Assembly (NCBI RefSeq): GCF_030816965.1 | Contig: NZ_JAUSYQ010000002.1 | Location: 5,429,501-5,493,500, forward strand | Origin: Streptomyces canus | Lineage (GTDB): Bacteria > Actinomycetota > Actinomycetes > Streptomycetales > Streptomycetaceae | Length of the DNA: 64,000 nucleotides | Reading direction: 5' to 3' | Shown: positions 1-64,000 of the stretch, in pieces | How the letters are laid out: each line of letters opens with the position of its first letter | Numbering within the stretch: position 1 is the first letter of the stretch | Notes under the pieces: generated by a model | The model's input: only the letters and a program-made list of their open reading frames with translations | Told to the model about the DNA's origin: nothing | The model's database searches: none | Program-made: the position numbers and the translations under genes

Positions 1-369
1 GTAGACGCGGTACCCGTTGCGCGCGGCGCTGCGCCACAGGGCCAGCATGAAGTCGATGCCGGCCACCCGCTCCGGCAGCGGACTTCCGAGAAGGCGTCCG
101 GCCCACACGATCGACTGCCCGTCCGCGTTGACGAGTGAGCACGACCGGATGATCCGTGCCAGCTCCGGGTCGTCGTGCGCCTTGACGACCTTGGCCGCGT
201 TCAGCACGACGTGCTGGTGGGGGCCGCCGGTCGCGATCAGCGCCTCGGCGGCCCCCACCGACGCCTCCAGGGTGAGCGGGTGGACGGGCAGCCCGCACAC
301 CGTCACAGGCCGACCCGGGCCGGCCTGCCCGGGCCATGGGTCCTCGTCCAGCAGTCCGGTCGTACGCAC
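1..369 (-). CDS. WecG/TagA/CpsF-family glycosyltransferase, N-terminal part (cut by window edge)
   Basis: The first 123 codons are in the window and the gene continues past base 1. The family transfers an N-acetylmannosamine-type sugar to a lipid-linked GlcNAc on the cytoplasmic membrane face. The signature block is visible: an N-A-A-K-V stretch, then L-V-N-A-D-G-Q-S-I-V-W-A and E-R-V-A-G-I-D, which are the substrate-binding and catalytic Asp region of this family. The GTG start is set by a GGAGG six bases upstream. The gene lies 76 bp downstream of the GT4 gene and is probably co-transcribed with it. With wecB and wecC nearby, a ManNAc or ManNAcA donor is a reasonable inference. Family assignment is firm; the donor is inferred. 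Confidence 0.85.
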   Translation of the reverse strand, partial: MRTTGLLDEDPWPGQAGPGRPVTVCGLPVHPLTLEASVGAAEALIATGGPHQHVVLNAAKVVKAHDDPELARIIRSCSLVNADGQSIVWAGRLLGSPLPERVAGIDFMLALWRSAARNGYRVY

Positions 370-445
370 GCTGTGCCTCCGTTCCGTCGTGGTCCTGTCC
401 CAAAGCCGCGTCACCCCTCCGCCCCGTCAGGCCGCGTCACTCATG

Positions 446-1549
446 TCACCGGAGCCGCACCGCCGCGTTCCGCCAGAACCGCACGAACGCCTCCTCGACG
501 CGCCCGGGTTCGTAGCGCGGCCGCAGTTCCTCCCAGGCCTTCTGTTGGCGGCCGCGGATCTCCGCCAGATCGTCACCGCACGCCTTGAGGAATCCGGCCA
601 CCGAGTCCACGGTGGCCTCGACCGGCTCGACGCATCCCTGGCCGAAGAGCTCGGCACAGCCGGGGGACGGGGTCGCCGCCACGGCACAGCCCGCCTGGAG
701 CCCTTCGAGCAGGACGAAGGGCAGCCCTTCGGCCCAACGGGCCGGAAGGACGAACACATCGACCTCGGCCCAGAACGCGGGGACGTCCGCCGGGTCGAGG
801 ACACCGAAGTCCTCGTCCACGCATGCCATGGCGGAAGCCGGAACGTCGAGGCGCATCCCGGCGACGCGGAACTCCACGTCGGCGCCCTGGCTCTTCAGCC
901 GCTCGACCGCTCCGCACAGCACGTCGAACCCCTTGGCCCGGCACACCGTGCCGAGCCAGCCGACGCGCAGGGCCAGAGACGGGCCGGTCGGCCGCGTCTG
1001 CGGGAACGTCGATGCCGGAGGGGCCGGATTCCGGATCACCGTGACCGATCTTGTCCGGCAGCCGCTGGCTCGCAACTGCTCCGCGACGGCCTCGCTCAGC
1101 ACGATCCAGTGGGCGTCGGCGAGCACTGCGCGAAGTCCCCGGCTTGCGGACAGCCGGGACGGGAGTTGCGCACCGTGAAGGTGCAGCACGGGGGTGCAGC
1201 CGGCGACTCTGCCCAGTGTGACGACAAGACAGTCCCGAAGCAGTGCCAGGCCCCACTGAGCGATCGGCAGGTAGAAAGCCTCCGGTGTTCTCACCGCCAG
1301 CAGGGTGGCACACTGCCCGAGGACCGCCGCCGCAGCTCTTACCTTCGCATCCCAGGACGCCTTGAACCGGTCCGAACCGGCGCGGTCCGCCGAGAGGGAA
1401 ACGACAGCCGTGACATGGCAGTTGTTCTCAAGAACAGGTGTGAAGAACTCGGCTGCCCTTCCCATTCCACCGAGTTCCGGACTGTGCCTGAGGACGAGGA
1501 CGGTGGGTGGCGAGCCTTGCTGTGGATTCATTCGGCAGATCGGGTGCAT
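446..1549 (-). CDS. GT4-type glycosyltransferase
   Basis: A 367-residue GT-B fold glycosyltransferase of family 4, a cytosolic or peripheral enzyme that adds a sugar from a nucleotide donor to the growing lipid-linked repeat unit. The N-terminal half carries a G-G-M-G-R acceptor-loop motif near residue 28. The C-terminal half has the donor-binding region with V-G-W-L-G near residue 210 and the E-G-L-P-F-V-L-L-E-G motif (the EX7E-type phosphate-binding glutamates). The start is uncertain: a GGGAG abuts the first ATG, and a second ATG lies seven codons in. It is divergent from the polymerase gene. Linkage and sugar cannot be read from sequence. Confidence 0.85.
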   Translation of the reverse strand: MHPICRMNPQQGSPPTVLVLRHSPELGGMGRAAEFFTPVLENNCHVTAVVSLSADRAGSDRFKASWDAKVRAAAAVLGQCATLLAVRTPEAFYLPIAQWGLALLRDCLVVTLGRVAGCTPVLHLHGAQLPSRLSASRGLRAVLADAHWIVLSEAVAEQLRASGCRTRSVTVIRNPAPPASTFPQTRPTGPSLALRVGWLGTVCRAKGFDVLCGAVERLKSQGADVEFRVAGMRLDVPASAMACVDEDFGVLDPADVPAFWAEVDVFVLPARWAEGLPFVLLEGLQAGCAVAATPSPGCAELFGQGCVEPVEATVDSVAGFLKACGDDLAEIRGRQQKAWEELRPRYEPGRVEEAFVRFWRNAAVRLR

Positions 1550-1790
1550 TCTCCCGTCTTTCCACGTAGGGATGCGGAACTTGGTAGTTCGTCATACATC
1601 CGCATAACGTCACGGGCATCACTGGGCTGGAGCAGTCCAGCCCAACACTTCGAGATTTATTGTGCACAGGATATGTGAGGCCGGTCCCAGAAGTACCACA
1701 ACACGTCGGCGTGGAACCATGCGGCAAGTCGGCGCGGAATGTGCCGCCTGCGCGTGATACAAAAATTCGGAGACTGGTGGAAGGAGCAAC
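1550..1790. promoter_or_regulatory. Divergent intergenic promoter region of the polysaccharide locus
   Basis: About 240 bp separate two divergent starts, so promoters for both the glycosyltransferase operon and the polymerase operon should lie here. The stretch around 1650-1680 is locally richer in A and T than its surroundings. I see no convincing operator and do not assign -35/-10 boxes. Confidence 0.35.
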
Positions 1791-3179
1791 GTGACGTCGC
1801 CCAGCGATACCGAACTGCTGCTCTTGTGCGTCTTCGCCGTGGTCTGTACCGCGGCTGTTCTTGTGGTGAGCATCTGCGTTCAGAGCACCGTCTGGCTTTT
1901 GTGGGGCCTGTGTCTCCTTCCACTCTTCCTGTTCGGTCGGACGTACGCGGCGGTGGGTATTTCACCGGTGTACCTCCTGGACCTATTCGCCGTCATAGCG
2001 TCGATTTCAGCGGTCGGGGTGTGGGGTCCCCGTGCTTTCTCGGAGCAGCGCATGCGCGGATTCCGAGGAGCGGCCCTTCTGCTGGCCGTCCTCGCCGCGC
2101 TGGCCGTCTACCGGGGTCTTGAGGCGGGATACTCGGACCCGCTCAAGGGGGGAATCCTGGGCCTGTACCCGGTCTTGGGGTGGCTGGCGGCGACATGGAT
2201 GCTGACACGCTCCGAATGGGAGCTCACTCGGTGGCGCTGGATCCTGTTCGTCCCCACTCTCGGGGTATTTCTCAACGCGGCGCTGGGTATGCCCATTACG
2301 CCTGCTGCCTCCGGGCTCTATCTGGTGATCGCCAGCGCTTTCAGCATTCAGCTGCACCATCTGGGAGACAGCCGGCTGCTCGTCTGGACTCTTGTAGGGA
2401 CTGCTGCGCTCACCGCCATCGGCAGCAAACGAGGCCCCTTGCTTGCGGTCGTTGCTGCCATGCTGGCGACAGCGATCGCGTCCCGGTCCAATCGTCGGCG
2501 TGTCAAGCGCTTGCCGTTCGTCTCGTTGACCCTCGTCACCATGGGGGTGTTGGGCGCGATAGGGCTTTCCATGTCAGGTGAACGCCTTTCTGAGGCTCCC
2601 GTGGTGGGTGGTTTGATCGCTCGTGTGGAGGCGAGTGCGGAGAACCCCGACAGCGAGTCGGCCAATAATGTGGAACTGAGGCTCTTGATGTGGAAGGAAG
2701 CGCTCCGGGCGGCCAGCGAAGAACCCTTGTTCGGGACGGGGGCAGGGAGGCCGCTGGATGTGGTGTTCGAACGCCAACCCCTGAACGATCCCAAGTCCGG
2801 CCCGCATAACTCGTTCGTCGGCTACATCTACTACGTCGGCTGGCCGGCCGGGATCGCCGTGATCCTGATCGTCGGCGTCACCCTGCGCCGTACATGGCGG
2901 GCCCGGCATCATCTGGTCGCCGCGTCCTGGTTCGGAGCGACAGTCGGGGTGTGCGTGACAGCGTTCACCAACGTGGCCTTCGAGACCACATACATCGGGC
3001 TTCCCTCGTGGTTGGTTATCGCCGGTGCCTACTCGCTCGTGGGCGTGCCCCGCGGCGAGGAGACGGCCGAGCGGCGTGAACCGAAGCCGAGCGTTCAGCA
3101 GGGCAGCGAGCAGGGAGCAGTCCCGGGCCGGGGACCGCGGATTCTGCCCGGCGTGCCGACGGTGTGCTCACGGGGTTGA
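1791..3179 (+). CDS. O-antigen ligase/Wzy-like polysaccharide polymerase
   Basis: A 462-residue polytopic membrane protein with about ten hydrophobic segments. A periplasmic-type loop near residues 290-345 carries the Wzy_C/WaaL hallmarks: E-L-R-L-L-M-W-K-E-A, then F-G-T-G-A-G and G-P-H-N-S-F-V. Proteins of this family polymerise or ligate lipid-linked oligosaccharides on the outer membrane face. With a Wzx-like flippase and a Wzz-like co-polymerase in the same locus, the polymerase role is favoured over ligase. GTG start with AAGGAG six bases upstream. The C-terminal tail is hydrophilic. Leucine codons CTT and TTG are unusually frequent compared with the core genes of this window, suggesting acquired DNA. 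Confidence 0.85.
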   Translation: MTSPSDTELLLLCVFAVVCTAAVLVVSICVQSTVWLLWGLCLLPLFLFGRTYAAVGISPVYLLDLFAVIASISAVGVWGPRAFSEQRMRGFRGAALLLAVLAALAVYRGLEAGYSDPLKGGILGLYPVLGWLAATWMLTRSEWELTRWRWILFVPTLGVFLNAALGMPITPAASGLYLVIASAFSIQLHHLGDSRLLVWTLVGTAALTAIGSKRGPLLAVVAAMLATAIASRSNRRRVKRLPFVSLTLVTMGVLGAIGLSMSGERLSEAPVVGGLIARVEASAENPDSESANNVELRLLMWKEALRAASEEPLFGTGAGRPLDVVFERQPLNDPKSGPHNSFVGYIYYVGWPAGIAVILIVGVTLRRTWRARHHLVAASWFGATVGVCVTAFTNVAFETTYIGLPSWLVIAGAYSLVGVPRGEETAERREPKPSVQQGSEQGAVPGRGPRILPGVPTVCSRG

Positions 3180-3232
3180 GGTCGTACTTCGTCCTTCTTC
3201 ACAGGCGCTTGTGAAACGATCGGGAGATTCCC

Positions 3233-4099
3233 ATGCGGCAGTCGGCCATCCAAGACTTCTGGTCCGCCCACCCATGCGGGGACAACGTCTTCGGCCCGCC
3301 GGACGGAGACGGGCAGAAAGACTATGAGGCGTTCTTCACGCGATACGACATGGCCAAGTATCAGCTGGAGTCCCATATTCCAGGGTGTCTGGAGCGCCTG
3401 GACATCGCGGGGCGCCGGGTCCTGGAGATCGGTCTCGGCCAGGGCTCGGAGGCGGAGCAGTTGATCCGCAGGGGAGGTGTGTGGACAGGCGTCGACCTCA
3501 CCGAAGAGGCTGTCAAACGGACAGGAACCCGGCTCGCCCTGCGGAAGCTGCCCCACGAAGGTATCCAGCAGGCCAGCGTCCTGGACCTGCCGTTTCCCGA
3601 TGCTTCCTTCGATGTCGTCTTCAGCCACGGTGTACTGCATCACGTGCCCGACATCCTCGGGGCGCAGCGGGAGATCCGCCGGGTCCTGAAGCCGGACGGG
3701 GAACTGGTCGTCATGCTCTACGCCCGCTGGTCCCTCAACTATCTGGTCGCGATCGGTCTGGTGCGTCGTGCTGCGTTGTTGGCGGGCTATCCACTGATGC
3801 GGTTGGGGTTGTTCGGCGGCCGCCGGTCGCTTATCGGCTCCCACGTGGAGAACGCCCGCTGCCTCGGTCTGCTGCGCTACCTTCGCATGGAGAACTTCAT
3901 CCACCGCAACACCGACGGCCCCCACAATCCGTTCTCCCGAGTCTATGACCTCCGGCGGGTCGAGCGAGACTTCCCCCTTTTCGAGGTGCGCCGCTCGGAG
4001 AAGCGGTTTATGCATGCCCCACCGCTTCCGGTTCACGGCATGATCGGAGAGCGGGCCCTCGGCTGGCATCTGTGGGTCCAAATGGTACCTAAAGCCTAG
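3233..4099 (+). CDS. Class I SAM-dependent methyltransferase (Methyltransf_11 type)
   Basis: A 288-residue cytosolic methyltransferase. Motif I is V-L-E-I-G-L-G-Q-G at residues 63-71. A post-I acidic residue (G-V-D-L) and the D-L-P-F-P-D...F-S-H-G-V-L-H-H-V motif II region follow. A GGGAG lies seven bases before the ATG. The C-terminal third contains a short hydrophobic stretch that may bind a lipid-linked or membrane-associated acceptor. It follows the polymerase by 53 bp in the same direction, so it probably decorates the polysaccharide or its lipid intermediate. Acceptor unknown. Confidence 0.8.
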   Translation: MRQSAIQDFWSAHPCGDNVFGPPDGDGQKDYEAFFTRYDMAKYQLESHIPGCLERLDIAGRRVLEIGLGQGSEAEQLIRRGGVWTGVDLTEEAVKRTGTRLALRKLPHEGIQQASVLDLPFPDASFDVVFSHGVLHHVPDILGAQREIRRVLKPDGELVVMLYARWSLNYLVAIGLVRRAALLAGYPLMRLGLFGGRRSLIGSHVENARCLGLLRYLRMENFIHRNTDGPHNPFSRVYDLRRVERDFPLFEVRRSEKRFMHAPPLPVHGMIGERALGWHLWVQMVPKA

Positions 4100-4280
4100 G
4101 TGCGTCCGTGACGACTCGTTTCACACCTGGTCAGCTTCGGCTGTCCCCGCGGCGCGACGGACACGCGGGTTACCTTGTCGACAGCCTCCCAAAGGTGGCC
4201 AAGCGGTCGATTTAGAGTTATGAAACAACCTGCGTCGAGGCATTTGGCTTCGCGCTGCGATTACAGGAACGGACCCTAAC

Positions 4281-5036
4281 ATGATGCGTTCGGGCTGGAG
4301 CGACTACGCAGCACGGTTCGTCGATACTAAGAGCGTCGAATCGTACGATCGCCTATACGGCGAGGGTACTTATGACGACTATGTCTGGGCCCTGGAGCGC
4401 CCCGCTGTCGTCGAGTCGCTGCGGCGGGAACGCGAAAGGCGAGGTCGCCTCCGCCTGCTCGACTTTGCATGTGGGACCGGTCGCATCCTTCAAGCAGTGG
4501 ATGAAGTAGCGGACGAAATCACGGGCGTGGACATCTCCGCTGAGATGGCACGGCGTGCTGCTGCCGTAAGCCCGAGAACCAATGTCAGGATCGGCTGTGT
4601 TCTGACCGAGGACGTGTTGACGGGTCCTTACGATGCCGTCACCGTATTTCGCTTTTTCGTGAATGCGCCTCAAGGACTCAGACTTCCCATCCTGCGAAAG
4701 ATCAGACAACACATGGAACAGGGTGCCTTGCTCGTCTTCAACAACCATGGCCACTGTCCAAGTCTGCGATCTCTCACGATTCGCGTACCGAGGCCGAGGC
4801 CGCAGCAGCCCAATGAACTGCGGCACCGTGACATCGTCGACCTTCTGGACGCGTCGGGTTTCAGGATCGAGCGTCGCTGTGGCTTCTCGCTGTTTCCGCC
4901 GTCTCTCCACCGCGCCCTGCCTGCATCGGTTCTGCGAAGAGCCGATGCCGCTGCTGCATCGCCCAACGTAAGAACGCTCGCGGGAAGGATGATGATTGAG
5001 CAGTTGTACATTGCCAGAGCTGTGAGCCAACCCTGA
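4281..5036 (+). CDS. Class I SAM-dependent methyltransferase, coupled to a kinase
   Basis: A 251-residue protein with motif I L-L-D-F-A-C-G-T-G-R at residues 59-68 and an acidic G-V-D-I post-I motif, typical of SAM methyltransferases. The stop codon overlaps the ATG of the next gene (TGATG), so the two are translationally coupled. Codon choice is noticeably less G/C-biased than in the core genes, and the 180 bp upstream is also AT-richer, consistent with horizontal acquisition. Two consecutive ATGs begin the gene and either may be used. The coupling to an APH-fold kinase recalls the methyltransferase-kinase chain terminator WbdD, but this is only an analogy. Confidence 0.78.
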   Translation: MMRSGWSDYAARFVDTKSVESYDRLYGEGTYDDYVWALERPAVVESLRRERERRGRLRLLDFACGTGRILQAVDEVADEITGVDISAEMARRAAAVSPRTNVRIGCVLTEDVLTGPYDAVTVFRFFVNAPQGLRLPILRKIRQHMEQGALLVFNNHGHCPSLRSLTIRVPRPRPQQPNELRHRDIVDLLDASGFRIERRCGFSLFPPSLHRALPASVLRRADAAAASPNVRTLAGRMMIEQLYIARAVSQP

Positions 5037-5968
5037 TGGAAGATTCCGAGTGGCGACTTGGGCTGCTGCGCGCAGGCCCGCTTGGGCGGCGTGTCGGACT
5101 GAGAACCACGGGTGGACGAGATGCCGCAGCAGCGGCCCGCCTTATCGACCGCCCGTCACGGCCCATTGGCCGATTCGCTGCGCTGCTCGATCAGATCGCC
5201 GTACGCATGAACGTCGGGCCGCAGGTTGCCAATCCACTGGAGGATGTGGAGCCGTTCCTTCACAGGTTCCTGCGCGACGCGGATGGCGCCGCTTTCATGC
5301 ACTCGTCCATGCCCGGAAGGTGCATTATTGCGCTCTCCAGCGGGGGGAATCCGTGCTATGTGCTCAAGATTGGACGCGCCGACGACCATCCACTCCGTAA
5401 CGAAGCCGAGTTCCTCATGAAGGTCTCAGGCATGAGGCTTGGCTTCAGGGTCCCGGAATTGGTGTACGCGGACTCTGTGGGTGAGCGCTACGTGGTGGTG
5501 ACTCACGCCTGGCGGAAGGCACGGCTCGCGGGGCCGCTCTCAAGGTCCGAGGTGCTGGGCATCACCGAGGTTCTCGGCGCGACCAAGACGGGCAATGCAT
5601 CTCTCATACACGGTGACTTGGCGCCATGGAACGTACTGCGAACCCCCGGGCAGATCGGTGTCATCGACTGGGAGGCCGCGAGGTTCGCGGACCAGCCTCT
5701 GGGCGATCTGATCCACTACCTGGTGCAGGCTGGAGCGATCCTTCGATGGGTCGACGTGCCCACAGTGGTCCGGGAGCTGACGCATCCCCGAGGGATGGTC
5801 GTCGAACTTGCAGCCCGTCTTGGACTCCCTCGCTCGCAGGTGGCCGAAGGAGTCCATGCCTACTTCACCTCCTTTCCACCGGTGTCCGTCAAGCGGGTGC
5901 GCCGCTTCCGGGAAGACGTCGCGGTCGCGGTGGGAGTGCCCGCACATCGAAGCAGGGAGCGTGTGTGA
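5036..5968 (+). CDS. APH-fold phosphotransferase (kinase) of the polysaccharide locus
   Basis: A 310-residue protein with the aminoglycoside phosphotransferase/choline-kinase fold signature. The Brenner motif H-G-D-L-A-P-W-N lies at residues 192-199 (catalytic Asp194) and the metal-binding D-W-E begins at residue 211. An ATP-binding V-L-K-I lysine is at about residue 111. The N-terminal 80 residues are not recognisable. Its location inside a polysaccharide locus and its overlap with the preceding methyltransferase argue for phosphorylation of a sugar or glycan end rather than drug resistance. Substrate unknown. Confidence 0.75.
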   Translation: MEDSEWRLGLLRAGPLGRRVGLRTTGGRDAAAAARLIDRPSRPIGRFAALLDQIAVRMNVGPQVANPLEDVEPFLHRFLRDADGAAFMHSSMPGRCIIALSSGGNPCYVLKIGRADDHPLRNEAEFLMKVSGMRLGFRVPELVYADSVGERYVVVTHAWRKARLAGPLSRSEVLGITEVLGATKTGNASLIHGDLAPWNVLRTPGQIGVIDWEAARFADQPLGDLIHYLVQAGAILRWVDVPTVVRELTHPRGMVVELAARLGLPRSQVAEGVHAYFTSFPPVSVKRVRRFREDVAVAVGVPAHRSRERV

Positions 5969-6174
5969 CAGCCCGGAAGGCACTCATGACGAGGAGCATG
6001 GGCCGGCACGGCTTCTCTCTTGCGGGAGTGCTCCTGGACAAAGGCGGCACCGTGTACGGCAGCGTCTGCCGCGCCGACGAAGAGCCTGAAGCACTCCTGG
6101 GGAAGCGGCGGAGCCGCGGTGCCCGCCGTTCCCTTCCCCGCGCCGCGTCGGCCTGCTCGGACGGCGCGAGATGA
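5965..6174 (+). CDS. Possible small ORF bridging two 4-bp overlaps
   Basis: A 69-codon frame starts with GTG in a GTGA overlap with the kinase stop and ends in an ATGA overlap with an in-frame ATG upstream of the flippase. The predicted peptide is basic, of low complexity at its end, and resembles nothing I recognise. The double overlap is suggestive, but composition is poor and there is no strong ribosome site. It may be chance or the remains of a truncated gene. Confidence 0.2.
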   Translation: MTARKALMTRSMGRHGFSLAGVLLDKGGTVYGSVCRADEEPEALLGKRRSRGARRSLPRAASACSDGAR

Positions 6175-6365
6175 GGAAGACCGGCCACGGTGGACCCGGC
6201 CGCCCTCCCCGCCCCACCGGTCACGTCGTGACGGCCTCGCGACCACCCGCCGATGTTGGCCGAGGGGGGGCGCCCCCCTCCCATGCCGGTGCCCTCGCGG
6301 CTGAGCAGGCTGAGTCGTGCATCCCGCCCGGACAACGCTCCGGCGAGGCGTCGGAGCGGTCGAGT
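6175..6365. other. Low-quality leader before the flippase, with a G7/C6 hairpin
   Basis: The frame of the flippase is open upstream to 6171, but the encoded residues are Gly/Pro/Arg/Ser-rich and unlike a membrane protein. A GAGGGGGG/CCCCCCTC inverted repeat (6262-6280) sits inside. I read this as leader DNA, perhaps an attenuator or terminator, rather than coding sequence. Confidence 0.35.
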
Positions 6366-7679
6366 GTGCATCCTCTCCGGTCGATCATTCAGTCCCTCGG
6401 GGTCAGGGCAGCCACCCTGCCCATCACCGCGTTCACCGCGCTGGCCGTGACCCACACCCTGGTCGGCGCTGTGGGGGTACCTGGCTACGCCCTGTTCGCC
6501 CTGGTGACCACTCTTCCGGCAGCACTGCCCATCACTGACCTGGGGGGTGGCGCCGCCATTGTCGACGCCGTCGCCCGCGACCGGTCGGCCAGGCGTGCAC
6601 TGGTATGCGGCACTGTCTTGTCCGCAGCCCGGAACCTGATGTGTGCCGGTGCCCTCATCGCCACAATGGGCGTGACCATGACCGTCCTCGGGTTGTGGAA
6701 ATGGGTGCTGGGCGATGTTACTCAGCCGGGTTCAGGCGTTGCATGTGCCATTGCCTCGCTGCTGTTCGGTTTCAGCATGCCGTTGGGGCTTGGCAGCTCG
6801 CTCCTGACGGCGGTGAACCGCACCCCGGCGGCATTGCTTCTGCGAGCGGCGGCAAGCATCCTCCTGCTCGCTCTCGTCCTGGTTGTCGCCGCGCTGGATG
6901 CTCCCTGCGAGGCCTTTGTCGCCACGTTCTTCTTCTCGCAGTGCGTTGTAGGTGTGGTCAGTATCGTCCTGGCAAGCCGGTACCTCCGCCTGCCTCTGCT
7001 GCGGATCATCATGGGCAGTGCCCGTGGCCGGGCACGGAAGGACCGAGTCCGCATCGGGCAGCTCGCGGTTCCCATGGCCATCGTCACTGCTGCCACGGCG
7101 GTGGCGTATGCCACGGATCGTCTGGTCCTGAGCCACACGGCTGATGCAGCGGCGGTGGCCGAGTATTCAGCCGGTGCCCAATTCTTCCTGGCGGCAAGCA
7201 GCTTGCTGGGCGCTGCGGGGTTGCCGCTGTGGGCGATTTTCGCGCGTCGGAGGAGGTCGTCCGGCAAGCCCAGGCGGGACCTTTTCCGCTTGACCACCTG
7301 CTTCGCCGTGGGCGGCCTGGTTGTGGGCGCGCTCATGATTGCGCTCGGACCCGGCGTGGGCTCCTGGACGATGCATGGCCGGATCCAAGTGGGCACCGAC
7401 CTCATGGCGTCTTTCGCCGCCTTGCTGTTCGTCCAGGCGGTCGGCTACCCGGCTACGATGTGGCTGACCGATGCGGCGGGGCTGCGATTCCAGGCGACCG
7501 CGTTCAGTCTGATGGCAGTGGTCAATGTCGCTGTGTCCATCCCCCTCGCACAACTGGGCGCTGCCGGACCGGTTATCGGCTCGGTCCTGGCCTATGCCGC
7601 CTTTGTGCTCGCGCCCGCTTTGTTCAGGTCCTTCCGCCGTGGTGACGCAATGCCATATCAATCCTGCGATTTCCATTGA
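6366..7679 (+). CDS. Wzx-like polysaccharide flippase (MOP superfamily)
   Basis: A polytopic inner-membrane protein of 437 residues with twelve or so hydrophobic segments. An early T-D-L-G-G-G-A motif is typical of Wzx/RfbX transporters of the multidrug/oligosaccharidyl-lipid/polysaccharide superfamily. It would move the undecaprenyl-linked repeat unit across the membrane for polymerisation. I chose GTG at 6366 because GGAG lies nine bases upstream and the sequence before it does not look coding; an ATG at 6171 is the long alternative. The next gene, a GT2 enzyme, follows after 113 bp. Confidence 0.8.
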   Translation: MHPLRSIIQSLGVRAATLPITAFTALAVTHTLVGAVGVPGYALFALVTTLPAALPITDLGGGAAIVDAVARDRSARRALVCGTVLSAARNLMCAGALIATMGVTMTVLGLWKWVLGDVTQPGSGVACAIASLLFGFSMPLGLGSSLLTAVNRTPAALLLRAAASILLLALVLVVAALDAPCEAFVATFFFSQCVVGVVSIVLASRYLRLPLLRIIMGSARGRARKDRVRIGQLAVPMAIVTAATAVAYATDRLVLSHTADAAAVAEYSAGAQFFLAASSLLGAAGLPLWAIFARRRRSSGKPRRDLFRLTTCFAVGGLVVGALMIALGPGVGSWTMHGRIQVGTDLMASFAALLFVQAVGYPATMWLTDAAGLRFQATAFSLMAVVNVAVSIPLAQLGAAGPVIGSVLAYAAFVLAPALFRSFRRGDAMPYQSCDFH

Positions 7680-7792
7680 ACACCCTGCCTTGTTCGTTTC
7701 GTCGACCGCAATCTGCTTCTATGGTTCCTCTGTATCCTTGGAGGAACGATGACATACGCCGGATCGCCCGCGAGAGCTCGGAGCGTTGTTGC

Positions 7793-8698
7793 ATGCGTCA
7801 TGAACTAGTCATCTGCACAAGAAATAGAGCTGACGACCTACGCCAGTGCCTGGAATCTGTAGCTGCACAGTCGAACCCTCCTTGCCGGGTGGTCATCGTC
7901 GACAGTAGTGACGGGGACTCGGCCGAGCGTGTAGCCGAAGAGGTTGCTGGACGGGGAAGCCTGGTGATCAAGTTCGTCCACACTGCCCCGGGGCTGACCC
8001 TGCAGCGTAATGCGGCACTCGCCCTGATCGAAGAATCGACCGACGTGATTCATTTCGTCGACGACGACATGGTGCTCGACCGCGATTACCTGCGGCTCAT
8101 TCTGTCGGTGTTCCGGGAACACCCGAATTGCGGCGGAGTGGGCGGGCGAATCTCGAACCTTCCGAAACGTCGTGCCAAAGGGGTCGTACGGTGGTTCCGC
8201 TACGCCTTCTTGCTCGACAGTCCACGGCCAGGTGTCCTCTTGCCTTCCGGAGTCGGCGTCATCTGTCGTACCGGTGACCAGCCGCGGCCCGTGGACTGGC
8301 TTTCAGGGGGTTCGATGTCCTACCGCCGCCGCTGCATTGCCGGATTGCGCTTCGACGAAAGCCGTTCGGGTTATGGGATGGGGGAGGACGTGGACTTCTC
8401 GGCGCGGGTGGCTGGGCGCGCTCCGCTCGTATGGACACCACTGGCAGTCATCGAGCACCGCTATCCGTTCAATCACGGGGACAACATCCAGCTCAGACGC
8501 CGTGCGGTTCGCTCCCGATGGCAGCTTGCGAAGCATGGAGTCGGATCGGTGATCCGTGCGGCCGTGGTCTACGCCGTCATCGGCGACGCGCTCATGCTCC
8601 TGGCGATGGCGGGGGTGTTTCGGTCGCGTCACCATGCGCGCCAGGCATGTGCGACTCTGGTTGGTCTAGTCGACGTTATCAAGGGCCTTCCTGTGTAG
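7793..8698 (+). CDS. GT2 family glycosyltransferase
   Basis: A 301-residue GT-A fold enzyme. The N-terminus reads E-L-V-I-C-T-R-N-R, the usual nucleotide-sugar beta strand. The metal-binding D-D-D is at residues 90-92 and the acceptor-side G-E-D-V-D-F motif lies in the second half. A hydrophobic segment near the C-terminus suggests membrane association. The frame is open 39 codons further upstream, but ATG at 7793 starts directly at the conserved fold and has GGAG nine bases before it. It would add one residue of the repeat unit. Donor and linkage unknown. Confidence 0.85.
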   Translation: MRHELVICTRNRADDLRQCLESVAAQSNPPCRVVIVDSSDGDSAERVAEEVAGRGSLVIKFVHTAPGLTLQRNAALALIEESTDVIHFVDDDMVLDRDYLRLILSVFREHPNCGGVGGRISNLPKRRAKGVVRWFRYAFLLDSPRPGVLLPSGVGVICRTGDQPRPVDWLSGGSMSYRRRCIAGLRFDESRSGYGMGEDVDFSARVAGRAPLVWTPLAVIEHRYPFNHGDNIQLRRRAVRSRWQLAKHGVGSVIRAAVVYAVIGDALMLLAMAGVFRSRHHARQACATLVGLVDVIKGLPV

Positions 8699-8795
8699 CG
8701 CTGGTGAATTCCTGGCGGTGTGTAACTCGTCAGGGCTCACAGTTTCGGCGGTAGCCTGAGTGGCACCGTATTTTTTCTAGTCGAGGAGACACCAG

Positions 8796-9512
8796 GTGTC
8801 GGATTCTGCGTTTCCCACTCAGCGGATCGGCAGTTCTCGGAGAGTCTTGAGTGCACCTGTCGTGGCAGACCGAGATGCTTTGCTCCTCAGTCTGTGTGCT
8901 CGGCGCCGTGTCCTGCATATCGGTTGCGCCGATTCCCCATTGAGTGCCCACAAGCTGAACAACGGTTCACTCCTCCACGCCAAGCTCCTGAAAGAGGCGT
9001 CGGTTGTGCACGGTGTGGATATCGACCGTGACAGTGTCGACCTGCTGCGCAGGCACCTGGGCGGGGAATACTCAGTAGCCGACGTCGCTGATCCGCTGGC
9101 CAGAGCGAACCTGGTCAAGTTCAATCCCGACGTCGTACTTGCGGGGGACGTGATCGAGCACGTACGGGATGCGGCATCGTTCCTCCGCGGCATCGCGGCT
9201 CTCATGCGGGAGGTGAGCAATGATGTTGAGCTGATCCTCTCGACACCGAACGGCCTGTCCGTCAAGACCGCGGTCAACACGCTGGTGGGCCTGGAGATCA
9301 TCCACCCGGATCACGTCTCCGTTTTCACCCCCGCCTCGCTGGGCCGTCTCGTCTCGGACTGTGGGCTGAGTCCCCGCAGCCGGTTCTTCTATCACGTCGA
9401 TGCGGGCAACAGCCTCCGGGCTCGGGCCTACAACACGGTTGCCAGGGTTGCGGCTCGACTGCGCCCAGCTTTCTCCGAGGGGCAGGTTCTGGTCTGTCAG
9501 GCCGTCGCCTGA
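8796..9512 (+). CDS. Class I SAM-dependent methyltransferase (Methyltransf_23 type)
   Basis: A 238-residue methyltransferase. Motif I, V-L-H-I-G-C-A-D-S-P, lies at residues 39-48, followed by a V-D-I-D post-I acidic motif and G-D-V-I-E-H-V, the form seen in glycan-modifying methyltransferases. GTG start with GAGGAG nine bases upstream. It is the third methyltransferase of the locus, the last gene before wecC, and has a T-run (8769-8775) just ahead of it. Likely role: O-methylation of a sugar in the repeat unit or at the chain end. Confidence 0.78.
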   Translation: MSDSAFPTQRIGSSRRVLSAPVVADRDALLLSLCARRRVLHIGCADSPLSAHKLNNGSLLHAKLLKEASVVHGVDIDRDSVDLLRRHLGGEYSVADVADPLARANLVKFNPDVVLAGDVIEHVRDAASFLRGIAALMREVSNDVELILSTPNGLSVKTAVNTLVGLEIIHPDHVSVFTPASLGRLVSDCGLSPRSRFFYHVDAGNSLRARAYNTVARVAARLRPAFSEGQVLVCQAVA

Positions 9513-9686
9513 ACAACCGGGGGACCGGCTTGCACGACCACCGTTGTCCGACGGGTTCCGTCCACTCTCCCTTGAGTCGCGGTGCGTGTCGTGGCCCGTA
9601 GGCGGCTGCCTGACTGCGAGGCGCAGGCGTGGTGATCCGCCGCGGTAGATGCGCGACGTGATGGTTGAGGAAAGGAATTACTTCAC

Positions 9687-10928
9687 GTGTTCTCTACTGT
9701 CTGTGTCACCGGCCTCGGCTACATCGGCCTGCCCACCGCCGCCGCTCTCGCGACCAACGGGATCGACGTCATCGGTGTCGACGTCAACCCCGTCACCGTC
9801 GACCTCATCAACGCCGGCCGTGCTCCCTTCGTCGAGCCCGACCTGGCTGTGGCGGTGAGCGGGGCCGTCGCCATGGGGCGGTTGCGGGCGACCACGGCGC
9901 CCGAGCCCGCCGACGCCTTCGTCATCGCCGTGCCCACGCCGCTCCAGGACGACCGCACAGCGGACCTGTCGTACGTGCGCGCCGCCGCCGCCTCGGTGGG
10001 CCAGGTGCTCAAGACGGGTGACCTCGTCATCCTGGAGTCCACCTCGCCGCCCGGGACCACCGTGGAGCTGTCCCGATGGCTCGGCAAGCACCGGCCCGAC
10101 CTCACGTTTCCGCATGAGGGCGCGGACGCTCCCGACGTGCGAGTCGCCCACTGTCCCGAACGTGTCCTGCCGGGCCGCACGATGATCGAGATCGTGACGA
10201 ACGACCGCGTCGTCGGCGGGGTCGGCGAGGGCTGCGCCGAGCGGGCACGGGCCCTGTACCAGGTGTTCGCCAAAGGGGAGTGCCTGCTCACCGACGCCAC
10301 GACCGCGGAGATGGCCAAGCTCGGCGAGAACGCCTTCCGGGACATCAACATCGCCTTCGCCAACGAGCTGTCGATGGTCTGCGACCAACTCGGCATCGAC
10401 GCGGGGGACGTGATCGACCTGGCCAACCGACACCCCCGCGTCGACATCCTGCGCCCCGGGCCGGGCGTCGGCGGGCACTGCATCGCCGTGGACCCCTGGT
10501 TCATCGTCTCCGCCGCGCCCCGGCAGGCGCGGCTCGTCCGGCTCGCCCGCGAGGTCAACGACGGGCGGCCCGACTACGTGGTCGGCGAGGTGGTCGACAC
10601 GGCTGGACGGTTCAAGGACCCGGTGATCGCCTGCCTCGGCCTGTCCTTCAAGGCGAACATCGACGACCTGCGCGAGAGTCCTGCCCTGCAGATCGTCACC
10701 CGACTGGCCGAACGGCAGGTCGGCCGGCTGCTGGTGGCGGAGCCTCACATCAAGGAACTGCCGGAGTCACTGACACGTACGGGCGTGGCCGAACTCGTCG
10801 ACGCCGCCACCGCCGTGCGCGACGCGGACGTCGTCGTCCTCCTCGTGGACCACGACGCCTTCCGCGGCGTGAAACGCACCGCGCTGCGGGGCAAGGCCGT
10901 GTTCGACACCCGCGGGTTCTGGCACTGA
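9687..10928 (+). CDS. wecC: UDP-N-acetyl-D-mannosaminuronate dehydrogenase
   Basis: A 413-residue member of the UDP-glucose/GDP-mannose dehydrogenase family, which oxidises the C6 alcohol of a nucleotide sugar to a carboxylate in two NAD-dependent steps. The NAD-binding G-L-G-Y-I-G-L-P is at the N-terminus. The catalytic Cys sits in G-V-G-G-H-C-I-A-V-D-P, and L-S-F-K-A-N-I-D-D-L-R-E-S is in the C-terminal domain. GTG start. It faces wecB across a tandem repeat that already begins inside its last codons. WecB plus WecC make UDP-ManNAcA. The assignment as WecC rather than another uronate dehydrogenase rests on this pairing. Confidence 0.87.
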   Translation: MFSTVCVTGLGYIGLPTAAALATNGIDVIGVDVNPVTVDLINAGRAPFVEPDLAVAVSGAVAMGRLRATTAPEPADAFVIAVPTPLQDDRTADLSYVRAAAASVGQVLKTGDLVILESTSPPGTTVELSRWLGKHRPDLTFPHEGADAPDVRVAHCPERVLPGRTMIEIVTNDRVVGGVGEGCAERARALYQVFAKGECLLTDATTAEMAKLGENAFRDINIAFANELSMVCDQLGIDAGDVIDLANRHPRVDILRPGPGVGGHCIAVDPWFIVSAAPRQARLVRLAREVNDGRPDYVVGEVVDTAGRFKDPVIACLGLSFKANIDDLRESPALQIVTRLAERQVGRLLVAEPHIKELPESLTRTGVAELVDAATAVRDADVVVLLVDHDAFRGVKRTALRGKAVFDTRGFWH

Positions 10929-11100
10929 CCCGTCGCCGCTGAAACCCGCGGGTTCTGGCATTGACCCGGCGCGGCTGAACCCTGCGGCTTCTGACATTGA
11001 GCCGGGCGCCGTCGGCCTCCGCGGGTTCCGTCTCTTACTCAGCGGCGCCGAAATCCGCGGGTTCCGGCACCGACCCGTCGCCACCGAACTCCGCGGGGCG
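10911..11100. repeat. Six-copy degenerate 36-bp tandem repeat across the wecC and wecB 3' ends
   Basis: Copies begin at 10911, 10947, 10983, 11020, 11056 and 11092 (steps 36, 36, 37, 36, 36), each starting with a variant of CGCGGGTTCTGGCA and carrying CCCGTCGCCGCTGAA-like sequence. The first copy lies in the last codons of wecC and the last two lie in the wecB C-terminus. Read on the minus strand, one unit encodes a 12-residue motif like G-S-V-P-E-P-A-G-F-S-G-D. It looks like a minisatellite that has grown through the junction. Confidence 0.85.
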
Positions 11101-12219
11101 CTCGCACAGTCCCAGCCAGTGGCCGAGCGCGCGCACGGTACGGTTCGCCGCGCGCCCGTCGCCGAACGGGTTGACGGCCGTGGCCATCGCGGCGTAGGCC
11201 GCCCGGTCGTGCAGCAGCCGCCGCACCTCCTTCACGATGCGCTCCCGGTCGGTGCCCACCAGCCGGGAGGTGCCCGCCCGCAGGGCCTCGGGCCGTTCCG
11301 TGGTGTCCCGCATGACCAGTACGGGCTTGCCGAGGCCCGGCGCCTCCTCCTGGATGCCGCCGCTGTCGGTGAGAATCAAGTGCGCGCGGTCCATCAGGCG
11401 GGCGAAGACGCCGTAGCCGAGCGGCTGGGTCAGCCGTACGTTCTCCAGGTGCTCCACGTGCGGTGTGATCGCCGCGCGAACCACGGGGTTGGGGTGCAGC
11501 GGCAGCACGATGAGCAGGTCGGGCTCGCTGCGGGCCAGGTCGGCGAGGGCGCCGCCGATGGCCTCCATACCGCGCCCCCACGACTCCCGGCGGTGGGCCG
11601 TCACCAGCAGGACCCGGCGGGCGGTGTCCTCGAGGTCGGCCAGCGCCGGGTCCCCGAAGGGCGTCCCGCGCCCGACGGCCCCGCGCAGGGCGTCGATGAC
11701 CGTGTTTCCGGTGACCACGACGGACGACGGGGCCACGCCCTCCCGCAGCAGGTTGCTCCGCGCGTGCGGGGTGGGTGCGAGATGCAGGGACGCCAGCTGG
11801 GTGGTGATCCTGCGGTTGATCTCCTCGGGGAAGGGCGCATAACGGTCGTCGGTCCGCAGCCCCGCCTCCAGATGGGCCACCGGGACGCGGTGGTAGAAGG
11901 CGGCGAGGGCCCCGGTGAACGCGGTCGTGGTGTCGCCCTGGACCAGCACCGCATCCGGGCGCTCCTCCCGCAGCAGCGGACACAACCCGTCCAGGACGCG
12001 ACGGGTGATGTCGGCCAGGGTCTGGCCGGGGGCGAGGATGTCCAGGTCGTGATCGGCCCGGATGCCGAACAACGCGTGCACCTGGTCGAGCAGTCCGCGG
12101 TGCTGGGCGGTCACCGTCACCGTCGGCCGGAACATCGCGGAGCGCTCCAGGGCCTCGATGACGGGAGCCATCTTGATGGCCTCCGGTCTCGTTCCGTAGA
12201 CGACCATCAGTCGTTTCAC
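11035..12219 (-). CDS. wecB: UDP-N-acetylglucosamine 2-epimerase (non-hydrolysing)
   Basis: A 394-residue enzyme interconverting UDP-GlcNAc and UDP-ManNAc. The diagnostic motifs are all present: G-T-R-P-E-A-I-K-M-A-P near the start, V-Q-G-D-T-T-T, H-L-E-A-G-L-R-T, P-E-E-I-N-R and T-D-S-G-G-I-Q-E-E-A-P. GTG at 12219 is preceded by AAGGAG six bases upstream and gives the usual V-K-R-L-M-V-V-Y-G-T-R-P start; a GTG eight codons earlier has no ribosome site. The last 15 or so residues are encoded by the 36-bp repeat and are not part of the conserved enzyme. It supplies ManNAc for WecC and probably for the TagA/WecG-type transferase. Confidence 0.92.
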   Translation of the reverse strand: MKRLMVVYGTRPEAIKMAPVIEALERSAMFRPTVTVTAQHRGLLDQVHALFGIRADHDLDILAPGQTLADITRRVLDGLCPLLREERPDAVLVQGDTTTAFTGALAAFYHRVPVAHLEAGLRTDDRYAPFPEEINRRITTQLASLHLAPTPHARSNLLREGVAPSSVVVTGNTVIDALRGAVGRGTPFGDPALADLEDTARRVLLVTAHRRESWGRGMEAIGGALADLARSEPDLLIVLPLHPNPVVRAAITPHVEHLENVRLTQPLGYGVFARLMDRAHLILTDSGGIQEEAPGLGKPVLVMRDTTERPEALRAGTSRLVGTDRERIVKEVRRLLHDRAAYAAMATAVNPFGDGRAANRTVRALGHWLGLCERPAEFGGDGSVPEPADFGAAE

Positions 12220-12418
12220 CCGAGTCTCCTTAACCGAGGGCACCGGACGGCGGCCGCTCCAGCGAATCGGTAGGGCGGGACCGCGCCGGTGAATCCGGAG
12301 GCGTGTTCACCCGGCTGTATGGGGATATTGCTCCGTTTGGATCGTTTCGCTGATGAATTCATGACCTTGTGCCTTACGTTCCGCCGTGGCCGTAACTCCC
12401 TCCCGTAAAGGCAGGAAA
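12220..12418. promoter_or_regulatory. Divergent promoter region between wecB and the oxidoreductase
   Basis: About 200 bp between two divergent starts. It contains an AT-richer stretch (about 12315-12370) that is the likely promoter area for one or both directions. No operator was recognised. Confidence 0.3.
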
Positions 12419-14701
12419 GTGAAGACAGTGCTCCTGTCCCCGCGCACCGGTTCCATCACGGTGGCGGATGTTCCCGCCCCCGAGGCGGCCGCCGGGACGG
12501 TGGTCATCCGCAACGACTGGTCGCTCATCAGCGCGGGCACGGAGCGGGCGACCGTCTCCACCGGCGCCAAGGGCCTGATCGGCAAGGCGCGGCAGCGGCC
12601 CGATCAGGTCGCCCAGGTGATCGACAGCGTGAAACGGACAGGGCTCGCGGACACCTACCGGACCGTCAGGGACCGTCTGGACCGACCGGTGCAGCTCGGC
12701 TACTCCTGCGCGGGGACGGTGCTGCGGACGGGGGAGGGCGTCGACGACCTCCGCCCGGGCATGCGGGTGGCCGCCGCCGGGGCCCGTTACGCGTCGCACG
12801 CGGAGATCGTCGCGGTACCCCGCAACCTCGTGGTGCCGGTGCCGGACGCGGTGGACACCCGGTGGGCCGCCTTCGCCACGGTCGGCGCGATCGCGCTCCA
12901 GGGCATCCACCAGGCCGAGGTGGCGCCCGGTTCCCGGATCGCCGTCATCGGGCTCGGCCTGCTCGGCCAGATCACGCTCCGGCTGCTGCGGGCCTACGGC
13001 TACGACGCGGTGGGCATCGACCCCGACCCGGCCATGGTGGCGCTCGCCGAGTCCGCCGGGCTCACCGCCTTCCCACGGGACGCGGACGGTCTGCCGCGCA
13101 TGGTCCTGCGGGGCTGGGCGGGCGCCGGCGCGGACGCCGTGCTCATCACCGCGGCCACGCCCAGTGCCGACCCCGTCGAGTTCGCGGGCCGTCTCGCCCG
13201 CGACCGGGCCACCGTGGTGGTCGTCGGCGACGTGGGCGTCGCGCCGCCCCGGTCGTCGTACTACCACAAGGAACTGACGATCCGTTACGCGAGGTCCTAC
13301 GGCCCCGGCCGCTACGACCCCCGCTTCGAGGAGGGCGGCCATCCCTACCCCGAGGGCTATGTGCCGTGGACGGAACGGCGCAACCTCGCCGAGGTACTGC
13401 GGCTCCTTCAGACGGGCGCCGTGGACTTCGCCGACCTGAAGCCGCGGATCTTCACCGTGGAGGACGCGGCCGAGGCGTACGAGGCGCTCAAGCCGTCGCC
13501 CGGTGAACGCAGCGTCGCCCTGCTGCTGCGCTACCCCGGCACCGCGCAGTTGCCGTCGCCGCCGGCCCCGCGGACCACGCCCCGCACCTGGAGTCCCCCG
13601 CGCGAAAGCGTGCGGATCGCGGCCATCGGAGCGGGCAACTTCGCGACGCGGACGCTCTTTCCCGAGCTGAGGCGGGAAGCCGGCGTCGCCTTCTCCTGGG
13701 TCGCCGGCGGACGCGGGCTGTCCGCCGCGCACCAGGGGCGGCAGTGGGGGTTCGACCAGGTCGCGGAGAGCGTCGACGCCGGCCTGGCGTCGGGCGAGGC
13801 GGACTGCGTGATGGTGCTCAGTCGCCACGACAGCCACGGCCGGTACGCGGCCCGGGTGCTGCGCGGCGGCAGGGCCCTGTACTGCGAGAAGCCGGTGGGC
13901 CTGACGGAGACGGAACTGGAGGATGTCGCGCAGGCGTGGTCGGCCTCCGGCGCCCCGGCGATGGCCGGCTTCAACCGGCGGTTCGCGCCCGCGGTCGCGG
14001 ACCTGCGGGCCGTGCTGCCCGAGGGAGCGCCGCTCCAGATCGTCTACCGGGTGTTCGCGGGCCGCCTCCCGGCCGACCACTGGTACTTCCAGCCCGAACA
14101 GGGCGGCCGGCTGCTCGGCGAGGTGTGCCACTTCGTCGACACCGCGGGCTTCCTGGTGCCCGGGCGGCCGGTCCGGGTGCGGGCCACCGGCGTGGACGCC
14201 GCGGACCCCGCCACCGCGCAGAGCGTCACCCTCCAGATCGCGTACGACGACGGCTCGTCCGCGTCCGTCGTCTACGGGGGGTTCACACCGCCCGGCGCGC
14301 CCAAGGAACTCCTGGAGGTGGCCGGCGACGGGGTGGCCGCCAGGATCGACGACTTCCGCACGCTCACCGTGTGGAAGGGAGGCAGGCCGGAGACGACCAC
14401 CTACCGAGGCGCGCCCAAGGGGCACGCGGCGGAGATGCGCACCCTCGTCCGCCTGGTCCGCGGGGAGTCGCTCGGCACCGGGCCCGCTGCCGCCGCCGAC
14501 TTCGCCTCCGCGCTGGAGAGTTCCCTCGTCACCTGCCGGGCGGCCCGCTCGCTCACGGAGGACCGGCCGGTCGACTGCGCCCCTGCCACCGCGGCCCTGG
14601 CCGGGGCCCTCGGGCGCCCGCAGCTCCCTGCCGTCACTGACACCGTGCCCGACCCGGGCGGGCCGGCGGACGGCCACCCGTCGACCACGGAGGTGCTGTG
14701 A
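12419..14701 (+). CDS. Two-domain oxidoreductase (zinc-type alcohol dehydrogenase plus Gfo/Idh/MocA)
   Basis: A 760-residue fusion. The first half is a medium-chain dehydrogenase-like domain with a V-I-G-L-G-L-L-G-Q dinucleotide motif. The second half is a Gfo/Idh/MocA oxidoreductase with A-A-I-G-A-G-N-F-A and the C-E-K-P-V-G catalytic lysine motif. Such fusions are common in bacterial polysaccharide and exopolysaccharide loci, where they are presumed to oxidise or epimerise sugars. The exact reaction is not known. The stop overlaps the AsnB start (TGATG), coupling the two. The start is uncertain: GTG at 12419 follows AGGAAA closely, and another GTG lies 33 bases upstream. Confidence 0.82.
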   Translation: MKTVLLSPRTGSITVADVPAPEAAAGTVVIRNDWSLISAGTERATVSTGAKGLIGKARQRPDQVAQVIDSVKRTGLADTYRTVRDRLDRPVQLGYSCAGTVLRTGEGVDDLRPGMRVAAAGARYASHAEIVAVPRNLVVPVPDAVDTRWAAFATVGAIALQGIHQAEVAPGSRIAVIGLGLLGQITLRLLRAYGYDAVGIDPDPAMVALAESAGLTAFPRDADGLPRMVLRGWAGAGADAVLITAATPSADPVEFAGRLARDRATVVVVGDVGVAPPRSSYYHKELTIRYARSYGPGRYDPRFEEGGHPYPEGYVPWTERRNLAEVLRLLQTGAVDFADLKPRIFTVEDAAEAYEALKPSPGERSVALLLRYPGTAQLPSPPAPRTTPRTWSPPRESVRIAAIGAGNFATRTLFPELRREAGVAFSWVAGGRGLSAAHQGRQWGFDQVAESVDAGLASGEADCVMVLSRHDSHGRYAARVLRGGRALYCEKPVGLTETELEDVAQAWSASGAPAMAGFNRRFAPAVADLRAVLPEGAPLQIVYRVFAGRLPADHWYFQPEQGGRLLGEVCHFVDTAGFLVPGRPVRVRATGVDAADPATAQSVTLQIAYDDGSSASVVYGGFTPPGAPKELLEVAGDGVAARIDDFRTLTVWKGGRPETTTYRGAPKGHAAEMRTLVRLVRGESLGTGPAAAADFASALESSLVTCRAARSLTEDRPVDCAPATAALAGALGRPQLPAVTDTVPDPGGPADGHPSTTEVL

Positions 14702-16608
14702 TGTGCGGCTTCCTCGTCCTGCTGAACGGGGCCGCGCGCAGCCGGTCGCGGTCGCTGCCGGACCCGTGCGAGGCGCTCGCCCACCGCGGCCCCGACGCGA
14801 GCGGTCACCTCGCGCTCGTCGGCCCCGGCTGGCGGGCCGTGCTGCACTTCCGCCGCCTGGCCGTCGTGGACCTCGACCCGAGGAGTGGCCAGCCCTTCGG
14901 CTCGCCCGAACGGGGCGTGCTGGTCTACAACGGCGAGGTCTACAACGCGCCGTACCTGCGCGAGCTGCTGCGCGGGCGGCACGTGAGGTTCACGACCGAG
15001 GGCGACACCGAGGTCCTCTACGAACTCCTGTTGCAACCGGACGCACCGCAGCTGCTCGATGAGGTGGACGGCATGTTCGCCTTCGCCCTCGTCCTGCCCG
15101 ACGGCGAGGTGCGCTACGGACGTGACCGGCTGGGCGTCAAGCCGCTGTACGTGGCGGTCGACGCGGCGGGGGACATGGTCGGCCTCGCCAGCGAGATCGA
15201 ACCGCTGCGGGCCGCGGGGCTGACCGGGGGCGCCGACCCGGTCGCGGTGGCGCAGGGTGCCATGTTCCTGTGGACGCCGCCGCCGCGGACCGGCTGGCAG
15301 CGCGTCAGTTCCGTACCGGCCGGGACGGTGCTGTCCCGGCGTGCGCCCGGGTACGACGAGGCGTCCGCATGGTGGCGCGCTCCCGCCCTCGCGCCCGCCG
15401 CGGACATCGCCGCCGCCGTCCGTGAGTCGGTCGCGCGTCAGGTGCGGGCCGATGTGAAGGTGGGGCTGCTGCTCAGCGGGGGCCTGGACAGCACCTGGCT
15501 GGGCGTGGAACTCCTCAGGGAGGGCTTCACCGGACCCGCCTTCAGCGCCAGGTCGCGCACCGCGGTGCCCGGCACGGAGCCGTTCGAGGAGGACGCCCCC
15601 TACGCCGCCCGGGTGGCCGACGAGTTGGGCCTGCCGCTGGCCTGGGTCGACCTCGACGTCGACGTGCTGCGCCGGATCCCCGAGCTGGTGACCACCATGG
15701 AGCTGCCGTTCGGCGACCCCGCCGCCGTCGCCCTCATGCAGTTGTCCCGCGCCGCCCGCGACGAGGCGACCGTGCTGTTGTCGGGGCTGGGTGTCGAGGA
15801 ACTGTTCCTGGGCTACGAGCGCTACCAGGCCGTCCTGCTGCTGCAACGGCTTCCCGCCTGGACGCGCCCGACCCTCGGCGCCGCCACCCTGGTTCCCGCG
15901 CCCCGGCGCTACCGGGGCCGCGCGGACAAGTTCGGCCGGCTGCTCCAGCTCGGTGCCCGCGACTGGTCGTGGGCGACGCAGTCGTACTACTCCGGGAAGG
16001 AGTGGGCGGCGCTGTCACCCCTCGTGGGACTGGACGCGGTCGCCGAGCGGCACCGTGAGGTGGCGGGGGCCGTGCTGGACGCTGGCGGAACGCCCCTCGC
16101 GGCGCTGGCGGAGTGCGACCGGCGGCTGTTCCTGCCGGGACTGAACCTGCTGTACGGGGACCGCGCGTCGATGCGCGCGAGCGTCGAACTGCGGGTCCCG
16201 TTCCTGGCGGAGCCGGTGGTGGCCGCCGCTCTCGGCGCCGCCGCGGAGGAGCAGCTGCGGATGGGAGACGGCAAGGCGCGCTTCCGCGCGGCCGCGGTGG
16301 CCTCCGGCGTGCCGGAGTTCGTCGCCCGGCGCCCCAAGACGGGATTCGGGGCGCCGGTACGGTCGTTGCTGCGCGAGCACGGCGACCGGCTGTGGACCGA
16401 GGTACGGCGCTCCCCGCTGTTCGACGACCTCTTCGACCGGCGCACGGCGGACCGTTTCGTCGCCGAGCACGTACACGGCCGGCGCGACCGGGGGCTCGCC
16501 GTGTTCGGGCTGCTGTGTGCGGCCGTGTGGTGGGAGCGGTACGCGACGGGCGGCGCGGGGCGGACGGAGGAGGTTCTGGCGGGGTATGAGGCGTCCGTCG
16601 GCGGGTGA
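14701..16608 (+). CDS. AsnB-type glutamine amidotransferase of the polysaccharide locus
   Basis: A 635-residue class II amidotransferase with an N-terminal Ntn glutaminase and a C-terminal ATP-pyrophosphatase domain. ATG at 14701 places the nucleophile Cys at position 2 (M-C-G-F); the upstream GTG would bury it. The glutamine-binding R-G-P-D (29-32) and Y-N-G-E (76-79) are intact, and S-G-G-L-D-S-T at 259-265 is the AMP-forming P-loop. Coupled to the oxidoreductase and near a ManNAcA pathway, it may amidate a uronic acid carboxylate, as proposed for AsnB-like proteins in other glycan loci. A housekeeping asparagine synthetase is less likely here. Confidence 0.85.
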   Translation: MCGFLVLLNGAARSRSRSLPDPCEALAHRGPDASGHLALVGPGWRAVLHFRRLAVVDLDPRSGQPFGSPERGVLVYNGEVYNAPYLRELLRGRHVRFTTEGDTEVLYELLLQPDAPQLLDEVDGMFAFALVLPDGEVRYGRDRLGVKPLYVAVDAAGDMVGLASEIEPLRAAGLTGGADPVAVAQGAMFLWTPPPRTGWQRVSSVPAGTVLSRRAPGYDEASAWWRAPALAPAADIAAAVRESVARQVRADVKVGLLLSGGLDSTWLGVELLREGFTGPAFSARSRTAVPGTEPFEEDAPYAARVADELGLPLAWVDLDVDVLRRIPELVTTMELPFGDPAAVALMQLSRAARDEATVLLSGLGVEELFLGYERYQAVLLLQRLPAWTRPTLGAATLVPAPRRYRGRADKFGRLLQLGARDWSWATQSYYSGKEWAALSPLVGLDAVAERHREVAGAVLDAGGTPLAALAECDRRLFLPGLNLLYGDRASMRASVELRVPFLAEPVVAAALGAAAEEQLRMGDGKARFRAAAVASGVPEFVARRPKTGFGAPVRSLLREHGDRLWTEVRRSPLFDDLFDRRTADRFVAEHVHGRRDRGLAVFGLLCAAVWWERYATGGAGRTEEVLAGYEASVGG

Positions 16609-16801
16609 GGGCCGGGGTCAGGGGGGAGCGGTCCGCGTGGTTCGGCGAGCGGAGGCTCAGAGCGGACTCCTGCGGCCCCCTGCTGTTCCGGCCGGTTCCG
16701 GCTGGCGAGGTCCAGTGCGACCGCTCCCGCGACAGGGGAGACGTCCTTGCGTTCCGTGAAGCGGCCGCCGTCAGCCGGCCGACCGACAGCGGAGCGCGCG
16801 G
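16609..16801. other. Convergent gap between the AsnB and toroid-protein genes
   Basis: About 190 bp between converging genes. Several short inverted GC repeats are present, but I cannot single out a terminator, and no gene is apparent. Confidence 0.3.
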
Positions 16802-17968
16802 TTACCCCCGCAGCACGGCGTGCAGGGCGGTCAGTGCGTCCAGGAGGGGCGCGGCGCTCCAGCGGGGTGACTCCCACAGGGCCCTGTTCCTCCCGGAGTT
16901 CACGGTGCCGAGGCCGGGATAGCGGTCCATGACCGCCGCCAGCACCTCGCGGGCGAAGTCGGTGCCGGTGAAGCCTCGTTCGGCCGCCCATGCCGTCATC
17001 CGTACCGCCGTGGCGTCGTTGTTCGGGTCGCGTCGGGTCCGGGCGTCCGCGAAGTAGCGCGGGAGCGGGCCGTCGAAGAGGTGGCGCAGGTAGTGGTCCA
17101 CCCCGCGTTCGAGCGGAGCCCGCACGTCCATGCCGAGCAGGGTCGCGGCCTGGTCGAGACGCAGCAGCACGTACCCGGTGTGGAAGCCGTCCACCCAGTC
17201 CAGGCGCGGTCCCGGGCCGTACGGCCAGGAGCCGTCGGGGCGCTGGCCCGTCAGGCTCACCTCGACCGCTCGACGGGCCGCGTCGGCCAGCCGGTCCGCG
17301 AGGGCGGCGGGCAGGGGCGTGGTGCGGGCCAGGCGGGCGGCGAGCGCGGCGCCCATGAGGTTGGCGTTGTGGACCAGGACGTCGCTGGTCGGGGTGTAGG
17401 TGAAGAACTCGCCGTTGTGCAGGTGAGCCAGCAGCCCGCGGGCGAGCGTCCCCGCGGCCTCGTCGCCGAGGGTCCCGGAGTCCAGGCAGCCGTCCGCGCA
17501 GAAGGTGGTGGCCACCAGGTTGGGGACCGAGGCCGGGTAGTACGACCAGCGGGTCTGCACGTCGAACTCGTAGCGCCACAGCCCGGCGTAGCGCCCGGAC
17601 AACTGCTCGGCCGCCGTCCACCGGCCCAGGCGCACGGCCCGCTCGCGCCACACCGGGGACGCGGCGAGCCGGGCGCAGGCACCGGCCGCGCAGCCGGTGG
17701 CCGTGGCGGTGCGCAACGGGCGGATGCCGAGGGCCGGCCGCAGGTCGGCCGGGCTGCGTTTGACGGCCTGCAGGAGCGCCTGGCGCAGTACACGGTGCAC
17801 GGCCAGCCGACCCAGCGGTCCGGTGAGCCCGTCGTACGGGTCGGGGCCCGCCCAGGCGCGGGCGTCGGCCCACTGGAAGAGCCGGTCGGCCATGACCAGC
17901 ACATCGGCAGCCGACCGGACGGGCTGGTCCGGCGCTACCGGGGCGGCGGTGGCGGTTCTCGACGGCAT
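16802..17968 (-). CDS. Unrecognised soluble protein, possible alpha/alpha-toroid
   Basis: A 388-residue protein without signal peptide or membrane segments. It has repeated helical blocks and two motifs resembling those of six-hairpin or terpene-cyclase-like toroids: R-P-D-G-S-W-P-Y-G-P-G followed by D-W-V-D-G-F-H-T-G-Y, and later R-D-P-N-N-D-A-T-A. This suggests an alpha/alpha barrel, as in some glycan-processing enzymes, but I cannot name a family with certainty. It lies 12 bp downstream of the sugar-phosphate transferase gene in the same operon, so a role in glycan assembly or editing is likely. Function unassigned. Confidence 0.7.
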   Translation of the reverse strand: MPSRTATAAPVAPDQPVRSAADVLVMADRLFQWADARAWAGPDPYDGLTGPLGRLAVHRVLRQALLQAVKRSPADLRPALGIRPLRTATATGCAAGACARLAASPVWRERAVRLGRWTAAEQLSGRYAGLWRYEFDVQTRWSYYPASVPNLVATTFCADGCLDSGTLGDEAAGTLARGLLAHLHNGEFFTYTPTSDVLVHNANLMGAALAARLARTTPLPAALADRLADAARRAVEVSLTGQRPDGSWPYGPGPRLDWVDGFHTGYVLLRLDQAATLLGMDVRAPLERGVDHYLRHLFDGPLPRYFADARTRRDPNNDATAVRMTAWAAERGFTGTDFAREVLAAVMDRYPGLGTVNSGRNRALWESPRWSAAPLLDALTALHAVLRG

Positions 17969-17980
17969 CGGTTCTCTCTC

Positions 17981-19474
17981 TCAGTACGCTCCGGTGCCCG
18001 CGATGACGGCCCGCACCGTCCGCAGCAGCACGGTGAAGTCCACCGACGGCGACCAGTTGTCCACGTATCCGAGGTCCAGGGCGATCGTCTCGTCCCACGA
18101 AAGGTTCGAGCGCCCGCTGACCTGCCACAGGCCGGTGAGGCCCGGCTTGACGGCGAGTCTGCGCAGTTCGACCTCGTTGTAGCGGGCGACCTCGTCGGGT
18201 AGCGGCGGACGCGGGCCGACCAGGGACATGTCCCCGCGCACCACGTTGAACAGCTGGGGCAGTTCGTCCAGGGAGCATCGGCGCAGCAGGCGGCCGGCGC
18301 GGGTGATGCGCGGATCACGGCGGATCTTGAACATCCGGCCGTCGCGCTCGTTGGTGCCGGCCAGCTGCCGCCGCAGCCGTTCGGCGTCGGCGACCATGGT
18401 GCGGAACTTCATCATGGTGAACGGCACCCCGCCGCGCCCGACCCGGGTCTGCCGGTGCACGACGGGTCCCGGCGAGTCCAGGCGTACGACCAGGGCGACC
18501 GCCGCGAACACCGGGGCGAGCAGCACGATGAGCAGCGCCGCGCCCAGCCGGTCGGTCACCGACTTCACCACCGCGGCGAGCCCCCGCCGCAGGGGCGGGG
18601 TGACGTTCAGCATGGTGAGTCCGGCTACCGAGAAGACACCCACCCGGCGCCGGGACACCTCGGTCAGGCCGGGTACGACCACGAGTCGGCGGCCTGCGCC
18701 GTGCAGGGCCCAGGACAGCCGGCGCAGGCGCGTTCCGCTCAGGTGCGGTCCCGGTACGACGAGGACCGCGTCCACGCCCAGCCGCCGGGCCGCCTCCAGC
18801 ACCGCGGCCGAGTCGGCCGTCACGCGCGGGGGTTCGCATCGGTCCAGGCGGGCGGCGACGGGGGCCAGCGACTGCGGGTCCTGCTCGCCGACCGGACACA
18901 CGCCGACGACGACGAACTCGTGCTCCGTCCGTCGCGCGAGGTGGCCGACCAGGTCGTCGACGGCGTCCGCCGCCCCGATCACCAGGGCCCGGTGCACGGC
19001 CCGGCCGTCGCGACGCCGGGCGATCAGGTGCCGGCGGATCAGTGTGTGCGCGACCACGCTCGCCGGCGCGGAAGGCATCAGGGCGGTGAGCGCGAGGAGG
19101 AAGGGGGAGTCCTCGCCCGTCGCCGCCCGTACCACCGCGAGCATGCCGACCATGACCAGCCAGTCGTGCAGCGCGGGGCGCAGGACGGCGCCCTCACCGA
19201 GACGGCCTTCGGCGTAACGGTCCCGCGCGGCGCGCACGAGCAGCCAGGCCACGGCCGCCACCACCGCGAGGGTCACGGCCTTCGCGGTGTCGGTCGCCGC
19301 GAAGGCCAGGTACGCGGGCACGAGGGCGCCGACCGCGTCACCGAGGACGGCGGCCGGCGCGTACCAGAGGGGTTTGCCGGTGCCGCGTCCGGCCGGTGGC
19401 TGTGCGTCGACGACCCGGTTCCACGGCTGCCGTGCCGCCGGCAGCTGGGGCAGGGTCTCCCCGAACAGCCACAT
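17981..19474 (-). CDS. Polyprenyl-phosphate sugar-1-phosphate transferase (initiating enzyme)
   Basis: A 497-residue protein of the WbaP/CpsE family. Several N-terminal membrane segments and a central CoA-binding-like domain precede a C-terminal bacterial sugar transferase domain. The latter is marked by M-M-K-F-R-T-M, S-L-D-E-L-P-Q-L-F-N-V, M-S-L-V-G-P-R-P and K-P-G-L-T-G-L-W-Q-V-S-G-R. It moves a sugar-1-phosphate onto undecaprenyl phosphate, the first step of repeat-unit synthesis. ATG at 19474 is chosen because GGAGG lies just upstream; the in-frame start seven codons earlier has none. It is read after the DUF4012 gene and before the toroid gene. Confidence 0.9.
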   Translation of the reverse strand: MWLFGETLPQLPAARQPWNRVVDAQPPAGRGTGKPLWYAPAAVLGDAVGALVPAYLAFAATDTAKAVTLAVVAAVAWLLVRAARDRYAEGRLGEGAVLRPALHDWLVMVGMLAVVRAATGEDSPFLLALTALMPSAPASVVAHTLIRRHLIARRRDGRAVHRALVIGAADAVDDLVGHLARRTEHEFVVVGVCPVGEQDPQSLAPVAARLDRCEPPRVTADSAAVLEAARRLGVDAVLVVPGPHLSGTRLRRLSWALHGAGRRLVVVPGLTEVSRRRVGVFSVAGLTMLNVTPPLRRGLAAVVKSVTDRLGAALLIVLLAPVFAAVALVVRLDSPGPVVHRQTRVGRGGVPFTMMKFRTMVADAERLRRQLAGTNERDGRMFKIRRDPRITRAGRLLRRCSLDELPQLFNVVRGDMSLVGPRPPLPDEVARYNEVELRRLAVKPGLTGLWQVSGRSNLSWDETIALDLGYVDNWSPSVDFTVLLRTVRAVIAGTGAY

Positions 19475-19562
19475 GTGCCCTCCAAGTAGGATCAAAGGGT
19501 CTGGTCGAGTGTGTACGGCGTTGCGGGCCGAGCCGGGTGCGACGCCGCGCCGGGGCGAACTG

Positions 19563-21455
19563 TCACCCGATAGGCCCCTGTGCGGTGCCCCTCGTTCGGG
19601 TGCCGCAGGCGCTGCCCGGCTTCAGCGTGGCCCGCAGAGGCGTCACCAGGGGCTGGCGCAGGAGGACCGGCCTGCCGTCCGCGTGCGGTTCCCACAGGTG
19701 CAGCACCAGCGTGCGGCGGGCGCCCGCGGGCAGTTCCAGATCGAGCGTGTACACGGGGTGTCCGCGTTCGGTGCCGGATGCCAGCAGCGCGGTGCGGCCG
19801 TCCACGGTGGCGCCGGTGAGGCCGGCGCCGGCTCCCGCGTAGTACGACACCAGCAGCCGGTTGTCGCCCGGCCGGGTGGAGTAGGGCGGGTGGTCCTCCC
19901 GCAGCGTGACGTAGCCGGGCAGGCCGGCGGGCGGGGCCCGGTTGGTCAGGGTCGCCGTCACGGTGACCGCGCGCCCGCCGCCGGCGCAGCCGTTCGCCTC
20001 CCAGACCAGGCTCCGGTCCAGGTAGTAGTCCAGCTTCGAGCCCGCCGCGTTGTTCACCACCAGTCCCGCGAAGGGCCCCGGGGCGTTCGGGAGGGTGCCC
20101 GCGTAGGGGCGCGTCTCCAGGAGCCGCTGTTCTGGCGGGTGGGCGCTCCACAGCTTCAGCCGGCCCTCGCGCTGGGCGTCGTGCACGGCGGCGAACAGGG
20201 CGGGCAGCCGGCGCGTGTCGGCGTACGCCGCGAGCAGGGGCGCGGCGACGGCGCGTGCCGCGTCGACGAAGAAGGCCTTGCGTCGGGTGACGTCGTCGTA
20301 GCGCGCGTAGCTGGCCCGCTCGGTGAGGTCCAGCACGTTGTCGGCGGTGAGTTCGGTGCCGTCGGCCATGCGGGCGGGGCCGGTGACCCGGAGGAAACAG
20401 CCCAACGTGGCCGGGTCCAGGGCGATCGCTCCGTCCACGCGCTCGCCGGTGTGGTCGCGCCACGCCGCGGCCCAGATGCGGGCCGCGTGGGGGAAGTGCG
20501 GGCTGAGGTTGGAATTGGCCCACACGCGGGTGGGAGCGCTGCCCGCGTAGCGGTCCGCGAACTCGGCCCCCAGATCGACGTCGGCCTGGGCCGCCGCCAT
20601 CTCGGTGTTGTTGCCGAACCGCTCGAACGTCACATGGCCCCGGTCGGCCCGGAGCACCGCGAAGGCCCCGGCGACCCCTCCGGTGCCGCGTGCCTCGGCG
20701 GTGTTCTGGAACGCGAGGAAGTAGCGGCGTTCCCCCTGGCCGCCCAGCAGGGACGGCAGGACGCGGGCCGCCACGGAGGCGTCGGTCATCGCCGGGGCGA
20801 GACGGTCGAGCTGCCGCGCGAGGTCGGCCCGGGCCCGGTCGGCCGCCGGCAGCCAGGTGGACCGGGGCAGCCCGTGCACGTCGGCCTGGACCCGGGTGGC
20901 GACGGCTGCCGCCTGGACGACGTCCGGCGCGTGTTCCCGCAAGGACAGCAGCGCCCCGGACATCCCTTCGCCGCCGCCCGGCGCCGGCAGGGCACGCACC
21001 AGGGGGGCCAGGACGTCGGCGGACAGGCTGTCCGCCGCGGACGCGGCGCCGCGCACAGTCCGCAACGGGCCGCCGAGGAAGGGCAGTTGGGCTGCGCAGT
21101 ACCAGGCCGGGCCCGTGGTGAGGTGGTGGGCGCGCGCGGCGTGGGCCGCCGCGGACCGCACCGCACGCTGCTGTTCCCCGGCCGTGCCGGGTGCCGGTGC
21201 GGTGGTCACGGCCCGCTGCAGCGCATCGAGGTCCCGCTGGGCCGCGAGCAGTTCCGTGCGGGCGAGGAGTCCGGTGACCGCGATCCAGGCGGCGCCGGCC
21301 AGGGTGAGCGCCGCGACGGCGGGCAGGGCGTACCTGAGCGCACGGCGCAGGACGGGAGCCCGGCCGAGGCGGCGGCCCGTCCCCGGCAAGCGGACGGCGT
21401 CCCGGCCGAAGCCGGGACGCCTTGGGGGTGCCGTACCGGTGTCCCGGTCCGTCAT
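19563..21455 (-). CDS. DUF4012 domain membrane protein
   Basis: A 630-residue protein with a cytosolic N-terminus, one strong membrane segment around residues 40-65 and a large extracellular part. The latter has the DUF4012 core around R-R-Y-F-L-A-F-Q-N-T-A-E-A-R-G-T-G-G, the block that defines this family in actinobacterial and other Gram-positive polysaccharide loci. The biochemical role is unknown. Its ATG overlaps the stop of the sortase-substrate gene by ATGA, so the two are coupled. One could anchor or display the glycan and the other process it; this is inference from arrangement only. Confidence 0.8.
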   Translation of the reverse strand: MTDRDTGTAPPRRPGFGRDAVRLPGTGRRLGRAPVLRRALRYALPAVAALTLAGAAWIAVTGLLARTELLAAQRDLDALQRAVTTAPAPGTAGEQQRAVRSAAAHAARAHHLTTGPAWYCAAQLPFLGGPLRTVRGAASAADSLSADVLAPLVRALPAPGGGEGMSGALLSLREHAPDVVQAAAVATRVQADVHGLPRSTWLPAADRARADLARQLDRLAPAMTDASVAARVLPSLLGGQGERRYFLAFQNTAEARGTGGVAGAFAVLRADRGHVTFERFGNNTEMAAAQADVDLGAEFADRYAGSAPTRVWANSNLSPHFPHAARIWAAAWRDHTGERVDGAIALDPATLGCFLRVTGPARMADGTELTADNVLDLTERASYARYDDVTRRKAFFVDAARAVAAPLLAAYADTRRLPALFAAVHDAQREGRLKLWSAHPPEQRLLETRPYAGTLPNAPGPFAGLVVNNAAGSKLDYYLDRSLVWEANGCAGGGRAVTVTATLTNRAPPAGLPGYVTLREDHPPYSTRPGDNRLLVSYYAGAGAGLTGATVDGRTALLASGTERGHPVYTLDLELPAGARRTLVLHLWEPHADGRPVLLRQPLVTPLRATLKPGSACGTRTRGTAQGPIG

Positions 21456-22021
21456 GAACTGCGGCGCCTGCGCACGGCGAACATCGTGGCACCGCCCGCG
21501 GCGATCAGCACGGCCGCGGCCCCGCCCAGCGCCAGAGCCGTCCCACTGCCCGTGCTCGCGAGGCTCGCGCCCTTGGGCTGTTTGTCGTCGTACGACGTGT
21601 TGACGGGGTCGGCCAGGACTGCCCGGTGCTGCGACCGCAGCACCTTGATCCTGGCGGCGGCCCTCCGGTAGGGGTTCCGGCCGATCAGTTCGAAGGTGTG
21701 GTACCCCGGCCTGGTGCTCCGTGGGATGGTCACGGTACCGGTGACCACTCCGTTCGCGTTCGCCCTGAAGATTCCCAGCACGACGACGAACGACCTCAGG
21801 TCCGCCTCGACACGCTGCCGGGGAGCGAAGCCCGTGCCCCGGAAGCCCAGCCGGCCTCCGGCCTGCACGGTCGTGGCGGTGAGCGTCAGGGTCGGGGGCG
21901 GCGGGGGATACGGTGCTGCGTCGGCGTGGGCGGTCTGTGCTCCCATCAGCGGTGCGGCGATGAGCGCGGCAGCCGCTGCGGCCGACGTCAGTGCGCCTCG
22001 CCACCTGGGCGATCTCGTCAT
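21452..22021 (-). CDS. LAxTG sortase-anchored surface protein
   Basis: A 189-residue exported protein. An N-terminal signal peptide ends near A-H-A-D-A. A proline-rich linker and a single beta-sandwich domain (IPT/immunoglobulin-like, residues about 40-130) follow. The C-terminal sorting signal is L-A-S-T-G at residues 154-158, then a hydrophobic helix and a final R-R-R-R-S-S. LAxTG is the form recognised by class E sortases of high-GC actinobacteria, so covalent attachment to peptidoglycan is expected. ATG at 22021 has GGAGG nine bases upstream; a GTG two codons earlier is too close to it. Divergent from the chain-length regulator. Confidence 0.83.
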   Translation of the reverse strand: MTRSPRWRGALTSAAAAAALIAAPLMGAQTAHADAAPYPPPPPTLTLTATTVQAGGRLGFRGTGFAPRQRVEADLRSFVVVLGIFRANANGVVTGTVTIPRSTRPGYHTFELIGRNPYRRAAARIKVLRSQHRAVLADPVNTSYDDKQPKGASLASTGSGTALALGGAAAVLIAAGGATMFAVRRRRSS

Positions 22022-22286
22022 GTTCACTCTCCTCCACTTGATCTGGACCAGGCGGCGATGTCGGCCGTCGTCGAGATCTTGATACCTGGAGAAAGTGCTA
22101 TATACGGCACTCTTCGGCGTGGCGTGGCCAAGAAGTCACCGGATGGGGTAGCGCTTGTCCCCACGATGGCCCCGCATGAGGGTGGCTCTCCCGCTCGATG
22201 CGCGCGAGTCCCTATGGTCGGCTGCGTCCACAGGGAACAGAACATCCCAATCCGGGTGGTTCCCTCGGTTCGATGAGGGGTGCAGC
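22022..22286. promoter_or_regulatory. Divergent promoter region, surface-protein operon versus Wzz/BY-kinase
   Basis: A 265-bp gap between divergent starts with a short AT-richer segment at about 22075-22115. It should hold promoters for both sides. No palindromic operator stands out. Confidence 0.35.
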
Positions 22287-23744
22287 TTGGATCTCCACGG
22301 CTTCCTGAAGGCTCTCGCGCGTCGCTGGCCGACCGTCGCCGTCTGCCTGGTTCTCGCGGTCGGGACGGCGGTCGCCGCGACGAGTTTGAGTACCTCGGTC
22401 TACGAGGCCAGAACCCAGCTCTTCGTCGCGACCCGTACCGGGCAGGACACCGCCCAGCTGAGCCTGGGCCAGAGCTTCTCGCAGGCGCGGGTGCAGTCGT
22501 ACGCCGAGATCGTGACGACCCGGCAGGTGACCGTGCCCGTGCTGAAGGAGCTGGGTCTGCGCACCACGCCGGAGGAGTTGGCGTCCCGGATCACCGCCCA
22601 AGCCCCGCTGAACACCGTGCTCATCGACATCACCGTCCGGGACGCGGAGCCCCGGCGTGCGGCGCGGATCGCCAATGCCGTGGCGCAGCGGTTCAGTGCG
22701 GTCGTCGAGCGGCTGGAGACGCCCAAGCCCGTTCCCGGCTCCAAGCGCAAGAGCCGGACCGGCGAGGAGACCTCCCCCGTCTCCCTGCGTGTCACGCAGG
22801 AAGCCGTCGCCCCCGCCGGCCCGGTCTCGCCCCGGCCGCTGCTGAACCTGGGCGCGGGGGTGCTCGCCGGCCTGCTGCTCGGAGCCGGCGTCGTCGCGTT
22901 GCGCGAGACGCTCGACACCACGCTCAAGACGGTCGAGACGCTGAGCGAGTTCACCGAACTGCCGGGGCTGGCCACCATCCCGTACGACAAGAACGCCCCC
23001 AAGCAGCCGCTCGTCGCCGCCGACGGGCACTCCCGGCGCGCCGAGGCCTTCCGCAAGCTGCGCACCAACCTGCAGTTCTCGCAGGTCGACGACCCGCCGC
23101 GGATCATCGTGGTGACGAGTTCGGTGCCGGGTGAGGGCAAGACCAACACCGCGGTGAACCTCGCCCTCTCGCTGGCCGAGGCGGGCGTGGCCACCTGCCT
23201 GGTGGACGCGGACCTGCGCCGGCCGTGCGTGGCCGCGGCCTTCGGTCTGGTCCGGGACGCCGGCCTGACCACCGTGCTCATCGGGCAGGCCCGGATCGCC
23301 GACGTGACGCAGGAGGTCGCGGGCGGGCTGTCGGTGCTGGCCAGCGGCGCGGTACCGCCTAACCCCACCGAGCTGCTGGCCTCGGCGCGGATGGACGAGG
23401 TGCTGAAGGAGTTGGCGGACCGGTACGACGTGGTGATCGTCGACACCGCGCCGCTGCTGCCGGTCGCCGACACCGTGGGACTCGCTTCGCTGGCCCAGGG
23501 CGCTCTGCTCGTCGTCCGTGCCGCCAGGACCAGGCGGGACCAGGTGCGCGCCGCCGCGGAATCGCTGGAGCGGGTGGGCGTACGCGTCCTCGGTACTGTC
23601 TTCAGCATGGCTCCGGTCTCCAAGGGCGGCCGGTACGGCTACCGGAGCTACGGTGAGCTGCCCGCTCCCCGGACGTCGGTCCTCCGCGGCGAGGCGACCA
23701 TGCCCGCCGGGACGGGCGGAGCCGGCGCGGCGGGCGAGGGGTGA
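22287..23744 (+). CDS. Wzz-type chain-length regulator fused to a BY-kinase
   Basis: A 485-residue fusion. The N-terminal Wzz domain has two membrane helices (about residues 15-35 and 190-210). The cytosolic bacterial tyrosine kinase domain carries Walker A V-P-G-E-G-K-T-N, Walker A' C-L-V-D-A-D-L-R-R-P and Walker B V-V-I-V-D-T-A-P. The C-terminus has a tyrosine cluster (G-R-Y-G-Y-R-S-Y-G), the usual autophosphorylation site. These proteins set polysaccharide chain length. TTG at 22287 with GAGGGG seven bases upstream starts right at the Wzz domain; the longer upstream frame does not look coding. The stop overlaps the phosphatase GTG. Confidence 0.88.
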   Translation: MDLHGFLKALARRWPTVAVCLVLAVGTAVAATSLSTSVYEARTQLFVATRTGQDTAQLSLGQSFSQARVQSYAEIVTTRQVTVPVLKELGLRTTPEELASRITAQAPLNTVLIDITVRDAEPRRAARIANAVAQRFSAVVERLETPKPVPGSKRKSRTGEETSPVSLRVTQEAVAPAGPVSPRPLLNLGAGVLAGLLLGAGVVALRETLDTTLKTVETLSEFTELPGLATIPYDKNAPKQPLVAADGHSRRAEAFRKLRTNLQFSQVDDPPRIIVVTSSVPGEGKTNTAVNLALSLAEAGVATCLVDADLRRPCVAAAFGLVRDAGLTTVLIGQARIADVTQEVAGGLSVLASGAVPPNPTELLASARMDEVLKELADRYDVVIVDTAPLLPVADTVGLASLAQGALLVVRAARTRRDQVRAAAESLERVGVRVLGTVFSMAPVSKGGRYGYRSYGELPAPRTSVLRGEATMPAGTGGAGAAGEG

Positions 23745-24343
23745 TCCGGGTCCTGTTCGTCTGCACGGGCAACGTGCACCGTTCGGCGCTCGCCGAGCGG
23801 CTGCTGGCCGCCCGGTTGCCGCGCGGCTCGGCCCTGCGGCCGGAGAGCGCCGGTACCCAGGCATGGCCCCGCGCGGGCATGGAGCACTCCACCCGGGCGG
23901 TGCTGGAGCGGCTGGGCGGCGACGGGTCCGGCTTCGTCTCGCGCCCGCTCACCGCCGGGCTCGTCCTGGGATCGGCACTGGTGCTCGGGCTCGCCGGTGA
24001 GCACCGCGAGGCCGCCGTACGGCTCGCGCCGTCGGCGATGCGGCGCTGCTTCACCCTGAAGGAGTTCGTGCGGCTCGCCGGCGGGGAAGCCGACGGGGAC
24101 GGGCGGCGGCCGGACGGCGTCGGCGGCTTCCCCGCCGTGGTCGCGGCCGCCGCCGCCCGCCGGGGGCACATGGCCCCGGTCCCGCCGGAGGCGGACGACG
24201 TCGCGGACCCGGGCGGGATGCCCTCCGCGGTGCTGTCCGAGTGCGCCCGCGAGATCGACGAGCTGGTGGGAAGCCTGGTTCGGTTGTGCGAAGACCCGTT
24301 AACGGTGCAGGTCAGAGCGGTCTTGCGTGTAAGAGATGGATAA
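23741..24343 (+). CDS. Low-molecular-weight protein-tyrosine phosphatase (Wzb-like), with TTA codon
   Basis: A 200-residue phosphatase coupled to the kinase by a GTGA overlap; it would dephosphorylate the BY-kinase tyrosine cluster. The CX5R loop is C8-T-G-N-V-H-R14-S, where the second family cysteine is replaced by His. The general-acid D-P motif lies near residue 178, and an insertion of some 30 residues precedes it. Codon 187 is TTA (24299-24301), a leucine codon read in Streptomyces only by the bldA tRNA, so full-length protein may appear only late in growth. The residues after it lie beyond the catalytic core. Confidence 0.82.
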   Translation: MIRVLFVCTGNVHRSALAERLLAARLPRGSALRPESAGTQAWPRAGMEHSTRAVLERLGGDGSGFVSRPLTAGLVLGSALVLGLAGEHREAAVRLAPSAMRRCFTLKEFVRLAGGEADGDGRRPDGVGGFPAVVAAAAARRGHMAPVPPEADDVADPGGMPSAVLSECAREIDELVGSLVRLCEDPLTVQVRAVLRVRDG

Positions 24344-24345
24344 GA

Positions 24346-24366
24346 CTTGAGTCTGCCTGACTCAGG
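24346..24366 (+). promoter_or_regulatory. HAIR element 1 (HspR operator) of the dnaK operon
   Basis: CTTGAGT-N7-ACTCAGG, one mismatch from the HspR-associated inverted repeat consensus CTTGAGT-N7-ACTCAAG. It lies 71 bp before the dnaK start, with a second, perfect copy downstream. HspR binds such sites to repress the operon. Confidence 0.85.
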
Positions 24367-24397
24367 TCTGTTGACCGAAGGCTGAGCGTCGTGCACA

Positions 24398-24418
24398 CTT
24401 GAGTCCGTTCCACTCAAG
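24398..24418 (+). promoter_or_regulatory. HAIR element 2 (perfect HspR operator) of the dnaK operon
   Basis: A perfect CTTGAGT-N7-ACTCAAG immediately upstream of the dnaK ribosome site. The paired elements fit cooperative HspR (with DnaK as co-repressor) control known in Streptomyces. Confidence 0.95.
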
Positions 24419-24437
24419 TCAGCTGGAGGAATCAACC

Positions 24438-26281
<1,844 letters not shown>

Positions 26282-26285
<4 letters not shown>

Positions 26286-26929
26286 CGGAGGAGACCCCGG
26301 GCTTCGACGAGAAGCCCGACGTCCCCTCCGGCGCCACCCCCGACGACGCCGAGCCGAAGGCCGCCCCCCAGGAAGGGGCGGCCCCGGCCGGGGACGCAAC
26401 AGCGCAGATCGCCGGCCTGACGGCCCAGCTGGACCAGTCGCGCAAGGCGCTCGACGAGCGCACCGCGGACCTCCAGCGGCTCCAGGCCGAGTTCCAGAAC
26501 TACCGCCGCCGGGTGGAGCGGGACCGGATCACGGTCAAGGAGATCGCCATCGCGAACCTCCTGACCGAGCTCCTCCCGGTGCTCGACGACATCGGCCGCG
26601 CGCGGGACCACGGTGAACTCGTCGGCGGTTTCAAGGGCGTCGGGGAGTCGCTGGAGACCGTGGCGGCGAAGCTGGGACTCCAGCAGTTCGGCAAGGAGGG
26701 CGAGCCCTTCGACCCGACGATCCACGAGGCCCTGATGCACAGTTACGCGCCCGATGTCACCGAGACGACGTGCGTGGCGATTCTGCAGCCTGGGTATCGC
26801 ATCGGCGAACGCACCATCCGCCCCGCGCGGGTGGCCGTGGCCGAGCCGCAGCCGGGCGCGCAGACGGTCAAGGCCGAGGACGGGTCCGAGGCCGGCGACG
26901 ACAAGGACAACGGCCCTGAGGAGGGCTGA
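26282..26929 (+). CDS. grpE: Nucleotide exchange factor GrpE
   Basis: A 215-residue GrpE. An acidic, Pro/Ala-rich N-terminus precedes a long coiled-coil (about residues 40-90, with the F-Q-N-Y-R-R-R-V motif). The C-terminal beta domain includes the [14 protein letters not shown] signature. It releases ADP from DnaK. The GTG overlaps the dnaK stop (GTGA), so it is translationally coupled, consistent with fixed DnaK:GrpE ratios. Confidence 0.98.
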
Positions 26930-26974
26930 GGTCGTAGAGATAGATCGGGACACCGGAAAGGGGGCACGTCGGGG

Positions 26975-28156
26975 ATGAGCACCAAGGACTTCATCGAGAA
27001 GGACTACTACAAGGTCCTCGGCGTCCCCAAGGACGCCACCGAGGCCGAGATCAAGAAGGCGTACCGGAAGCTCGCCCGCGAGTTCCACCCGGACGCCAAC
27101 AAGGGCAACACCAAGGCGGAGGAGCGCTTCAAGGAGATCTCCGAGGCGAACGACGTCCTCGGTGACCCCAAGAAGCGCAAGGAGTACGACGAGGCCCGCG
27201 CCCTGTTCGGCAACGGCGGCTTCCGTCCGGGGCCGGGCGGCGCGGGCGGCTCCTTCAACTTCGACCTGGGCGACCTCTTCGGAGGCGGCGCCCAGGGCGG
27301 GGCCCAGGGAGCCGGCGGCTTCGGCGGCGGACTCGGAGACGTCTTCGGGGGCCTGTTCAACCGGGGCAGCTCCGGAACTACGCGCGTCCAGCCCAGGCGC
27401 GGCCAGGACATCGACACCGAGGTCACCCTCAGCTTCACCGAGGCGATCGAGGGCGCGACGGTGCCGCTCAGGATGTCCTCGCAGGCCCCCTGCAAGGCCT
27501 GCTCGGGCACCGGCGACGCCAACGGCAACCCGCGCGTGTGCCCCACGTGCGTGGGCACCGGCCAGGTGGCGAGGGGCTCCGGGGGAGGGTTCTCCCTCAC
27601 GGACCCCTGCCCGGACTGCAAGGGCCGCGGCCTGATCGCGGAGAACCCCTGCGAGATCTGCAAGGGCTCCGGGCGGGCGAAGTCCTCGCGCACCATGCAG
27701 GTCCGCATCCCGGCCGGGGTGTCGGACAGCCAGCGGATCCGGCTGCGCGGAAAGGGGGCGCCCGGTGAACGCGGCGGCCCCGCGGGCGACTTGTACGTCA
27801 CCGTGCACGTCGACGCGCACCCCGTCTTCGGCCGCAAGGGCGACAACCTCACGGTGACGGTCCCGGTGACCTTCTCGGAGGCGGCGCTCGGCGGCGAGGT
27901 CAGGGTGCCGACGCTGGGCGGTCCCGCCGTCACGCTGAAGCTGCCGCCGGGCACGCCCAACGGCCGCACCATGCGGGCGCGGGGCAAGGGCGCGGTCCGC
28001 AAGGACGGCACCCGGGGCGATCTGCTGGTCACCGTCGAGGTGAGTGTCCCGACCGAGCTGTCGGGGAAGGCTCGTGACGCGCTCGAGGCGTATCGCGAGG
28101 CGACCGTGGGTGAGGATCCACGGGCGGAGCTGTTCCAGGCCGCGAAGGGAGCTTGA
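26975..28156 (+). CDS. dnaJ: Chaperone DnaJ (type I Hsp40)
   Basis: A 393-residue type I J-protein. The J domain has the catalytic H-P-D at about residues 38-40. A Gly/Phe-rich linker follows, then a zinc domain with four C-x-x-C-x-G-x-G repeats (C-K-A-C-S-G-T-G, C-P-T-C-V-G-T-G, C-P-D-C-K-G-R-G, C-E-I-C-K-G-S-G) and the C-terminal substrate domains. It delivers clients to DnaK and stimulates its ATPase. Third gene of the operon, with hspR starting five bases after its stop. Confidence 0.98.
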   Translation: MSTKDFIEKDYYKVLGVPKDATEAEIKKAYRKLAREFHPDANKGNTKAEERFKEISEANDVLGDPKKRKEYDEARALFGNGGFRPGPGGAGGSFNFDLGDLFGGGAQGGAQGAGGFGGGLGDVFGGLFNRGSSGTTRVQPRRGQDIDTEVTLSFTEAIEGATVPLRMSSQAPCKACSGTGDANGNPRVCPTCVGTGQVARGSGGGFSLTDPCPDCKGRGLIAENPCEICKGSGRAKSSRTMQVRIPAGVSDSQRIRLRGKGAPGERGGPAGDLYVTVHVDAHPVFGRKGDNLTVTVPVTFSEAALGGEVRVPTLGGPAVTLKLPPGTPNGRTMRARGKGAVRKDGTRGDLLVTVEVSVPTELSGKARDALEAYREATVGEDPRAELFQAAKGA

Positions 28157-28161
28157 TCGAC

Positions 28162-28608
28162 ATGGACGGCCGTCGACGCAACCCGTATGAACTGACGGAG
28201 GAGACTCCGGTCTACGTCATCTCGGTGGCGGCCCAGCTCTCCGGCCTGCACCCGCAGACGCTGCGTCAGTACGACCGTCTGGGCCTGGTGTCCCCGGACC
28301 GCACCGCGGGCCGGGGCCGGCGCTACTCGGCCCGGGACATCGAACTGCTGCGCACCGTCCAGCAGTTGTCGCAGGACGAGGGCATCAACCTCGCCGGTAT
28401 CAAGCGCATCATCGAACTGGAGAACCAGGTCGCCGCGCTCCAGTCGAGGGTGGCCGAACTCCAGGCCGCCGTCGAGGGGGCCGCGGCGGCCATGCAGCAG
28501 CGCGAGGCGGCGGTGCACGCGTCGTACCGCCGTGACCTGGTGCCGTACCAGGAGGTCCAGCAGACCAGCGCGCTGGTGGTGTGGCGGCCCAAGCGGGCCA
28601 AGGACTAG
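28162..28608 (+). CDS. hspR: Heat-shock repressor HspR (MerR family)
   Basis: A 148-residue MerR-type regulator. The winged helix covers about residues 12-80, with L-H-P-Q-T-L-R-Q-Y-D-R-L-G-L as the recognition region, and a coiled-coil dimerisation helix follows. It represses its own operon and clpB by binding HAIR elements; the sites seen before dnaK and clpB match it. ATG at 28162 has GGGAG ten bases upstream; a TTG overlapping the dnaJ stop is less likely. The gene ends 7 bp before a perfect hairpin. Confidence 0.97.
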   Translation: MDGRRRNPYELTEETPVYVISVAAQLSGLHPQTLRQYDRLGLVSPDRTAGRGRRYSARDIELLRTVQQLSQDEGINLAGIKRIIELENQVAALQSRVAELQAAVEGAAAAMQQREAAVHASYRRDLVPYQEVQQTSALVVWRPKRAKD

Positions 28609-28615
28609 GCACAGC

Positions 28616-28659
28616 CACGGCGAAGGGGCCCGGAGAGATCTCCGGGCCCCTTCGCCGTG
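28616..28659. terminator. Bidirectional terminator hairpin after hspR
   Basis: A perfect 21-bp stem with a 2-base centre (CACGGCGAAGGGGCCCGGAG and its complement). It ends one base before the stop codon of the convergent fibronectin-III gene, so it can close both transcripts. There is no U-run, as is usual in Streptomyces. Confidence 0.92.
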
Positions 28660-28660
28660 C

Positions 28661-30403
28661 TCACACCGAGGCCGGTGCGGTGACCGCCCAGCCGTCCGCG
28701 GGCGGGGTCTCCGTGCCGTCGGCCAGGACGCCGGTCACCCAGTAGTAGGAAGTGGTGCCGCGCCTCGCCCCGGTGTCCACGTACTGCGAGGCGGTGCCGG
28801 CGAGGTCGGCGATCCGCTCGTACGAGGAGGTGGCGGGGTTCCAGCGGTAGACGCGGAAGCCCTGCACGGATCCGTCGGGCTCCGCACCGCCGCCGAGCCC
28901 CGACCACGTGAGCCGGTTGCCCTCGTCGCCCTCGGCCTCCAGTACCGAGAGGTCCAGCGGCGAACCTTCGGGGGTGACCACGCTCGGTGTCATGTCGAGC
29001 TCGGTGACGACCACTGCCTTGGCCAGGTCGTCGCTCCACTTGTTGGCGGAGTTGCCCTCGTCGTCCACGGCGTCGATGAAGAAGCAGACCTCGTCGCCGT
29101 CCGGGAGCGTGGTGTACGTGTAGGACGTCTCCTCGGGCGAGACGTAGTCCACCAGACCGCCGTAGCAGACCTGTTCGTCCTCGTCGCCCACGAGCTCGCC
29201 CCGGTGGACCGTGTAGTACCGCAGGTCCGTCGCCGGGCTCTTGTCCCAGTTCAGTTCGAAGCCGTACTCGGTCGGGGTCACGTCCAGGCCGGTGACGAGC
29301 GGCGGCGGGTCGTTGTCCCAGATACGGCCCCGCTGCGGCGCGGACCGGGCGGACTCGTTGCCCGCCGCGTCGACGGCCGAGACACGGTAGTAGTACACGG
29401 TGCTCTCGGCGGCCGAGGTGTCCAGGTAGGAGGGCAGCTCGGTGCGGCCGAGGGCGGTGTACGTGCCGTTCTCGCTCGCCGCCCGGAAGACGCGGTAGGC
29501 CGTCGCGCCCGCGACCTGGTCCCATACGACCTTCAAGCCGCCGGTTCCGGTGCCGCCGGGCCGCACCTCGCCGGTCGCGCTCGTGATGACGGGCACGCCC
29601 GGCGCGACCCGGTCGACGGTGGCCACCGGCTGGTCGGCGGTGCCGGTCGACTCGTTGCCCGCCTTGTCGTAGGCGCGCAGCTCGTAGTAGTACGTCTCGC
29701 CGGTCACCGGCAGCGTGCTGTCGGTGTACGAGGTGAGGGCGGTCGTCGCGAGCGGCGCGGCCGGGAAGGACGTGCCCTTGAGCCGCCGGTAGACCCGGTA
29801 GCCGGCGAGGTCCATCTCCTTGTTCTTCGCCCAGGTGACCTTGGCCTTGCCGGTGGCCTTGTCGTACGAGACCGAAGTGCCCGTGGGGACCAGCGGCTTG
29901 ACCTTGTCGACGTCGGCGGAGGTACGGGGCGCGTAGGTGACCTTGACCTTCGCGGCGCCGGTCCAGTTGGCGTAGTCGATCCGCAGGGTGTGCCTGCCGG
30001 ACGGGATCGTCACGTCGGCGGTCTTCTTGACCGTGGTGGAGACGTTCTTCCACAGGTCGATCTTGCGGACGCCGTCGACGTACACGCGGATGCCGTCCAG
30101 GCCGGTGGCGTCCAGCGCGAAGGGCCCGCCGGAGCCGAAGTCGCGGGTCACGGTCCAGCGGACGCCGAAGTTGTCCTTCGGCAGGCCGGAGACGGGGGCG
30201 CCGCTCCAGCTCTGGTCGATCGCGGTGTCGCAGTCCGTCTTCTTCGGGGTGCCGGACAGGCTCGTGTTCGCGTAGAACTGGCGCTTGAACACGGGCGAGG
30301 CACACGCCACGGTCGCCGAGGCGGGGGCCGCCGTCAGGGTGACGAGGGTGCCGGCGGTGGCGAGGACGGCGGCGGTGGCGGTCGTCCGTCTGGCTGACTT
30401 CAT
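28661..30403 (-). CDS. Secreted PA14/fibronectin type III repeat protein
   Basis: A 580-residue exported protein. A signal peptide (basic start, hydrophobic core, cleavage near A-P-A-S-A-T) is followed by a PA14-like carbohydrate-binding module (about residues 40-160; W-K-N-V-S-T-T-V, Y-V-D-G-V-R). Four or more fibronectin type III modules follow, each with the Y-x-V-Y-R and Y-Y-Y-R-V-S-A-V-D-x-A-G-N-E-S pattern. No enzyme domain or anchor is visible. A binding or scaffold role in the cell envelope or medium is inferred. ATG at 30403 has AGAGGA upstream; a further 17 in-frame codons before it lack the signal context. Confidence 0.82.
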   Translation of the reverse strand: MKSARRTTATAAVLATAGTLVTLTAAPASATVACASPVFKRQFYANTSLSGTPKKTDCDTAIDQSWSGAPVSGLPKDNFGVRWTVTRDFGSGGPFALDATGLDGIRVYVDGVRKIDLWKNVSTTVKKTADVTIPSGRHTLRIDYANWTGAAKVKVTYAPRTSADVDKVKPLVPTGTSVSYDKATGKAKVTWAKNKEMDLAGYRVYRRLKGTSFPAAPLATTALTSYTDSTLPVTGETYYYELRAYDKAGNESTGTADQPVATVDRVAPGVPVITSATGEVRPGGTGTGGLKVVWDQVAGATAYRVFRAASENGTYTALGRTELPSYLDTSAAESTVYYYRVSAVDAAGNESARSAPQRGRIWDNDPPPLVTGLDVTPTEYGFELNWDKSPATDLRYYTVHRGELVGDEDEQVCYGGLVDYVSPEETSYTYTTLPDGDEVCFFIDAVDDEGNSANKWSDDLAKAVVVTELDMTPSVVTPEGSPLDLSVLEAEGDEGNRLTWSGLGGGAEPDGSVQGFRVYRWNPATSSYERIADLAGTASQYVDTGARRGTTSYYWVTGVLADGTETPPADGWAVTAPASV

Positions 30404-30643
30404 TCTGTCCTCTGGTCGTACGGGGAACAGCAGTTGTGCGACTGCTGTGATCACGACTCGCGAGGTGTGAAGTTGGTTGTACTAGTGTTCGCGCCAAGTC
30501 TTCACACCATCGGCGGAGAGTGGCGTTGCGCACTCGTTAAGTGATTCCGCTTGACGTCGATGGGCGGCCCCGCGTTGGCTTTTCAGACACATGGGCCGCA
30601 ATGCCGCGCCCGCGTCCGGAAAGCACCAGAAGTGAGCAGCCCC
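30404..30643. promoter_or_regulatory. Divergent promoter region, fibronectin-III gene versus binding protein
   Basis: A 240-bp gap between divergent starts. It includes AT-richer sequence near 30460-30545 that could hold promoters for both. No recognised operator. Confidence 0.3.
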
Positions 30644-31747
30644 ATGCGTCGTATCGCCATAGCCGTGGCCGCGTCCACGATGACCTTCTCGCTGGCCGCC
30701 TGCGGGGCGCTCGGCGCCGCGAGCGGGAGCGAGGCGAGCCCGACCAAGGGCGACGACATCACCGTGGGTGTGCTGATGCCGGAGAAGACGAACACCCGCT
30801 ACGAGGAGTTCGACTACCCGATCATCCAGCGGAAGGTCGCCGAGCTCACGGACAAGAAGGGCAAGACGCTCTACGCCAACGGCGAGTCCGACGCCAAGAA
30901 GCAGGCCACCCAGATGCAGCAGATGATCGACGAGAAGGTCGACGTCATCCTGCTGGACGCCGTGGACTCGCACGCCATCGCGGGCATGGTGACGAAGGCC
31001 AAGGACGCGGGCATTCCGGTCATCGCCTACGACCGCCTCGCCGAGGGCCCGATCGCCGCGTACGTCTCCTTCGACAACGAACTCGTCGGCGAGGTGCAGG
31101 GCCGCTCCATCGTCGAGGCGCTCGGCTCGGGCATCGACACCTCCGACAAGATCGTCATGATCAACGGCTCGCCCTCCGACCCGAACGCCGGACAGTTCAA
31201 GGCGGGCGCGATGTCCGAGCTCAACGGCAAGGTGACGATCGCCAAGACCTACGACGTCGACGGCTGGAAGCCGGAGACCGCCCAGAAGGACATGACCGAG
31301 GCGATCAGCGCGATCGGCAAGGGCAACATCAAGGCCGTCTACTCCGCCAACGACGCCATGGCAGGCGCCGCCATCCAGGCGATGGAGGACGCGGGCATGA
31401 CGAACATCCCGCCGATCACCGGCCAGGACGCGGAGCTGGCCGCGGTGCAGCGGATCGTCTCGGGCGAGCAGTACATGAGCGTCTACAAGCCGTACCCGGG
31501 GGAGGCCGAGGCCGCCGCCGAGATGGCCGTCATGAAGGTCCAGGGCAAGGGCATCCAGTTCGACGCCCTCGCCACGGACAGCGTCGACAGCCCCACCGAC
31601 AAGAACATCCCGGCCCAGCTCGTCCAGGTCGTCGCCCTGACGAAGGACAACATCAAGAGCACGGTCGTCAAGGACGGCATCTACACGATCAAGGACATCT
31701 GCACCGCGCAGTTCAAGAGCGACTGCGCGGCGGCGGGCCTGAAGTAG
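30644..31747 (+). CDS. Sugar ABC transporter substrate-binding lipoprotein (XylF/ChvE-like)
   Basis: A 367-residue periplasmic-binding-protein type I family member. The lipobox is L-A-A-C near residue 20, so the mature protein should be lipid-anchored. Motifs include V-G-V-L-M-P-E-K near residue 42, D-V-I-L-L-D-A-V-D, P-V-I-A-Y-D-R-L and Y-S-A-N-D-A-M-A-G-A, as in xylose/aldose-binding proteins. No permease or ATPase gene is next to it, so it is an orphan that may share a remote transporter or act as a sensor. A strong hairpin follows. Confidence 0.87.
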   Translation: MRRIAIAVAASTMTFSLAACGALGAASGSEASPTKGDDITVGVLMPEKTNTRYEEFDYPIIQRKVAELTDKKGKTLYANGESDAKKQATQMQQMIDEKVDVILLDAVDSHAIAGMVTKAKDAGIPVIAYDRLAEGPIAAYVSFDNELVGEVQGRSIVEALGSGIDTSDKIVMINGSPSDPNAGQFKAGAMSELNGKVTIAKTYDVDGWKPETAQKDMTEAISAIGKGNIKAVYSANDAMAGAAIQAMEDAGMTNIPPITGQDAELAAVQRIVSGEQYMSVYKPYPGEAEAAAEMAVMKVQGKGIQFDALATDSVDSPTDKNIPAQLVQVVALTKDNIKSTVVKDGIYTIKDICTAQFKSDCAAAGLK

Positions 31748-31755
31748 CCGTGCCG

Positions 31756-31780
31756 GGGCGGAGGGAACCCCCCTCCGCCC
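31756..31780. terminator. Terminator after the binding-protein gene
   Basis: A 10-bp GGGCGGAGGG/CCCTCCGCCC stem with a 5-base loop, nine bases after the stop. It also lies beyond the end of the convergent transglutaminase gene, so it may serve both. Confidence 0.8.
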
Positions 31781-31786
31781 GCTCGT

Positions 31787-32644
31787 TCACGCCACCCGCG
31801 TGAACTCCACCGTGACCTCCGGCGATCCGCCGGGCACGCCCCGGTAGATGCCCTTGTGGGGCGTCACGTCGTCGTAGTCGCGCCCCCGGGCCACCACCAC
31901 GTGGGACTCGTCGGCGCGGACGCGGTTGGTGGGGTCGTAGCCGCACCAGTCGCCCGCCCAGTACTCGATCCAGGCGTGGCTCTCCCCGGCGACGGGCCGG
32001 TGGAGTTCGGCGTCGCGTTCCGGGTGGAGGTAGCCGGAGACATAGCGGGCCGGGAGGCCGGCACCCCGCAGCAGGGCGACGGTGAGATGGGTGATGTCCT
32101 GGCAGACGCCGGCGCCCTGCTCCCAGGCCTCCGCGGGGGAGGTGTTCACGCTGGTCGCGCCGGGGAGGTACGACACCCGGTCGGCGACCAGCGCCGACAC
32201 CGCGACCGCCGTCTCGTGCGGGTCGAGGCCGGCCGCCGCCTTCCGGGCCTTCTTGATCAGCTTCGGCGGGACCGTGGTACGGCCCGTGGGGCTCGCGAAC
32301 TCCAACAGGCGGGACCCCGCGATGCGTTCGGCCACCTCGTCCCACGTGGGCGCGGCCGGCAGCGGCTCCGGCCGGGACGTCTCGACCAGGCTGGAGGCCG
32401 TGATGGTGAGATGGCCGTGCGGGTCCATCAGATCGAAGCCGGTGACCTGGGTGCCCCAGTAGTCCCAGTAGGACCAGGTGGGCGTGGTCGGGTTGACGGT
32501 GACCCGGGCGTCCAGGGTGGTCTGGGCGGGCAGGGTCAGCGGGGTCATGCGGACCTCGTTGTGGGACGAGGCCACGGGCTGGGCGTACGAGACCTTCGTG
32601 GTGTGCTTGATCCGGAGGCGGCGGGACGCGGGGGTGGCGGTCAT
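31787..32644 (-). CDS. Transglutaminase-like cysteine protease family protein
   Basis: A 285-residue cytosolic protein with the bacterial transglutaminase N-terminal domain (about 10-90) and the catalytic core. Cys181 lies in G-A-G-V-C-Q-D, His223 in G-E-S-H-A-W-I-E and Asp237 in G-Y-D-P-T-N, so the triad is complete. ATG with AGGAG seven bases upstream. It is the last gene of the ATP-grasp/alpha-E/transglutaminase operon, whose order is conserved in many bacteria; the joint product is not established. Amide-bond cleavage or transfer on a peptide made by the ATP-grasp partner is a plausible role. Confidence 0.87.
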   Translation of the reverse strand: MTATPASRRLRIKHTTKVSYAQPVASSHNEVRMTPLTLPAQTTLDARVTVNPTTPTWSYWDYWGTQVTGFDLMDPHGHLTITASSLVETSRPEPLPAAPTWDEVAERIAGSRLLEFASPTGRTTVPPKLIKKARKAAAGLDPHETAVAVSALVADRVSYLPGATSVNTSPAEAWEQGAGVCQDITHLTVALLRGAGLPARYVSGYLHPERDAELHRPVAGESHAWIEYWAGDWCGYDPTNRVRADESHVVVARGRDYDDVTPHKGIYRGVPGGSPEVTVEFTRVA

Positions 32645-32646
32645 GC

Positions 32647-33579
32647 TCACGCTCCTTCCTGGGCCCACTCGACGGGCCCCTGGTACGGGAAGAACCGCTC
32701 CGCCACCGCCTCCGCGGAGGCCATGCAGGCGGTTTGCAGGTCCCCGAGCAGCAAAGGGAGTTGCTCCTCCAGGGCGTGCAGGTCGAGGTATTCGAGACGG
32801 GTGCGCATCCGGCCGATCGGGCGGCGCGCGGGGTCCTGGCGGGGCCGGCCGAGCGCGGTCAGGCACTCCTCCGCCGTCGTCAGCGCGTGCAGCGCGGAGC
32901 GCGGGAAGTCGCGGTCCAGGAGCAGGAACTCGGCGACGCGCGGGGTGTCGCCGAAACCGCCGTACACGCGCGCGTACGCCTCGTCGGCGCCCGAGGCGCT
33001 CAGCAGGGTCGGCCAGTCGGGCGCGTGGGCCGCGTCCAGGACCCGGACCGACAGCAGCCGTACGGTCATGTCCACCCGCTCCAGGCTGCGGCCCAGCACC
33101 ACGAAACGCCAGCTGTCGTCGCGGCTCATGGTGGAGTCGGCGAGCCCGAAGAAGAGCGCCGCGCGCCGCCGTACGAGTTCCAGATAGGCGTAGGGGCCCG
33201 TACGGCGGGCCGCGAGCCGCTGGTCGGCCAGCGCGTGCCAGGTGGAGTTCAGGCACTCCCACATCTCCGAGGAGACGGCCTCACGGGCGCTGCGGGCGTT
33301 CAGCCGGGCCGCGCCGAGGGCACCCTCGATGGAGCAGGTCGAGCGGGCGTCGAAGGCGAGCTGGTCGAGGACCTGCTGCATGTCGACACGGGTGCCGCCC
33401 GCGTCGACGCCGAGGATCGCGTACAGCGACCGGCAGGCCACGTCCTCGTCGCGCCACGGGTCGTCCAGCAGCCGGTGGAGGTAGGCGTCGAGAATGCGGC
33501 CGGTGTTGTCCGCCCGCTCGACGTAACGGCCGGTCCAGGTCAGTGCCTCGGCTATCCGCGAGAGGATCACGTCGTTCAC
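32647..33579 (-). CDS. Alpha-E domain protein
   Basis: A 310-residue all-helical protein of the alpha-E (DUF403) family. The N-terminus is marked by I-L-S-R-I-A-E-A-L-T-W-T-G-R-Y-V-E-R-A-D-N-T and later E-M-W-E-C-L-N. No membrane segments. Its start overlaps the ATP-grasp stop by ATGA and its stop lies 2 bp before the transglutaminase start, so the three are co-translated in fixed proportion. The family has no settled function; it probably acts as partner of the ATP-grasp ligase. Confidence 0.9.
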   Translation of the reverse strand: MNDVILSRIAEALTWTGRYVERADNTGRILDAYLHRLLDDPWRDEDVACRSLYAILGVDAGGTRVDMQQVLDQLAFDARSTCSIEGALGAARLNARSAREAVSSEMWECLNSTWHALADQRLAARRTGPYAYLELVRRRAALFFGLADSTMSRDDSWRFVVLGRSLERVDMTVRLLSVRVLDAAHAPDWPTLLSASGADEAYARVYGGFGDTPRVAEFLLLDRDFPRSALHALTTAEECLTALGRPRQDPARRPIGRMRTRLEYLDLHALEEQLPLLLGDLQTACMASAEAVAERFFPYQGPVEWAQEGA

Positions 33580-35117
33580 TGCTGGGCCCCTTCCTGTACG
33601 ACGGTGGGGTTACCGTCGGGACCGTGCTGACGCGGGGCGATGTCCAGGAGGGCAGTCCCGTTGGCAGGCGTGGGCGGCTCCGCGGGGCCCTCGGCGAGCA
33701 CCCAGGTGTCCTTGGAGCCGCCGCCCTGGCTGGAGTTGACGATCAGGTTGCCCTCCTGGAGGGCGACCCGGGTCAGGCCGCCGGGCAGGACCCAGATGTC
33801 GTTGCCGTCGTTGACGGCGAAGGGCCGCAGGTCGATGTGGCGGGGCGCCATGCGTTCGCCCGCGAGGGTGGGAGAGGTGGACAAGGCGACGGGGCGCTGG
33901 GCGATGAAACCGCGGGGATCCTTGCGGACGGCCTCACGGGTCCTCTCCAGGGTTTCGCGGTCGGCCTTCGGCCCGATGACGATGCCCTGGCCGCCGGCCC
34001 CGTCGACGGGCTTCACGACGAGCCGGTCGATCTGGTCGAGGACGGCCTCGAGCTGGCCGGGTTCGTCGGGCCGGAAGGACTCCACATTGGGAAGAATCGG
34101 TTCCTCTGAGAGGTAGTAACGGATCAGGTCCGGGACGTAGGTGTAGAGCAGCTTGTCGTCCGCGATGCCGTTGCCGACCGCGTTGGCGAGCGTGACATGG
34201 CCCGCCGTGGCCGCGCCGAGGATGCCCGGGCAGCCGATCACCGAGTCGGGGCGGAAGTGGAGCGGATCGAGGAAGTCGTCGTCCAGGCGCCGGTATACGA
34301 CGTGGACGGGCACTTCTCCGCGTGTCGTGCGCATCCACACCCGGTTGCTCCGGCACACCAGGTCGTGCCCCTCGACCAGCTGCACGCCCATCAGCCGGGC
34401 GAGCAGGGCGTGTTCGAAGTAGGCGGCGTTGCTGGGCCCAGGGGTCAGGACCACGACCCGGGGGTCCTGGACGCCGTCGGGCGCGGCGGCGCGCAGGGCG
34501 GCGAGCAGCTTCTGCGCGTAGCCGTCGACGGGAAGCACATGCTGCTCGGCGAAGAGCGACGGGAAGACGCGGGTCATGGCGCGCCGGTTCTCGATGACGT
34601 ACGACACGCCGCTGGGAACCCGGACGTTGTCCTCCAGGACCCGGAAGTCCCCCTGTTCGTCCCGGACCAGGTCGATACCGGCGACATGGATGCGGACGCC
34701 GCCCGTGGGCTCCAGCCCGTGCGCGGCGCGGTGGAAGTGCGGGGAGTTCAGCAGCAGCCGCCAGGGCACGACCCCGTCCTCGAAGGCACGGGCGGGTCCG
34801 TAGGCGTCGGCGAGGTAGGCCTCCAGGGCTCTGACTCTCTGGCTCACCCCGCGTTGTACGAGATCCCATTCGAGGGCGTCGAGGATCCTGGGCACGAGGT
34901 CCAGCGGCCAGGGCCGCTCCTCGCCCGCGAAGGCGTAGGTCACGCCCCGGTCGGTGAACGCCCGGGCCATCTGATCGGCCCGGAACCTGAGTTCACTCGG
35001 TTCGATCGGCTGGAGTGCGGCCAGCACCGGCTCGTAGGCGGTCCTGACCTCACCCGGCCGCTCGAACATCTCGTCCCATGCGTCGGCCAACGCGTATGCG
35101 TCAAATATGTCCGCCAT
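33576..35117 (-). CDS. Circularly permuted ATP-grasp ligase (type 2)
   Basis: A 513-residue protein of the DUF404/DUF407 ATP-grasp family. R-V-L-E-D-N-V-R-V-P-S-G-V-S-Y-V lies in the N-terminal half and the glycine-rich ATP loop V-K-P-V-D-G-A-G-G-Q-G-I in the C-terminal half, the order expected for the permuted fold. Such enzymes activate a carboxylate with ATP and form an amide. With the alpha-E and transglutaminase partners it is thought to make and process a small peptide or amide product whose identity is unknown. First gene of its operon. Confidence 0.9.
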   Translation of the reverse strand: MADIFDAYALADAWDEMFERPGEVRTAYEPVLAALQPIEPSELRFRADQMARAFTDRGVTYAFAGEERPWPLDLVPRILDALEWDLVQRGVSQRVRALEAYLADAYGPARAFEDGVVPWRLLLNSPHFHRAAHGLEPTGGVRIHVAGIDLVRDEQGDFRVLEDNVRVPSGVSYVIENRRAMTRVFPSLFAEQHVLPVDGYAQKLLAALRAAAPDGVQDPRVVVLTPGPSNAAYFEHALLARLMGVQLVEGHDLVCRSNRVWMRTTRGEVPVHVVYRRLDDDFLDPLHFRPDSVIGCPGILGAATAGHVTLANAVGNGIADDKLLYTYVPDLIRYYLSEEPILPNVESFRPDEPGQLEAVLDQIDRLVVKPVDGAGGQGIVIGPKADRETLERTREAVRKDPRGFIAQRPVALSTSPTLAGERMAPRHIDLRPFAVNDGNDIWVLPGGLTRVALQEGNLIVNSSQGGGSKDTWVLAEGPAEPPTPANGTALLDIAPRQHGPDGNPTVVQEGAQQ

Positions 35118-35412
35118 GGCCTGACGTTAAGTGCGGCACGTAACGGGATGATCACTGCGTGATTTCCGGGAGTTGACGCGCGGAGCGGGTTGTTCCGCAC
35201 GGGGACGGTCCTGGACGGGCGGGGGAGCAGCTTGTTGCAGACGGACGGACGGAGGCCCGGAGGTAACGGGGTATACCGGCCGTTTTTCCCGGCGTCGGCC
35301 CGAGGAGCCGTGTTGCGGAGCGGGTCGGGGCCGCGCATAGTTGCGGAGCCTGGGGGCTTCCGTGCCCCGATGGGGAAACAGCACAAGAGGGCGGTAGACG
35401 CAGGAACCGGGG
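35118..35412. promoter_or_regulatory. Divergent region before the first LuxR-type regulator
   Basis: About 295 bp between the ATP-grasp start and the plus-strand regulator. It must contain the promoter of the ATP-grasp operon, probably in the AT-richer first 60 bases, and that of the regulator. No gene is visible in it. Confidence 0.35.
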
Positions 35413-36453
35413 GTGGGATGGGCAATGGCCGGGCTCAGGGCGGACGACCATCCACACGGTGCCGACCGGCTGTGCGAGGCCGGGGACCGGGTGTACTCCC
35501 GGGCCGTACGGCGCGGCCGCGTGCCGCGAGCCGACGCCGAGCCGGTGCCCTGTCTGCTGGAACTGGCCCTGCTGCACCCGGACCCCGACGACATGGACTG
35601 GCTGGTGCCGACGGCACCGCAGGAGGTCATGACCCGGCTGCTGCGCGGCGTCTACGACGAGGTCAGCACGAGCCAGCAGCGGGTGGGGGCGGCCGTCGCG
35701 GCGGTGGAGCGGTACGCCGGTCTGGGGCCCAGCGTCGTGCCGGGCGCCGGTGAGGGGACCGCGATCCGGGTCCTCGACGGCCTCTCGCGGATCCAGGCCG
35801 CGATGGACGAGGCCACCGAGGCGTGCACGACGGAGGTCCTCACCGTCCAGCCCGGCGGCATCCGTCCCGAGCACGAGTTGACGGAGGGCCTGCACCGGGC
35901 GCTGGCGCTGCGCGGCCGGGGCGTGCGGATGCGGGACCTGTACACCCATGTGGCCCGGCACGGCCAAGGGCTCCTGAACTACCTGGAGTTGATGGGCGGC
36001 ACGGTTCAGGCGCGGACGCTGGACGAGGTCATCGACCGGCTCATCCTCTTCGACCGCACGGTGGCCTTCATCCCCGCGAACGCCGACCGCACCCTCGCAC
36101 TGGAGCTGCGGCACCCGGCGCTGGTGGAGTACCTGGTCACGGTCTTCGAGCGGCTGTGGCGGCTGGCGATCCCCCTCACCGCCCCCCTGCCCGACACCGG
36201 CATCGAGGGCATCTCCCATCGCGAGCAGTCCATCGCCGCACTGCTGGCGGAAGGCCACCAGGACGCGGTGATCGCGGAACGGCTGGGGATCAGCGTGCGC
36301 ACCTGCCGGGCCCATATCGCGCGACTGTCGGAGACGCTCGGGGCGGCCAGCCGTACGCAACTGGGTGTCCGGATAGCGCAGGTGGGCCTGGACGGCCCGA
36401 CGGCCGTGGGCTCGATCACGCTCCCCGGTCAAGAATCCCGGACCGTCCGATGA
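35413..36453 (+). CDS. LuxR-type regulator, paralogue 1
   Basis: A 346-residue cytosolic regulator. The N-terminal 60 residues carry the island's shared motif (A-D-R-L-C-E-A-G-D-R-V-Y). A PLD-like/TrmB-type sensor region contains D-R-T-V-A-F-I-P-A-N-A-D-R-T-L-A-L-E-L-R-H-P-A-L. The C-terminal GerE/LuxR helix-turn-helix (about 275-330) reads H-R-E-Q-S-I-A-A-L-L-A-E-G-H. No receiver or acyl-homoserine-lactone domain is seen. GTG at 35413 has AGGA seven bases upstream; ATG four codons in is possible. Its 3' end overlaps the convergent paralogue 2 by 38 bp, so the two are unlikely to be transcribed together strongly. Confidence 0.8.
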   Translation: MGWAMAGLRADDHPHGADRLCEAGDRVYSRAVRRGRVPRADAEPVPCLLELALLHPDPDDMDWLVPTAPQEVMTRLLRGVYDEVSTSQQRVGAAVAAVERYAGLGPSVVPGAGEGTAIRVLDGLSRIQAAMDEATEACTTEVLTVQPGGIRPEHELTEGLHRALALRGRGVRMRDLYTHVARHGQGLLNYLELMGGTVQARTLDEVIDRLILFDRTVAFIPANADRTLALELRHPALVEYLVTVFERLWRLAIPLTAPLPDTGIEGISHREQSIAALLAEGHQDAVIAERLGISVRTCRAHIARLSETLGAASRTQLGVRIAQVGLDGPTAVGSITLPGQESRTVR

Positions 36454-37408
36454 GGTAGCCGAGCTGGGCGCGGCTGTCGCTGCCGAGGGTGGCGGCGAGT
36501 TTGGCGATGTGGACGCGGGCGGTGCGGATGTTCATGCCGAGGCGGTCGGCGATGACGGCGTCGGTGTGGCCCTCGACGAGCAGTCCGGCGATGGCCCGTT
36601 GACGGGGTGTGATGCCGTTGAGGCTCGGCCGGTGGACGGTCTGCGGATACATGGGCGTGGCCTGCCACCACAGCCGGTCGAAGGTGGCGGCCAGGAACTC
36701 CACCAGGGCCGGGTGCCGGACCTCCAGCGCGACCGTGCCGTCCCTGCCTGCGGGGATGAACGCGACGGTCCGGTCGGCGACGATGAGCCGGTCGGTGACC
36801 TCGTCCAGGGAGCGGGCCTCGGCGTCGCCGCGGAGTTGCTCGTAGCGGGCGAGGACCAGCGGCATGTGGCGCTGGGTGTGCTGGTACAGGGTGCGGATAC
36901 GGGCGCCGCGGTCGAGCAGCGCCTGGTCCCGGTCCATCGCCACGACCTGGGCGGCGGCGCCCCGGCTGTCGCTGTAGTGGACGTTGGGCTGCACACACAG
37001 GAGTTCGTGTACGGCGCCGGCCATGGCCTCCGTGATGGCCTCGTTGATGGGGCCGGTACCGCTGATGACTCTGATCGCCGGGTTCTCCGCGGCCGCCGCA
37101 CCGCGCCCGTCGATCCGCAGGAGCGGCGCGAACGCCTCGGCGAGCCGTTGCTCACGCCGCCGCTCGCGCGCCACGCGGTCCGTGGTGGCGCGGAGCATGC
37201 GGTGCAGGGCGAGGGCGGGCGGTACGGCTTCCAGCCGGGCCGGGTCCCGGGCGTCGGGCCGCAGCAGCCCGGTGTCGAGGAGGCAGGGGACGTGCGAGGC
37301 GTCCTGTCGGCCGATCCCGCCCTCGCGCAGGGCGCGTGCGTAGACCTCGATGCCTTCCGGGCACGGGTCTTCCGGGCCGTGCTCCGGATGGGCTGCCGCC
37401 GTGCTCAC
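36416..37408 (-). CDS. LuxR-type regulator, paralogue 2
   Basis: A 330-residue paralogue with the same layout: an N-terminal E-V-Y-A-R-A-L-R-E-G motif, a sensor region with D-R-T-V-A-F-I-P-A-G-R-D-G-T, and a LuxR helix-turn-helix (R-Q-R-A-I-A-G-L-L-V-E-G-H, then N-I-R-T-A-R-V-H-I-A-K-L). Its helix-turn-helix DNA is nearly identical to that of paralogue 3, pointing to recent duplication or gene conversion. The GTG overlaps the paralogue 3 stop (GTGA), so translation is coupled. The frame is open far upstream inside paralogue 3, but those residues are antisense-like repeats of the helix-turn-helix DNA. Confidence 0.85.
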   Translation of the reverse strand: MSTAAAHPEHGPEDPCPEGIEVYARALREGGIGRQDASHVPCLLDTGLLRPDARDPARLEAVPPALALHRMLRATTDRVARERRREQRLAEAFAPLLRIDGRGAAAAENPAIRVISGTGPINEAITEAMAGAVHELLCVQPNVHYSDSRGAAAQVVAMDRDQALLDRGARIRTLYQHTQRHMPLVLARYEQLRGDAEARSLDEVTDRLIVADRTVAFIPAGRDGTVALEVRHPALVEFLAATFDRLWWQATPMYPQTVHRPSLNGITPRQRAIAGLLVEGHTDAVIADRLGMNIRTARVHIAKLAATLGSDSRAQLGYLIGRSGILDRGA

Positions 37409-38403
37409 TCGCCCGTGTCCTCCTGGCCGAGAATCCCGGACTGCCCGATGAGATAGCCGAGTTGGGCGCGGCTGTCGCTGCCGAGGGTGGCGGCGAGTTT
37501 GGCGATGTGGACGCGGGCGGTGCGGATGTTCATGCCGAGGCGGTCGGCGATGACGGCGTCGGTGTGGCCTTCGACGAGGAGGGCGGCGATGGCTCGTTGG
37601 CGGGGGGTGATGCCGTTGCGCGTGGGCTGCTGCACCGCTTCGGGGTACATCGGGGTGGCCAGCCGCCACAGCCGGTCGAAGGCGGTGACGAAGAAGGAGA
37701 TCAGGGCGGGGTGACGGATCTCCAGGGCGAGGGTGCGGTCCTTGTTGGCGGGGATGAAGGCCACGGTCCGGTCGACGATGATCAGACGCTCCGTCACCTC
37801 GTCCAGGCTGCGGGCCTCCACGTCACCGTGCAGACGCTCGTAGCGGGCCACGACGCTGGGCGCGTGGCGCAGGGTGTGCTGGTAGAGCGTGCGGATACGG
37901 CCGCCGCGGTCGAGCAGGGCCTGGTCGCGGTCGAAGGCCTCGACATGCACGGGCGGGGGCGGCTGGGCGTGTCTGTCGCTGGTGTTCGGCTGGACGGCCA
38001 GCAGTTCGGAGCCGGCGGCCACGGCCTGACCGATGACCCGGCTGATCAGGTCGAGCCCGCTGAGGACGCTGATCATCGAGGAGTCCTCGGTTCCCGTACG
38101 GCGGCCGTCGATCCGCATCAGGGGCTCGAACGTCTCGGTCAGCCGTGCCTCACGCAGTCGTTCGTCCGCGATGCGTTCCTCCGCGATCCGCAGCATGCGG
38201 TGCAGGGCGACGGCCGGGGCGACCGGCTCCAGCCTGTCCAGGTCCGTGACGGCGGGATGCAGGAGACCGAAGTCGAGCAGACAGGGCGCTTCCTCGGCGT
38301 CGACGCCGAGCACGTACCCCTCACGCAGGGCGCGTGCGTACAACTCGGTCCCTGCCGCGCACAGGTTCTCCACGCCGTGCTCCGGATGTGGCACCGGGAT
38401 CAC
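37405..38403 (-). CDS. LuxR-type regulator, paralogue 3
   Basis: A 332-residue paralogue: N-terminus with N-L-C-A-A-G-T-E-L-Y-A-R-A-L-R-E-G, sensor core with D-R-T-V-A-F-I-P-A-N-K-D-R-T, and C-terminal LuxR helix-turn-helix almost the same as paralogue 2. GTG start with GGAGG about ten bases upstream. It lies directly after a decayed fifth copy whose stop overlaps this start region. Ligand and target genes unknown; it may respond to a peptide, given the exported peptide gene nearby. Confidence 0.85.
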   Translation of the reverse strand: MIPVPHPEHGVENLCAAGTELYARALREGYVLGVDAEEAPCLLDFGLLHPAVTDLDRLEPVAPAVALHRMLRIAEERIADERLREARLTETFEPLMRIDGRRTGTEDSSMISVLSGLDLISRVIGQAVAAGSELLAVQPNTSDRHAQPPPPVHVEAFDRDQALLDRGGRIRTLYQHTLRHAPSVVARYERLHGDVEARSLDEVTERLIIVDRTVAFIPANKDRTLALEIRHPALISFFVTAFDRLWRLATPMYPEAVQQPTRNGITPRQRAIAALLVEGHTDAVIADRLGMNIRTARVHIAKLAATLGSDSRAQLGYLIGQSGILGQEDTGE

Positions 38404-38612
38404 TCGGTCACTCCCTCCCGCTCGAGGATTCCTGGTTCCGCGATGAGGTGGCCGAGTGGGGCCCGGCCCTGTCTGCCGACGCGGGCGGCGAAGCCACCCC
38501 GTCCGCGTCCCCGGCGTCCCCGGCGTCCACCCGTCCCTCGCGCGGCGCGCGGGTGCACAGGTTCAGGCCCGCCTCGCACAGTTCCCCGGCTCCGTGCGCG
38601 AGCCTCCCTCAC
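38400..38612 (-). pseudogene. Remnant of a fifth LuxR-type paralogue
   Basis: Only the two ends survive. One frame reads H-G-A-G-E-L-C-E-A-G-L-N-L-C-T-R-A-P-R-E-G-like residues (38528-38600), matching the N-terminal motif of paralogues 2-4. Another frame ends R-A-P-L-G-H-L-I-A-E-P-G-I-L-E, matching their last residues (R-A-Q-L-G-Y-L-I-G-Q-S-G-I-L). Roughly 280 codons between are missing, and a frameshift separates the parts. A GTG at 38612 still overlaps the paralogue 4 stop (GTGA), the fossil of the original coupled start. Confidence 0.75.
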
Positions 38613-39649
38613 GGACGGCCATCCCCCTCCGACGCCGAGTGGCCCTGGTCGAGGAGCCCCGACTGCGCGATGAGGAAGCCGAGCTGGGCGCGGCTGCCGC
38701 TGCCGAGGGCGGTCGCGAGCTTGGCGATGTGGGCTCGGCAGGTGCGGACGTTCATGCCCAGGCGGCGGGCGATCGCCTCGTCGACGTGACCCTCCACGAG
38801 CAGTTTGGCTATGGAGTGCTGGATGTCCGTGATGCCGTCGGGGGCCGTTTCGTAGGGGGCGCCGGCGTTCAGGGGGACGGCACGGGTCCACATGAACTCG
38901 AAGACCTTGATCAGGTATCGGACCAGGCCGGGATGACGGAGCTCCAGGGCGACCTGCCGGTCGTCACGCGTGGGGATGAACGCGACGGTCTCATCAAGGA
39001 TGATGAGGCGCTCGACCAGTTCGTCGATGGTGCGGTACTCCGCCTTCCCGTCGGCGAAGTGGTCCACCCAGGCGAGCCTCTCCGGGCTGTACCTGGCGGT
39101 GTGCTGGTAGAGAGTCCGGATCCGCACACCGCGCTCAATGAGCGGTTTGTCGCGTTCCAGTGCCTCCATGAGCCTGTTCTCGGAGCTGCGGCGACCGCTC
39201 GGCTGGACCGTGAGCATCTCGGTCTGGCACTGGGCGGTGGCCAGGTCGAGCGCGGCGTTGATGCGGTCGAGGCCCTCCAGCACGGTGATGGAGTGGGTCG
39301 AGGTGGTCTCCTGCGCACTGAGGGCCATGAACGGCTCGAAGGCCTCGGTGAGCGCGATCGACAGCCGACGGTTCTCGCTGATCTCGTGCTCTATGGGGTG
39401 GAGGCGCTGGGCCAGGGCAACGGCCGGTGAGACGGGTCGCAGCCAGTTCGCGTCGTCGGGATCGGGGTGCAGAAGGGCGAATTCCATCAGGCAGGGGGCG
39501 GGTTTGATGTCCGCTCGAAGGATTCGTCCCGTGCGCAGAGCGTTTGCGTAGAGGCGGCTTCCCTCTTCGCACAACTCGGTCATCGCATGGGGATGTGTCG
39601 CCTTAATCCCATTTGTTGCCAAATCTCCACCCCCCAGGGTCCTGAACAT
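38609..39649 (-). CDS. LuxR-type regulator, paralogue 4
   Basis: The most divergent intact paralogue, 346 residues: T-E-L-C-E-E-G-S-R-L-Y-A-N-A-L near residue 24, sensor core with D-E-T-V-A-F-I-P-T-R-D-D-R-Q, and a LuxR helix-turn-helix with I-A-K-L-L-V-E-G-H-V-D-E-A-I-A. First gene of the minus-strand regulator operon and divergent, across only 86 bp, from the small exported peptide gene. That makes it the best candidate for its regulator. The start is uncertain: ATG at 39649 lacks a good ribosome site, and an in-frame ATG lies at 39583. Confidence 0.83.
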   Translation of the reverse strand: MFRTLGGGDLATNGIKATHPHAMTELCEEGSRLYANALRTGRILRADIKPAPCLMEFALLHPDPDDANWLRPVSPAVALAQRLHPIEHEISENRRLSIALTEAFEPFMALSAQETTSTHSITVLEGLDRINAALDLATAQCQTEMLTVQPSGRRSSENRLMEALERDKPLIERGVRIRTLYQHTARYSPERLAWVDHFADGKAEYRTIDELVERLIILDETVAFIPTRDDRQVALELRHPGLVRYLIKVFEFMWTRAVPLNAGAPYETAPDGITDIQHSIAKLLVEGHVDEAIARRLGMNVRTCRAHIAKLATALGSGSRAQLGFLIAQSGLLDQGHSASEGDGRP

Positions 39650-39735
39650 GCAGGAACATGATGCACCGATCGTGTGGCCATGACGTGCCTGAATGAGCCA
39701 TCGTCTTACTCGACGGGGGAAGAGGGGACCTTCAA
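39650..39735. promoter_or_regulatory. Divergent promoter region, paralogue 4 versus exported peptide
   Basis: An 86-bp intergenic stretch that must carry both promoters. A direct repeat GAACATG-CAG-GAACATG (about 39644-39660) straddles the start of paralogue 4 and could be a regulator site; this is only a guess. Confidence 0.35.
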
Positions 39736-39933
39736 GTGAGGACGAAGCCGACTATGCGTAAGAGAATGCTTCGCTCGGTGCTTGTCGCCGCCTTCTCCGC
39801 CGTTGTGGCCTTCGGAGCTCTGAGTGGCCTCTCCGGTGCGAAGAGCGATGCGCACGAGACGGGTGGTGTGCAGTCTGTCGTTGTCGCGGACGATGAAGTG
39901 GTCGTGGGCCCGGCCGACAGTAAGTGGGACTGA
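39736..39933 (+). CDS. Small exported peptide (65 residues), candidate signal or precursor
   Basis: The first 35 residues form a classical signal peptide (K-R-M-L-R then a hydrophobic core of about 18 residues, cleavage near S-G-A-K-S-D-A). The mature part would be about 27-30 residues, acidic, ending P-A-D-S-K-W-D. GTG start with GAGGGG eight bases upstream; an ATG six codons in is possible. No cysteines and no known bacteriocin motif. Followed after 5 bp by the Rieske-like gene and closed by a strong terminator, so the two form a transcript divergent from regulator paralogue 4. A pheromone or modified peptide is inferred, not shown. Confidence 0.65.
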   Translation: MRTKPTMRKRMLRSVLVAAFSAVVAFGALSGLSGAKSDAHETGGVQSVVVADDEVVVGPADSKWD

Positions 39934-39938
39934 GGCCG

Positions 39939-40274
39939 ATGACCACCCCTCCCGACGACCGCTCCTTCCGCAGAGAAATGGCCACCGCCTACCGCTCCGG
40001 CTGGCACTTCATCGACCTCGTCACCGCGATCCCCCATCCCGGTGACTCGTTGATGGTGACCGTCTTCGGCGAACCGGTGGTCGTCACGCGGGACGACGAC
40101 GAGGACCTGCGGGCGTACCGGTGTCTGCGGCGGCCTCGGGGGGCGCCGCAGCCCGTTCGGTGTGCCATTCGGTACGGAATGATCTTTGTGAACCTGGACC
40201 AACGAGACCATCGGCTGGTGGAAGCGGAAACCCCCACCCCGCGGACCATCTCAGCCACCCCCCGCAGTGCCTGA
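39939..40274 (+). CDS. Rieske-fold protein lacking the cluster histidines
   Basis: A 111-residue protein resembling the N-terminal segment of ring-hydroxylating oxygenase alpha subunits. Y-R-S-G-W-H-F, I-P-H-P-G-D and G-E-P-V-V-V-T-R-D line up with the entry to the Rieske domain, and Y-G-M-I-F-V-N-L-D with the strand after it. In between, the ligands C-x-H and C-x-x-H appear as C-L-R and C-A-I-R: both cysteines remain, both histidines are arginine, and the loop is short. A 2Fe-2S Rieske centre is therefore unlikely. The catalytic iron domain is absent. It is either a repurposed small fold or a truncated oxygenase. ATG with GAGG nearby. Confidence 0.6.
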   Translation: MTTPPDDRSFRREMATAYRSGWHFIDLVTAIPHPGDSLMVTVFGEPVVVTRDDDEDLRAYRCLRRPRGAPQPVRCAIRYGMIFVNLDQRDHRLVEAETPTPRTISATPRSA

Positions 40275-40317
40275 CGCGATTCCCCCGTCGTAACAGATCG
40301 CGCAGGTGCTTCCCCCC

Positions 40318-40364
40318 GCAGCGGCGTCACCGTGACCTGAACACGGTGACGCCGCTGCAGTTTT
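40318..40364 (+). terminator. Strong terminator after the peptide/Rieske-like pair
   Basis: A 17-bp perfect stem (GCAGCGGCGTCACCGTG and its complement), 7-base loop, followed by AGTTTT. The T-run makes this the most conventional terminator in the window, and it orients the signal to the plus strand. Confidence 0.92.
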
Positions 40365-40402
40365 GGGGGACATTTCCAGGTATCGGATGATCGGCCCGTG
40401 GC

Positions 40403-40816
40403 TCAAAAACGTCCCATCGCGCCCGTCAGCGAGATCTCGATGACCACCCGCAGCGGGTTCGGTGCCGGGGTCCGTTCATAGCGCTCGGCGTATCGCCGCA
40501 CCGCCTCCGCGACCCGTTCCGGCTCCGTGCGGACGTGCGCTCGCCCCTCCAGTGTCGCCCACCGCCGCCCCGCCACCTGGCACACCGCCACCGCCGCCCC
40601 GCCCTCGCCGGCCGCCTGCACGTGCCGTACCTTCGCGCTCGTCCGGCTCGCGATCACCCGAGCCAGACGGGCGTCGGGGTCGTATGTCACCCCGACGGGC
40701 ACCACGTGCGGGCTCCCGTCCGGGCGCGGTGTCGTCAGTGTGCACAGATGCCGTTCCCGCCAGAAGCTGAGGAACGACGGGTCCGGGGCACTCGGATCCT
40801 GGGTGTAGGAGGTCAT
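40403..40816 (-). CDS. Pyridoxamine 5'-phosphate oxidase-fold protein (F420/FMN-binding type)
   Basis: A 137-residue split-barrel protein: [20 protein letters not shown] at the start, V-V-P-V-G-V-T-Y, then [15 protein letters not shown]. The size and the W-x-x-x-E-G pattern fit the small PPOX-class oxidoreductases, many of which use F420 in actinobacteria. Which cofactor applies here cannot be decided. It is divergent from clpB, and the clpB HAIR element lies 38 bp before its ATG, so it may share heat-shock control. Confidence 0.8.
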
Positions 40817-40853
40817 GCCGGGAAGCTAGTCCCCCAATCCTCCCGCGGACTGC

Positions 40854-40874
40854 CTTGAGTGGAATAGACTCAAC
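40854..40874 (+). promoter_or_regulatory. HAIR element (HspR operator) before clpB
   Basis: CTTGAGT-N7-ACTCAAC, one base from the consensus, 70 bp before the clpB GTG. A further palindrome CTGACTGAGTCAG follows at about 40885 but lacks the HAIR spacing. Together with the dnaK sites this places clpB in the HspR regulon. Confidence 0.9.
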
Positions 40875-40944
40875 TTTATGTACGCTGACTGAGTCAGTAA
40901 CAGGAGTCGGTACAGGAGCTGACACCGAGGAGGAGTACGGACAA

Positions 40945-43542
40945 GTGGATGCCGAGCTGACCAACCGGAGCCGGGACGCGATCAACGCGGCCAGCAACCG
41001 GGCCGTGACCGAGGGACACCCGGACCTCACCCCCGCCCACCTGCTCCTCGCTCTGCTCCAGGGGCAGGACAACGAGAACATCGTCGATCTGCTCGCCGCC
41101 GTCGACGCCGACCAGGCCGCCGTACGGACCGGGGCCGAGAAGGTGCTCGGCTCGCTGCCCAGCGTGGCCGGGTCCACCGTCGCGCCGCCGCAGCCCAACC
41201 GCGACCTGCTCTCCGTCATCGCCGACGCGCAGGCCCGCGCCAACGACCTCGGTGACGAGTACCTCTCCACCGAACACCTGCTCGTCGGCATCGCCGCCAA
41301 GGGCGGACCGGCCGCCGACGTGCTCACCCAGCAGGGGGCCACCCCGAAGAAGCTGATCGACGCCTTCCAGAAGGCCAGAGGAGGGCGCAGGGTGACCACC
41401 GCCGACCCAGAGGGCCAGTACAAGGCCCTGGAGAAGTTCGGGACCGACTTCACCGCCGCCGCACGGGAGGGCAAGCTCGACCCCGTCATCGGCCGCGACC
41501 AGGAGATCCGGCGGGTCGTGCAGGTGCTCAGCCGCCGTACGAAGAACAATCCCGTCCTCATCGGTGAGCCCGGCGTCGGCAAGACCGCCGTCGTCGAGGG
41601 GCTCGCCCAGCGGATCGTCAAGGGGGACGTGCCCGAGTCGCTCAAGGACAAGCGGCTCGTGTCGCTCGACCTGAGCGCCATGGTGGCCGGCGCCAAGTAC
41701 CGCGGTGAGTTCGAGGAGCGGCTGAAGACCGTCCTCGCCGAGATCAAGGACTCCGACGGGCAGATCATCACCTTCATCGACGAGCTGCACACGGTGGTGG
41801 GTGCGGGCGCCGGCGGGGACTCCTCCATGGACGCCGGCAACATGCTCAAGCCCATGCTGGCCCGCGGTGAGCTGCGGATGGTGGGTGCGACGACCCTCGA
41901 CGAGTACCGCGAGCGGATCGAGAAGGACCCCGCCCTGGAGCGGCGCTTCCAGCAGGTGCTGGTGGCCGAGCCGACGGTCGAGGACACCATCGCCATCCTG
42001 CGCGGGCTCAAGGGGCGTTACGAGGCCCACCACAAGGTCCAGATCGCCGACAGCGCGCTGGTGGCCGCGGCGGCCCTCTCCGACCGGTACATCACCTCCC
42101 GCTTCCTGCCCGACAAGGCCATCGACCTCGTCGACGAGGCGGCCTCCCGGCTGCGCATGGAGATCGACTCCTCGCCCCTGGAGATCGACGAACTCCAGCG
42201 CGGTGTCGACCGGTTGAAGATGGAGGAGCTCGCGCTGGTCAAGGAGACCGACCCGGCCTCCCGCGAGCGCCTGGAGCGGCTGCGCCGCGACCTCGCCGAC
42301 AAGGAGGAGGAGCTGCGGGGCCTGACCGCCCGCTGGGAGAAGGAGAAGCAGTCCCTCAACCGGGTCGGTGAACTGAAGGAAAAGCTGGACGAGTTGCGCG
42401 GCCAGGCCGAACGCGCCCAGCGCGACGGCGACTTCGACACCGCCAGCAAGCTGCTCTACGGCGAGATCCCCACCCTGGAACGGGACTTGGAGGCCGCCTC
42501 CGAGGCCGAGGAGGAGGTCTCCAAGGACACCATGGTCAAGGAGGAGGTCGGCGCCGACGACATCGCCGACACCGTCGCCGCCTGGACCGGCATCCCGGCG
42601 GGCCGCCTGCTGGAGGGCGAGACGCAGAAGCTGCTGCGCATGGAGGAGGAGTTGGGCAAGCGGCTGATCGGCCAGAGCGAGGCCGTCCGGGCCGTGTCCG
42701 ACGCCGTACGGCGCACCCGGGCCGGGATCTCCGACCCCGACCGGCCCACCGGTTCCTTCCTCTTCCTCGGCCCCACCGGCGTCGGCAAGACCGAACTCGC
42801 CAAGGCCCTCGCCGACTTCCTCTTCGACGACGAGCGGGCGATGGTCCGCATCGACATGAGCGAGTACGGCGAGAAGCACACCGTCTCCCGACTGGTCGGC
42901 GCGCCCCCCGGCTACGTCGGCTACGAGGAGGGCGGCCAGCTGACCGAGGCGGTGCGCAGGCGGCCGTACAGCGTCGTGCTCCTCGACGAGGTGGAGAAGG
43001 CGCACCCGGAGGTCTTCGACATCCTGCTCCAGGTGCTGGACGATGGGCGTCTGACGGACGGTCAGGGCCGTACGGTCGACTTCCGCAACGCGATCCTGGT
43101 GCTGACGTCCAACCTGGGCAGCCAGTTCCTGGTCGACCCGATCAGCAGCGAGGCGGAGAAGAAGGAACAGGTCCTGGAGGTGGTCCGGGCCTCCTTCAAG
43201 CCGGAGTTCCTCAACCGGCTCGACGACCTGGTCGTCTTCTCGGCCCTCACCAAGGACGAGCTCGGCCGGATCGCGCGGCTCCAGATCGACCGGCTCGCCA
43301 AGCGTCTCGCGGAGCGCCGGCTCACCCTGGAGGTCACCGACGCGGCCCTGGACTGGCTCGCCGTCGAGGGCCTGGACCCGGCCTACGGCGCCCGCCCGCT
43401 GCGCCGCCTCGTCCAGACCGCCATCGGCGACCGCCTCGCCAAGGAGATCCTGTCCGGCGAGGTCAAGGACGGCGACACGGTCCGGGTGGACGCCTTCGGC
43501 GACGGCCTGATCGTGGGACCGGCGACCGGCAAGACGCTCTGA
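40945..43542 (+). CDS. clpB: ATP-dependent disaggregase ClpB
   Basis: An 865-residue Hsp100. Clp N-terminal repeats (about 1-145) precede the first AAA+ module (Walker [10 protein letters not shown], Walker [10 protein letters not shown]). The coiled-coil middle domain, rich in E, K and L, marks ClpB and not ClpA/ClpC. The second AAA+ module has G-P-T-G-V-G-K-T-E and V-V-L-L-D-E-V-E-K. It rescues aggregated proteins with DnaK/DnaJ/GrpE. GTG at 40945 follows GAGGAGGAG at nine bases; the frame is open 30 codons upstream through the operator, which cannot be coding. Confidence 0.97.
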
Positions 43543-43549
43543 GCGACCC

Positions 43550-43585
43550 GGCGGGGGTGGGGGCGGGCACGGCCCCGCCCCCGCC
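43550..43585. terminator. GC-rich hairpin after clpB
   Basis: GGGGGCGGGC and GCCCCGCCCCC arms around a 3-base loop, with one unpaired base, directly after the clpB stop and before the stop of the convergent gene. Likely shared terminator. Confidence 0.7.
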
Positions 43586-43587
43586 TC

Positions 43588-44076
43588 TCACAACGTGAAC
43601 GCCACGAACCGCACGTCGGACCAGTGGGGACCGTCGTGGACGACCTCCACCTGCACGGCGGCGTGCTGCCCGGCGACCGGACCCACGTTCAGGCACGCGT
43701 CGATCCACCGGCTCCCGCACTGCTTCGTCCGCAGCGCCGGTTCGTCCGGGTAGGTGGCCGCCAGCCAGGCGCCCACCTCGTCGGTCCGCATCCGGAAGCT
43801 CGCCTCGAACCGTGGCTCCGGCCCGGCCTCCACATGACACCCGGGATCGCGTGCCCCGGCCGGCAGCCTCGCCCCGCCGAAGTCCAGCGCCTCGGCGCAC
43901 GAGACCTTGCGGACGCCCGGGTCGACGGAGTCGTCCGTGAACAGCCAGGCGACCAGCAGCGCGATCAGGGCCGCCACCACCAGCGTCGGCACGGCCAGGA
44001 TGGCGATGAACACGCCCCATCTGGTCCTGCCGGGCACGCTCTCTTCCACCGGCGTCTCGGCCTGCGTCCCGGTCAT
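43588..44076 (-). CDS. Single-pass membrane protein of unknown function
   Basis: A 162-residue protein with a short cytosolic start, one transmembrane helix (about residues 22-45) and an extracytoplasmic domain of about 115 residues. That domain has four cysteines (in V-S-C-A-E-A, P-G-C-H-V, K-Q-C-G-S-R and D-A-C-L-N) that could form two disulfides. I recognise no family. It lies alone between clpB and the YbjN gene, divergent from the latter. Confidence 0.7.
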   Translation of the reverse strand: MTGTQAETPVEESVPGRTRWGVFIAILAVPTLVVAALIALLVAWLFTDDSVDPGVRKVSCAEALDFGGARLPAGARDPGCHVEAGPEPRFEASFRMRTDEVGAWLAATYPDEPALRTKQCGSRWIDACLNVGPVAGQHAAVQVEVVHDGPHWSDVRFVAFTL

Positions 44077-44216
44077 GTCTTCCCCGTTTCCTCAGCCTTC
44101 GTTTTCCGTGGCTGACCGGATCATGTCAGCCCTGGGAGGACAGGGTCCGTCTGGGCTTGCCACCCCCCTCCCCGCATGGGGGAGGATGGCAGGATCCGTA
44201 CGAAGGGAAATTCACG

Positions 44217-44741
44217 GTGACCATCGACCCGTCCTCGATTCCGAACTTCGGGGGCCAGCCCGAGCCGCAGCAAGGACCGGCGGGCCCCGTCGTCCCGGAT
44301 CAGGATCTTGTGAAGCAGCTCCTCGACCAGATGGAGCTGAAGTATGTCGTCGACGACGAGGGTGACCTCGCGGCGCCGTGGGAGCAGTTCCGTACGTATT
44401 TCATGTTCCGCGGCGAGGGTGACCAGCAGGTCTTCTCGGTGCGGACGTTCTACGACCGGCCCCACCAGATCGACGAGAAGCCCACGCTGCTGGAGTCCAT
44501 CGACGACTGGAACCGGCGCACCCTGTGGCCCAAGGTCTACAGCCACACCCATGACGACGGCACCGTCCGTCTGATCGGCGAGGCGCAGATGCTCATCGGC
44601 ACCGGCGTCAGCCTGGAGCACTTCGTCTCCTCGACCGTCAGCTGGGTGCGCGCCGCCATCGAGTTCGACAAGTGGCTCGTCGAACAGCTCGGCCTCGAGG
44701 AGGACGTCAACGACGCCGAGAAGCCCGAGGACGACGAGTAG
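44217..44741 (+). CDS. YbjN domain protein
   Basis: A 174-residue cytosolic protein. The YbjN/type III chaperone-like fold is visible in the core: L-D-Q-M-E-L-K-Y-V-V-D-D-E-G-D-L, then R-T-Y-F-M-F-R-G-E-G and N-D-W-N-R-like D-D-W-N-R-R-T-L-W-P-K. The acidic C-terminus ends E-D-D-E. Such proteins are common in Streptomyces, often in pairs, with no defined role. GTG at 44217 with AAGGGA eight bases upstream was preferred to an ATG 20 codons earlier. Confidence 0.8.
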   Translation: MTIDPSSIPNFGGQPEPQQGPAGPVVPDQDLVKQLLDQMELKYVVDDEGDLAAPWEQFRTYFMFRGEGDQQVFSVRTFYDRPHQIDEKPTLLESIDDWNRRTLWPKVYSHTHDDGTVRLIGEAQMLIGTGVSLEHFVSSTVSWVRAAIEFDKWLVEQLGLEEDVNDAEKPEDDE

Positions 44742-45491
44742 GCGTCCTCCCGCTACAGGGGCGTATCGGCGATCACGACCGGTTACGCGCCGTAGGCGAA
44801 CGACGGCCCGGCCAGGGCACCGGCCACCACGGCCGTGTGCCGGGGCCGGGCTCTCGCCGTCCGGACCAGCGCCCGCGCGAGCGGCGGCAGCAGCGGGGAG
44901 GCAGGCCAGCAGGAGGCGCGGCTTCGGGGCGAGGACCCCGGACCGCCGAGCGCGACCAGCAGCAGGGCGTACGAGTACGGCGGCGGCGACGAGCAGGATC
45001 GCCATCGGGAAGACGACACGCCGCACCTCGAAGCAGCCGCCGAGCAGATCACCCTCGCGGTGGCCGACACCCTCGCGGTGGCCGACCCGCAGCACGTGGG
45101 CGAGCCCGCCGAGCGGGGGAGTGCCGCGCCCGTCCACAGCCTGTGGGTAACTTTTCGGCTTCCTCGAAGACACCGCACCCTCTCGTACGCCGGACCACGC
45201 GGCGAACGCCGTCAGTACCGGTTCGGTGTATGCCGGCGACGGCACGACCGAATGCGGCAGCAGGCCCCGGAGAAGGACCAGGACGGCGGCCACGGCACGT
45301 CCGAGCAGCGTGAGCGGCCCGTGACCGGTGGCCCGGGCGGTCGTCACGAGCACAGCGAGCCGGGTGAGCCGGGTGAGCCGGGCGGCGGCGAAGAGGCCGA
45401 GGGCCGCCGCCAGGCGGTGCCGGAAGGCGGCGCGCTCTTCGGTGCAGGCTTGTGTGACGGCGGGCGCGCGAGGGTGCGGTGCCGGCATGGA
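44742..45491. other. 750-bp stretch without a convincing gene; possible decayed membrane protein
   Basis: On the minus strand, hydrophobic and coding-like segments occur in different frames: R-L-A-V-L-V-T-T-A-R and P-M-A-I-L-L-V-A-A-A-V-L-V in one, and T-A-V-V-A-G-A-L-A-G-P-S-F-A-Y-G-A ending at 44783 in another. No single frame carries them all. Short tandem duplications (18-bp ACCCTCGCGGTGGCCGAC twice near 45051; GAGCCGGGT three times near 45357) fit replication slippage. I read it as a possible frameshifted pseudogene, weakly supported. Confidence 0.35.
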
Positions 45492-46004
45492 TCACATGCC
45501 GACAGGAATGTCCGCCCACACCGTCTTGCCCAGCGGGTGACGCGGCACCGAACCCCAGCGCACGGCCAGGGTGTCCACCAGGAGCAGCCCTCGGCCCGAC
45601 TCGCCCTCGGGGACCGACGACGGCGCGATCGCGGGGGGCCGTTTCACGGAGGCCGCATCCGCGACCTCGACGCGGACCAGGCCCGCCGCCGTGTCGAGAG
45701 CGACCCGGAGGCCGAAGTCGTGTCCCGGTACCCGGCCGTGGAGCACGGCGTTCGCGGCGAGTTCGGCGACCACGAGGGCGACCGCGCACGACGCGTCCGA
45801 CGCCGGCGGATACCCCCACTCCTCCAGGTGCCGTACGGCGAGTTGCCGGGCCAGTCGCGCTCCCTGAGGCGAGGAGGCGAACTGTGCGACAAGAGGCGGC
45901 AGTTCGCTCTGTACGTCCGTCGTTTCTGTCAGCACCGCGTGTTCCGTCCTTGGCTGTCGAGCAGGGGATGTCGCGCGATGTGCGCGAGCTGTCACGTTCC
46001 GCAC
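45492..46004 (-). CDS. RsbW-type ATP-binding protein (HATPase_c)
   Basis: Up to 170 residues with the GHKL ATPase boxes: N-box V-V-A-E-L-A-A-N-A-V-L-H-G, G1-like V-E-V-A-D-A, and G2 G-R-G-L-L-L-V-D-T-L-A-V-R-W-G. This is the stand-alone serine kinase/anti-sigma type abundant in Streptomyces, often divergent from an XRE/DUF397 gene pair as here. A later GTG at 45935 would remove a poorly conserved 23-residue leader and is a good alternative start. Partner sigma or antagonist unknown. Confidence 0.83.
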   Translation of the reverse strand: MRNVTARAHRATSPARQPRTEHAVLTETTDVQSELPPLVAQFASSPQGARLARQLAVRHLEEWGYPPASDASCAVALVVAELAANAVLHGRVPGHDFGLRVALDTAAGLVRVEVADAASVKRPPAIAPSSVPEGESGRGLLLVDTLAVRWGSVPRHPLGKTVWADIPVGM

Positions 46005-46083
46005 TCAAGAGTCGTCCGGTCGCCCTACGCTCAACAGGTGACGCGGCCTTACTTTTCGACCCGTAAGGAACGGAAGTGACGCT

Positions 46084-47031
46084 TTGGCCAACGGAATTGA
46101 CCCCAGCTCGTCGATGGCCGCGCTGTTCGGTGCGCGGGTCCGCAGACTTCGTCTCGCGGCCGGACTGACCCAGACCGAACTGGGCGACAAGGTCCACGTG
46201 GTGGGTACGCGGATCACGCAGATCGAGCGGGCGTCCGGGGCGAAGCCGACGCTGGAACTGGCGCGTGCGCTGGATGTGACGCTCGGTGCGGACGATCTGC
46301 TGGTGGAGCTGTGGCCGTACGTGTACCGGGAGGCGTTTCCGGACTGGTCGCGGAAGTTCATGGAGTACTCGGAGCGGGCGGTGGTCATCCGGCAGTACGC
46401 GGCGCATGTGGTGCCGGGTCTATTGCAGACGGAGGAGTACGCGCGGGCTGTTCTGAGCGTCGGTCTGACGCTCGGCAGCGAGGAGCAGTTGGAGGAGCGG
46501 GTCGCTGTTCGCATGGGGCGACAGAAACGCCTCCGCACGCCTGACCGGCCCGAGTTGTGGGTGGTCCTCGACGAGGCGGTGCTTCGGCGTCCGGTCGGCG
46601 GTCAGGCGGTGATGCGCGAGCAGTTGGAACGACTGCTGGAACCCCTAAGGGGGCGTCACATCACGGTGCAGGTACTGCCGTTCGACCAGGGCGAGCACGA
46701 CGTGATGGGCGGTTCGCTCACCGTTCTCACCATGCCGGACGGCACGGAGATCGCCTACACCGAGGGTGCACACTACGGCCAACTCATCGAGGATCCGGAC
46801 GAGGTCAAGCGTTACTCGCTGGCCTACGATCGACTGCGGGCGGAAGCCCTGCCCCCGCTCATGTCATTCGACATGATCCGATCCGTGCTGGAGGACAACC
46901 GCCATGGCTCGAATCTCCCGTCCCGAACTGAACGGCGCCGCCTGGCGCAGGAGCAGCTACAGCAATCAGGAGGGCGGCGACTGCGTGGAGGTGGCCGACG
47001 GATTCCAGGAGGCCGTCGTGCCCGTCCGTGA
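46084..47031 (+). CDS. XRE-family regulator with DUF5753 (Scr1-like), run-on C-terminus
   Basis: A 315-residue protein: N-terminal helix-turn-helix (R-R-L-R-L-A-A-G-L-T-Q-T-E-L-G-D-K, residues about 18-70) and the DUF5753 ligand domain (A-A-H-V-V-P-G-L-L-Q-T-E-E-Y-A-R-A-V, later Y-T-E-G-A-H-Y-G). The family normally ends near residue 275, where M-I-R-S-V-L-E-D-N is found. Here the frame runs on for 40 Arg/Gly-rich residues through the DUF397 gene, giving an unusual 128-bp overlap and implying loss of the original stop. TTG start with a GGAAG upstream. Confidence 0.85.
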   Translation: MANGIDPSSSMAALFGARVRRLRLAAGLTQTELGDKVHVVGTRITQIERASGAKPTLELARALDVTLGADDLLVELWPYVYREAFPDWSRKFMEYSERAVVIRQYAAHVVPGLLQTEEYARAVLSVGLTLGSEEQLEERVAVRMGRQKRLRTPDRPELWVVLDEAVLRRPVGGQAVMREQLERLLEPLRGRHITVQVLPFDQGEHDVMGGSLTVLTMPDGTEIAYTEGAHYGQLIEDPDEVKRYSLAYDRLRAEALPPLMSFDMIRSVLEDNRHGSNLPSRTERRRLAQEQLQQSGGRRLRGGGRRIPGGRRARP

Positions 47032-47128
47032 CAGCAAGGCCCCGCACGGCCCGGCACTGTGCTTCGCAGCCGCCTCCTGGGCCGTCTTCATAGGCGAGTT
47101 GAAGGCCGGGCAGGACCTCCGTCCCTGA
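46904..47128 (+). CDS. DUF397 domain protein
   Basis: A 74-residue protein with the family pattern W-R-R-S-S-Y-S-N-Q-E-G-G-D-C-V-E-V-A and V-R-D-S-K. DUF397 proteins are small partners of the preceding XRE/DUF5753 regulators, and with RsbW-type ATPases form a widespread Streptomyces regulatory trio. GGAGG lies nine bases before the ATG, inside the upstream gene. The codon pattern supports this frame over the run-on frame of the regulator. Confidence 0.88.
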   Translation: MARISRPELNGAAWRRSSYSNQEGGDCVEVADGFQEAVVPVRDSKAPHGPALCFAAASWAVFIGELKAGQDLRP

Positions 47129-47411
47129 GGCGGCCGGGCCCCGGCCGCCGTCCACGTTCCGGGCTCACCGGGCCCCTGTCCGCGAGGGCCCGGCGGGCCA
47201 CTGACCTCCTGAAAGAACCGGGGGAAAGAACTACCCACCCACCCACCCTCCCCGGCCGCACGGCTCGCGTCACCCGTCCGAGTGACCGGCTTGCAGGCGC
47301 GGGATTCGGGCGGTTACGTTCGCCGCGACAACCGCAAACAGATACGGCCCCCGGCCGGGACGGCAATCCCGATCGAGGGCCTAACCAAGCAGGAAGCTAC
47401 CGACCTTCCCC

Positions 47412-48305
47412 ATGGCTGACCCGCAGTCTAACGCGCCCTCGCGCGCCGACGCCGGAGCTCCGACTTCCGGCGTGATCCACGTACGCACCCGCCTCACGGC
47501 CGACTTCACCGTGATCTCCAACGCCCTCGCCCAGCGACGCGGCAGCGCGGTCACGGTCGGCGTCGCGGCGTACATCTCCTCACTGCCCGACGGCTCGTCC
47601 GTGACCATCCCCGCCCTGTGCAGGCACTTCAGCGAGGGCGAGATCCTGATCTCGCGGGCGCTCAGGGAGTTGGAAGCGGCCGGTTACCTGGAGCGCCGCC
47701 GCGAGCGAACGCCCACCGGGCACGTCCGTACCCGCACGTACTTCTACGACGTCCCCGGCGGTGATCCGAACCTGGACCCGGATCCGGACGGCCCTCCCGA
47801 ACCCCCGAAGCCGCGTCGCCCCCGAAGGCAGGGCACCTCCGCTGCGGTCACACCCGCATCCGCACCCGCTGAGAAAACGGTGGCCGCGCCCGTACCGGCC
47901 GAGGCGGAGACACCGATCCCGCTCGCCGACGCCGACCCCCGAGCCGTCGCCGTACTCACAACCCTGCGCCGGATCGACCCCCGCCTCATCCTGTCCGCGC
48001 AGGAAACCGCCCGCCTCGCCCCGGCCGTCGCCCGGTGGCTCGCGGCGGGCCTTCTGCCCACGCAGATCACGGACCACCTCACCGCACGGTTGCCGGACTA
48101 CTTCCTCACCCGCCCGGTCGGCATCCTCGCCTACCGGCTCAAGGAGACTCCCCTGCCAGTACCAGCCAGAAGCGCGGAACCCCCCGTACGTCCGATGGTC
48201 GTGCCCATGCGGAACTGCGACGGCTGCGACCGGGGATTCCGCTCGGCGGAACCCGGCCGTTGCCGGGACTGCCGGGCCGGGGACCAACTCCGTGCGGCCG
48301 GCTGA
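47412..48305 (+). CDS. Winged-helix DNA-binding protein with a C-terminal zinc-ribbon-like motif
   Basis: A 297-residue protein. An N-terminal helix-turn-helix (about 30-100: S-V-T-I-P-A-L-C-R-H-F-S-E-G, then L-R-E-L-E-A-A-G-Y-L-E-R-R-R) is followed by a Pro/Ala-rich linker. A helical region (about 170-245) and a Cys4 knuckle (C-D-G-C-D-R-G-F, then C-R-D-C) at the end complete it. Common in Streptomyces but uncharacterised. It is 18 bp ahead of the toxin-antitoxin pair and could be part of the same transcript. A 283-bp upstream gap holds its promoter. Confidence 0.75.
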   Translation: MADPQSNAPSRADAGAPTSGVIHVRTRLTADFTVISNALAQRRGSAVTVGVAAYISSLPDGSSVTIPALCRHFSEGEILISRALRELEAAGYLERRRERTPTGHVRTRTYFYDVPGGDPNLDPDPDGPPEPPKPRRPRRQGTSAAVTPASAPAEKTVAAPVPAEAETPIPLADADPRAVAVLTTLRRIDPRLILSAQETARLAPAVARWLAAGLLPTQITDHLTARLPDYFLTRPVGILAYRLKETPLPVPARSAEPPVRPMVVPMRNCDGCDRGFRSAEPGRCRDCRAGDQLRAAG

Positions 48306-48323
48306 GCCGAGAGGAGGTGGGGC

Positions 48324-48980
48324 ATGGTCGACAGGTTCGGGGACGGACTTCTGACGCCCGCAGAGACGGCCTCCTACCTGGAGATTCCGCAGTCGACTCT
48401 CACCTCGTGGCTGAAGGGCAAGGCCGCCGGAGCGCCGCTGGTCCACCAGGTCGAGCCGGTGGGGAAGGGGCAGCCTTCGGTGCCGTTCATCGCGGTGGCC
48501 GAGGCGCATGTGCTTCGTTCTCTGCGTTCCCTGGGGCTCCGCATGAGTGAGATCAGGGAGGCGGCTGCGGCCGTACGGGACGCCTTCGACACCCCCTATG
48601 GCCTCGTGTCCAAGAGGATCGCCACGGACGGCGTGGACATCTTCATCGAGCACGGTTGGGAAGACCTCCGCAGAGCCCGCGACGGTCAGGTCCCCATCCA
48701 GGAAGTGGTTTCCGACCATCTCCGCTACCTCACCTGGGAGCCGGGCGACGACTTTCCCTCCAGCCTGCGCCTGAGGCAGTACCCGGACTCCGTACCCGTC
48801 GTGATCGATCCGAGGCTCGGCCACGGTCTCCCCGTGGTAGCGGCCAACCGCGTCACGGTCCAGGCCATCACAGACCTGTGGGAGGCCGGCGAGAGCGTCG
48901 AGGACATCGCGTACGACTACGACATGACGCCTGAGCAGGTGGACGCGCTCTGCCAGGCAGTGGTGCACCTTGTCGCCTGA
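48324..48980 (+). CDS. DUF433 antitoxin-like protein with MerR-type N-terminus
   Basis: A 218-residue protein. The N-terminus resembles a MerR helix-turn-helix (L-T-P-A-E-T-A-S-Y-L-E-I-P, with L-R-S-L-G-L-R-M-S-E-I-R). The C-terminal DUF433 domain (V-V-I-D-P-R-L-G-H-G-L-P-V-V, then W-E-A-G-E-S-V-E-D-I-A-Y-D-Y) is typical of antitoxins paired with PIN-like toxins. GAGGAGGT precedes the ATG. Its end overlaps the toxin start by 11 bp. It probably represses the pair and neutralises the toxin. Confidence 0.83.
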   Translation: MVDRFGDGLLTPAETASYLEIPQSTLTSWLKGKAAGAPLVHQVEPVGKGQPSVPFIAVAEAHVLRSLRSLGLRMSEIREAAAAVRDAFDTPYGLVSKRIATDGVDIFIEHGWEDLRRARDGQVPIQEVVSDHLRYLTWEPGDDFPSSLRLRQYPDSVPVVIDPRLGHGLPVVAANRVTVQAITDLWEAGESVEDIAYDYDMTPEQVDALCQAVVHLVA

Positions 48981-49386
48981 GTTCTTCCTCGACCGCAACC
49001 TCGGTCGCCGTGTCGCGGAAGGGCTGAGAGCCTGCGGGTGGACGGTTCACCGCATCGGAGACGTCTTCCCGGACGACGGGCAGGATGTTCCCGACGAGGA
49101 GTGGATCACTCACGGTCTCGACCGGTCCTGGGTCCCGCTGTCGAAGGACGGACGGATCAAGACCCGGGACCCGGAGATCCGGCCTGTCCTCGAGCGCGAG
49201 GCGGTGCTGTTCTACCTGGACAACCAACAGCTTCGCAGCGCCGAGATGGTGGAGCGTCTCGTCGCACGCCGTGACGCGATCCACCGGGCTGTCGAGAAGG
49301 GCGGTCCGGCGGTACGCCGTGCGGCACGACCGCATCGAGCCCACCTGGCCCTGACGGGCGGGCTCCCAAGGCTTGAGGCCGTGTGA
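48970..49386 (+). CDS. PIN-like (VapC45/DUF5615-type) toxin
   Basis: A 138-residue protein with the PIN-like acidic positions: F-F-L-D-R-N-L near the start, P-D-E-E-W-I, and L-S-K-D-G-R-I-K-T-R-D, then V-L-F-Y-L-D-N-Q-Q-L. Such domains are metal-dependent RNases. The TTG start overlaps the antitoxin gene, as in translationally coupled type II toxin-antitoxin modules. All acidic residues expected for activity appear present, so it is probably intact. Confidence 0.8.
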   Translation: MSPEFFLDRNLGRRVAEGLRACGWTVHRIGDVFPDDGQDVPDEEWITHGLDRSWVPLSKDGRIKTRDPEIRPVLEREAVLFYLDNQQLRSAEMVERLVARRDAIHRAVEKGGPAVRRAARPHRAHLALTGGLPRLEAV

Positions 49387-49515
49387 CGTGCGGGATGGGC
49401 GCCTCCGGCTGCTGGGCCTGGAGGCGCCCGTATGACCCCCTGACGCTCGAACGCACTCATGGTCTTGGGGACGTCGAGGCGCCTTTGGCTCTCGCGGCCG
49501 TGCCCCGGCTGCCCT

Positions 49516-49890
49516 TCAGCGAGCCCGCGCCCCCTGCTTCCGCCCCTCGGTCGCGTCACGGAACGCGGCCAGCGCGGCCCGGCGGCGGTGCAGATCCGCG
49601 ATGTCCGCGTCCATTCGCTCCAGGTGTGCGGTCATGGTCCGCAGTACGTCCGGGCAGGGCTCGATCCCCGGCCCGGCGTCGGTGGCGCACGGCAGCATCT
49701 CGCGGATGGCGTCGGTGGTCAGCCCGGCCGCCAGCATGCCCCGGATGCGGGCGACGACGTACGGGGCGTCGGGCGCGTACACGCGGTATCCGCTGGTGTC
49801 GCGGTCGGGGCACAGCAAGCCCTGCTCCTCGTAGTACCGCAGCAGCCGGGCCGCGACTCCAGTCCGCCGTGACAGCTCGCCTATCAGCAC
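49516..49890 (-). CDS. MerR-family transcriptional regulator
   Basis: A 124-residue regulator: L-I-G-E-L-S-R-R-T-G-V-A-A-R-L-L-R-Y-Y-E-E-Q-G-L-L (winged helix, residues 2-26 onward) and a C-terminal coiled coil. One Cys lies in L-P-C-A-T-D and one in E-P-C-P-D-V, the spacing seen in MerR proteins that sense metals or thiols, though the ligand is open. It is divergent from the hydrolase/monooxygenase pair, with a palindrome between them that is the likely operator. Confidence 0.88.
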   Translation of the reverse strand: MLIGELSRRTGVAARLLRYYEEQGLLCPDRDTSGYRVYAPDAPYVVARIRGMLAAGLTTDAIREMLPCATDAGPGIEPCPDVLRTMTAHLERMDADIADLHRRRAALAAFRDATEGRKQGARAR

Positions 49891-49915
49891 AGATTCTCCT
49901 CACCACGCCTGGGAC

Positions 49916-49944
49916 TTGACCTTCACACCGGTGTGAAGGGTCAA
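49916..49944. promoter_or_regulatory. Palindromic operator between MerR and hydrolase genes
   Basis: A perfect 18-bp dyad CTTCACACCGGTGTGAAG (49921-49938) flanked by TTGAC on the left and GGTCAA on the right, so each strand carries a TTGACC box at the dyad edge. This geometry (dyad in the spacer after a -35-like TTGACC) is that of MerR-type operators. The -10 boxes are weak. Confidence 0.75.
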
Positions 49945-49954
49945 CGTACGAGGC

Positions 49955-50692
49955 ATGCGCGATTCATTCCCCGCCCTCGAAACCACCGTCACCGGAACCG
50001 GCCCGGGACTGCTGCTCGCCCACGGCGCCACCGGCAGCATCGAAGGCAACTTCGCCCCGGTTCTGCCCGCCCTCGCCGCCGCCCACACCGTCGTCGCCCC
50101 CAACTACCCCGGCTCGGGTGGCACCCCCGTCGCCGCCGCCCCACTGGACCTCGACGAGCTCACGGACGCGGTCGTCGACTCCGCTGTACGGCGCGGCGTC
50201 GGGCGGTTCGCGGTGCTCGGCTTCTCGCTCGGCACGCTGGTGGCGGTGCGCGCCGCCGTACGCCATCCCGAGCGGGTGACCGCGCTCGTACTGACCGCCG
50301 GGTTCACGCGGCCCGACGACCACCTGCTCGGCCTGCTCCCCGACTGGCGGGCCCAGAAGCCGCCCGCTCTCCACCCGCACATCGACCTGATCCCCTCCCT
50401 CGACATCACCGGTGACCTGGCCGAAGTCGCCGCGCCGACGCTGGTTGTCGCGACGACCGCCGACAGCATGGTCCTGCCTGCCGGCTCCCGCGCCCTGGCG
50501 GCCGGGATCCGGGGCGCGCGGTACACGGAGATCGACAGCGACCATGTGGTCATGGTCGAGCGGCCGGAGCAGTGGCTGGAGCCCGTCCTCGACTTTCTCG
50601 ACCGCCTTTCGCTTCCGGAAGGCACGTTGCTTTCGCTTCCGGAAGGCGGGCTCCTTTCGCTTCCGGAAGGCAAGGACGGTGAGAGCAGGTGA
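49955..50692 (+). CDS. Alpha/beta hydrolase with an 8-residue tandem tail
   Basis: A 245-residue alpha/beta hydrolase. The oxyanion H-G-A-T-G lies near residue 23, the nucleophile elbow G-F-S-L-G near residue 89 (Ser), and the catalytic His in D-S-D-H-V-V-M near residue 197. The C-terminus carries three copies of an L-S-L-P-E-G-x-L unit encoded by an exact 24-bp period, beyond the normal fold. The ATG lies just after the palindrome; ribosome site weak. The stop overlaps the next gene (GTGA), making a two-gene operon under the divergent MerR. Confidence 0.85.
   Translation: MRDSFPALETTVTGTGPGLLLAHGATGSIEGNFAPVLPALAAAHTVVAPNYPGSGGTPVAAAPLDLDELTDAVVDSAVRRGVGRFAVLGFSLGTLVAVRAAVRHPERVTALVLTAGFTRPDDHLLGLLPDWRAQKPPALHPHIDLIPSLDITGDLAEVAAPTLVVATTADSMVLPAGSRALAAGIRGARYTEIDSDHVVMVERPEQWLEPVLDFLDRLSLPEGTLLSLPEGGLLSLPEGKDGESR
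50606..50671 (+). repeat. Three copies of a 24-bp repeat in the hydrolase 3' end
   Basis: CTTTCGCTTCCGGAAGGC is repeated exactly at 50606, 50630 and 50654. Each copy contains the palindrome TTCCGGAA, and variation is confined to the six bases between copies. It lies just before the GTGA overlap and may be slippage-derived. Confidence 0.92.
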
Positions 50693-51537
50693 AGCTGCAG
50701 ATCATCCTCCCCAACGAGGCCGCGGGGGCCGACCCGCGCCGACTCGCCGAGCTGGCAGGGCAGGCCGAGGCCCTCGGCTACGACACGGCATGGCTCCCGG
50801 ACCACATCCTGCCGCCCGGCGAGTACGGCCCGGTGTACGGAGGGGTCCTCGAACCGCTGGTGACCATGGGCTGGCTGGCAGCCGCGACCACCCGGATCCG
50901 GTTCGGCACCTCGGTGCTGGTCCTGCCCATGCGCAGTCCTTTCGTGGTGGCCAAACAGGTCGCGACCCTCCACGGGCTGTCCGGCGGACGGATCACCCTG
51001 GGGGTGGGGATCGGCTGGGACGAACGCGAGTTCACCGCCGTCGGCGCCGACTTCAGGAGCCGGGCGGCCCGCACGGACGAAGCCATTGCACTGCTTCGGC
51101 ACCTGTTCCGGTCCGGCCGGGGGCCCTTCGAGGGGCGCTGGTACGGCTTCGAGACGGGCGTCTTCGAGCCACGGCCCGACGGTCCGGTGCCGGTGATGAC
51201 CGGCGGTGTCACCGACGCCGCCCTGCGCCGGGCGGCCCGGTACGCCGACGTCTGGCAGGGCGTGGGCCTGGACCCGACAGCGTTCGCCGAACGGCTGGCG
51301 TACCTGCGGGCGCGAACGGACGGCCGTACTGTCTCCCCCGGCACCCGCATCGATTGGCATGGTCCGGACAGCACCGTCGGCGAGGCCGTCCGCACCGCCG
51401 AAGCCTTCCGAGCCGCCGGGGCCGAACACCTCGCGGTGCACTTCGGCGACCCGGACGGTTACGCCCGACGGATGACCGCCTTCGCCCGTGCGTCGAGGCG
51501 CGGTCAGTCTGATGGCAGCGGGTTGAGTACCGCATGA
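50689..51537 (+). CDS. LLM-class flavin-dependent oxidoreductase
   Basis: A 282-residue TIM-barrel of the luciferase-like monooxygenase class: W-L-P-D-H near residue 35, I-R-F-G-T-S-V-L-V-L-P, L-S-G-G-R-I-T-L-G-V-G-I-G-W and V-P-V-M-T-G-G. The last features fit the F420-dependent branch common in actinobacteria, but FMN cannot be excluded. Coupled to the hydrolase; together they may detoxify or degrade a small compound sensed by the MerR protein. Confidence 0.87.
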   Translation: MKLQIILPNEAAGADPRRLAELAGQAEALGYDTAWLPDHILPPGEYGPVYGGVLEPLVTMGWLAAATTRIRFGTSVLVLPMRSPFVVAKQVATLHGLSGGRITLGVGIGWDEREFTAVGADFRSRAARTDEAIALLRHLFRSGRGPFEGRWYGFETGVFEPRPDGPVPVMTGGVTDAALRRAARYADVWQGVGLDPTAFAERLAYLRARTDGRTVSPGTRIDWHGPDSTVGEAVRTAEAFRAAGAEHLAVHFGDPDGYARRMTAFARASRRGQSDGSGLSTA

Positions 51538-51955
51538 CCGGATGTTCGTCGGGGACGGAGCCTCCGGTCCGCAGTCGAGCGGGGCCGCCGCGGGCGGGTG
51601 GGGCCTGTCGGGCCGGCCGATCATCTGCGGACCCGGACGCCTGTTGAGGAGCTTCTGCCTTATGCGGCAGACCATCGAGCATGATTTCGACCAGGACACC
51701 GGCTCAACCGGGCCGGTGAGACGAGCTGCACGGCTCAGCTCACCGATCGCTGGAACACCGCCAGCGGTAACCCAACGGTGGCTGTCTCATGGCCGCCGAC
51801 CCCAGCCGCTGCGGCACGTGTACGGGGGCGCGTGGAAGTGTCTGTTCCCCGCGGGTGCGCTGCGGGCGGGGGAGTCGAGTCCCCGCGCTCGCACGTTCGG
51901 GTGAGCGTTGATCAGCTCTCGTCCACGGCTCTCTGGCGGGCCGTATCCAGGACGT
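51538..51955. other. 418-bp gap without a gene
   Basis: No frame shows coding character. An inverted repeat CGGTGAG (51714) / CTCACCG (51739) could be a terminator for the preceding operon. The left flank of the broken oxidase gene begins at the end. Confidence 0.4.
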
Positions 51956-52523
51956 ATGGATGAACTCCGCACCACAGGCAGCCAACCGCAGTTGTCACGA
52001 CGGCGTTTCACCACCGCCACCGGCACGGCAGCCGGCGTCACCGTCCTCGGACTGGGCACCGCCGGCCCAGCCACCGCGGCACCGGCCGCACCTGCCGCTC
52101 CCGCCGTTCCGGAGCGGGCCCCCGGCCCGTCCCGCTCCACCGCCGACTGGGACACCTGTCTCGCCGTCGCCCGCGCGCTGCTGGTCGTCGACACCCACGA
52201 CAGGCCCCTCGTCCCGACGTACGAGAAGATCCTCGGTTCCGGGCTGCCCCGCGCCCGGACCGGGGCCGCCAAGAAGGTCCTGGTCGTGGGCGCCGGTCCG
52301 GCCGGCTGGCGCGGGCCGCACCCAGAGCTGGCTGCGCGATCCGTACGCGTACGGTGAGGCGTCCGTTCTGCTCCCCGGCCAGCACACCGAACTCCTCGGC
52401 CACATCCGCGCCCCCGAGGGCCCGCTGCACTTCGCCGGGGACCACACCTCGGTCAAGCCGTCGTGGATCGAGGGTGCCGTCGAGTCCGGCGTACGGGCGG
52501 CACTGGAGGTGCACCTGGCGTAG
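51956..52523 (+). pseudogene. Flavin monoamine/L-amino-acid oxidase, internally deleted
   Basis: The N-terminal part has a Tat signal ([11 protein letters not shown]), the leader typical of secreted Streptomyces L-amino-acid oxidases, and the FAD dinucleotide motif [12 protein letters not shown]. Immediately after it the sequence jumps, in another frame, to the C-terminal FAD-domain block (A-Y-G-E..., [20 protein letters not shown]). Some 350 or more residues, including the substrate domain, are missing. The gene cannot make an active enzyme. Confidence 0.85.
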
Positions 52524-52966
52524 GAGCGGGCCAGGAGAGGCCTAGGAGAACTCCGCGCTGCGCAACGTCACCCCTCATGCTCGGGCACGGCCTCGCGACG
52601 CTCGCGGGGTCAATCAGAGGCAGTCGGGGCCAGCGATGTTGCGTCGGCAGGCACGGTCTTCCACGTGGATCACGGGGGTGTTGAAAACTCCATGATCCTT
52701 GAAGCCGTGCCTGTCGCGTCACCCGAGAAATCGCCAGCTGGCATATGACTCAAGGGTAGACCCGAAGCGAAGATCGATGAGTCCCCGTCTGAATCCGTAC
52801 GCCGATGGAATGAAGCGGAGCGACATTCGCAAGCCGGACTTGGTATGACCGCACAACAGTGCATGCATACTCCTGGCGCCCGATGAGCTGGCGCGATGTA
52901 ACCGTACGCACCGCTGAATTCGCGTGCGGTGCATATTCGCTTTCGGTTCTGCCAGGAGGGTTTCCC
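52524..52966. other. 443-bp gap with an imperfect long-range inverted repeat
   Basis: CAGGCACGGTCTTC (52648-52661) and GAAGCCGTGCCTG (52701-52713) are inverted, differing by one extra base, 39 bases apart. They could be a terminator or the ends of a tiny degenerate element. The last 200 bases should include the collagen-like gene promoter. No gene recognised. Confidence 0.4.
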
Positions 52967-54388
52967 ATGAAGCGTCGGTCGCTTCGCGGATCGTGGGTCC
53001 AGACCATTGCCATGCTCTCTGCGGCGGGGACTCTTGGTCTGGTCCTGAACGTCGCGTCGTCGACGACCGCTCCGGCCGACGTCATGGAAGAGTCTGCGGT
53101 CGATTCCGCTCCCGGTGTGCCGGCTGCGAACGGCGCCGTGAGTGCCGCTTCCGATGCCCGCACACGGCGGCCTGGCCATGACGACGGCGACGGGCTGGAC
53201 GACGGCGACGGGCTAGACGAGGGCGACGGGCTAGACGAGGGCGAAGGGGGCGGCGGGGAGCAACATGAGCGGCCTGGTCCATCTGACCAGCAGGACCAGC
53301 AGGACCAGCAGGATCAGCAGGACCAGCAGGATTCACCTGGCCAGCACGATGAGGACGACCAGCACGACCAGCACGACCAGCACGACCAGCACGACCAGCA
53401 CGATGAGCATGGTCCGCAAGGTCCGCAGGGCCCGCAGGGCCCGCAGGGTTTCCAGGGCGATACCGGTGCGCAGGGCGCCCAGGGCGGCGTCGGTGCGCAA
53501 GGCAGTCAGGGTTTCCAGGGTGGTCCCGGCAGCCAGGGAAGTCAGGGTTTCCAGGGCAGCCAAGGCGATACCGGTGCGCAGGGCTTCCAGGGCGGTACCG
53601 GTGCGCAGGGTAACCAAGGCGGTACCGGAGCTCAGGGTGCTCAGGGCGGTGCCGGGACACCAGGGGCTCAGGGTGGGACCGGGGCGCAGGGAATTCAGGG
53701 CAGTCAGGGCGGTACCGGCGCGCAGGGCAACCAGGGCGGCACAGGCCCGCAGGGTAGCCAGGGCGGGGTCGGGGCGCAGGGCAGCCAGGGCAGTCAGGGC
53801 GGTACCGGAGCTCAGGGCGCTCAGGGCGGTGCCGGGACACCAGGGGCTCAGGGTGGGACCGGGGCGCAGGGAATTCAGGGCAGTCAGGGCGGTACCGGCG
53901 CGCAGGGCAACCAGGGCGGCACAGGCCCGCAGGGTAGCCAGGGCGGCGTCGGTGCGCAGGGCAACCAGGGCAGTCAGGGCGGTACTGGCGCGCAGGGTGC
54001 TCAGGGCGGTGCCGGGACACCAGGGGCTCAGGGTGGGACCGGGGCGCAGGGAATTCAGGGCAGTCAGGGCGGTACTGGCGCGCAGGGCAACCAGGGCGGC
54101 ACAGGCCCGCAGGGCAACCAGGGCGGCGTCGGTGCGCAGGGCGTGCAGGGCAGTCAAGGCGGTACGGGCGCGCAGGGCGGTCAGGGTGGGCTCGGCCCGC
54201 AGGGCGTCCAGGGCGGGACCGGGGCACAGGGCATGCAGGGCAATCAGGGCGGTACCGGTGCTCAGGGCAGCCAGGGCACCCACTACCCGACCGACTGGCA
54301 CTCCAGGAACCAGATCTCTTATGTGGTGGCCAACCTGATCGCGATGAAGGATGGCGCCGAACGCTGCGGCGGTCTCCTGCTGGTGTGA
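52967..54388 (+). CDS. Secreted collagen-like repeat protein
   Basis: A 473-residue protein. A signal-like N-terminus (R-R-S-L-R then a hydrophobic core) is followed by short repeats (D-G-D-G-L-D, then Q-Q-D and Q-H-D triplets). About 290 residues of Gly-x-y follow, with Q-G at most positions (A-Q-G, T-G-A, N-Q-G), then a 36-residue tail with one Cys. No sorting signal or transmembrane anchor, so release or non-covalent binding is likely. Bacterial collagens form triple helices; here y is mostly Gln, Ala or Gly and proline is scarce, so stability by Pro is unlikely. ATG with AGGAGGG upstream. Large internal DNA repeats are listed separately. Confidence 0.83.
   Translation: MKRRSLRGSWVQTIAMLSAAGTLGLVLNVASSTTAPADVMEESAVDSAPGVPAANGAVSAASDARTRRPGHDDGDGLDDGDGLDEGDGLDEGEGGGGEQHERPGPSDQQDQQDQQDQQDQQDSPGQHDEDDQHDQHDQHDQHDQHDEHGPQGPQGPQGPQGFQGDTGAQGAQGGVGAQGSQGFQGGPGSQGSQGFQGSQGDTGAQGFQGGTGAQGNQGGTGAQGAQGGAGTPGAQGGTGAQGIQGSQGGTGAQGNQGGTGPQGSQGGVGAQGSQGSQGGTGAQGAQGGAGTPGAQGGTGAQGIQGSQGGTGAQGNQGGTGPQGSQGGVGAQGNQGSQGGTGAQGAQGGAGTPGAQGGTGAQGIQGSQGGTGAQGNQGGTGPQGNQGGVGAQGVQGSQGGTGAQGGQGGLGPQGVQGGTGAQGMQGNQGGTGAQGSQGTHYPTDWHSRNQISYVVANLIAMKDGAERCGGLLLV
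53165..53410 (+). repeat. Short tandem repeats (18 bp and 9 bp) in the collagen-like gene
   Basis: First an 18-bp unit GACGAGGGCGACGGGCTA-like about four times (to about 53240), then CAGCAGGAC (9 bp) about five times, then CAGCACGAC (9 bp) about five times. They encode acidic D-G-D-G-L-D and hydrophilic Q-Q-D / Q-H-D tracts. Length variation by slippage is expected. Confidence 0.85.
53641..54180 (+). repeat. Three 180-bp tandem repeats in the collagen-like gene
   Basis: Units at 53641, 53821 and 54001. The first 120 bp of units 1 and 2 are identical, and the first 60 bp of all three are identical; the third diverges at its end. Each encodes 60 residues of Gly-x-y, including the only T-P-G triplet. 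The pattern indicates recent duplication by unequal exchange. Confidence 0.95.
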
Positions 54389-54589
54389 GTGCGCGCGATG
54401 GCGGGCACGAACGCAGCGTGCCGGACAGGTGCGGCGACGCCTCAGCTCGGCGTTCACCGTAACGGAGCCCTACCGGAAGGCTCACGAAGATCTTGCTGAG
54501 GGGGCTGCCCGGCTGTGGGCCGGGCGGCCCGGCTGTCAGGGTCGGCAGGTCGGGCGGCCCGCGCAATACGGCGGATCCCGGATCGGCTT

Positions 54590-54876
54590 TCAGGAGCCCG
54601 GTGACGCGAGGCGTCGCAGGCGGCCGGCGGCCTCGTGGAGAACGTCGTCCCGCTTGCAGAACGCGAACCGCACGAACGGTGCCCCGGCCTCGCGGTGGTC
54701 GTAGAAGACCGCGTTGGGAATGGCCACCACGCCCGCGCGCTCCGGAAGGGCGCGGCAGAAGGCGAAGCCGTCCTTCTCGCCGCGGGGGCGGATGTCGGTG
54801 GTGATGACGTCAGGAACTGCTTCGCCGAGCGCACGGCCGCCACCAGCCCCGGGGCCGACGTGACCCAGGCGACGCC
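54590..54876 (-). pseudogene. Aminotransferase class I/II fragment A (internally deleted)
   Basis: One frame reads W-V-T-S-A-P-G-L-V-A-A-V-R-S-A-K-Q-F-L-T, as after the PLP lysine loop of DapC/kynurenine-type aminotransferases. It then changes frame at about 54815 to T-T-D-I-R-P-R-G-E-K-D-G-F-A-F, through R-F-A-F-C-K to the normal C-terminal end. Some 55 residues between these blocks and the whole N-terminus are missing. The last 150 bp closely resemble fragment B, 1.4 kb away. Confidence 0.8.
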
Positions 54877-55045
54877 TCGTTGGCCTGCCTGTTCCTATGT
54901 CGTGCGACAGGCCCCTCTGCGGATCTCCGCACTGGCGGTGAGCGGGCCGCACAACCTGTCCGGACCGGTCTGCCGGCCGTTCCGACGGGCTCAGTGACGC
55001 GGCACTGTCCGTCGTATCCTGACCACACACGGGAAGGAGCCGTCC

Positions 55046-55600
55046 ATGAGCGCCGACGCGATCGTGCACACCGAGTTCCCCAAGGGGTACACGGTCCTGT
55101 TCGGGGCCGACGGAAAGGTGATCATGACCCCGCAGAGCGAAGAGCACTCCAGCACCATCAGATCGATGCAGATCGACTCCGCTCTTGCCCTCGGCCGTCA
55201 CGCGAAGGTCACCTCCGACGTCTACATCGACTTCCCCGCGGACGAGAACTCCGCCCCCGACCTGGCGATCCTGCGCGAGGATGCACGCAAGGAGGGCAAG
55301 CGCTACAGCTTCGAGGACGTCCTGCTGATCTCCGAGGTCGTCTCGACCTCTTCCGCACGCAAGGACTACGACGACTGCACCGCGAAGTACGGCCGCTACG
55401 GAATCCCGATCTACCTGGTCGTGGACCCCTACGCCCAGGAAGTCGTCCTTCACACCCAGCCGACCGCCACCGGTTACATCGCGGCACACACCCACAAGTA
55501 CGGCACGGGCAAGCTCCCCATCCCCCTGGCCGACGGCCGCACCTTCACCCTCGACCTCGACGAACTCCCGCGCCCGGAGCCCGAGGCGGACGCCCGCTGA
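55046..55600 (+). CDS. Uma2-family (DUF820) putative nuclease
   Basis: A 184-residue protein with the PD-(D/E)xK-like core of the Uma2 family: A-P-D-L-A-I-L, then L-L-I-S-E-V-V-S-T-S-S-A-R-K-D-Y and K-Y-G-R-Y-G-I-P-I-Y-L-V-V-D-P. Streptomyces genomes carry dozens of such genes, and their activity is untested in most cases. GGAAGGAG lies eight bases before the ATG. It is flanked by the two aminotransferase fragments, as if it had arrived in or between copies of that gene. Confidence 0.87.
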   Translation: MSADAIVHTEFPKGYTVLFGADGKVIMTPQSEEHSSTIRSMQIDSALALGRHAKVTSDVYIDFPADENSAPDLAILREDARKEGKRYSFEDVLLISEVVSTSSARKDYDDCTAKYGRYGIPIYLVVDPYAQEVVLHTQPTATGYIAAHTHKYGTGKLPIPLADGRTFTLDLDELPRPEPEADAR

Positions 55601-55986
55601 CGAAGGACTCCCGGTGCGGCCGTGCCGCCGGAATCCCCTCGGCGTCGGCGTGGTCGGGCTTGATCGACGGCCCGCCCGGACTCGGTAGGCGGTAGGCGGC
55701 AGGCGCGTGACCGTCGGCAGGTCGGCAGGTCGCTGGTGGCTTGACTCTGCGCCCCGTCCCCAGTGCCCTCAGCACCCCGGATGTGCCGCTGGGGCGACGG
55801 GGTCCTTCTTCCCGAGCGAAGCCGGGACGGAGGGGGCCGGGCACAGCTCCTGGTTCCGACGGCCTCGGCCGGAGCAGGGGCGACAGGGCGGGAGGGTCGG
55901 CCGGCCGCTCGCGTCGGCACCCTCCGTCACGCGACGCGCCCGCGCGAGCGGAAATCCCCAAGGCGGGTGCGGCCCCGCGGCTTGAC
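55601..55986. other. 386-bp gap with short direct repeats
   Basis: No gene recognised. GGTAGGCGGTAGGCGG and GTCGGCAGGTCGGCAGGTCG direct repeats lie near 55683-55731. The flank just before fragment B looks like scrambled junction DNA. Confidence 0.4.
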
Positions 55987-56351
55987 CTACGACTTCAGGC
56001 GCTTCACAGCCTCCTGGAGTACCTCGGTCTGCTTGCAGAAGGCGAACCGCACGAAGGGCGCGCCCGCCTCACGGTGGTCGTAGAAGACGGCGTTCGGGAT
56101 CGCGACCACGCCCGCGCGCTCCGGCAGCGCCCGGCAGAAGGCGAAGCCGTCCTTCTCGCCGAGGGGGCGGATGTCGGTGGTGATGAAGTAGGTTCCCGCA
56201 GGCCGGAACACCTCGAAGCCCGCCTGAGTGAGCCCCGCAGCCAGCAGGTCCCGCTTGGCCAGCATGTCCGCGCGGAACGCGGTGAAGTAGCTGTCGGGAG
56301 CGCGAGGGCCTCGGCGACGGCGTACTGGAACGGGCCGGAAGGCGACACCTC
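55987..56351 (-). pseudogene. Aminotransferase class I/II fragment B (5' truncated, frameshifted)
   Basis: Starts abruptly at V-S-P-S-G-P-F-Q-Y-A-V-A-E-A-L-A-L-P, loses one base near 56300, and continues in the next frame as D-S-Y-F-T-A-F-R, then F-R-P-A-G-T-Y-F-I-T-T-D-I to R-F-A-F-C-K and the natural stop. It is the C-terminal 120 residues of a PLP-dependent aminotransferase without its PLP lysine. The first residues follow on from where the first block of fragment A stops. Confidence 0.82.
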
Positions 56352-56590
56352 GTTCGTACACTCATTCGCGTGTCGTGCAACACGTACCAGCTCGGCCGGT
56401 CCCGAACAGCACGCGGGATCTTCACCACACCAACGTCCTCCCGAAGATCGCCGGACGCCTACACGTCGAGCTGCCCGGCAGCGCGTCATCCGCAAGGCGC
56501 CACGTTACGATGCGAGCAGTCGCGCCCTGTCCGTCCGATGGGAGCAGCGCAGACCACCTCGGACGTCGGTGGAGGGGAGGCGACGAGGGA

Positions 56591-56971
56591 GTGACCAAGC
56601 ACTCGGATGGAATTCGGGCCCGGGGCGAACTCGAAGCACAGGTGATGGCCTTGCTGCACGCCTCAGCCGAGGGGTTGACCCCCGCGGAGACCAGGCAGGC
56701 CCTGGGTGGCGGCCCCTCGTACAGCACGGTCGTGACGACGTTGACGCGTCTGTACACCAAAGGACTCCTCACCCGGCTCGCGCGGGGACGCGCTTTCGCC
56801 TACCAGCCGGTCTCCGACGAGAGCGGCCTGGTCGCCCTGCAGATGACCCAGGTCCTCCGCGGCCGACGCGACCGCGCGGCAGTGCTGCAGCGATTCGTCA
56901 GCAATCTGTCGGCCGACGACGAGCAATTGCTCCGCTCGCTGCTCGCCGGAGGCACCCTCAAGGACGACTGA
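56591..56971 (+). CDS. BlaI/MecI/CopY-family repressor
   Basis: A 126-residue winged-helix repressor: G-E-L-E-A-Q-V-M-A-L-L-H near the start, T-P-A-E-T-R-Q-A-L, Y-S-T-V-V-T-T-L-T-R-L-Y-T-K-G-L-L and a C-terminal dimerisation helix. GTG at 56591 with GGAGG ten bases upstream; the frame is open earlier but contains fragment-B flank. It is followed after 24 bp by an M56 peptidase. In the classic Bla/Mec systems the peptidase inactivates the repressor on sensing an antibiotic. Targets here are unknown. Confidence 0.9.
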   Translation: MTKHSDGIRARGELEAQVMALLHASAEGLTPAETRQALGGGPSYSTVVTTLTRLYTKGLLTRLARGRAFAYQPVSDESGLVALQMTQVLRGRRDRAAVLQRFVSNLSADDEQLLRSLLAGGTLKDD

Positions 56972-56995
56972 CGGGGGCTCAGGGGGTTCCTCACC

Positions 56996-57946
56996 ATGCA
57001 CTACTTCGTCTACGTCCCGCTCCTGTGCTCCTTGGTGGCTTCCCTGGGCGCCCGCCCGGTCTCGGAGAGGCTCGCGCCGGACCTCGCGACCCGGGTCCTG
57101 ACAGCGAGTGCCCTCGTGCTCGCCGCCAGCAGCACCGCCGCGCTCGGGTTACTGGCCTGCGCCGGCCTGCTGCGCGTGCCGCAACTGGCTCTTGCAGGCC
57201 GGTGGTCGCTCCGCATGGTCGACCGGGCCGGGCTCGACCCGGATCCGGTCGCTGTCGGGTCCGGACTGCTGGTGCTGGTTGCCGTCCTCGCCGCCACGCG
57301 GCTGCTCGCACGGTGGATCGCGACGCTGCGCAGAGTCCATGTCGAGGCCGCGGGCCTGCCGGGTGACGAGGACGTGGTGGTGGTCGGCACCGAGGTGCCG
57401 GAGGCGTTCTCCGTGCCCGGGCGCCCAGGCCGGATCGTGGTGTCGGCCGGAATGCTCGCCGCGCTGGACCAGCGAGAGCGCCGGGTGCTGATCGCCCATG
57501 AGCACGCTCACTTGACCCACCGTCACCATGTTCACGTTGCCCTGGCGCACTTGGCGGCGGTCGTGAACCCTCTGCTGAGGCCGCTCGCCTCAGCCGTGGA
57601 GTTCACGGTCGAACGATGGGCGGACGAGACCGCCGCCACGGCGACCGGCAGTGACCGTCGGCTGGTTGCACGGACGGTCGCCAAGGCCGCCCTGGCCGTA
57701 CGTGAGGCGGTCGGCCGGAACACGCCGCCTTTCGCTCTCGGGTTCGCAGCCCCCTCCGAAGTACCGGAGCCCGGACCTGTGCCCCGCCGTGTCGCCGCGC
57801 TGCTCGCGCCCCCGCTGCGGGGTGGCATCCCGCTGATCCTGGTGATCGCGGGCATCGCCCTGTTGAGCCTCCTGTCCTCGGCCGAGGCCACACGCGACCT
57901 GCTCGACCTCGTGGAGATGGCGAGAAGGGCCGCCGCGGCTTCCTGA
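56996..57946 (+). CDS. M56-family membrane metallopeptidase
   Basis: A 316-residue protein with about four membrane helices and the zinc motif H168-E-H-A-H172, with a downstream E-R-W-A-D-E-T third-ligand motif near residue 206. It has no C-terminal penicillin-binding sensor, so unlike BlaR1 it must sense by another route. Paired with the BlaI-type repressor in the same operon. The pair is very common in Streptomyces. Adjacent downstream (107 bp) is the AsnB-like operon, which it could control. Confidence 0.88.
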   Translation: MHYFVYVPLLCSLVASLGARPVSERLAPDLATRVLTASALVLAASSTAALGLLACAGLLRVPQLALAGRWSLRMVDRAGLDPDPVAVGSGLLVLVAVLAATRLLARWIATLRRVHVEAAGLPGDEDVVVVGTEVPEAFSVPGRPGRIVVSAGMLAALDQRERRVLIAHEHAHLTHRHHVHVALAHLAAVVNPLLRPLASAVEFTVERWADETAATATGSDRRLVARTVAKAALAVREAVGRNTPPFALGFAAPSEVPEPGPVPRRVAALLAPPLRGGIPLILVIAGIALLSLLSSAEATRDLLDLVEMARRAAAAS

Positions 57947-58053
57947 CGGGACCGCTCCGTCGGCGAGCTCAGCGAGGACTCAGCACACCTTCAGCGGGTG
58001 GCTCAGTCGGTCGGGAGATCGTCGGAGCGTTGCCTCACGAAGGAAGGTGCGCA

Positions 58054-59913
58054 ATGTCTGCGGTAGCCGGCTGGGTCGACCATCGCCGTGATCTGTCCAC
58101 TCGGGTCAGCGTGGTCACGGCCATGGCGCGGACCATGGTGAACCGTGGGCCGGAGGGCGAGCACGTCTGGAGCAGTCCGTACGCCGTCCTCGCCGGCCGT
58201 GGCCGTGCCGCCGAGGGTGTGGGTGGCGCACAGTTCGCGGTGATCGGGTCGGAGGGCCGGCGGATCGTGGTCAGCCTCGCCGGCCGACTGGACAACCGGC
58301 GCGGCGTCTCGCAGGAGCTGGGACTGGGTGATCACGGGGCCGCGGACCTCCCCGTCGCCGAACTGGTCGGACGCGCCTTCCTGCGGTGGGGGCCGGGGTG
58401 CGCGGAGCACCTGGAGGGCATGTTCGCCTTCGCGCTGTGGGACGAGCGGCGGCAGGAGCTGTTCATGGCGCGGGACCGTCTCGGCACCCGAGCGCTCTTC
58501 TACTACCCGACGCCGACCGGGGTGCTCTTCGCCTCGGAACGCAAGGCGCTGCTCGCCCACCCCGAGGTGACGGCGGCCGTGGACGCGGACGGGCTGCGCG
58601 AGCTGATCTCGCACGCGGGCACTCCGGGGGCGGCCGTGTTCCGCGGAATGCGCCAGGTACCCAGCGGGTGCGTCGTGCGTTTCGGCCCGGACGGTGAGCG
58701 TACGGAGCGGTATTGGGCCCTGCGGTCCGGTGAGCACGGAGACGACCTGGCCACCACCGTCCGTACGGTCCGATCGCTGCTTGAGGACGCCGTAGCGCGG
58801 CAGATCGACACGGCAGTGCCCACGGCCGTACTGCTGTCGGGTGGGCTGGACTCCAGCGCGATCAGCGCACTGGCTGCCGGAGCGCTGAGACGGCGTGGCG
58901 CCGGACCGCTGCGGGCGTTCACGGTCGGTTTCGCGGACCAGGCCGAGCACTTCCGCGCCGACGAGGTGTGGAACACCCCGGACGACCCGTTCGTCGCGGA
59001 CGTCGCGCGCCATGTGGGAGCCGAGTTGACGCCCCTCGTGCTGGACACCGGACGGCTCCTCGATCCGGCAGCCCGTCAGGCCGCTCTGCACGCCCGGGAC
59101 CTGCCCAGCTGCCTCGGCCACACGAACACGTCCCTCTATCTGGTGTGCCGGGCCGCGGCCGGACACACGCCCGCCGCCCTGCACGGCGACCCGGCGGACG
59201 CGGTGTTCGGCGGCTTCACCTGGGCGTACAAGCCGGAACTGCTGAACGCCCGGACCCTGCCGTGGGTCGCCCGCGCCGCGTCCGGCGGCGGCAGGGCAGG
59301 AATGGGCGGTGATCTGCTCGACGAACAGCTCCTGAAGGAGCTGGACATTCCCGGCTACAGCGCCGCCCGCCACAGCGAGGCCGTCGCCGAGGTGGCCCCC
59401 GTGGCAGGCGAGTCCGAACGTGACCGCCGACTGCGGGAGATCTCCTATCTGCACCTGACGCGCTGGCCCGAGACCCTCATCGGGCACAGCGAGGCACTGA
59501 GCACCGCGGCGGGGCTGCAGCTGCGGTGGCCATTCGCCGACCACCGTCTGATCGAGTACGTCTACAACACGCCGTGGTCGATGAAGAGCTTCGACGGCCG
59601 CGAGAAGAGCCTGTTGCGTGCGGCGGCCATGGACGTGCTGCCCGAGTCCGTGGTGAACCGTACGAAGTCGCCCTTCCCCGTCATCCAGGACGAGGCGTAC
59701 GGGCGTGCCCTGTGCCGGGAAATGACCGAGCTGGTCAACGACCCCTCGGCGCCCGCTGCCGAGGTGCTGAACGCCGATGCCGTGCGCGCGCTCGTGGCCG
59801 ACCCCTCGTCCCTGGCGTCCGGGCCGCGCGCCTGGGTGGCGCGGGCAGGCGCCGAGATGCTGCTCCAGCTCAACACCTGGTTGCAGACGTATCGGGTGCG
59901 CCTCGAACTCTGA
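58054..59913 (+). CDS. Asparagine-synthetase-like ATP-dependent amide ligase without glutaminase residues
   Basis: A 619-residue member of the AsnB family. The C-terminal ATP-pyrophosphatase domain is intact (S-G-G-L-D-S-S at 262-268). In the N-terminal domain the nucleophile Cys2 is Ser (M-S-A-V-A-G-W), R-G-P-D is R-G-P-E, and the glutamine-binding N-G-E is replaced (L-A-G-R-L-D at 75-80). It therefore cannot release ammonia from glutamine. The same loss is known in beta-lactam synthetase and lasso cyclases, which join an amine in the substrate itself. An intramolecular or external-amine amide product is inferred. ATG has AAGGAAGG just upstream. First gene of a five-gene operon. Confidence 0.85.
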   Translation: MSAVAGWVDHRRDLSTRVSVVTAMARTMVNRGPEGEHVWSSPYAVLAGRGRAAEGVGGAQFAVIGSEGRRIVVSLAGRLDNRRGVSQELGLGDHGAADLPVAELVGRAFLRWGPGCAEHLEGMFAFALWDERRQELFMARDRLGTRALFYYPTPTGVLFASERKALLAHPEVTAAVDADGLRELISHAGTPGAAVFRGMRQVPSGCVVRFGPDGERTERYWALRSGEHGDDLATTVRTVRSLLEDAVARQIDTAVPTAVLLSGGLDSSAISALAAGALRRRGAGPLRAFTVGFADQAEHFRADEVWNTPDDPFVADVARHVGAELTPLVLDTGRLLDPAARQAALHARDLPSCLGHTNTSLYLVCRAAAGHTPAALHGDPADAVFGGFTWAYKPELLNARTLPWVARAASGGGRAGMGGDLLDEQLLKELDIPGYSAARHSEAVAEVAPVAGESERDRRLREISYLHLTRWPETLIGHSEALSTAAGLQLRWPFADHRLIEYVYNTPWSMKSFDGREKSLLRAAAMDVLPESVVNRTKSPFPVIQDEAYGRALCREMTELVNDPSAPAAEVLNADAVRALVADPSSLASGPRAWVARAGAEMLLQLNTWLQTYRVRLEL

Positions 59914-59979
59914 ACGGTGCCGCAGCCCTCCACGCCTGCCAAGGCCCCTACAACCCACTACTCACAGCAGGGAACCCAC

Positions 59980-60894
59980 ATGACGAACGTCTCGCGCCCC
60001 GCGCGTGCTCTGGCCGCGGCGTCGCTCGCCGTCCTGTCCTTGGCGGGCTGCGCCGCCGATGTCGCGCAGGCCGCCCCGGCACACTCCGACGCGGCGACCC
60101 GGGTCCACGGACCCCACCCCGTCGACGTCCTCCTTGCCAACAAGCAGCTCGACGTGCCCGGCCGCCTCTCGGCCGGGACGATCACCTTCAACTTCCGTAC
60201 CACTGACACCAAGGGACACACGGTACTGCTGGTACGTCTGAAGGACGGGGCCACCGTCAAGGACTACCTGGCGCAGCTCGCGACGATCTCGCACGACCCG
60301 GCGCACGCCGCCGAGGCCGCGCGCACGGCAGCCGACGAGGCCGAGAACCTGGGCGGTGCCGTCGTGGACCAGTCCGCCCCCGGGTCGTTCACAACCGTGC
60401 TCTCCGCGGGCACCTACCACCTACTGGACTTCAGCTCCGTCGGCGTGTCCGACCCCGACCCGGCGGTCACCTCGTTCCAGGTGACCGGGCACACCCGCCA
60501 CGCCGCCGTTCCGGCGCCGGACGCCGTGATCGTCCAGGCCGACGTGGATGGGAAGGCCCGATACGTGGTGCCCGATCACCTGCCCGCCGACGGTACGGTC
60601 CTGGTGACCAACGAGTCCTCGGCCGGCGAGGAGGCCACGCTCACCCCGGTCGAACCCGGCACCACCGATGCCGACCTGGCGGCATACTTCGCCTCTTTCG
60701 CTACCGGCACGCAGGTGGCGAACCCCTTCACCGGACCCACGGTCGGCATGCCGGTGATGAGCCCCGGCCGCCAGGGTCTGATGCACTACGCGATCCCGGC
60801 CGGAACATACGCACTGGCCTCGTACGCCGTCGACCCGGCCAACGGCCGTCGTCGCGCGGCCGAGGGCATGGCCACCGTCGTCACGGTCCGCTGA
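59980..60894 (+). CDS. Predicted lipoprotein of unknown function in the AsnB-like operon
   Basis: A 304-residue exported protein. The signal peptide ends in a lipobox L-A-G-C near residue 22, so membrane anchoring is expected. The mature part is rich in beta strands and Thr/Val, with two similar halves (about 60-150 and 165-290), but has no cofactor motif I recognise. Its start lies 66 bp after the ligase stop. Possible roles are binding the pathway product or shielding the cell. Confidence 0.7.
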   Translation: MTNVSRPARALAAASLAVLSLAGCAADVAQAAPAHSDAATRVHGPHPVDVLLANKQLDVPGRLSAGTITFNFRTTDTKGHTVLLVRLKDGATVKDYLAQLATISHDPAHAAEAARTAADEAENLGGAVVDQSAPGSFTTVLSAGTYHLLDFSSVGVSDPDPAVTSFQVTGHTRHAAVPAPDAVIVQADVDGKARYVVPDHLPADGTVLVTNESSAGEEATLTPVEPGTTDADLAAYFASFATGTQVANPFTGPTVGMPVMSPGRQGLMHYAIPAGTYALASYAVDPANGRRRAAEGMATVVTVR

Positions 60895-60907
60895 CGGAGC
60901 GCGCACG

Positions 60908-61369
60908 ATGGCCAATCTCGTCTTCCCTCTGGTCCTGCTGACGAACGGGCTGGCGGCCGGCGGGCTGATGATCGCGGTGCTCGGCGGCGCCCCGCTGCTG
61001 TTGTCGCTGCCGGTCGACCGCTACGTACCGGTCCATCAGTTCCTCGTCACGCGGTTCGATCCCTTCATGCCGGTCAACCTCGTGTCGGCGCTGCTGCTGG
61101 ACGCCGTCCTCGCCGTGCTGGTCCCGGACACCACCGTCTCGGTGCTGACGGGCACGGCATGCGTGTTCCTCGTCGTCACCATGACGATCTCGCTCGCCAA
61201 GAACGTCCCCATCAACCGCTGGGTCGCCACACTCGACCGCGACAGCCTGCCCGACAACTGGGCGGAGATCGATCCGCGGGTCAAGTGGCGCAACTGGAAC
61301 GCCGTTCGCGCCGCTTTCGGTGTCGCGGCGTTCGTGCTCAACGTGACCGCCGCCGGCTTCCTGCTCTGA
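60908..61369 (+). CDS. DUF1772 membrane protein 1
   Basis: A 153-residue protein with four membrane helices and the family block K-N-V-P-I-N-R-W, then L-P-D-N-W and W-R-N-W-N. DUF1772 includes the fungal anthrone-oxygenase-like proteins, which act without obvious cofactor on aromatic polyketides; bacterial members are mostly uncharacterised. GGAG eight bases before the ATG. 13 bp after the lipoprotein gene and 27 bp before the O-methyltransferase. Confidence 0.83.
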   Translation: MANLVFPLVLLTNGLAAGGLMIAVLGGAPLLLSLPVDRYVPVHQFLVTRFDPFMPVNLVSALLLDAVLAVLVPDTTVSVLTGTACVFLVVTMTISLAKNVPINRWVATLDRDSLPDNWAEIDPRVKWRNWNAVRAAFGVAAFVLNVTAAGFLL

Positions 61370-61396
61370 TCCGACCGATCGACCGAGGAGAACGAC

Positions 61397-62452
61397 ATGA
61401 CTCTCACGCAACCGGGGGCCGACGCCTTCGCCAGGCCGGCGGACACACCTGGCATGCCCCCGCACCTGCAACTGCTGATGATCGTCGAGGGCAAGCGGGC
61501 CTCGCAGATCGTCTACGCGCTGGCGGAACTCGGGATCGCCGACCATCTGGCCGACGGCCCGCGCCCGGCGGCCGAGCTCGCCGAGCTGACCGGCGCCGAC
61601 CCGGATGCCCTCTACCGACTGCTGCGCTGCGCCGCGTCGTTCGGTGTCTTCGCCGAACTGCCCGAGCGCCGCTTCACCCTCACCCCCATGGCCGACGCCC
61701 TGCGCAGCGACGTCCCGCACAGCCAGCGCGACCTGGTGCTGTTCAACGGGCACGAGACGCTCTGGCGTCCGCTGGGAGAGATCCTGCACAGCGTCCGTTC
61801 GGGACGACCCTCGTTCGACGAGGTCTTCGGCAAGCCGTTCTTCCAGCACCTGGGATCGGATCCCGAGGCGGCCGGGCTGTTCAACCGCGCGATGACCAGG
61901 ATGAGCCGACTTTCGACGGCCGCGCTGCTGTCTCAGGCCGACTTCTCACGGTTCGCGAGCATCGCCGACATCGGCGGCGGGCACGGGTTCTTCCTCAGCG
62001 AGGTGCTGCGCACCGCCCCGCACGCCAAGGGGGTGCTCTTCGACCAGCCCTCGGTGATCGAAGGGGCGGCGACCCGGTTGGCCGACGACGTCTTTGACCG
62101 GATCACGACCGTGGCCGGGGACTTCTTCGGCGAGGTGCCGTCCGGTCACGACGCCTATCTGATCAAGGCGGTGCTCCACGACTGGGACGACGAACGGGCC
62201 GTGGCGATTCTGCGCCGGGTGCGCGAGGCGACAGCCGGCAGCGAAGCACCGCTGTTCCTCTGCGAGTTCGTGCTCTCCGGCCCGAACAGCTGGGACCGCG
62301 GCAAGTTTCTCGACATCGAGATGCTGCTCCGCTTCGGCGGCAGGGAGCGCGACCTCGGCGAGTGGCGGTCGCTGCTCGGCGCGGCGGGGTTCGAGATCGT
62401 CAACGAGCCGCCCGTCGGCGGCTGGGCGGTCATCGAATGCCGCGCGATCTGA
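61397..62452 (+). CDS. O-methyltransferase (hydroxyindole/acetylserotonin type)
   Basis: A 351-residue two-domain methyltransferase. The N-terminal dimerisation winged helix has Y-A-L-A-E-L-G-I-A-D-H-L and L-Y-R-L-L-R. The SAM domain has D-I-G-G-G-H-G-F-F and the catalytic K-A-V-L-H-D-W-D-D-E, where the His near residue 259 acts as base. This family methylates phenolic hydroxyls in secondary metabolism, so an aromatic substrate is likely. GAGGAG six bases before the ATG. It lies between two DUF1772 genes. Confidence 0.9.
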   Translation: MTLTQPGADAFARPADTPGMPPHLQLLMIVEGKRASQIVYALAELGIADHLADGPRPAAELAELTGADPDALYRLLRCAASFGVFAELPERRFTLTPMADALRSDVPHSQRDLVLFNGHETLWRPLGEILHSVRSGRPSFDEVFGKPFFQHLGSDPEAAGLFNRAMTRMSRLSTAALLSQADFSRFASIADIGGGHGFFLSEVLRTAPHAKGVLFDQPSVIEGAATRLADDVFDRITTVAGDFFGEVPSGHDAYLIKAVLHDWDDERAVAILRRVREATAGSEAPLFLCEFVLSGPNSWDRGKFLDIEMLLRFGGRERDLGEWRSLLGAAGFEIVNEPPVGGWAVIECRAI

Positions 62453-62468
62453 CCGGGAGGTCCGCGAC

Positions 62469-62927
62469 GTGGTGACTCAACTGCTCGGTGTCGTGCAGCT
62501 GGTGCTGTGCGGAGTCGTCGCCGGAGTTTTCGTCTCGGTGGCGCTGAGCGCCGTACCCGCCTTCTCCGCGCTGCCGCCGGACCGGTACGTCGAGGTCCAC
62601 CGGCTCCTCGGCAGGGGCTACCACCCCGCCATGCCCGTGATCGTGAACGTCGCGACCGGGCTGGACCTCGTGCTCGCCCTGCTGTCGACGTCGGCGGCAA
62701 GGTCGGCTCTGTTCGTCACCGGCCTGGTTCTGCTGATCGGCACCCAGTGCGTCTCGCACCTGCGCAACGTCCCGATCAACCGGACCCTCGCCGCGCTCGA
62801 CGTGACGAGGCTTCCCGACAACTGGGAGGACCCCCGGACGCGGTGGCGCGGCTGGCACTACCTGCGGACCGCCCTGGCCCTGTGTGCGGTCACGGTGAAC
62901 GCGGTGGCGCTGGTGGCGCCGGTCTGA
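62469..62927 (+). CDS. DUF1772 membrane protein 2
   Basis: A 152-residue paralogue of the first DUF1772 protein: four membrane helices, R-N-V-P-I-N-R-T, L-P-D-N-W and W-R-G-W-H-Y. The N-terminal half has diverged. Two adjacent GTGs; the first has GGGAGG eight bases upstream. Last gene of the operon, followed by a hairpin. A heterodimer with the first copy, or two successive oxidations, are both possible. Confidence 0.83.
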   Translation: MVTQLLGVVQLVLCGVVAGVFVSVALSAVPAFSALPPDRYVEVHRLLGRGYHPAMPVIVNVATGLDLVLALLSTSAARSALFVTGLVLLIGTQCVSHLRNVPINRTLAALDVTRLPDNWEDPRTRWRGWHYLRTALALCAVTVNAVALVAPV

Positions 62928-62970
62928 GCCCCCGCCCGACCGCCCACCGCCCGTGTTCTCACCGCTGACC

Positions 62971-63013
62971 CGGTGCCGAGGGCTCCGTCTTCCCGACGGG
63001 GCCCTCGGCACCG
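62971..63013. terminator. Terminator of the AsnB-like operon
   Basis: An 18-bp interrupted stem: CGGTGCCGAGGGC pairs with GCCCTCGGCACCG, and CCGTC with GACGG inside, with single-base bulges and a 5-base loop. It lies 44 bp after the last gene and before the sensor kinase. Confidence 0.88.
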
Positions 63014-63051
63014 TCGATTCACAAGATCGGCGTACGGATAGATTGGCCGAT

Positions 63052-64000
63052 ATGAACCTGCGCAGGTGGCCGCCCGCGGTCGTCGACGTCGTGGTGGCCG
63101 CGGCCGTCGCCGCCGTGGTGTGCGTCGCGATACATATCGCCTACGAACCGGGCGCGTATCCCCCTGATCTGGGGGCGTACTTCCTGGGCACGGCAATTGG
63201 TGCCGTACTGCTGGCCAGACGGACCCATCCGCTCGGCGTGCTGGCCGCCACCACGGTCCTGCTGTTCGTCTACTACACCGTCGAATATCCGGGGATCGAG
63301 CCGGCGCTGCCACTGGCGGCGGCCCTGTACACCGCCTGCACGGCCGGACGTCTGAAGTGGTCCGCCGGTGTGGCGGCCTTCTTCGTCGGCGCCGACCTCG
63401 TCGTGCACGGCGTACGGCTGGGCGATCCTCCGCTTCCCCTGCTGACCAACATTGTTCAGGATTCCTCCCTGCTCATCGCGGTGATGCTGCTGGGTGACAC
63501 CGTGCGCAACCGGCGCATCCGGCTCGCCGAGGCGCAGGCGCGGCTCGAGGAGTCCGAGGCGCAACGGGAGCGGGAGGCCGCACAGCGGGTGACCGAGGAA
63601 CGGCTGCGCATCGCCCGCGAGGTGCACGACATCATCGGCCACTCGATCTCGGCGATCACCGTCCAGGCGGGCCTCGCCCAGGACGTGCTCAAGGACCGGC
63701 CCGAGGCGGCCGAGGCGGCGTTGCGCGTGGTCCGGCAGGCCGCCCGGGACGCGATGAGTGAACTCAAGGCCACCGTGGGCTTGTTGCGGGCTCAGGGCGA
63801 GGACGAGTGGTCTCCGGCTCCGACCCTGGCCGCTGTCGACGACCTGGCGGAGCTGGCGCGGCAGGCCGGGGTGGCGGTGTCGGTCACGGTGGACGGCGAG
63901 GCCCGGCCGCTGCCCGGCGTGGTGGATGCGTCGGCCTACCGTATCGTCCAGGAGTCCCTGACCAACGTCGTACGCCACTCGGGGGCACAGCGGGCGGCGG
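63052..64000 (+). CDS. Two-component sensor histidine kinase (NarL-partner type), 3' end cut by window
   Basis: At least 316 residues. Five or so membrane helices in the first 150 residues without a large sensor domain are followed by a coiled linker. The HisKA_3 phosphoacceptor His192 lies in R-E-V-H-D-I-I-G-H-S, and the N-box R-I-V-Q-E-S-L-T-N-V-V-R-H-S begins the ATPase domain near the window end. A LuxR-type response regulator is expected just outside. The ATG has weak ribosome context, so the transcript may be leaderless or nearly so. It could sense the product of the preceding operon or an envelope signal. Confidence 0.88.
   Translation, partial: MNLRRWPPAVVDVVVAAAVAAVVCVAIHIAYEPGAYPPDLGAYFLGTAIGAVLLARRTHPLGVLAATTVLLFVYYTVEYPGIEPALPLAAALYTACTAGRLKWSAGVAAFFVGADLVVHGVRLGDPPLPLLTNIVQDSSLLIAVMLLGDTVRNRRIRLAEAQARLEESEAQREREAAQRVTEERLRIAREVHDIIGHSISAITVQAGLAQDVLKDRPEAAEAALRVVRQAARDAMSELKATVGLLRAQGEDEWSPAPTLAAVDDLAELARQAGVAVSVTVDGEARPLPGVVDASAYRIVQESLTNVVRHSGAQRAA

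What the first reader, a model, noticed from the sequence alone, without database searches (positions are those of the whole stretch)
58054..62927. Compact operon: glutaminase-dead AsnB homologue, lipoprotein, and DUF1772-OMT-DUF1772
Five genes with gaps of 13-66 bp end at a terminator. The enzymes predicted are an amide-forming ligase, a phenolic O-methyltransferase and two anthrone-oxygenase-like membrane proteins. No polyketide, peptide or terpene synthase is present, so a standard cluster finder would probably miss it. A small aromatic amide or lactam made from primary metabolites is a reasonable guess. The repressor/peptidase pair before it and sensor kinase after it could control it.
Basis: partly seen in the sequence, partly recalled or inferred. 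Interest (0 to 1): 0.75.

Follow-up and report, generated by a model that had tools for sequence, protein, structure and literature searches.

The report
Tailoring operon of a polyketide cluster
These five genes look like the finishing arm of an antibiotic-type aromatic polyketide gene cluster whose core genes lie just past the window's edge, and the odd 'asparagine synthase' in it most likely attaches an amino acid or other amine to the product.

Summary
In detail: five same-strand genes (AsnB-like, exported protein, DUF1772-A, O-methyltransferase, DUF1772-B), gaps 66/13/27/16 bp, then a strong hairpin. The AsnB glutaminase Cys is Ser. The central interpretation, a PKS-free operon making a small amide from primary metabolites, is a window-edge artefact: in the same genome a type II PKS block (KS, CLF, ACP, cyclases, ketoreductases, two ABM oxygenases, SARP) lies 4-16 kb past the operon. 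In 392 Streptomyces, 28-30 of the 31 strongest DUF1772-A places lie within 35 kb of a cyclase relative of this block. Of 40 DUF1772-bearing loci read, 35 carry KS and 23 an AsnB relative. The AsnB belongs to a clade that lost the glutaminase Cys and, in 47 of 47 rows, a Glu of the synthetase loop. The clade holds a protein of Actinomadura hibisca, the pradimicin producer; an 85% relative of it sits in a type II PKS cluster with DUF1772 and a 51% OMT. Best reading: tailoring arm of an uncharacterised, probably pentangular-type cluster; AsnB likely a glutamine-independent amide ligase of PdmN type. New member of a known kind.

The parts
58054..59913 (+). AsnB-like amide ligase, 619 aa; glutaminase Cys2 is Ser, motif Glu is Arg; ATP loop SGGLDSS and EKSLLR kept; synthetase loop GDPADA instead of GExxDE
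59980..60894 (+). exported protein with lipobox-like LAGC (by reading), 304 aa, no Pfam family; model has two beta domains of cupredoxin-like arrangement; its only Cys is that of the lipobox
60908..61369 (+). DUF1772 / Anthrone_oxy-family protein A, 153 aa
61397..62452 (+). SAM O-methyltransferase (Dimerisation + Methyltransf_2), 351 aa; 54-58% relatives beside DUF1772-A in several clusters, 51% in the Actinomadura-family cluster
62469..62927 (+). DUF1772 / Anthrone_oxy-family protein B, 152 aa, GTG start
62972..63012 (+). strong inverted repeat without T run, probable terminator
63052..63999 (+). histidine kinase (HisKA_3, HATPase_c), runs on to 64221 in window numbering; followed by a LuxR-type regulator ORF

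Best explanation
The operon is a tailoring arm of a type II polyketide cluster, probably of pentangular type, that straddles the window's right edge. The core (SARP, PEP-synthase-like enzyme, SchA/CurD protein, two ketoreductases, two ABM oxygenases, cyclases, ACP, CLF, KS) is on the opposite strand at window-equivalent 67,217-78,613. Shown: gene content, position, and recurrence of these families together in other genomes. Inferred: the AsnB-like enzyme adenylates the carboxylate of the polyketide and lets a free amine, most likely an amino acid, attack it without hydrolysing glutamine, as reported for PdmN of pradimicin; the OMT methylates a phenol of the core; the DUF1772 pair takes part in ring oxidation or cyclisation; the exported protein acts outside the membrane. 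My odds: cluster membership about 0.9, amide-ligase chemistry about 0.55, an amino acid as acceptor about 0.4.
For: PF04673 cyclase 14.3 kb past the window end; a full type II PKS gene set there, confirmed by Pfam. Of 40 DUF1772-bearing loci read, 35 carry KS-alpha and 23 an AsnB relative. 30 of the top 31 DUF1772-A places lie within 35 kb of a relative of this cluster's cupin (28 of 31 without two rows that I added by hand). G391 and G405 carry relatives of all five operon genes plus KS and a multicopper oxidase. Of the 38 best-scoring AsnB homologues other than itself (50% identity and above), 37 read without the Cys and one (P0027) starts downstream of it. P0039 of Actinomadura hibisca is in the same starred 47-row clade; its 85% relative in G628 lies beside KS, CLF, ACP, two DUF1772 genes and a 51% OMT. 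Review text: PdmN introduces D-Ala or D-Ser (passages). The second Glu of the synthetase loop is lost in 47 of 47 clade-I rows, in 0 of 43 Cys-bearing and 0 of 14 rubromycin-type rows.
Against: The operon is not contiguous with the PKS block: kinase, regulator and multicopper oxidase lie between and the strands converge. The locus closest over most core genes, G257:C165 (61-77% for nine of them; ACP 42%, PF04673 cyclase 54%), has DUF1772 A and B but no AsnB, an OMT of only 25% and no relative of the exported protein in 54 kb. Of 82 cyclase places typed, 37 have neither DUF1772 nearby, and 17 of the 40 DUF1772 loci show no AsnB in the stretch read. P0039 branches outside the 39-row group that holds the window protein, whose nearest rows are mostly unnamed metagenome proteins; that P0039 is PdmN is inferred from the organism. 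Clade-I rows are variable at the glutaminase Glu (12 of 47 keep it). The two-site change arises once on the tree, so it is one event, not a replicated correlation. Cys-bearing AsnB genes also occur in such clusters (5 of 20 readable).
Confidence: 0.65

Rival explanations
1. The AsnB-like enzyme activates the polyketide carboxylate but the nucleophile is an internal hydroxyl, giving a lactone; this is my recalled idea for the RubR/GrhP enzymes of rubromycin and griseorhodin clusters, not stated in the passages I read.
For: A 14-row rubromycin-type clade also lost the Cys. Its loci carry DUF1772 - unknown - AsnB - (SARP) - cyclase - cupin - KS - KS, the order of the hyaluromycin/rubromycin/griseorhodin table with an asparagine synthase of 623 aa.
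Against: The window enzyme is not in that clade; those 14 rows keep both Glu of the synthetase loop, while the window's clade lost the second in 47 of 47.
Confidence: 0.2
2. The enzyme makes a simple amide or lactam nitrogen from free ammonia, a glutaminase-less version of the XanA-type amide synthetases.
For: XanA is an amide synthetase by gene deletion; LtmO, Arx5 and Alb21 are its relatives or counterparts (passages). ATP site intact here.
Against: The synthetase loop of the window's clade differs from all Cys-bearing rows.
Confidence: 0.2
3. The operon is an independent cluster making a small aromatic amide from primary metabolites, merely next to a PKS cluster.
For: Own strand, own hairpin terminator, separated from the core by kinase, regulator and multicopper oxidase genes.
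Against: DUF1772, OMT and AsnB families recur inside type II PKS clusters.
Confidence: 0.06
4. The AsnB-like protein is a decaying pseudoenzyme.
For: Both active-site regions carry changes.
Against: Reading frame intact; SGGLDSS and EKSLLR kept; the loss of Cys and of the second loop Glu is shared by 46 other, diverse rows.
Confidence: 0.07

Closest known systems
Pradimicin amino-acid ligase PdmN (Actinomadura hibisca)
   Different: P0039 branches outside the window's inner group; synthetase loop GQLADS against GDPADA; that P0039 is PdmN is inferred; the window cluster's product is unknown
RubR/GrhP asparagine-synthase-like proteins of rubromycin/griseorhodin/hyaluromycin clusters
   Same: Rubromycin-type loci found here: Cys lost, DUF1772 nearby, type II PKS
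   Different: Separate clade; both loop Glu kept; about 45% identical
XanA / Arx5 / LtmO / Alb21 amide formers of xantholipin, arixanthomycin, lanthomicin and albofungin clusters
   Same: AsnB-family enzymes in related aromatic polyketide clusters (passages)
   Different: Their sequences were not compared
TsnB9-type hydroxyamidotransferase (PDB 7ylz; SaHAT)
   Same: Best full-length solved relative, E 7.7e-121
   Different: Keeps MCG; SaHAT uses glutamyl hydroxamate (abstract). TsnB6/TsnB7 partners were not searched for in this genome
Persiamycin cluster DUF1772 protein PerU6
   Same: A 151 aa DUF1772 protein listed beside KS and a TcmI-type cyclase (one passage)
   Different: Function given as hypothetical

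Membership tests
Type II polyketide biosynthetic gene cluster | two ketosynthase-type subunits (KS, CLF) and an ACP together | tested here: met
   window-equivalent 74,945-77,803: two ketoacyl-synt proteins and PP-binding; relatives 64-75% (KS) and 59-63% (CLF)
Type II polyketide biosynthetic gene cluster, pentangular type | PF04673 + cupin + Polyketide_cyc cyclases, ketoreductase, paired ABM oxygenases | tested here: met
   that this set marks pentangular clusters is recalled
Type II polyketide biosynthetic gene cluster, pentangular type | five angularly fused rings in the product | not testable with these tools
   no metabolite data
Glutamine-hydrolysing asparagine synthase (TIGR01536) | score above curated cut-off | tested here: met
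   292.6 against 267.1 bits
Glutamine-hydrolysing asparagine synthase (TIGR01536) | N-terminal Cys and glutaminase Glu | tested here: not met
   Ser2, and Arg for the Glu kept in 43 of 43 Cys-bearing rows; so not a member by mechanism despite the score
PdmN-type amino-acid ligase | AsnB-like enzyme without glutaminase Cys, in a type II PKS cluster | tested here: met
   the feature is my generalisation from P0039 and G628, not a published definition
PdmN-type amino-acid ligase | couples an amino acid to the polyketide carboxylate | not testable with these tools
   needs an enzyme assay
RubR/GrhP clade | groups with rubromycin-type sequences | tested here: not met
   separate starred groups (quick tree, no AU test)
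Anthrone oxygenase family PF08592 | score above gathering cut-off | tested here: met
   39.7 and 42.4 against 27.3 bits
Anthrone oxygenase family PF08592 | oxygenation of an anthrone | not testable with these tools
   no assay; the protein in the matching place of rubromycin clusters is listed as unknown
Lasso peptide cyclase | score above NCBIfam cut-off | tested here: not met
   178.7 against 525 bits
Cupredoxin-like protein (59980-60894) | fold match to solved cupredoxins | tested here: inconclusive

The most novel reading that the evidence does not exclude
Clade I is a distinct family of glutamine-independent AsnB-type ligases that lost the glutaminase Cys and the second Glu of the synthetase GExxDE loop together, so that a free amino acid rather than channelled ammonia attacks the acyl-adenylate. 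The sequence rule (Ser2 plus Ala, Gly or Ser for that Glu) would then predict amino-acid-conjugated aromatic polyketides directly from genomes, with this Streptomyces cluster making an undescribed one through a partner set of two DUF1772 proteins, an OMT and an exported cupredoxin-like protein.
Probability: 0.35. Interest if true: 0.55.

Novelty: new member of a known kind. Interest (0 to 1): 0.38.

Why it matters
It gives an uncharacterised aromatic polyketide cluster with a testable prediction (an amide-conjugated product). It shows that the label 'asparagine synthase (glutamine-hydrolyzing)' is wrong for a recognisable clade found in such clusters. It also ties two DUF1772 proteins, whose role in these pathways I found nowhere stated in the passages read, to type II PKS clusters.
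Full report
Observation. The five ORFs, order, strand and gaps are as described. Pfam places them as Asn_synthase with a GATase domain, no family, Anthrone_oxy, Methyltransf_2 and Anthrone_oxy. An 18-pair hairpin without a T run follows the last gene; the consensus scan, which requires a T run, did not report it.

The AsnB-like protein. NCBIfam scores it above the cut-off for glutamine-hydrolysing asparagine synthase, but the catalytic Cys is Ser and the Glu of the next glutaminase motif is Arg. The Asn of that motif is replaced too, but this position is Asn in only 5 of 43 Cys-bearing rows, so it says little. The ATP loop SGGLDSS and EKSLLR are intact. The closest solved relative is 7ylz, a hydroxyamidotransferase, which keeps the Cys. 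Among 100 related genomes, 79 have some AsnB-type match; of the 30 loci kept, four lack the Cys. In the protein database the first 39 rows (itself included) hold 38 without the Cys and one (P0027) that starts downstream of it; of the next 81 rows 76 have it, three lack it (P0085, P0108, P0112) and two start downstream (P0097, P0109). P0027 is from Amycolatopsis arida, whose DNA reads VSGVVGW.

Tree. On 105 rows that I selected, built on the synthetase part only (quick method, SH-aLRT support, midpoint root, no AU test), the 62 Cys-less rows fall into a 47-row group holding the window protein, a 14-row group of rubromycin-type loci and one single row (P0085): three changes, at least two forced by starred branches. 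A few rows in the 47-row group (L039b, L181, P0108, P0112) are long branches whose place is unsure. In the 47-row group the synthetase loop GExxDE has lost its second Glu in 47 of 47 and its first in 28 of 47; all 43 Cys-bearing rows, all 14 rubromycin-type rows and P0085 keep both. The glutaminase Glu is kept in 12 of the 47. This is a single event on the tree. That the first loop Glu corresponds to the general base of E. coli AsnB is recalled, not from a call.

The missing PKS. A search of the window's own genome for PF04673 found two places; one, C2:5507799-5508107, is 14.3 kb past the window's end. Reading on with Pfam gives, in window numbering: histidine kinase (63,052), LuxR-type regulator ORF (64,492), multicopper oxidase (65,188), SARP-type BTAD regulator (67,217), PEP-synthase-like enzyme (69,287), SchA/CurD protein (71,810), ketoreductase (72,258), two ABM oxygenases (73,030; 73,332), ketoreductase (73,673), Polyketide_cyc (74,478), ACP (74,945), second ketosynthase-type subunit, read as CLF (75,321), KS (76,535), cupin (77,803), PF04673 cyclase (78,287-78,613), TetR (78,713).

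Recurrence. In 392 Streptomyces genomes (own included) DUF1772-A and -B have matches at E up to 1e-3 in 220 and 287 genomes (lists capped), but the strong ones cluster: 30 of the top 31 A places and 41 of 48 B places lie within 35 kb of a typed place of a cupin relative (28 of 31 and 39 of 48 without two rows added by hand). The one A exception is on a 4.7-kb contig. Of the 82 cupin places typed, 26 have A and B, 4 A only, 15 B only and 37 neither. Of 40 DUF1772-bearing loci (stretches of 4.7-54 kb; five first fetched through AsnB or the exported protein), 35 have KS-alpha in the stretch read and 23 an AsnB relative: 15 Cys-less, 5 with Cys, 3 with the N-terminus not read. G391 and G405 carry relatives of all five operon genes beside KS/CLF; there the OMT next to AsnB is only 29-30% identical to the window's, another OMT in the cluster 40-42%. 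The exported protein has matches in 30 of 392 genomes (own included), the others at 27-38% identity; by the coordinates it lies near this kind of cluster in G391, G405, G127, G177 and, at 29 kb, G247, so it is not a fixed part.

Named context. Four of these (anandii, californicus, prunicolor, H39-S7) have a KS 70-75% identical to the window cluster's; A. arida shows SchA and ketoreductase matches; S. netropsis none. Six loci could not be read by the script. Among the other 68, KS matches appear only at 34-36% in two, and one Cys-bearing locus (Salinispora oceanensis, L175) has DUF1772, OMT (58%), ketoreductase and ABM matches without a KS in the stretch.

Rubromycin link. In eight of ten loci of the L097-L107 set that I listed, the order is DUF1772 - unknown of 150-195 aa - AsnB - (SARP in five of the eight) - cyclase - cupin - KS - KS; L102 lacks a call for the unknown and L103 for it and DUF1772. 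This matches the hyaluromycin/rubromycin/griseorhodin table GrhM (161 aa, unknown) - GrhN (174 aa, unknown) - GrhP (623 aa, asparagine synthase) - regulator - GrhQ - GrhS - KS (passages of PMC5765640). So GrhM/RubQ is probably a DUF1772 protein (inference).

Pradimicin link. P0039 is named from Actinomadura hibisca. Pradimicins come from that species, and the amino-acid ligase PdmN introduces D-alanine or D-serine (passages of PMC10951976). This is the best functional anchor for the operon. XanA is an amide synthetase; Arx5, LtmO and Alb21 are AsnB-type enzymes assigned to amide or amino-acid steps (passages of PMC9327801, PMC9127795 and PMC7902042). A DUF1772 protein also stands in the persiamycin gene table beside KS (one passage of PMC7296137).

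Verdict. It is, most likely, the tailoring arm of an uncharacterised type II PKS cluster. The clade-wide double change in the ligase is the only part that I find more than routine.

Noticed in passing
54602-54813 and 55993-56390 (- strand); intact relative at window-equivalent 80334-81533: Two 3' fragments of a PLP aminotransferase-like gene lie left of the cluster, in the same orientation as an intact relative at its right end (76-78% DNA identity), as if the cluster lies between old duplicated copies. The enzyme name is by reading.
   Followed up: partly
53433-54277: Degenerate internal repeat region (about 69-84% identity between shifted copies).
   Followed up: no
14701-16608: A second AsnB-like ORF (635 aa, starts MCGFLVLLNG, Cys kept) beside ORFs that read like sugar-nucleotide genes (names by reading, not tested).
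   Followed up: no
L120 (G000:C2:5304001-5324000), about 177 kb left of the PKS block: A second type II PKS locus (KS 63%, CLF 50%) with an OMT 35% identical to the window's and a SchA-like match, but no DUF1772 or AsnB match at E 1e-6; possibly a spore-pigment type (recalled).
   Followed up: partly
window-equivalent 65188-67104 and 69287-71761 (L117): A multicopper oxidase (46-47% relatives in the G391, G405 and G323 clusters) and a PEP-synthase-like enzyme (46% relative in G257:C165 only, of 17 compared) sit between operon and PKS core.
   Followed up: partly
L039 (G012:C1): A cluster with two Cys-less AsnB-like genes 6.5 kb apart (53% and 40% identical to the window's).
   Followed up: no
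58054-59913: TIGR01536 accepts this protein as glutamine-hydrolysing asparagine synthase although the catalytic Cys is absent; many Cys-less proteins bear that name.
   Followed up: yes
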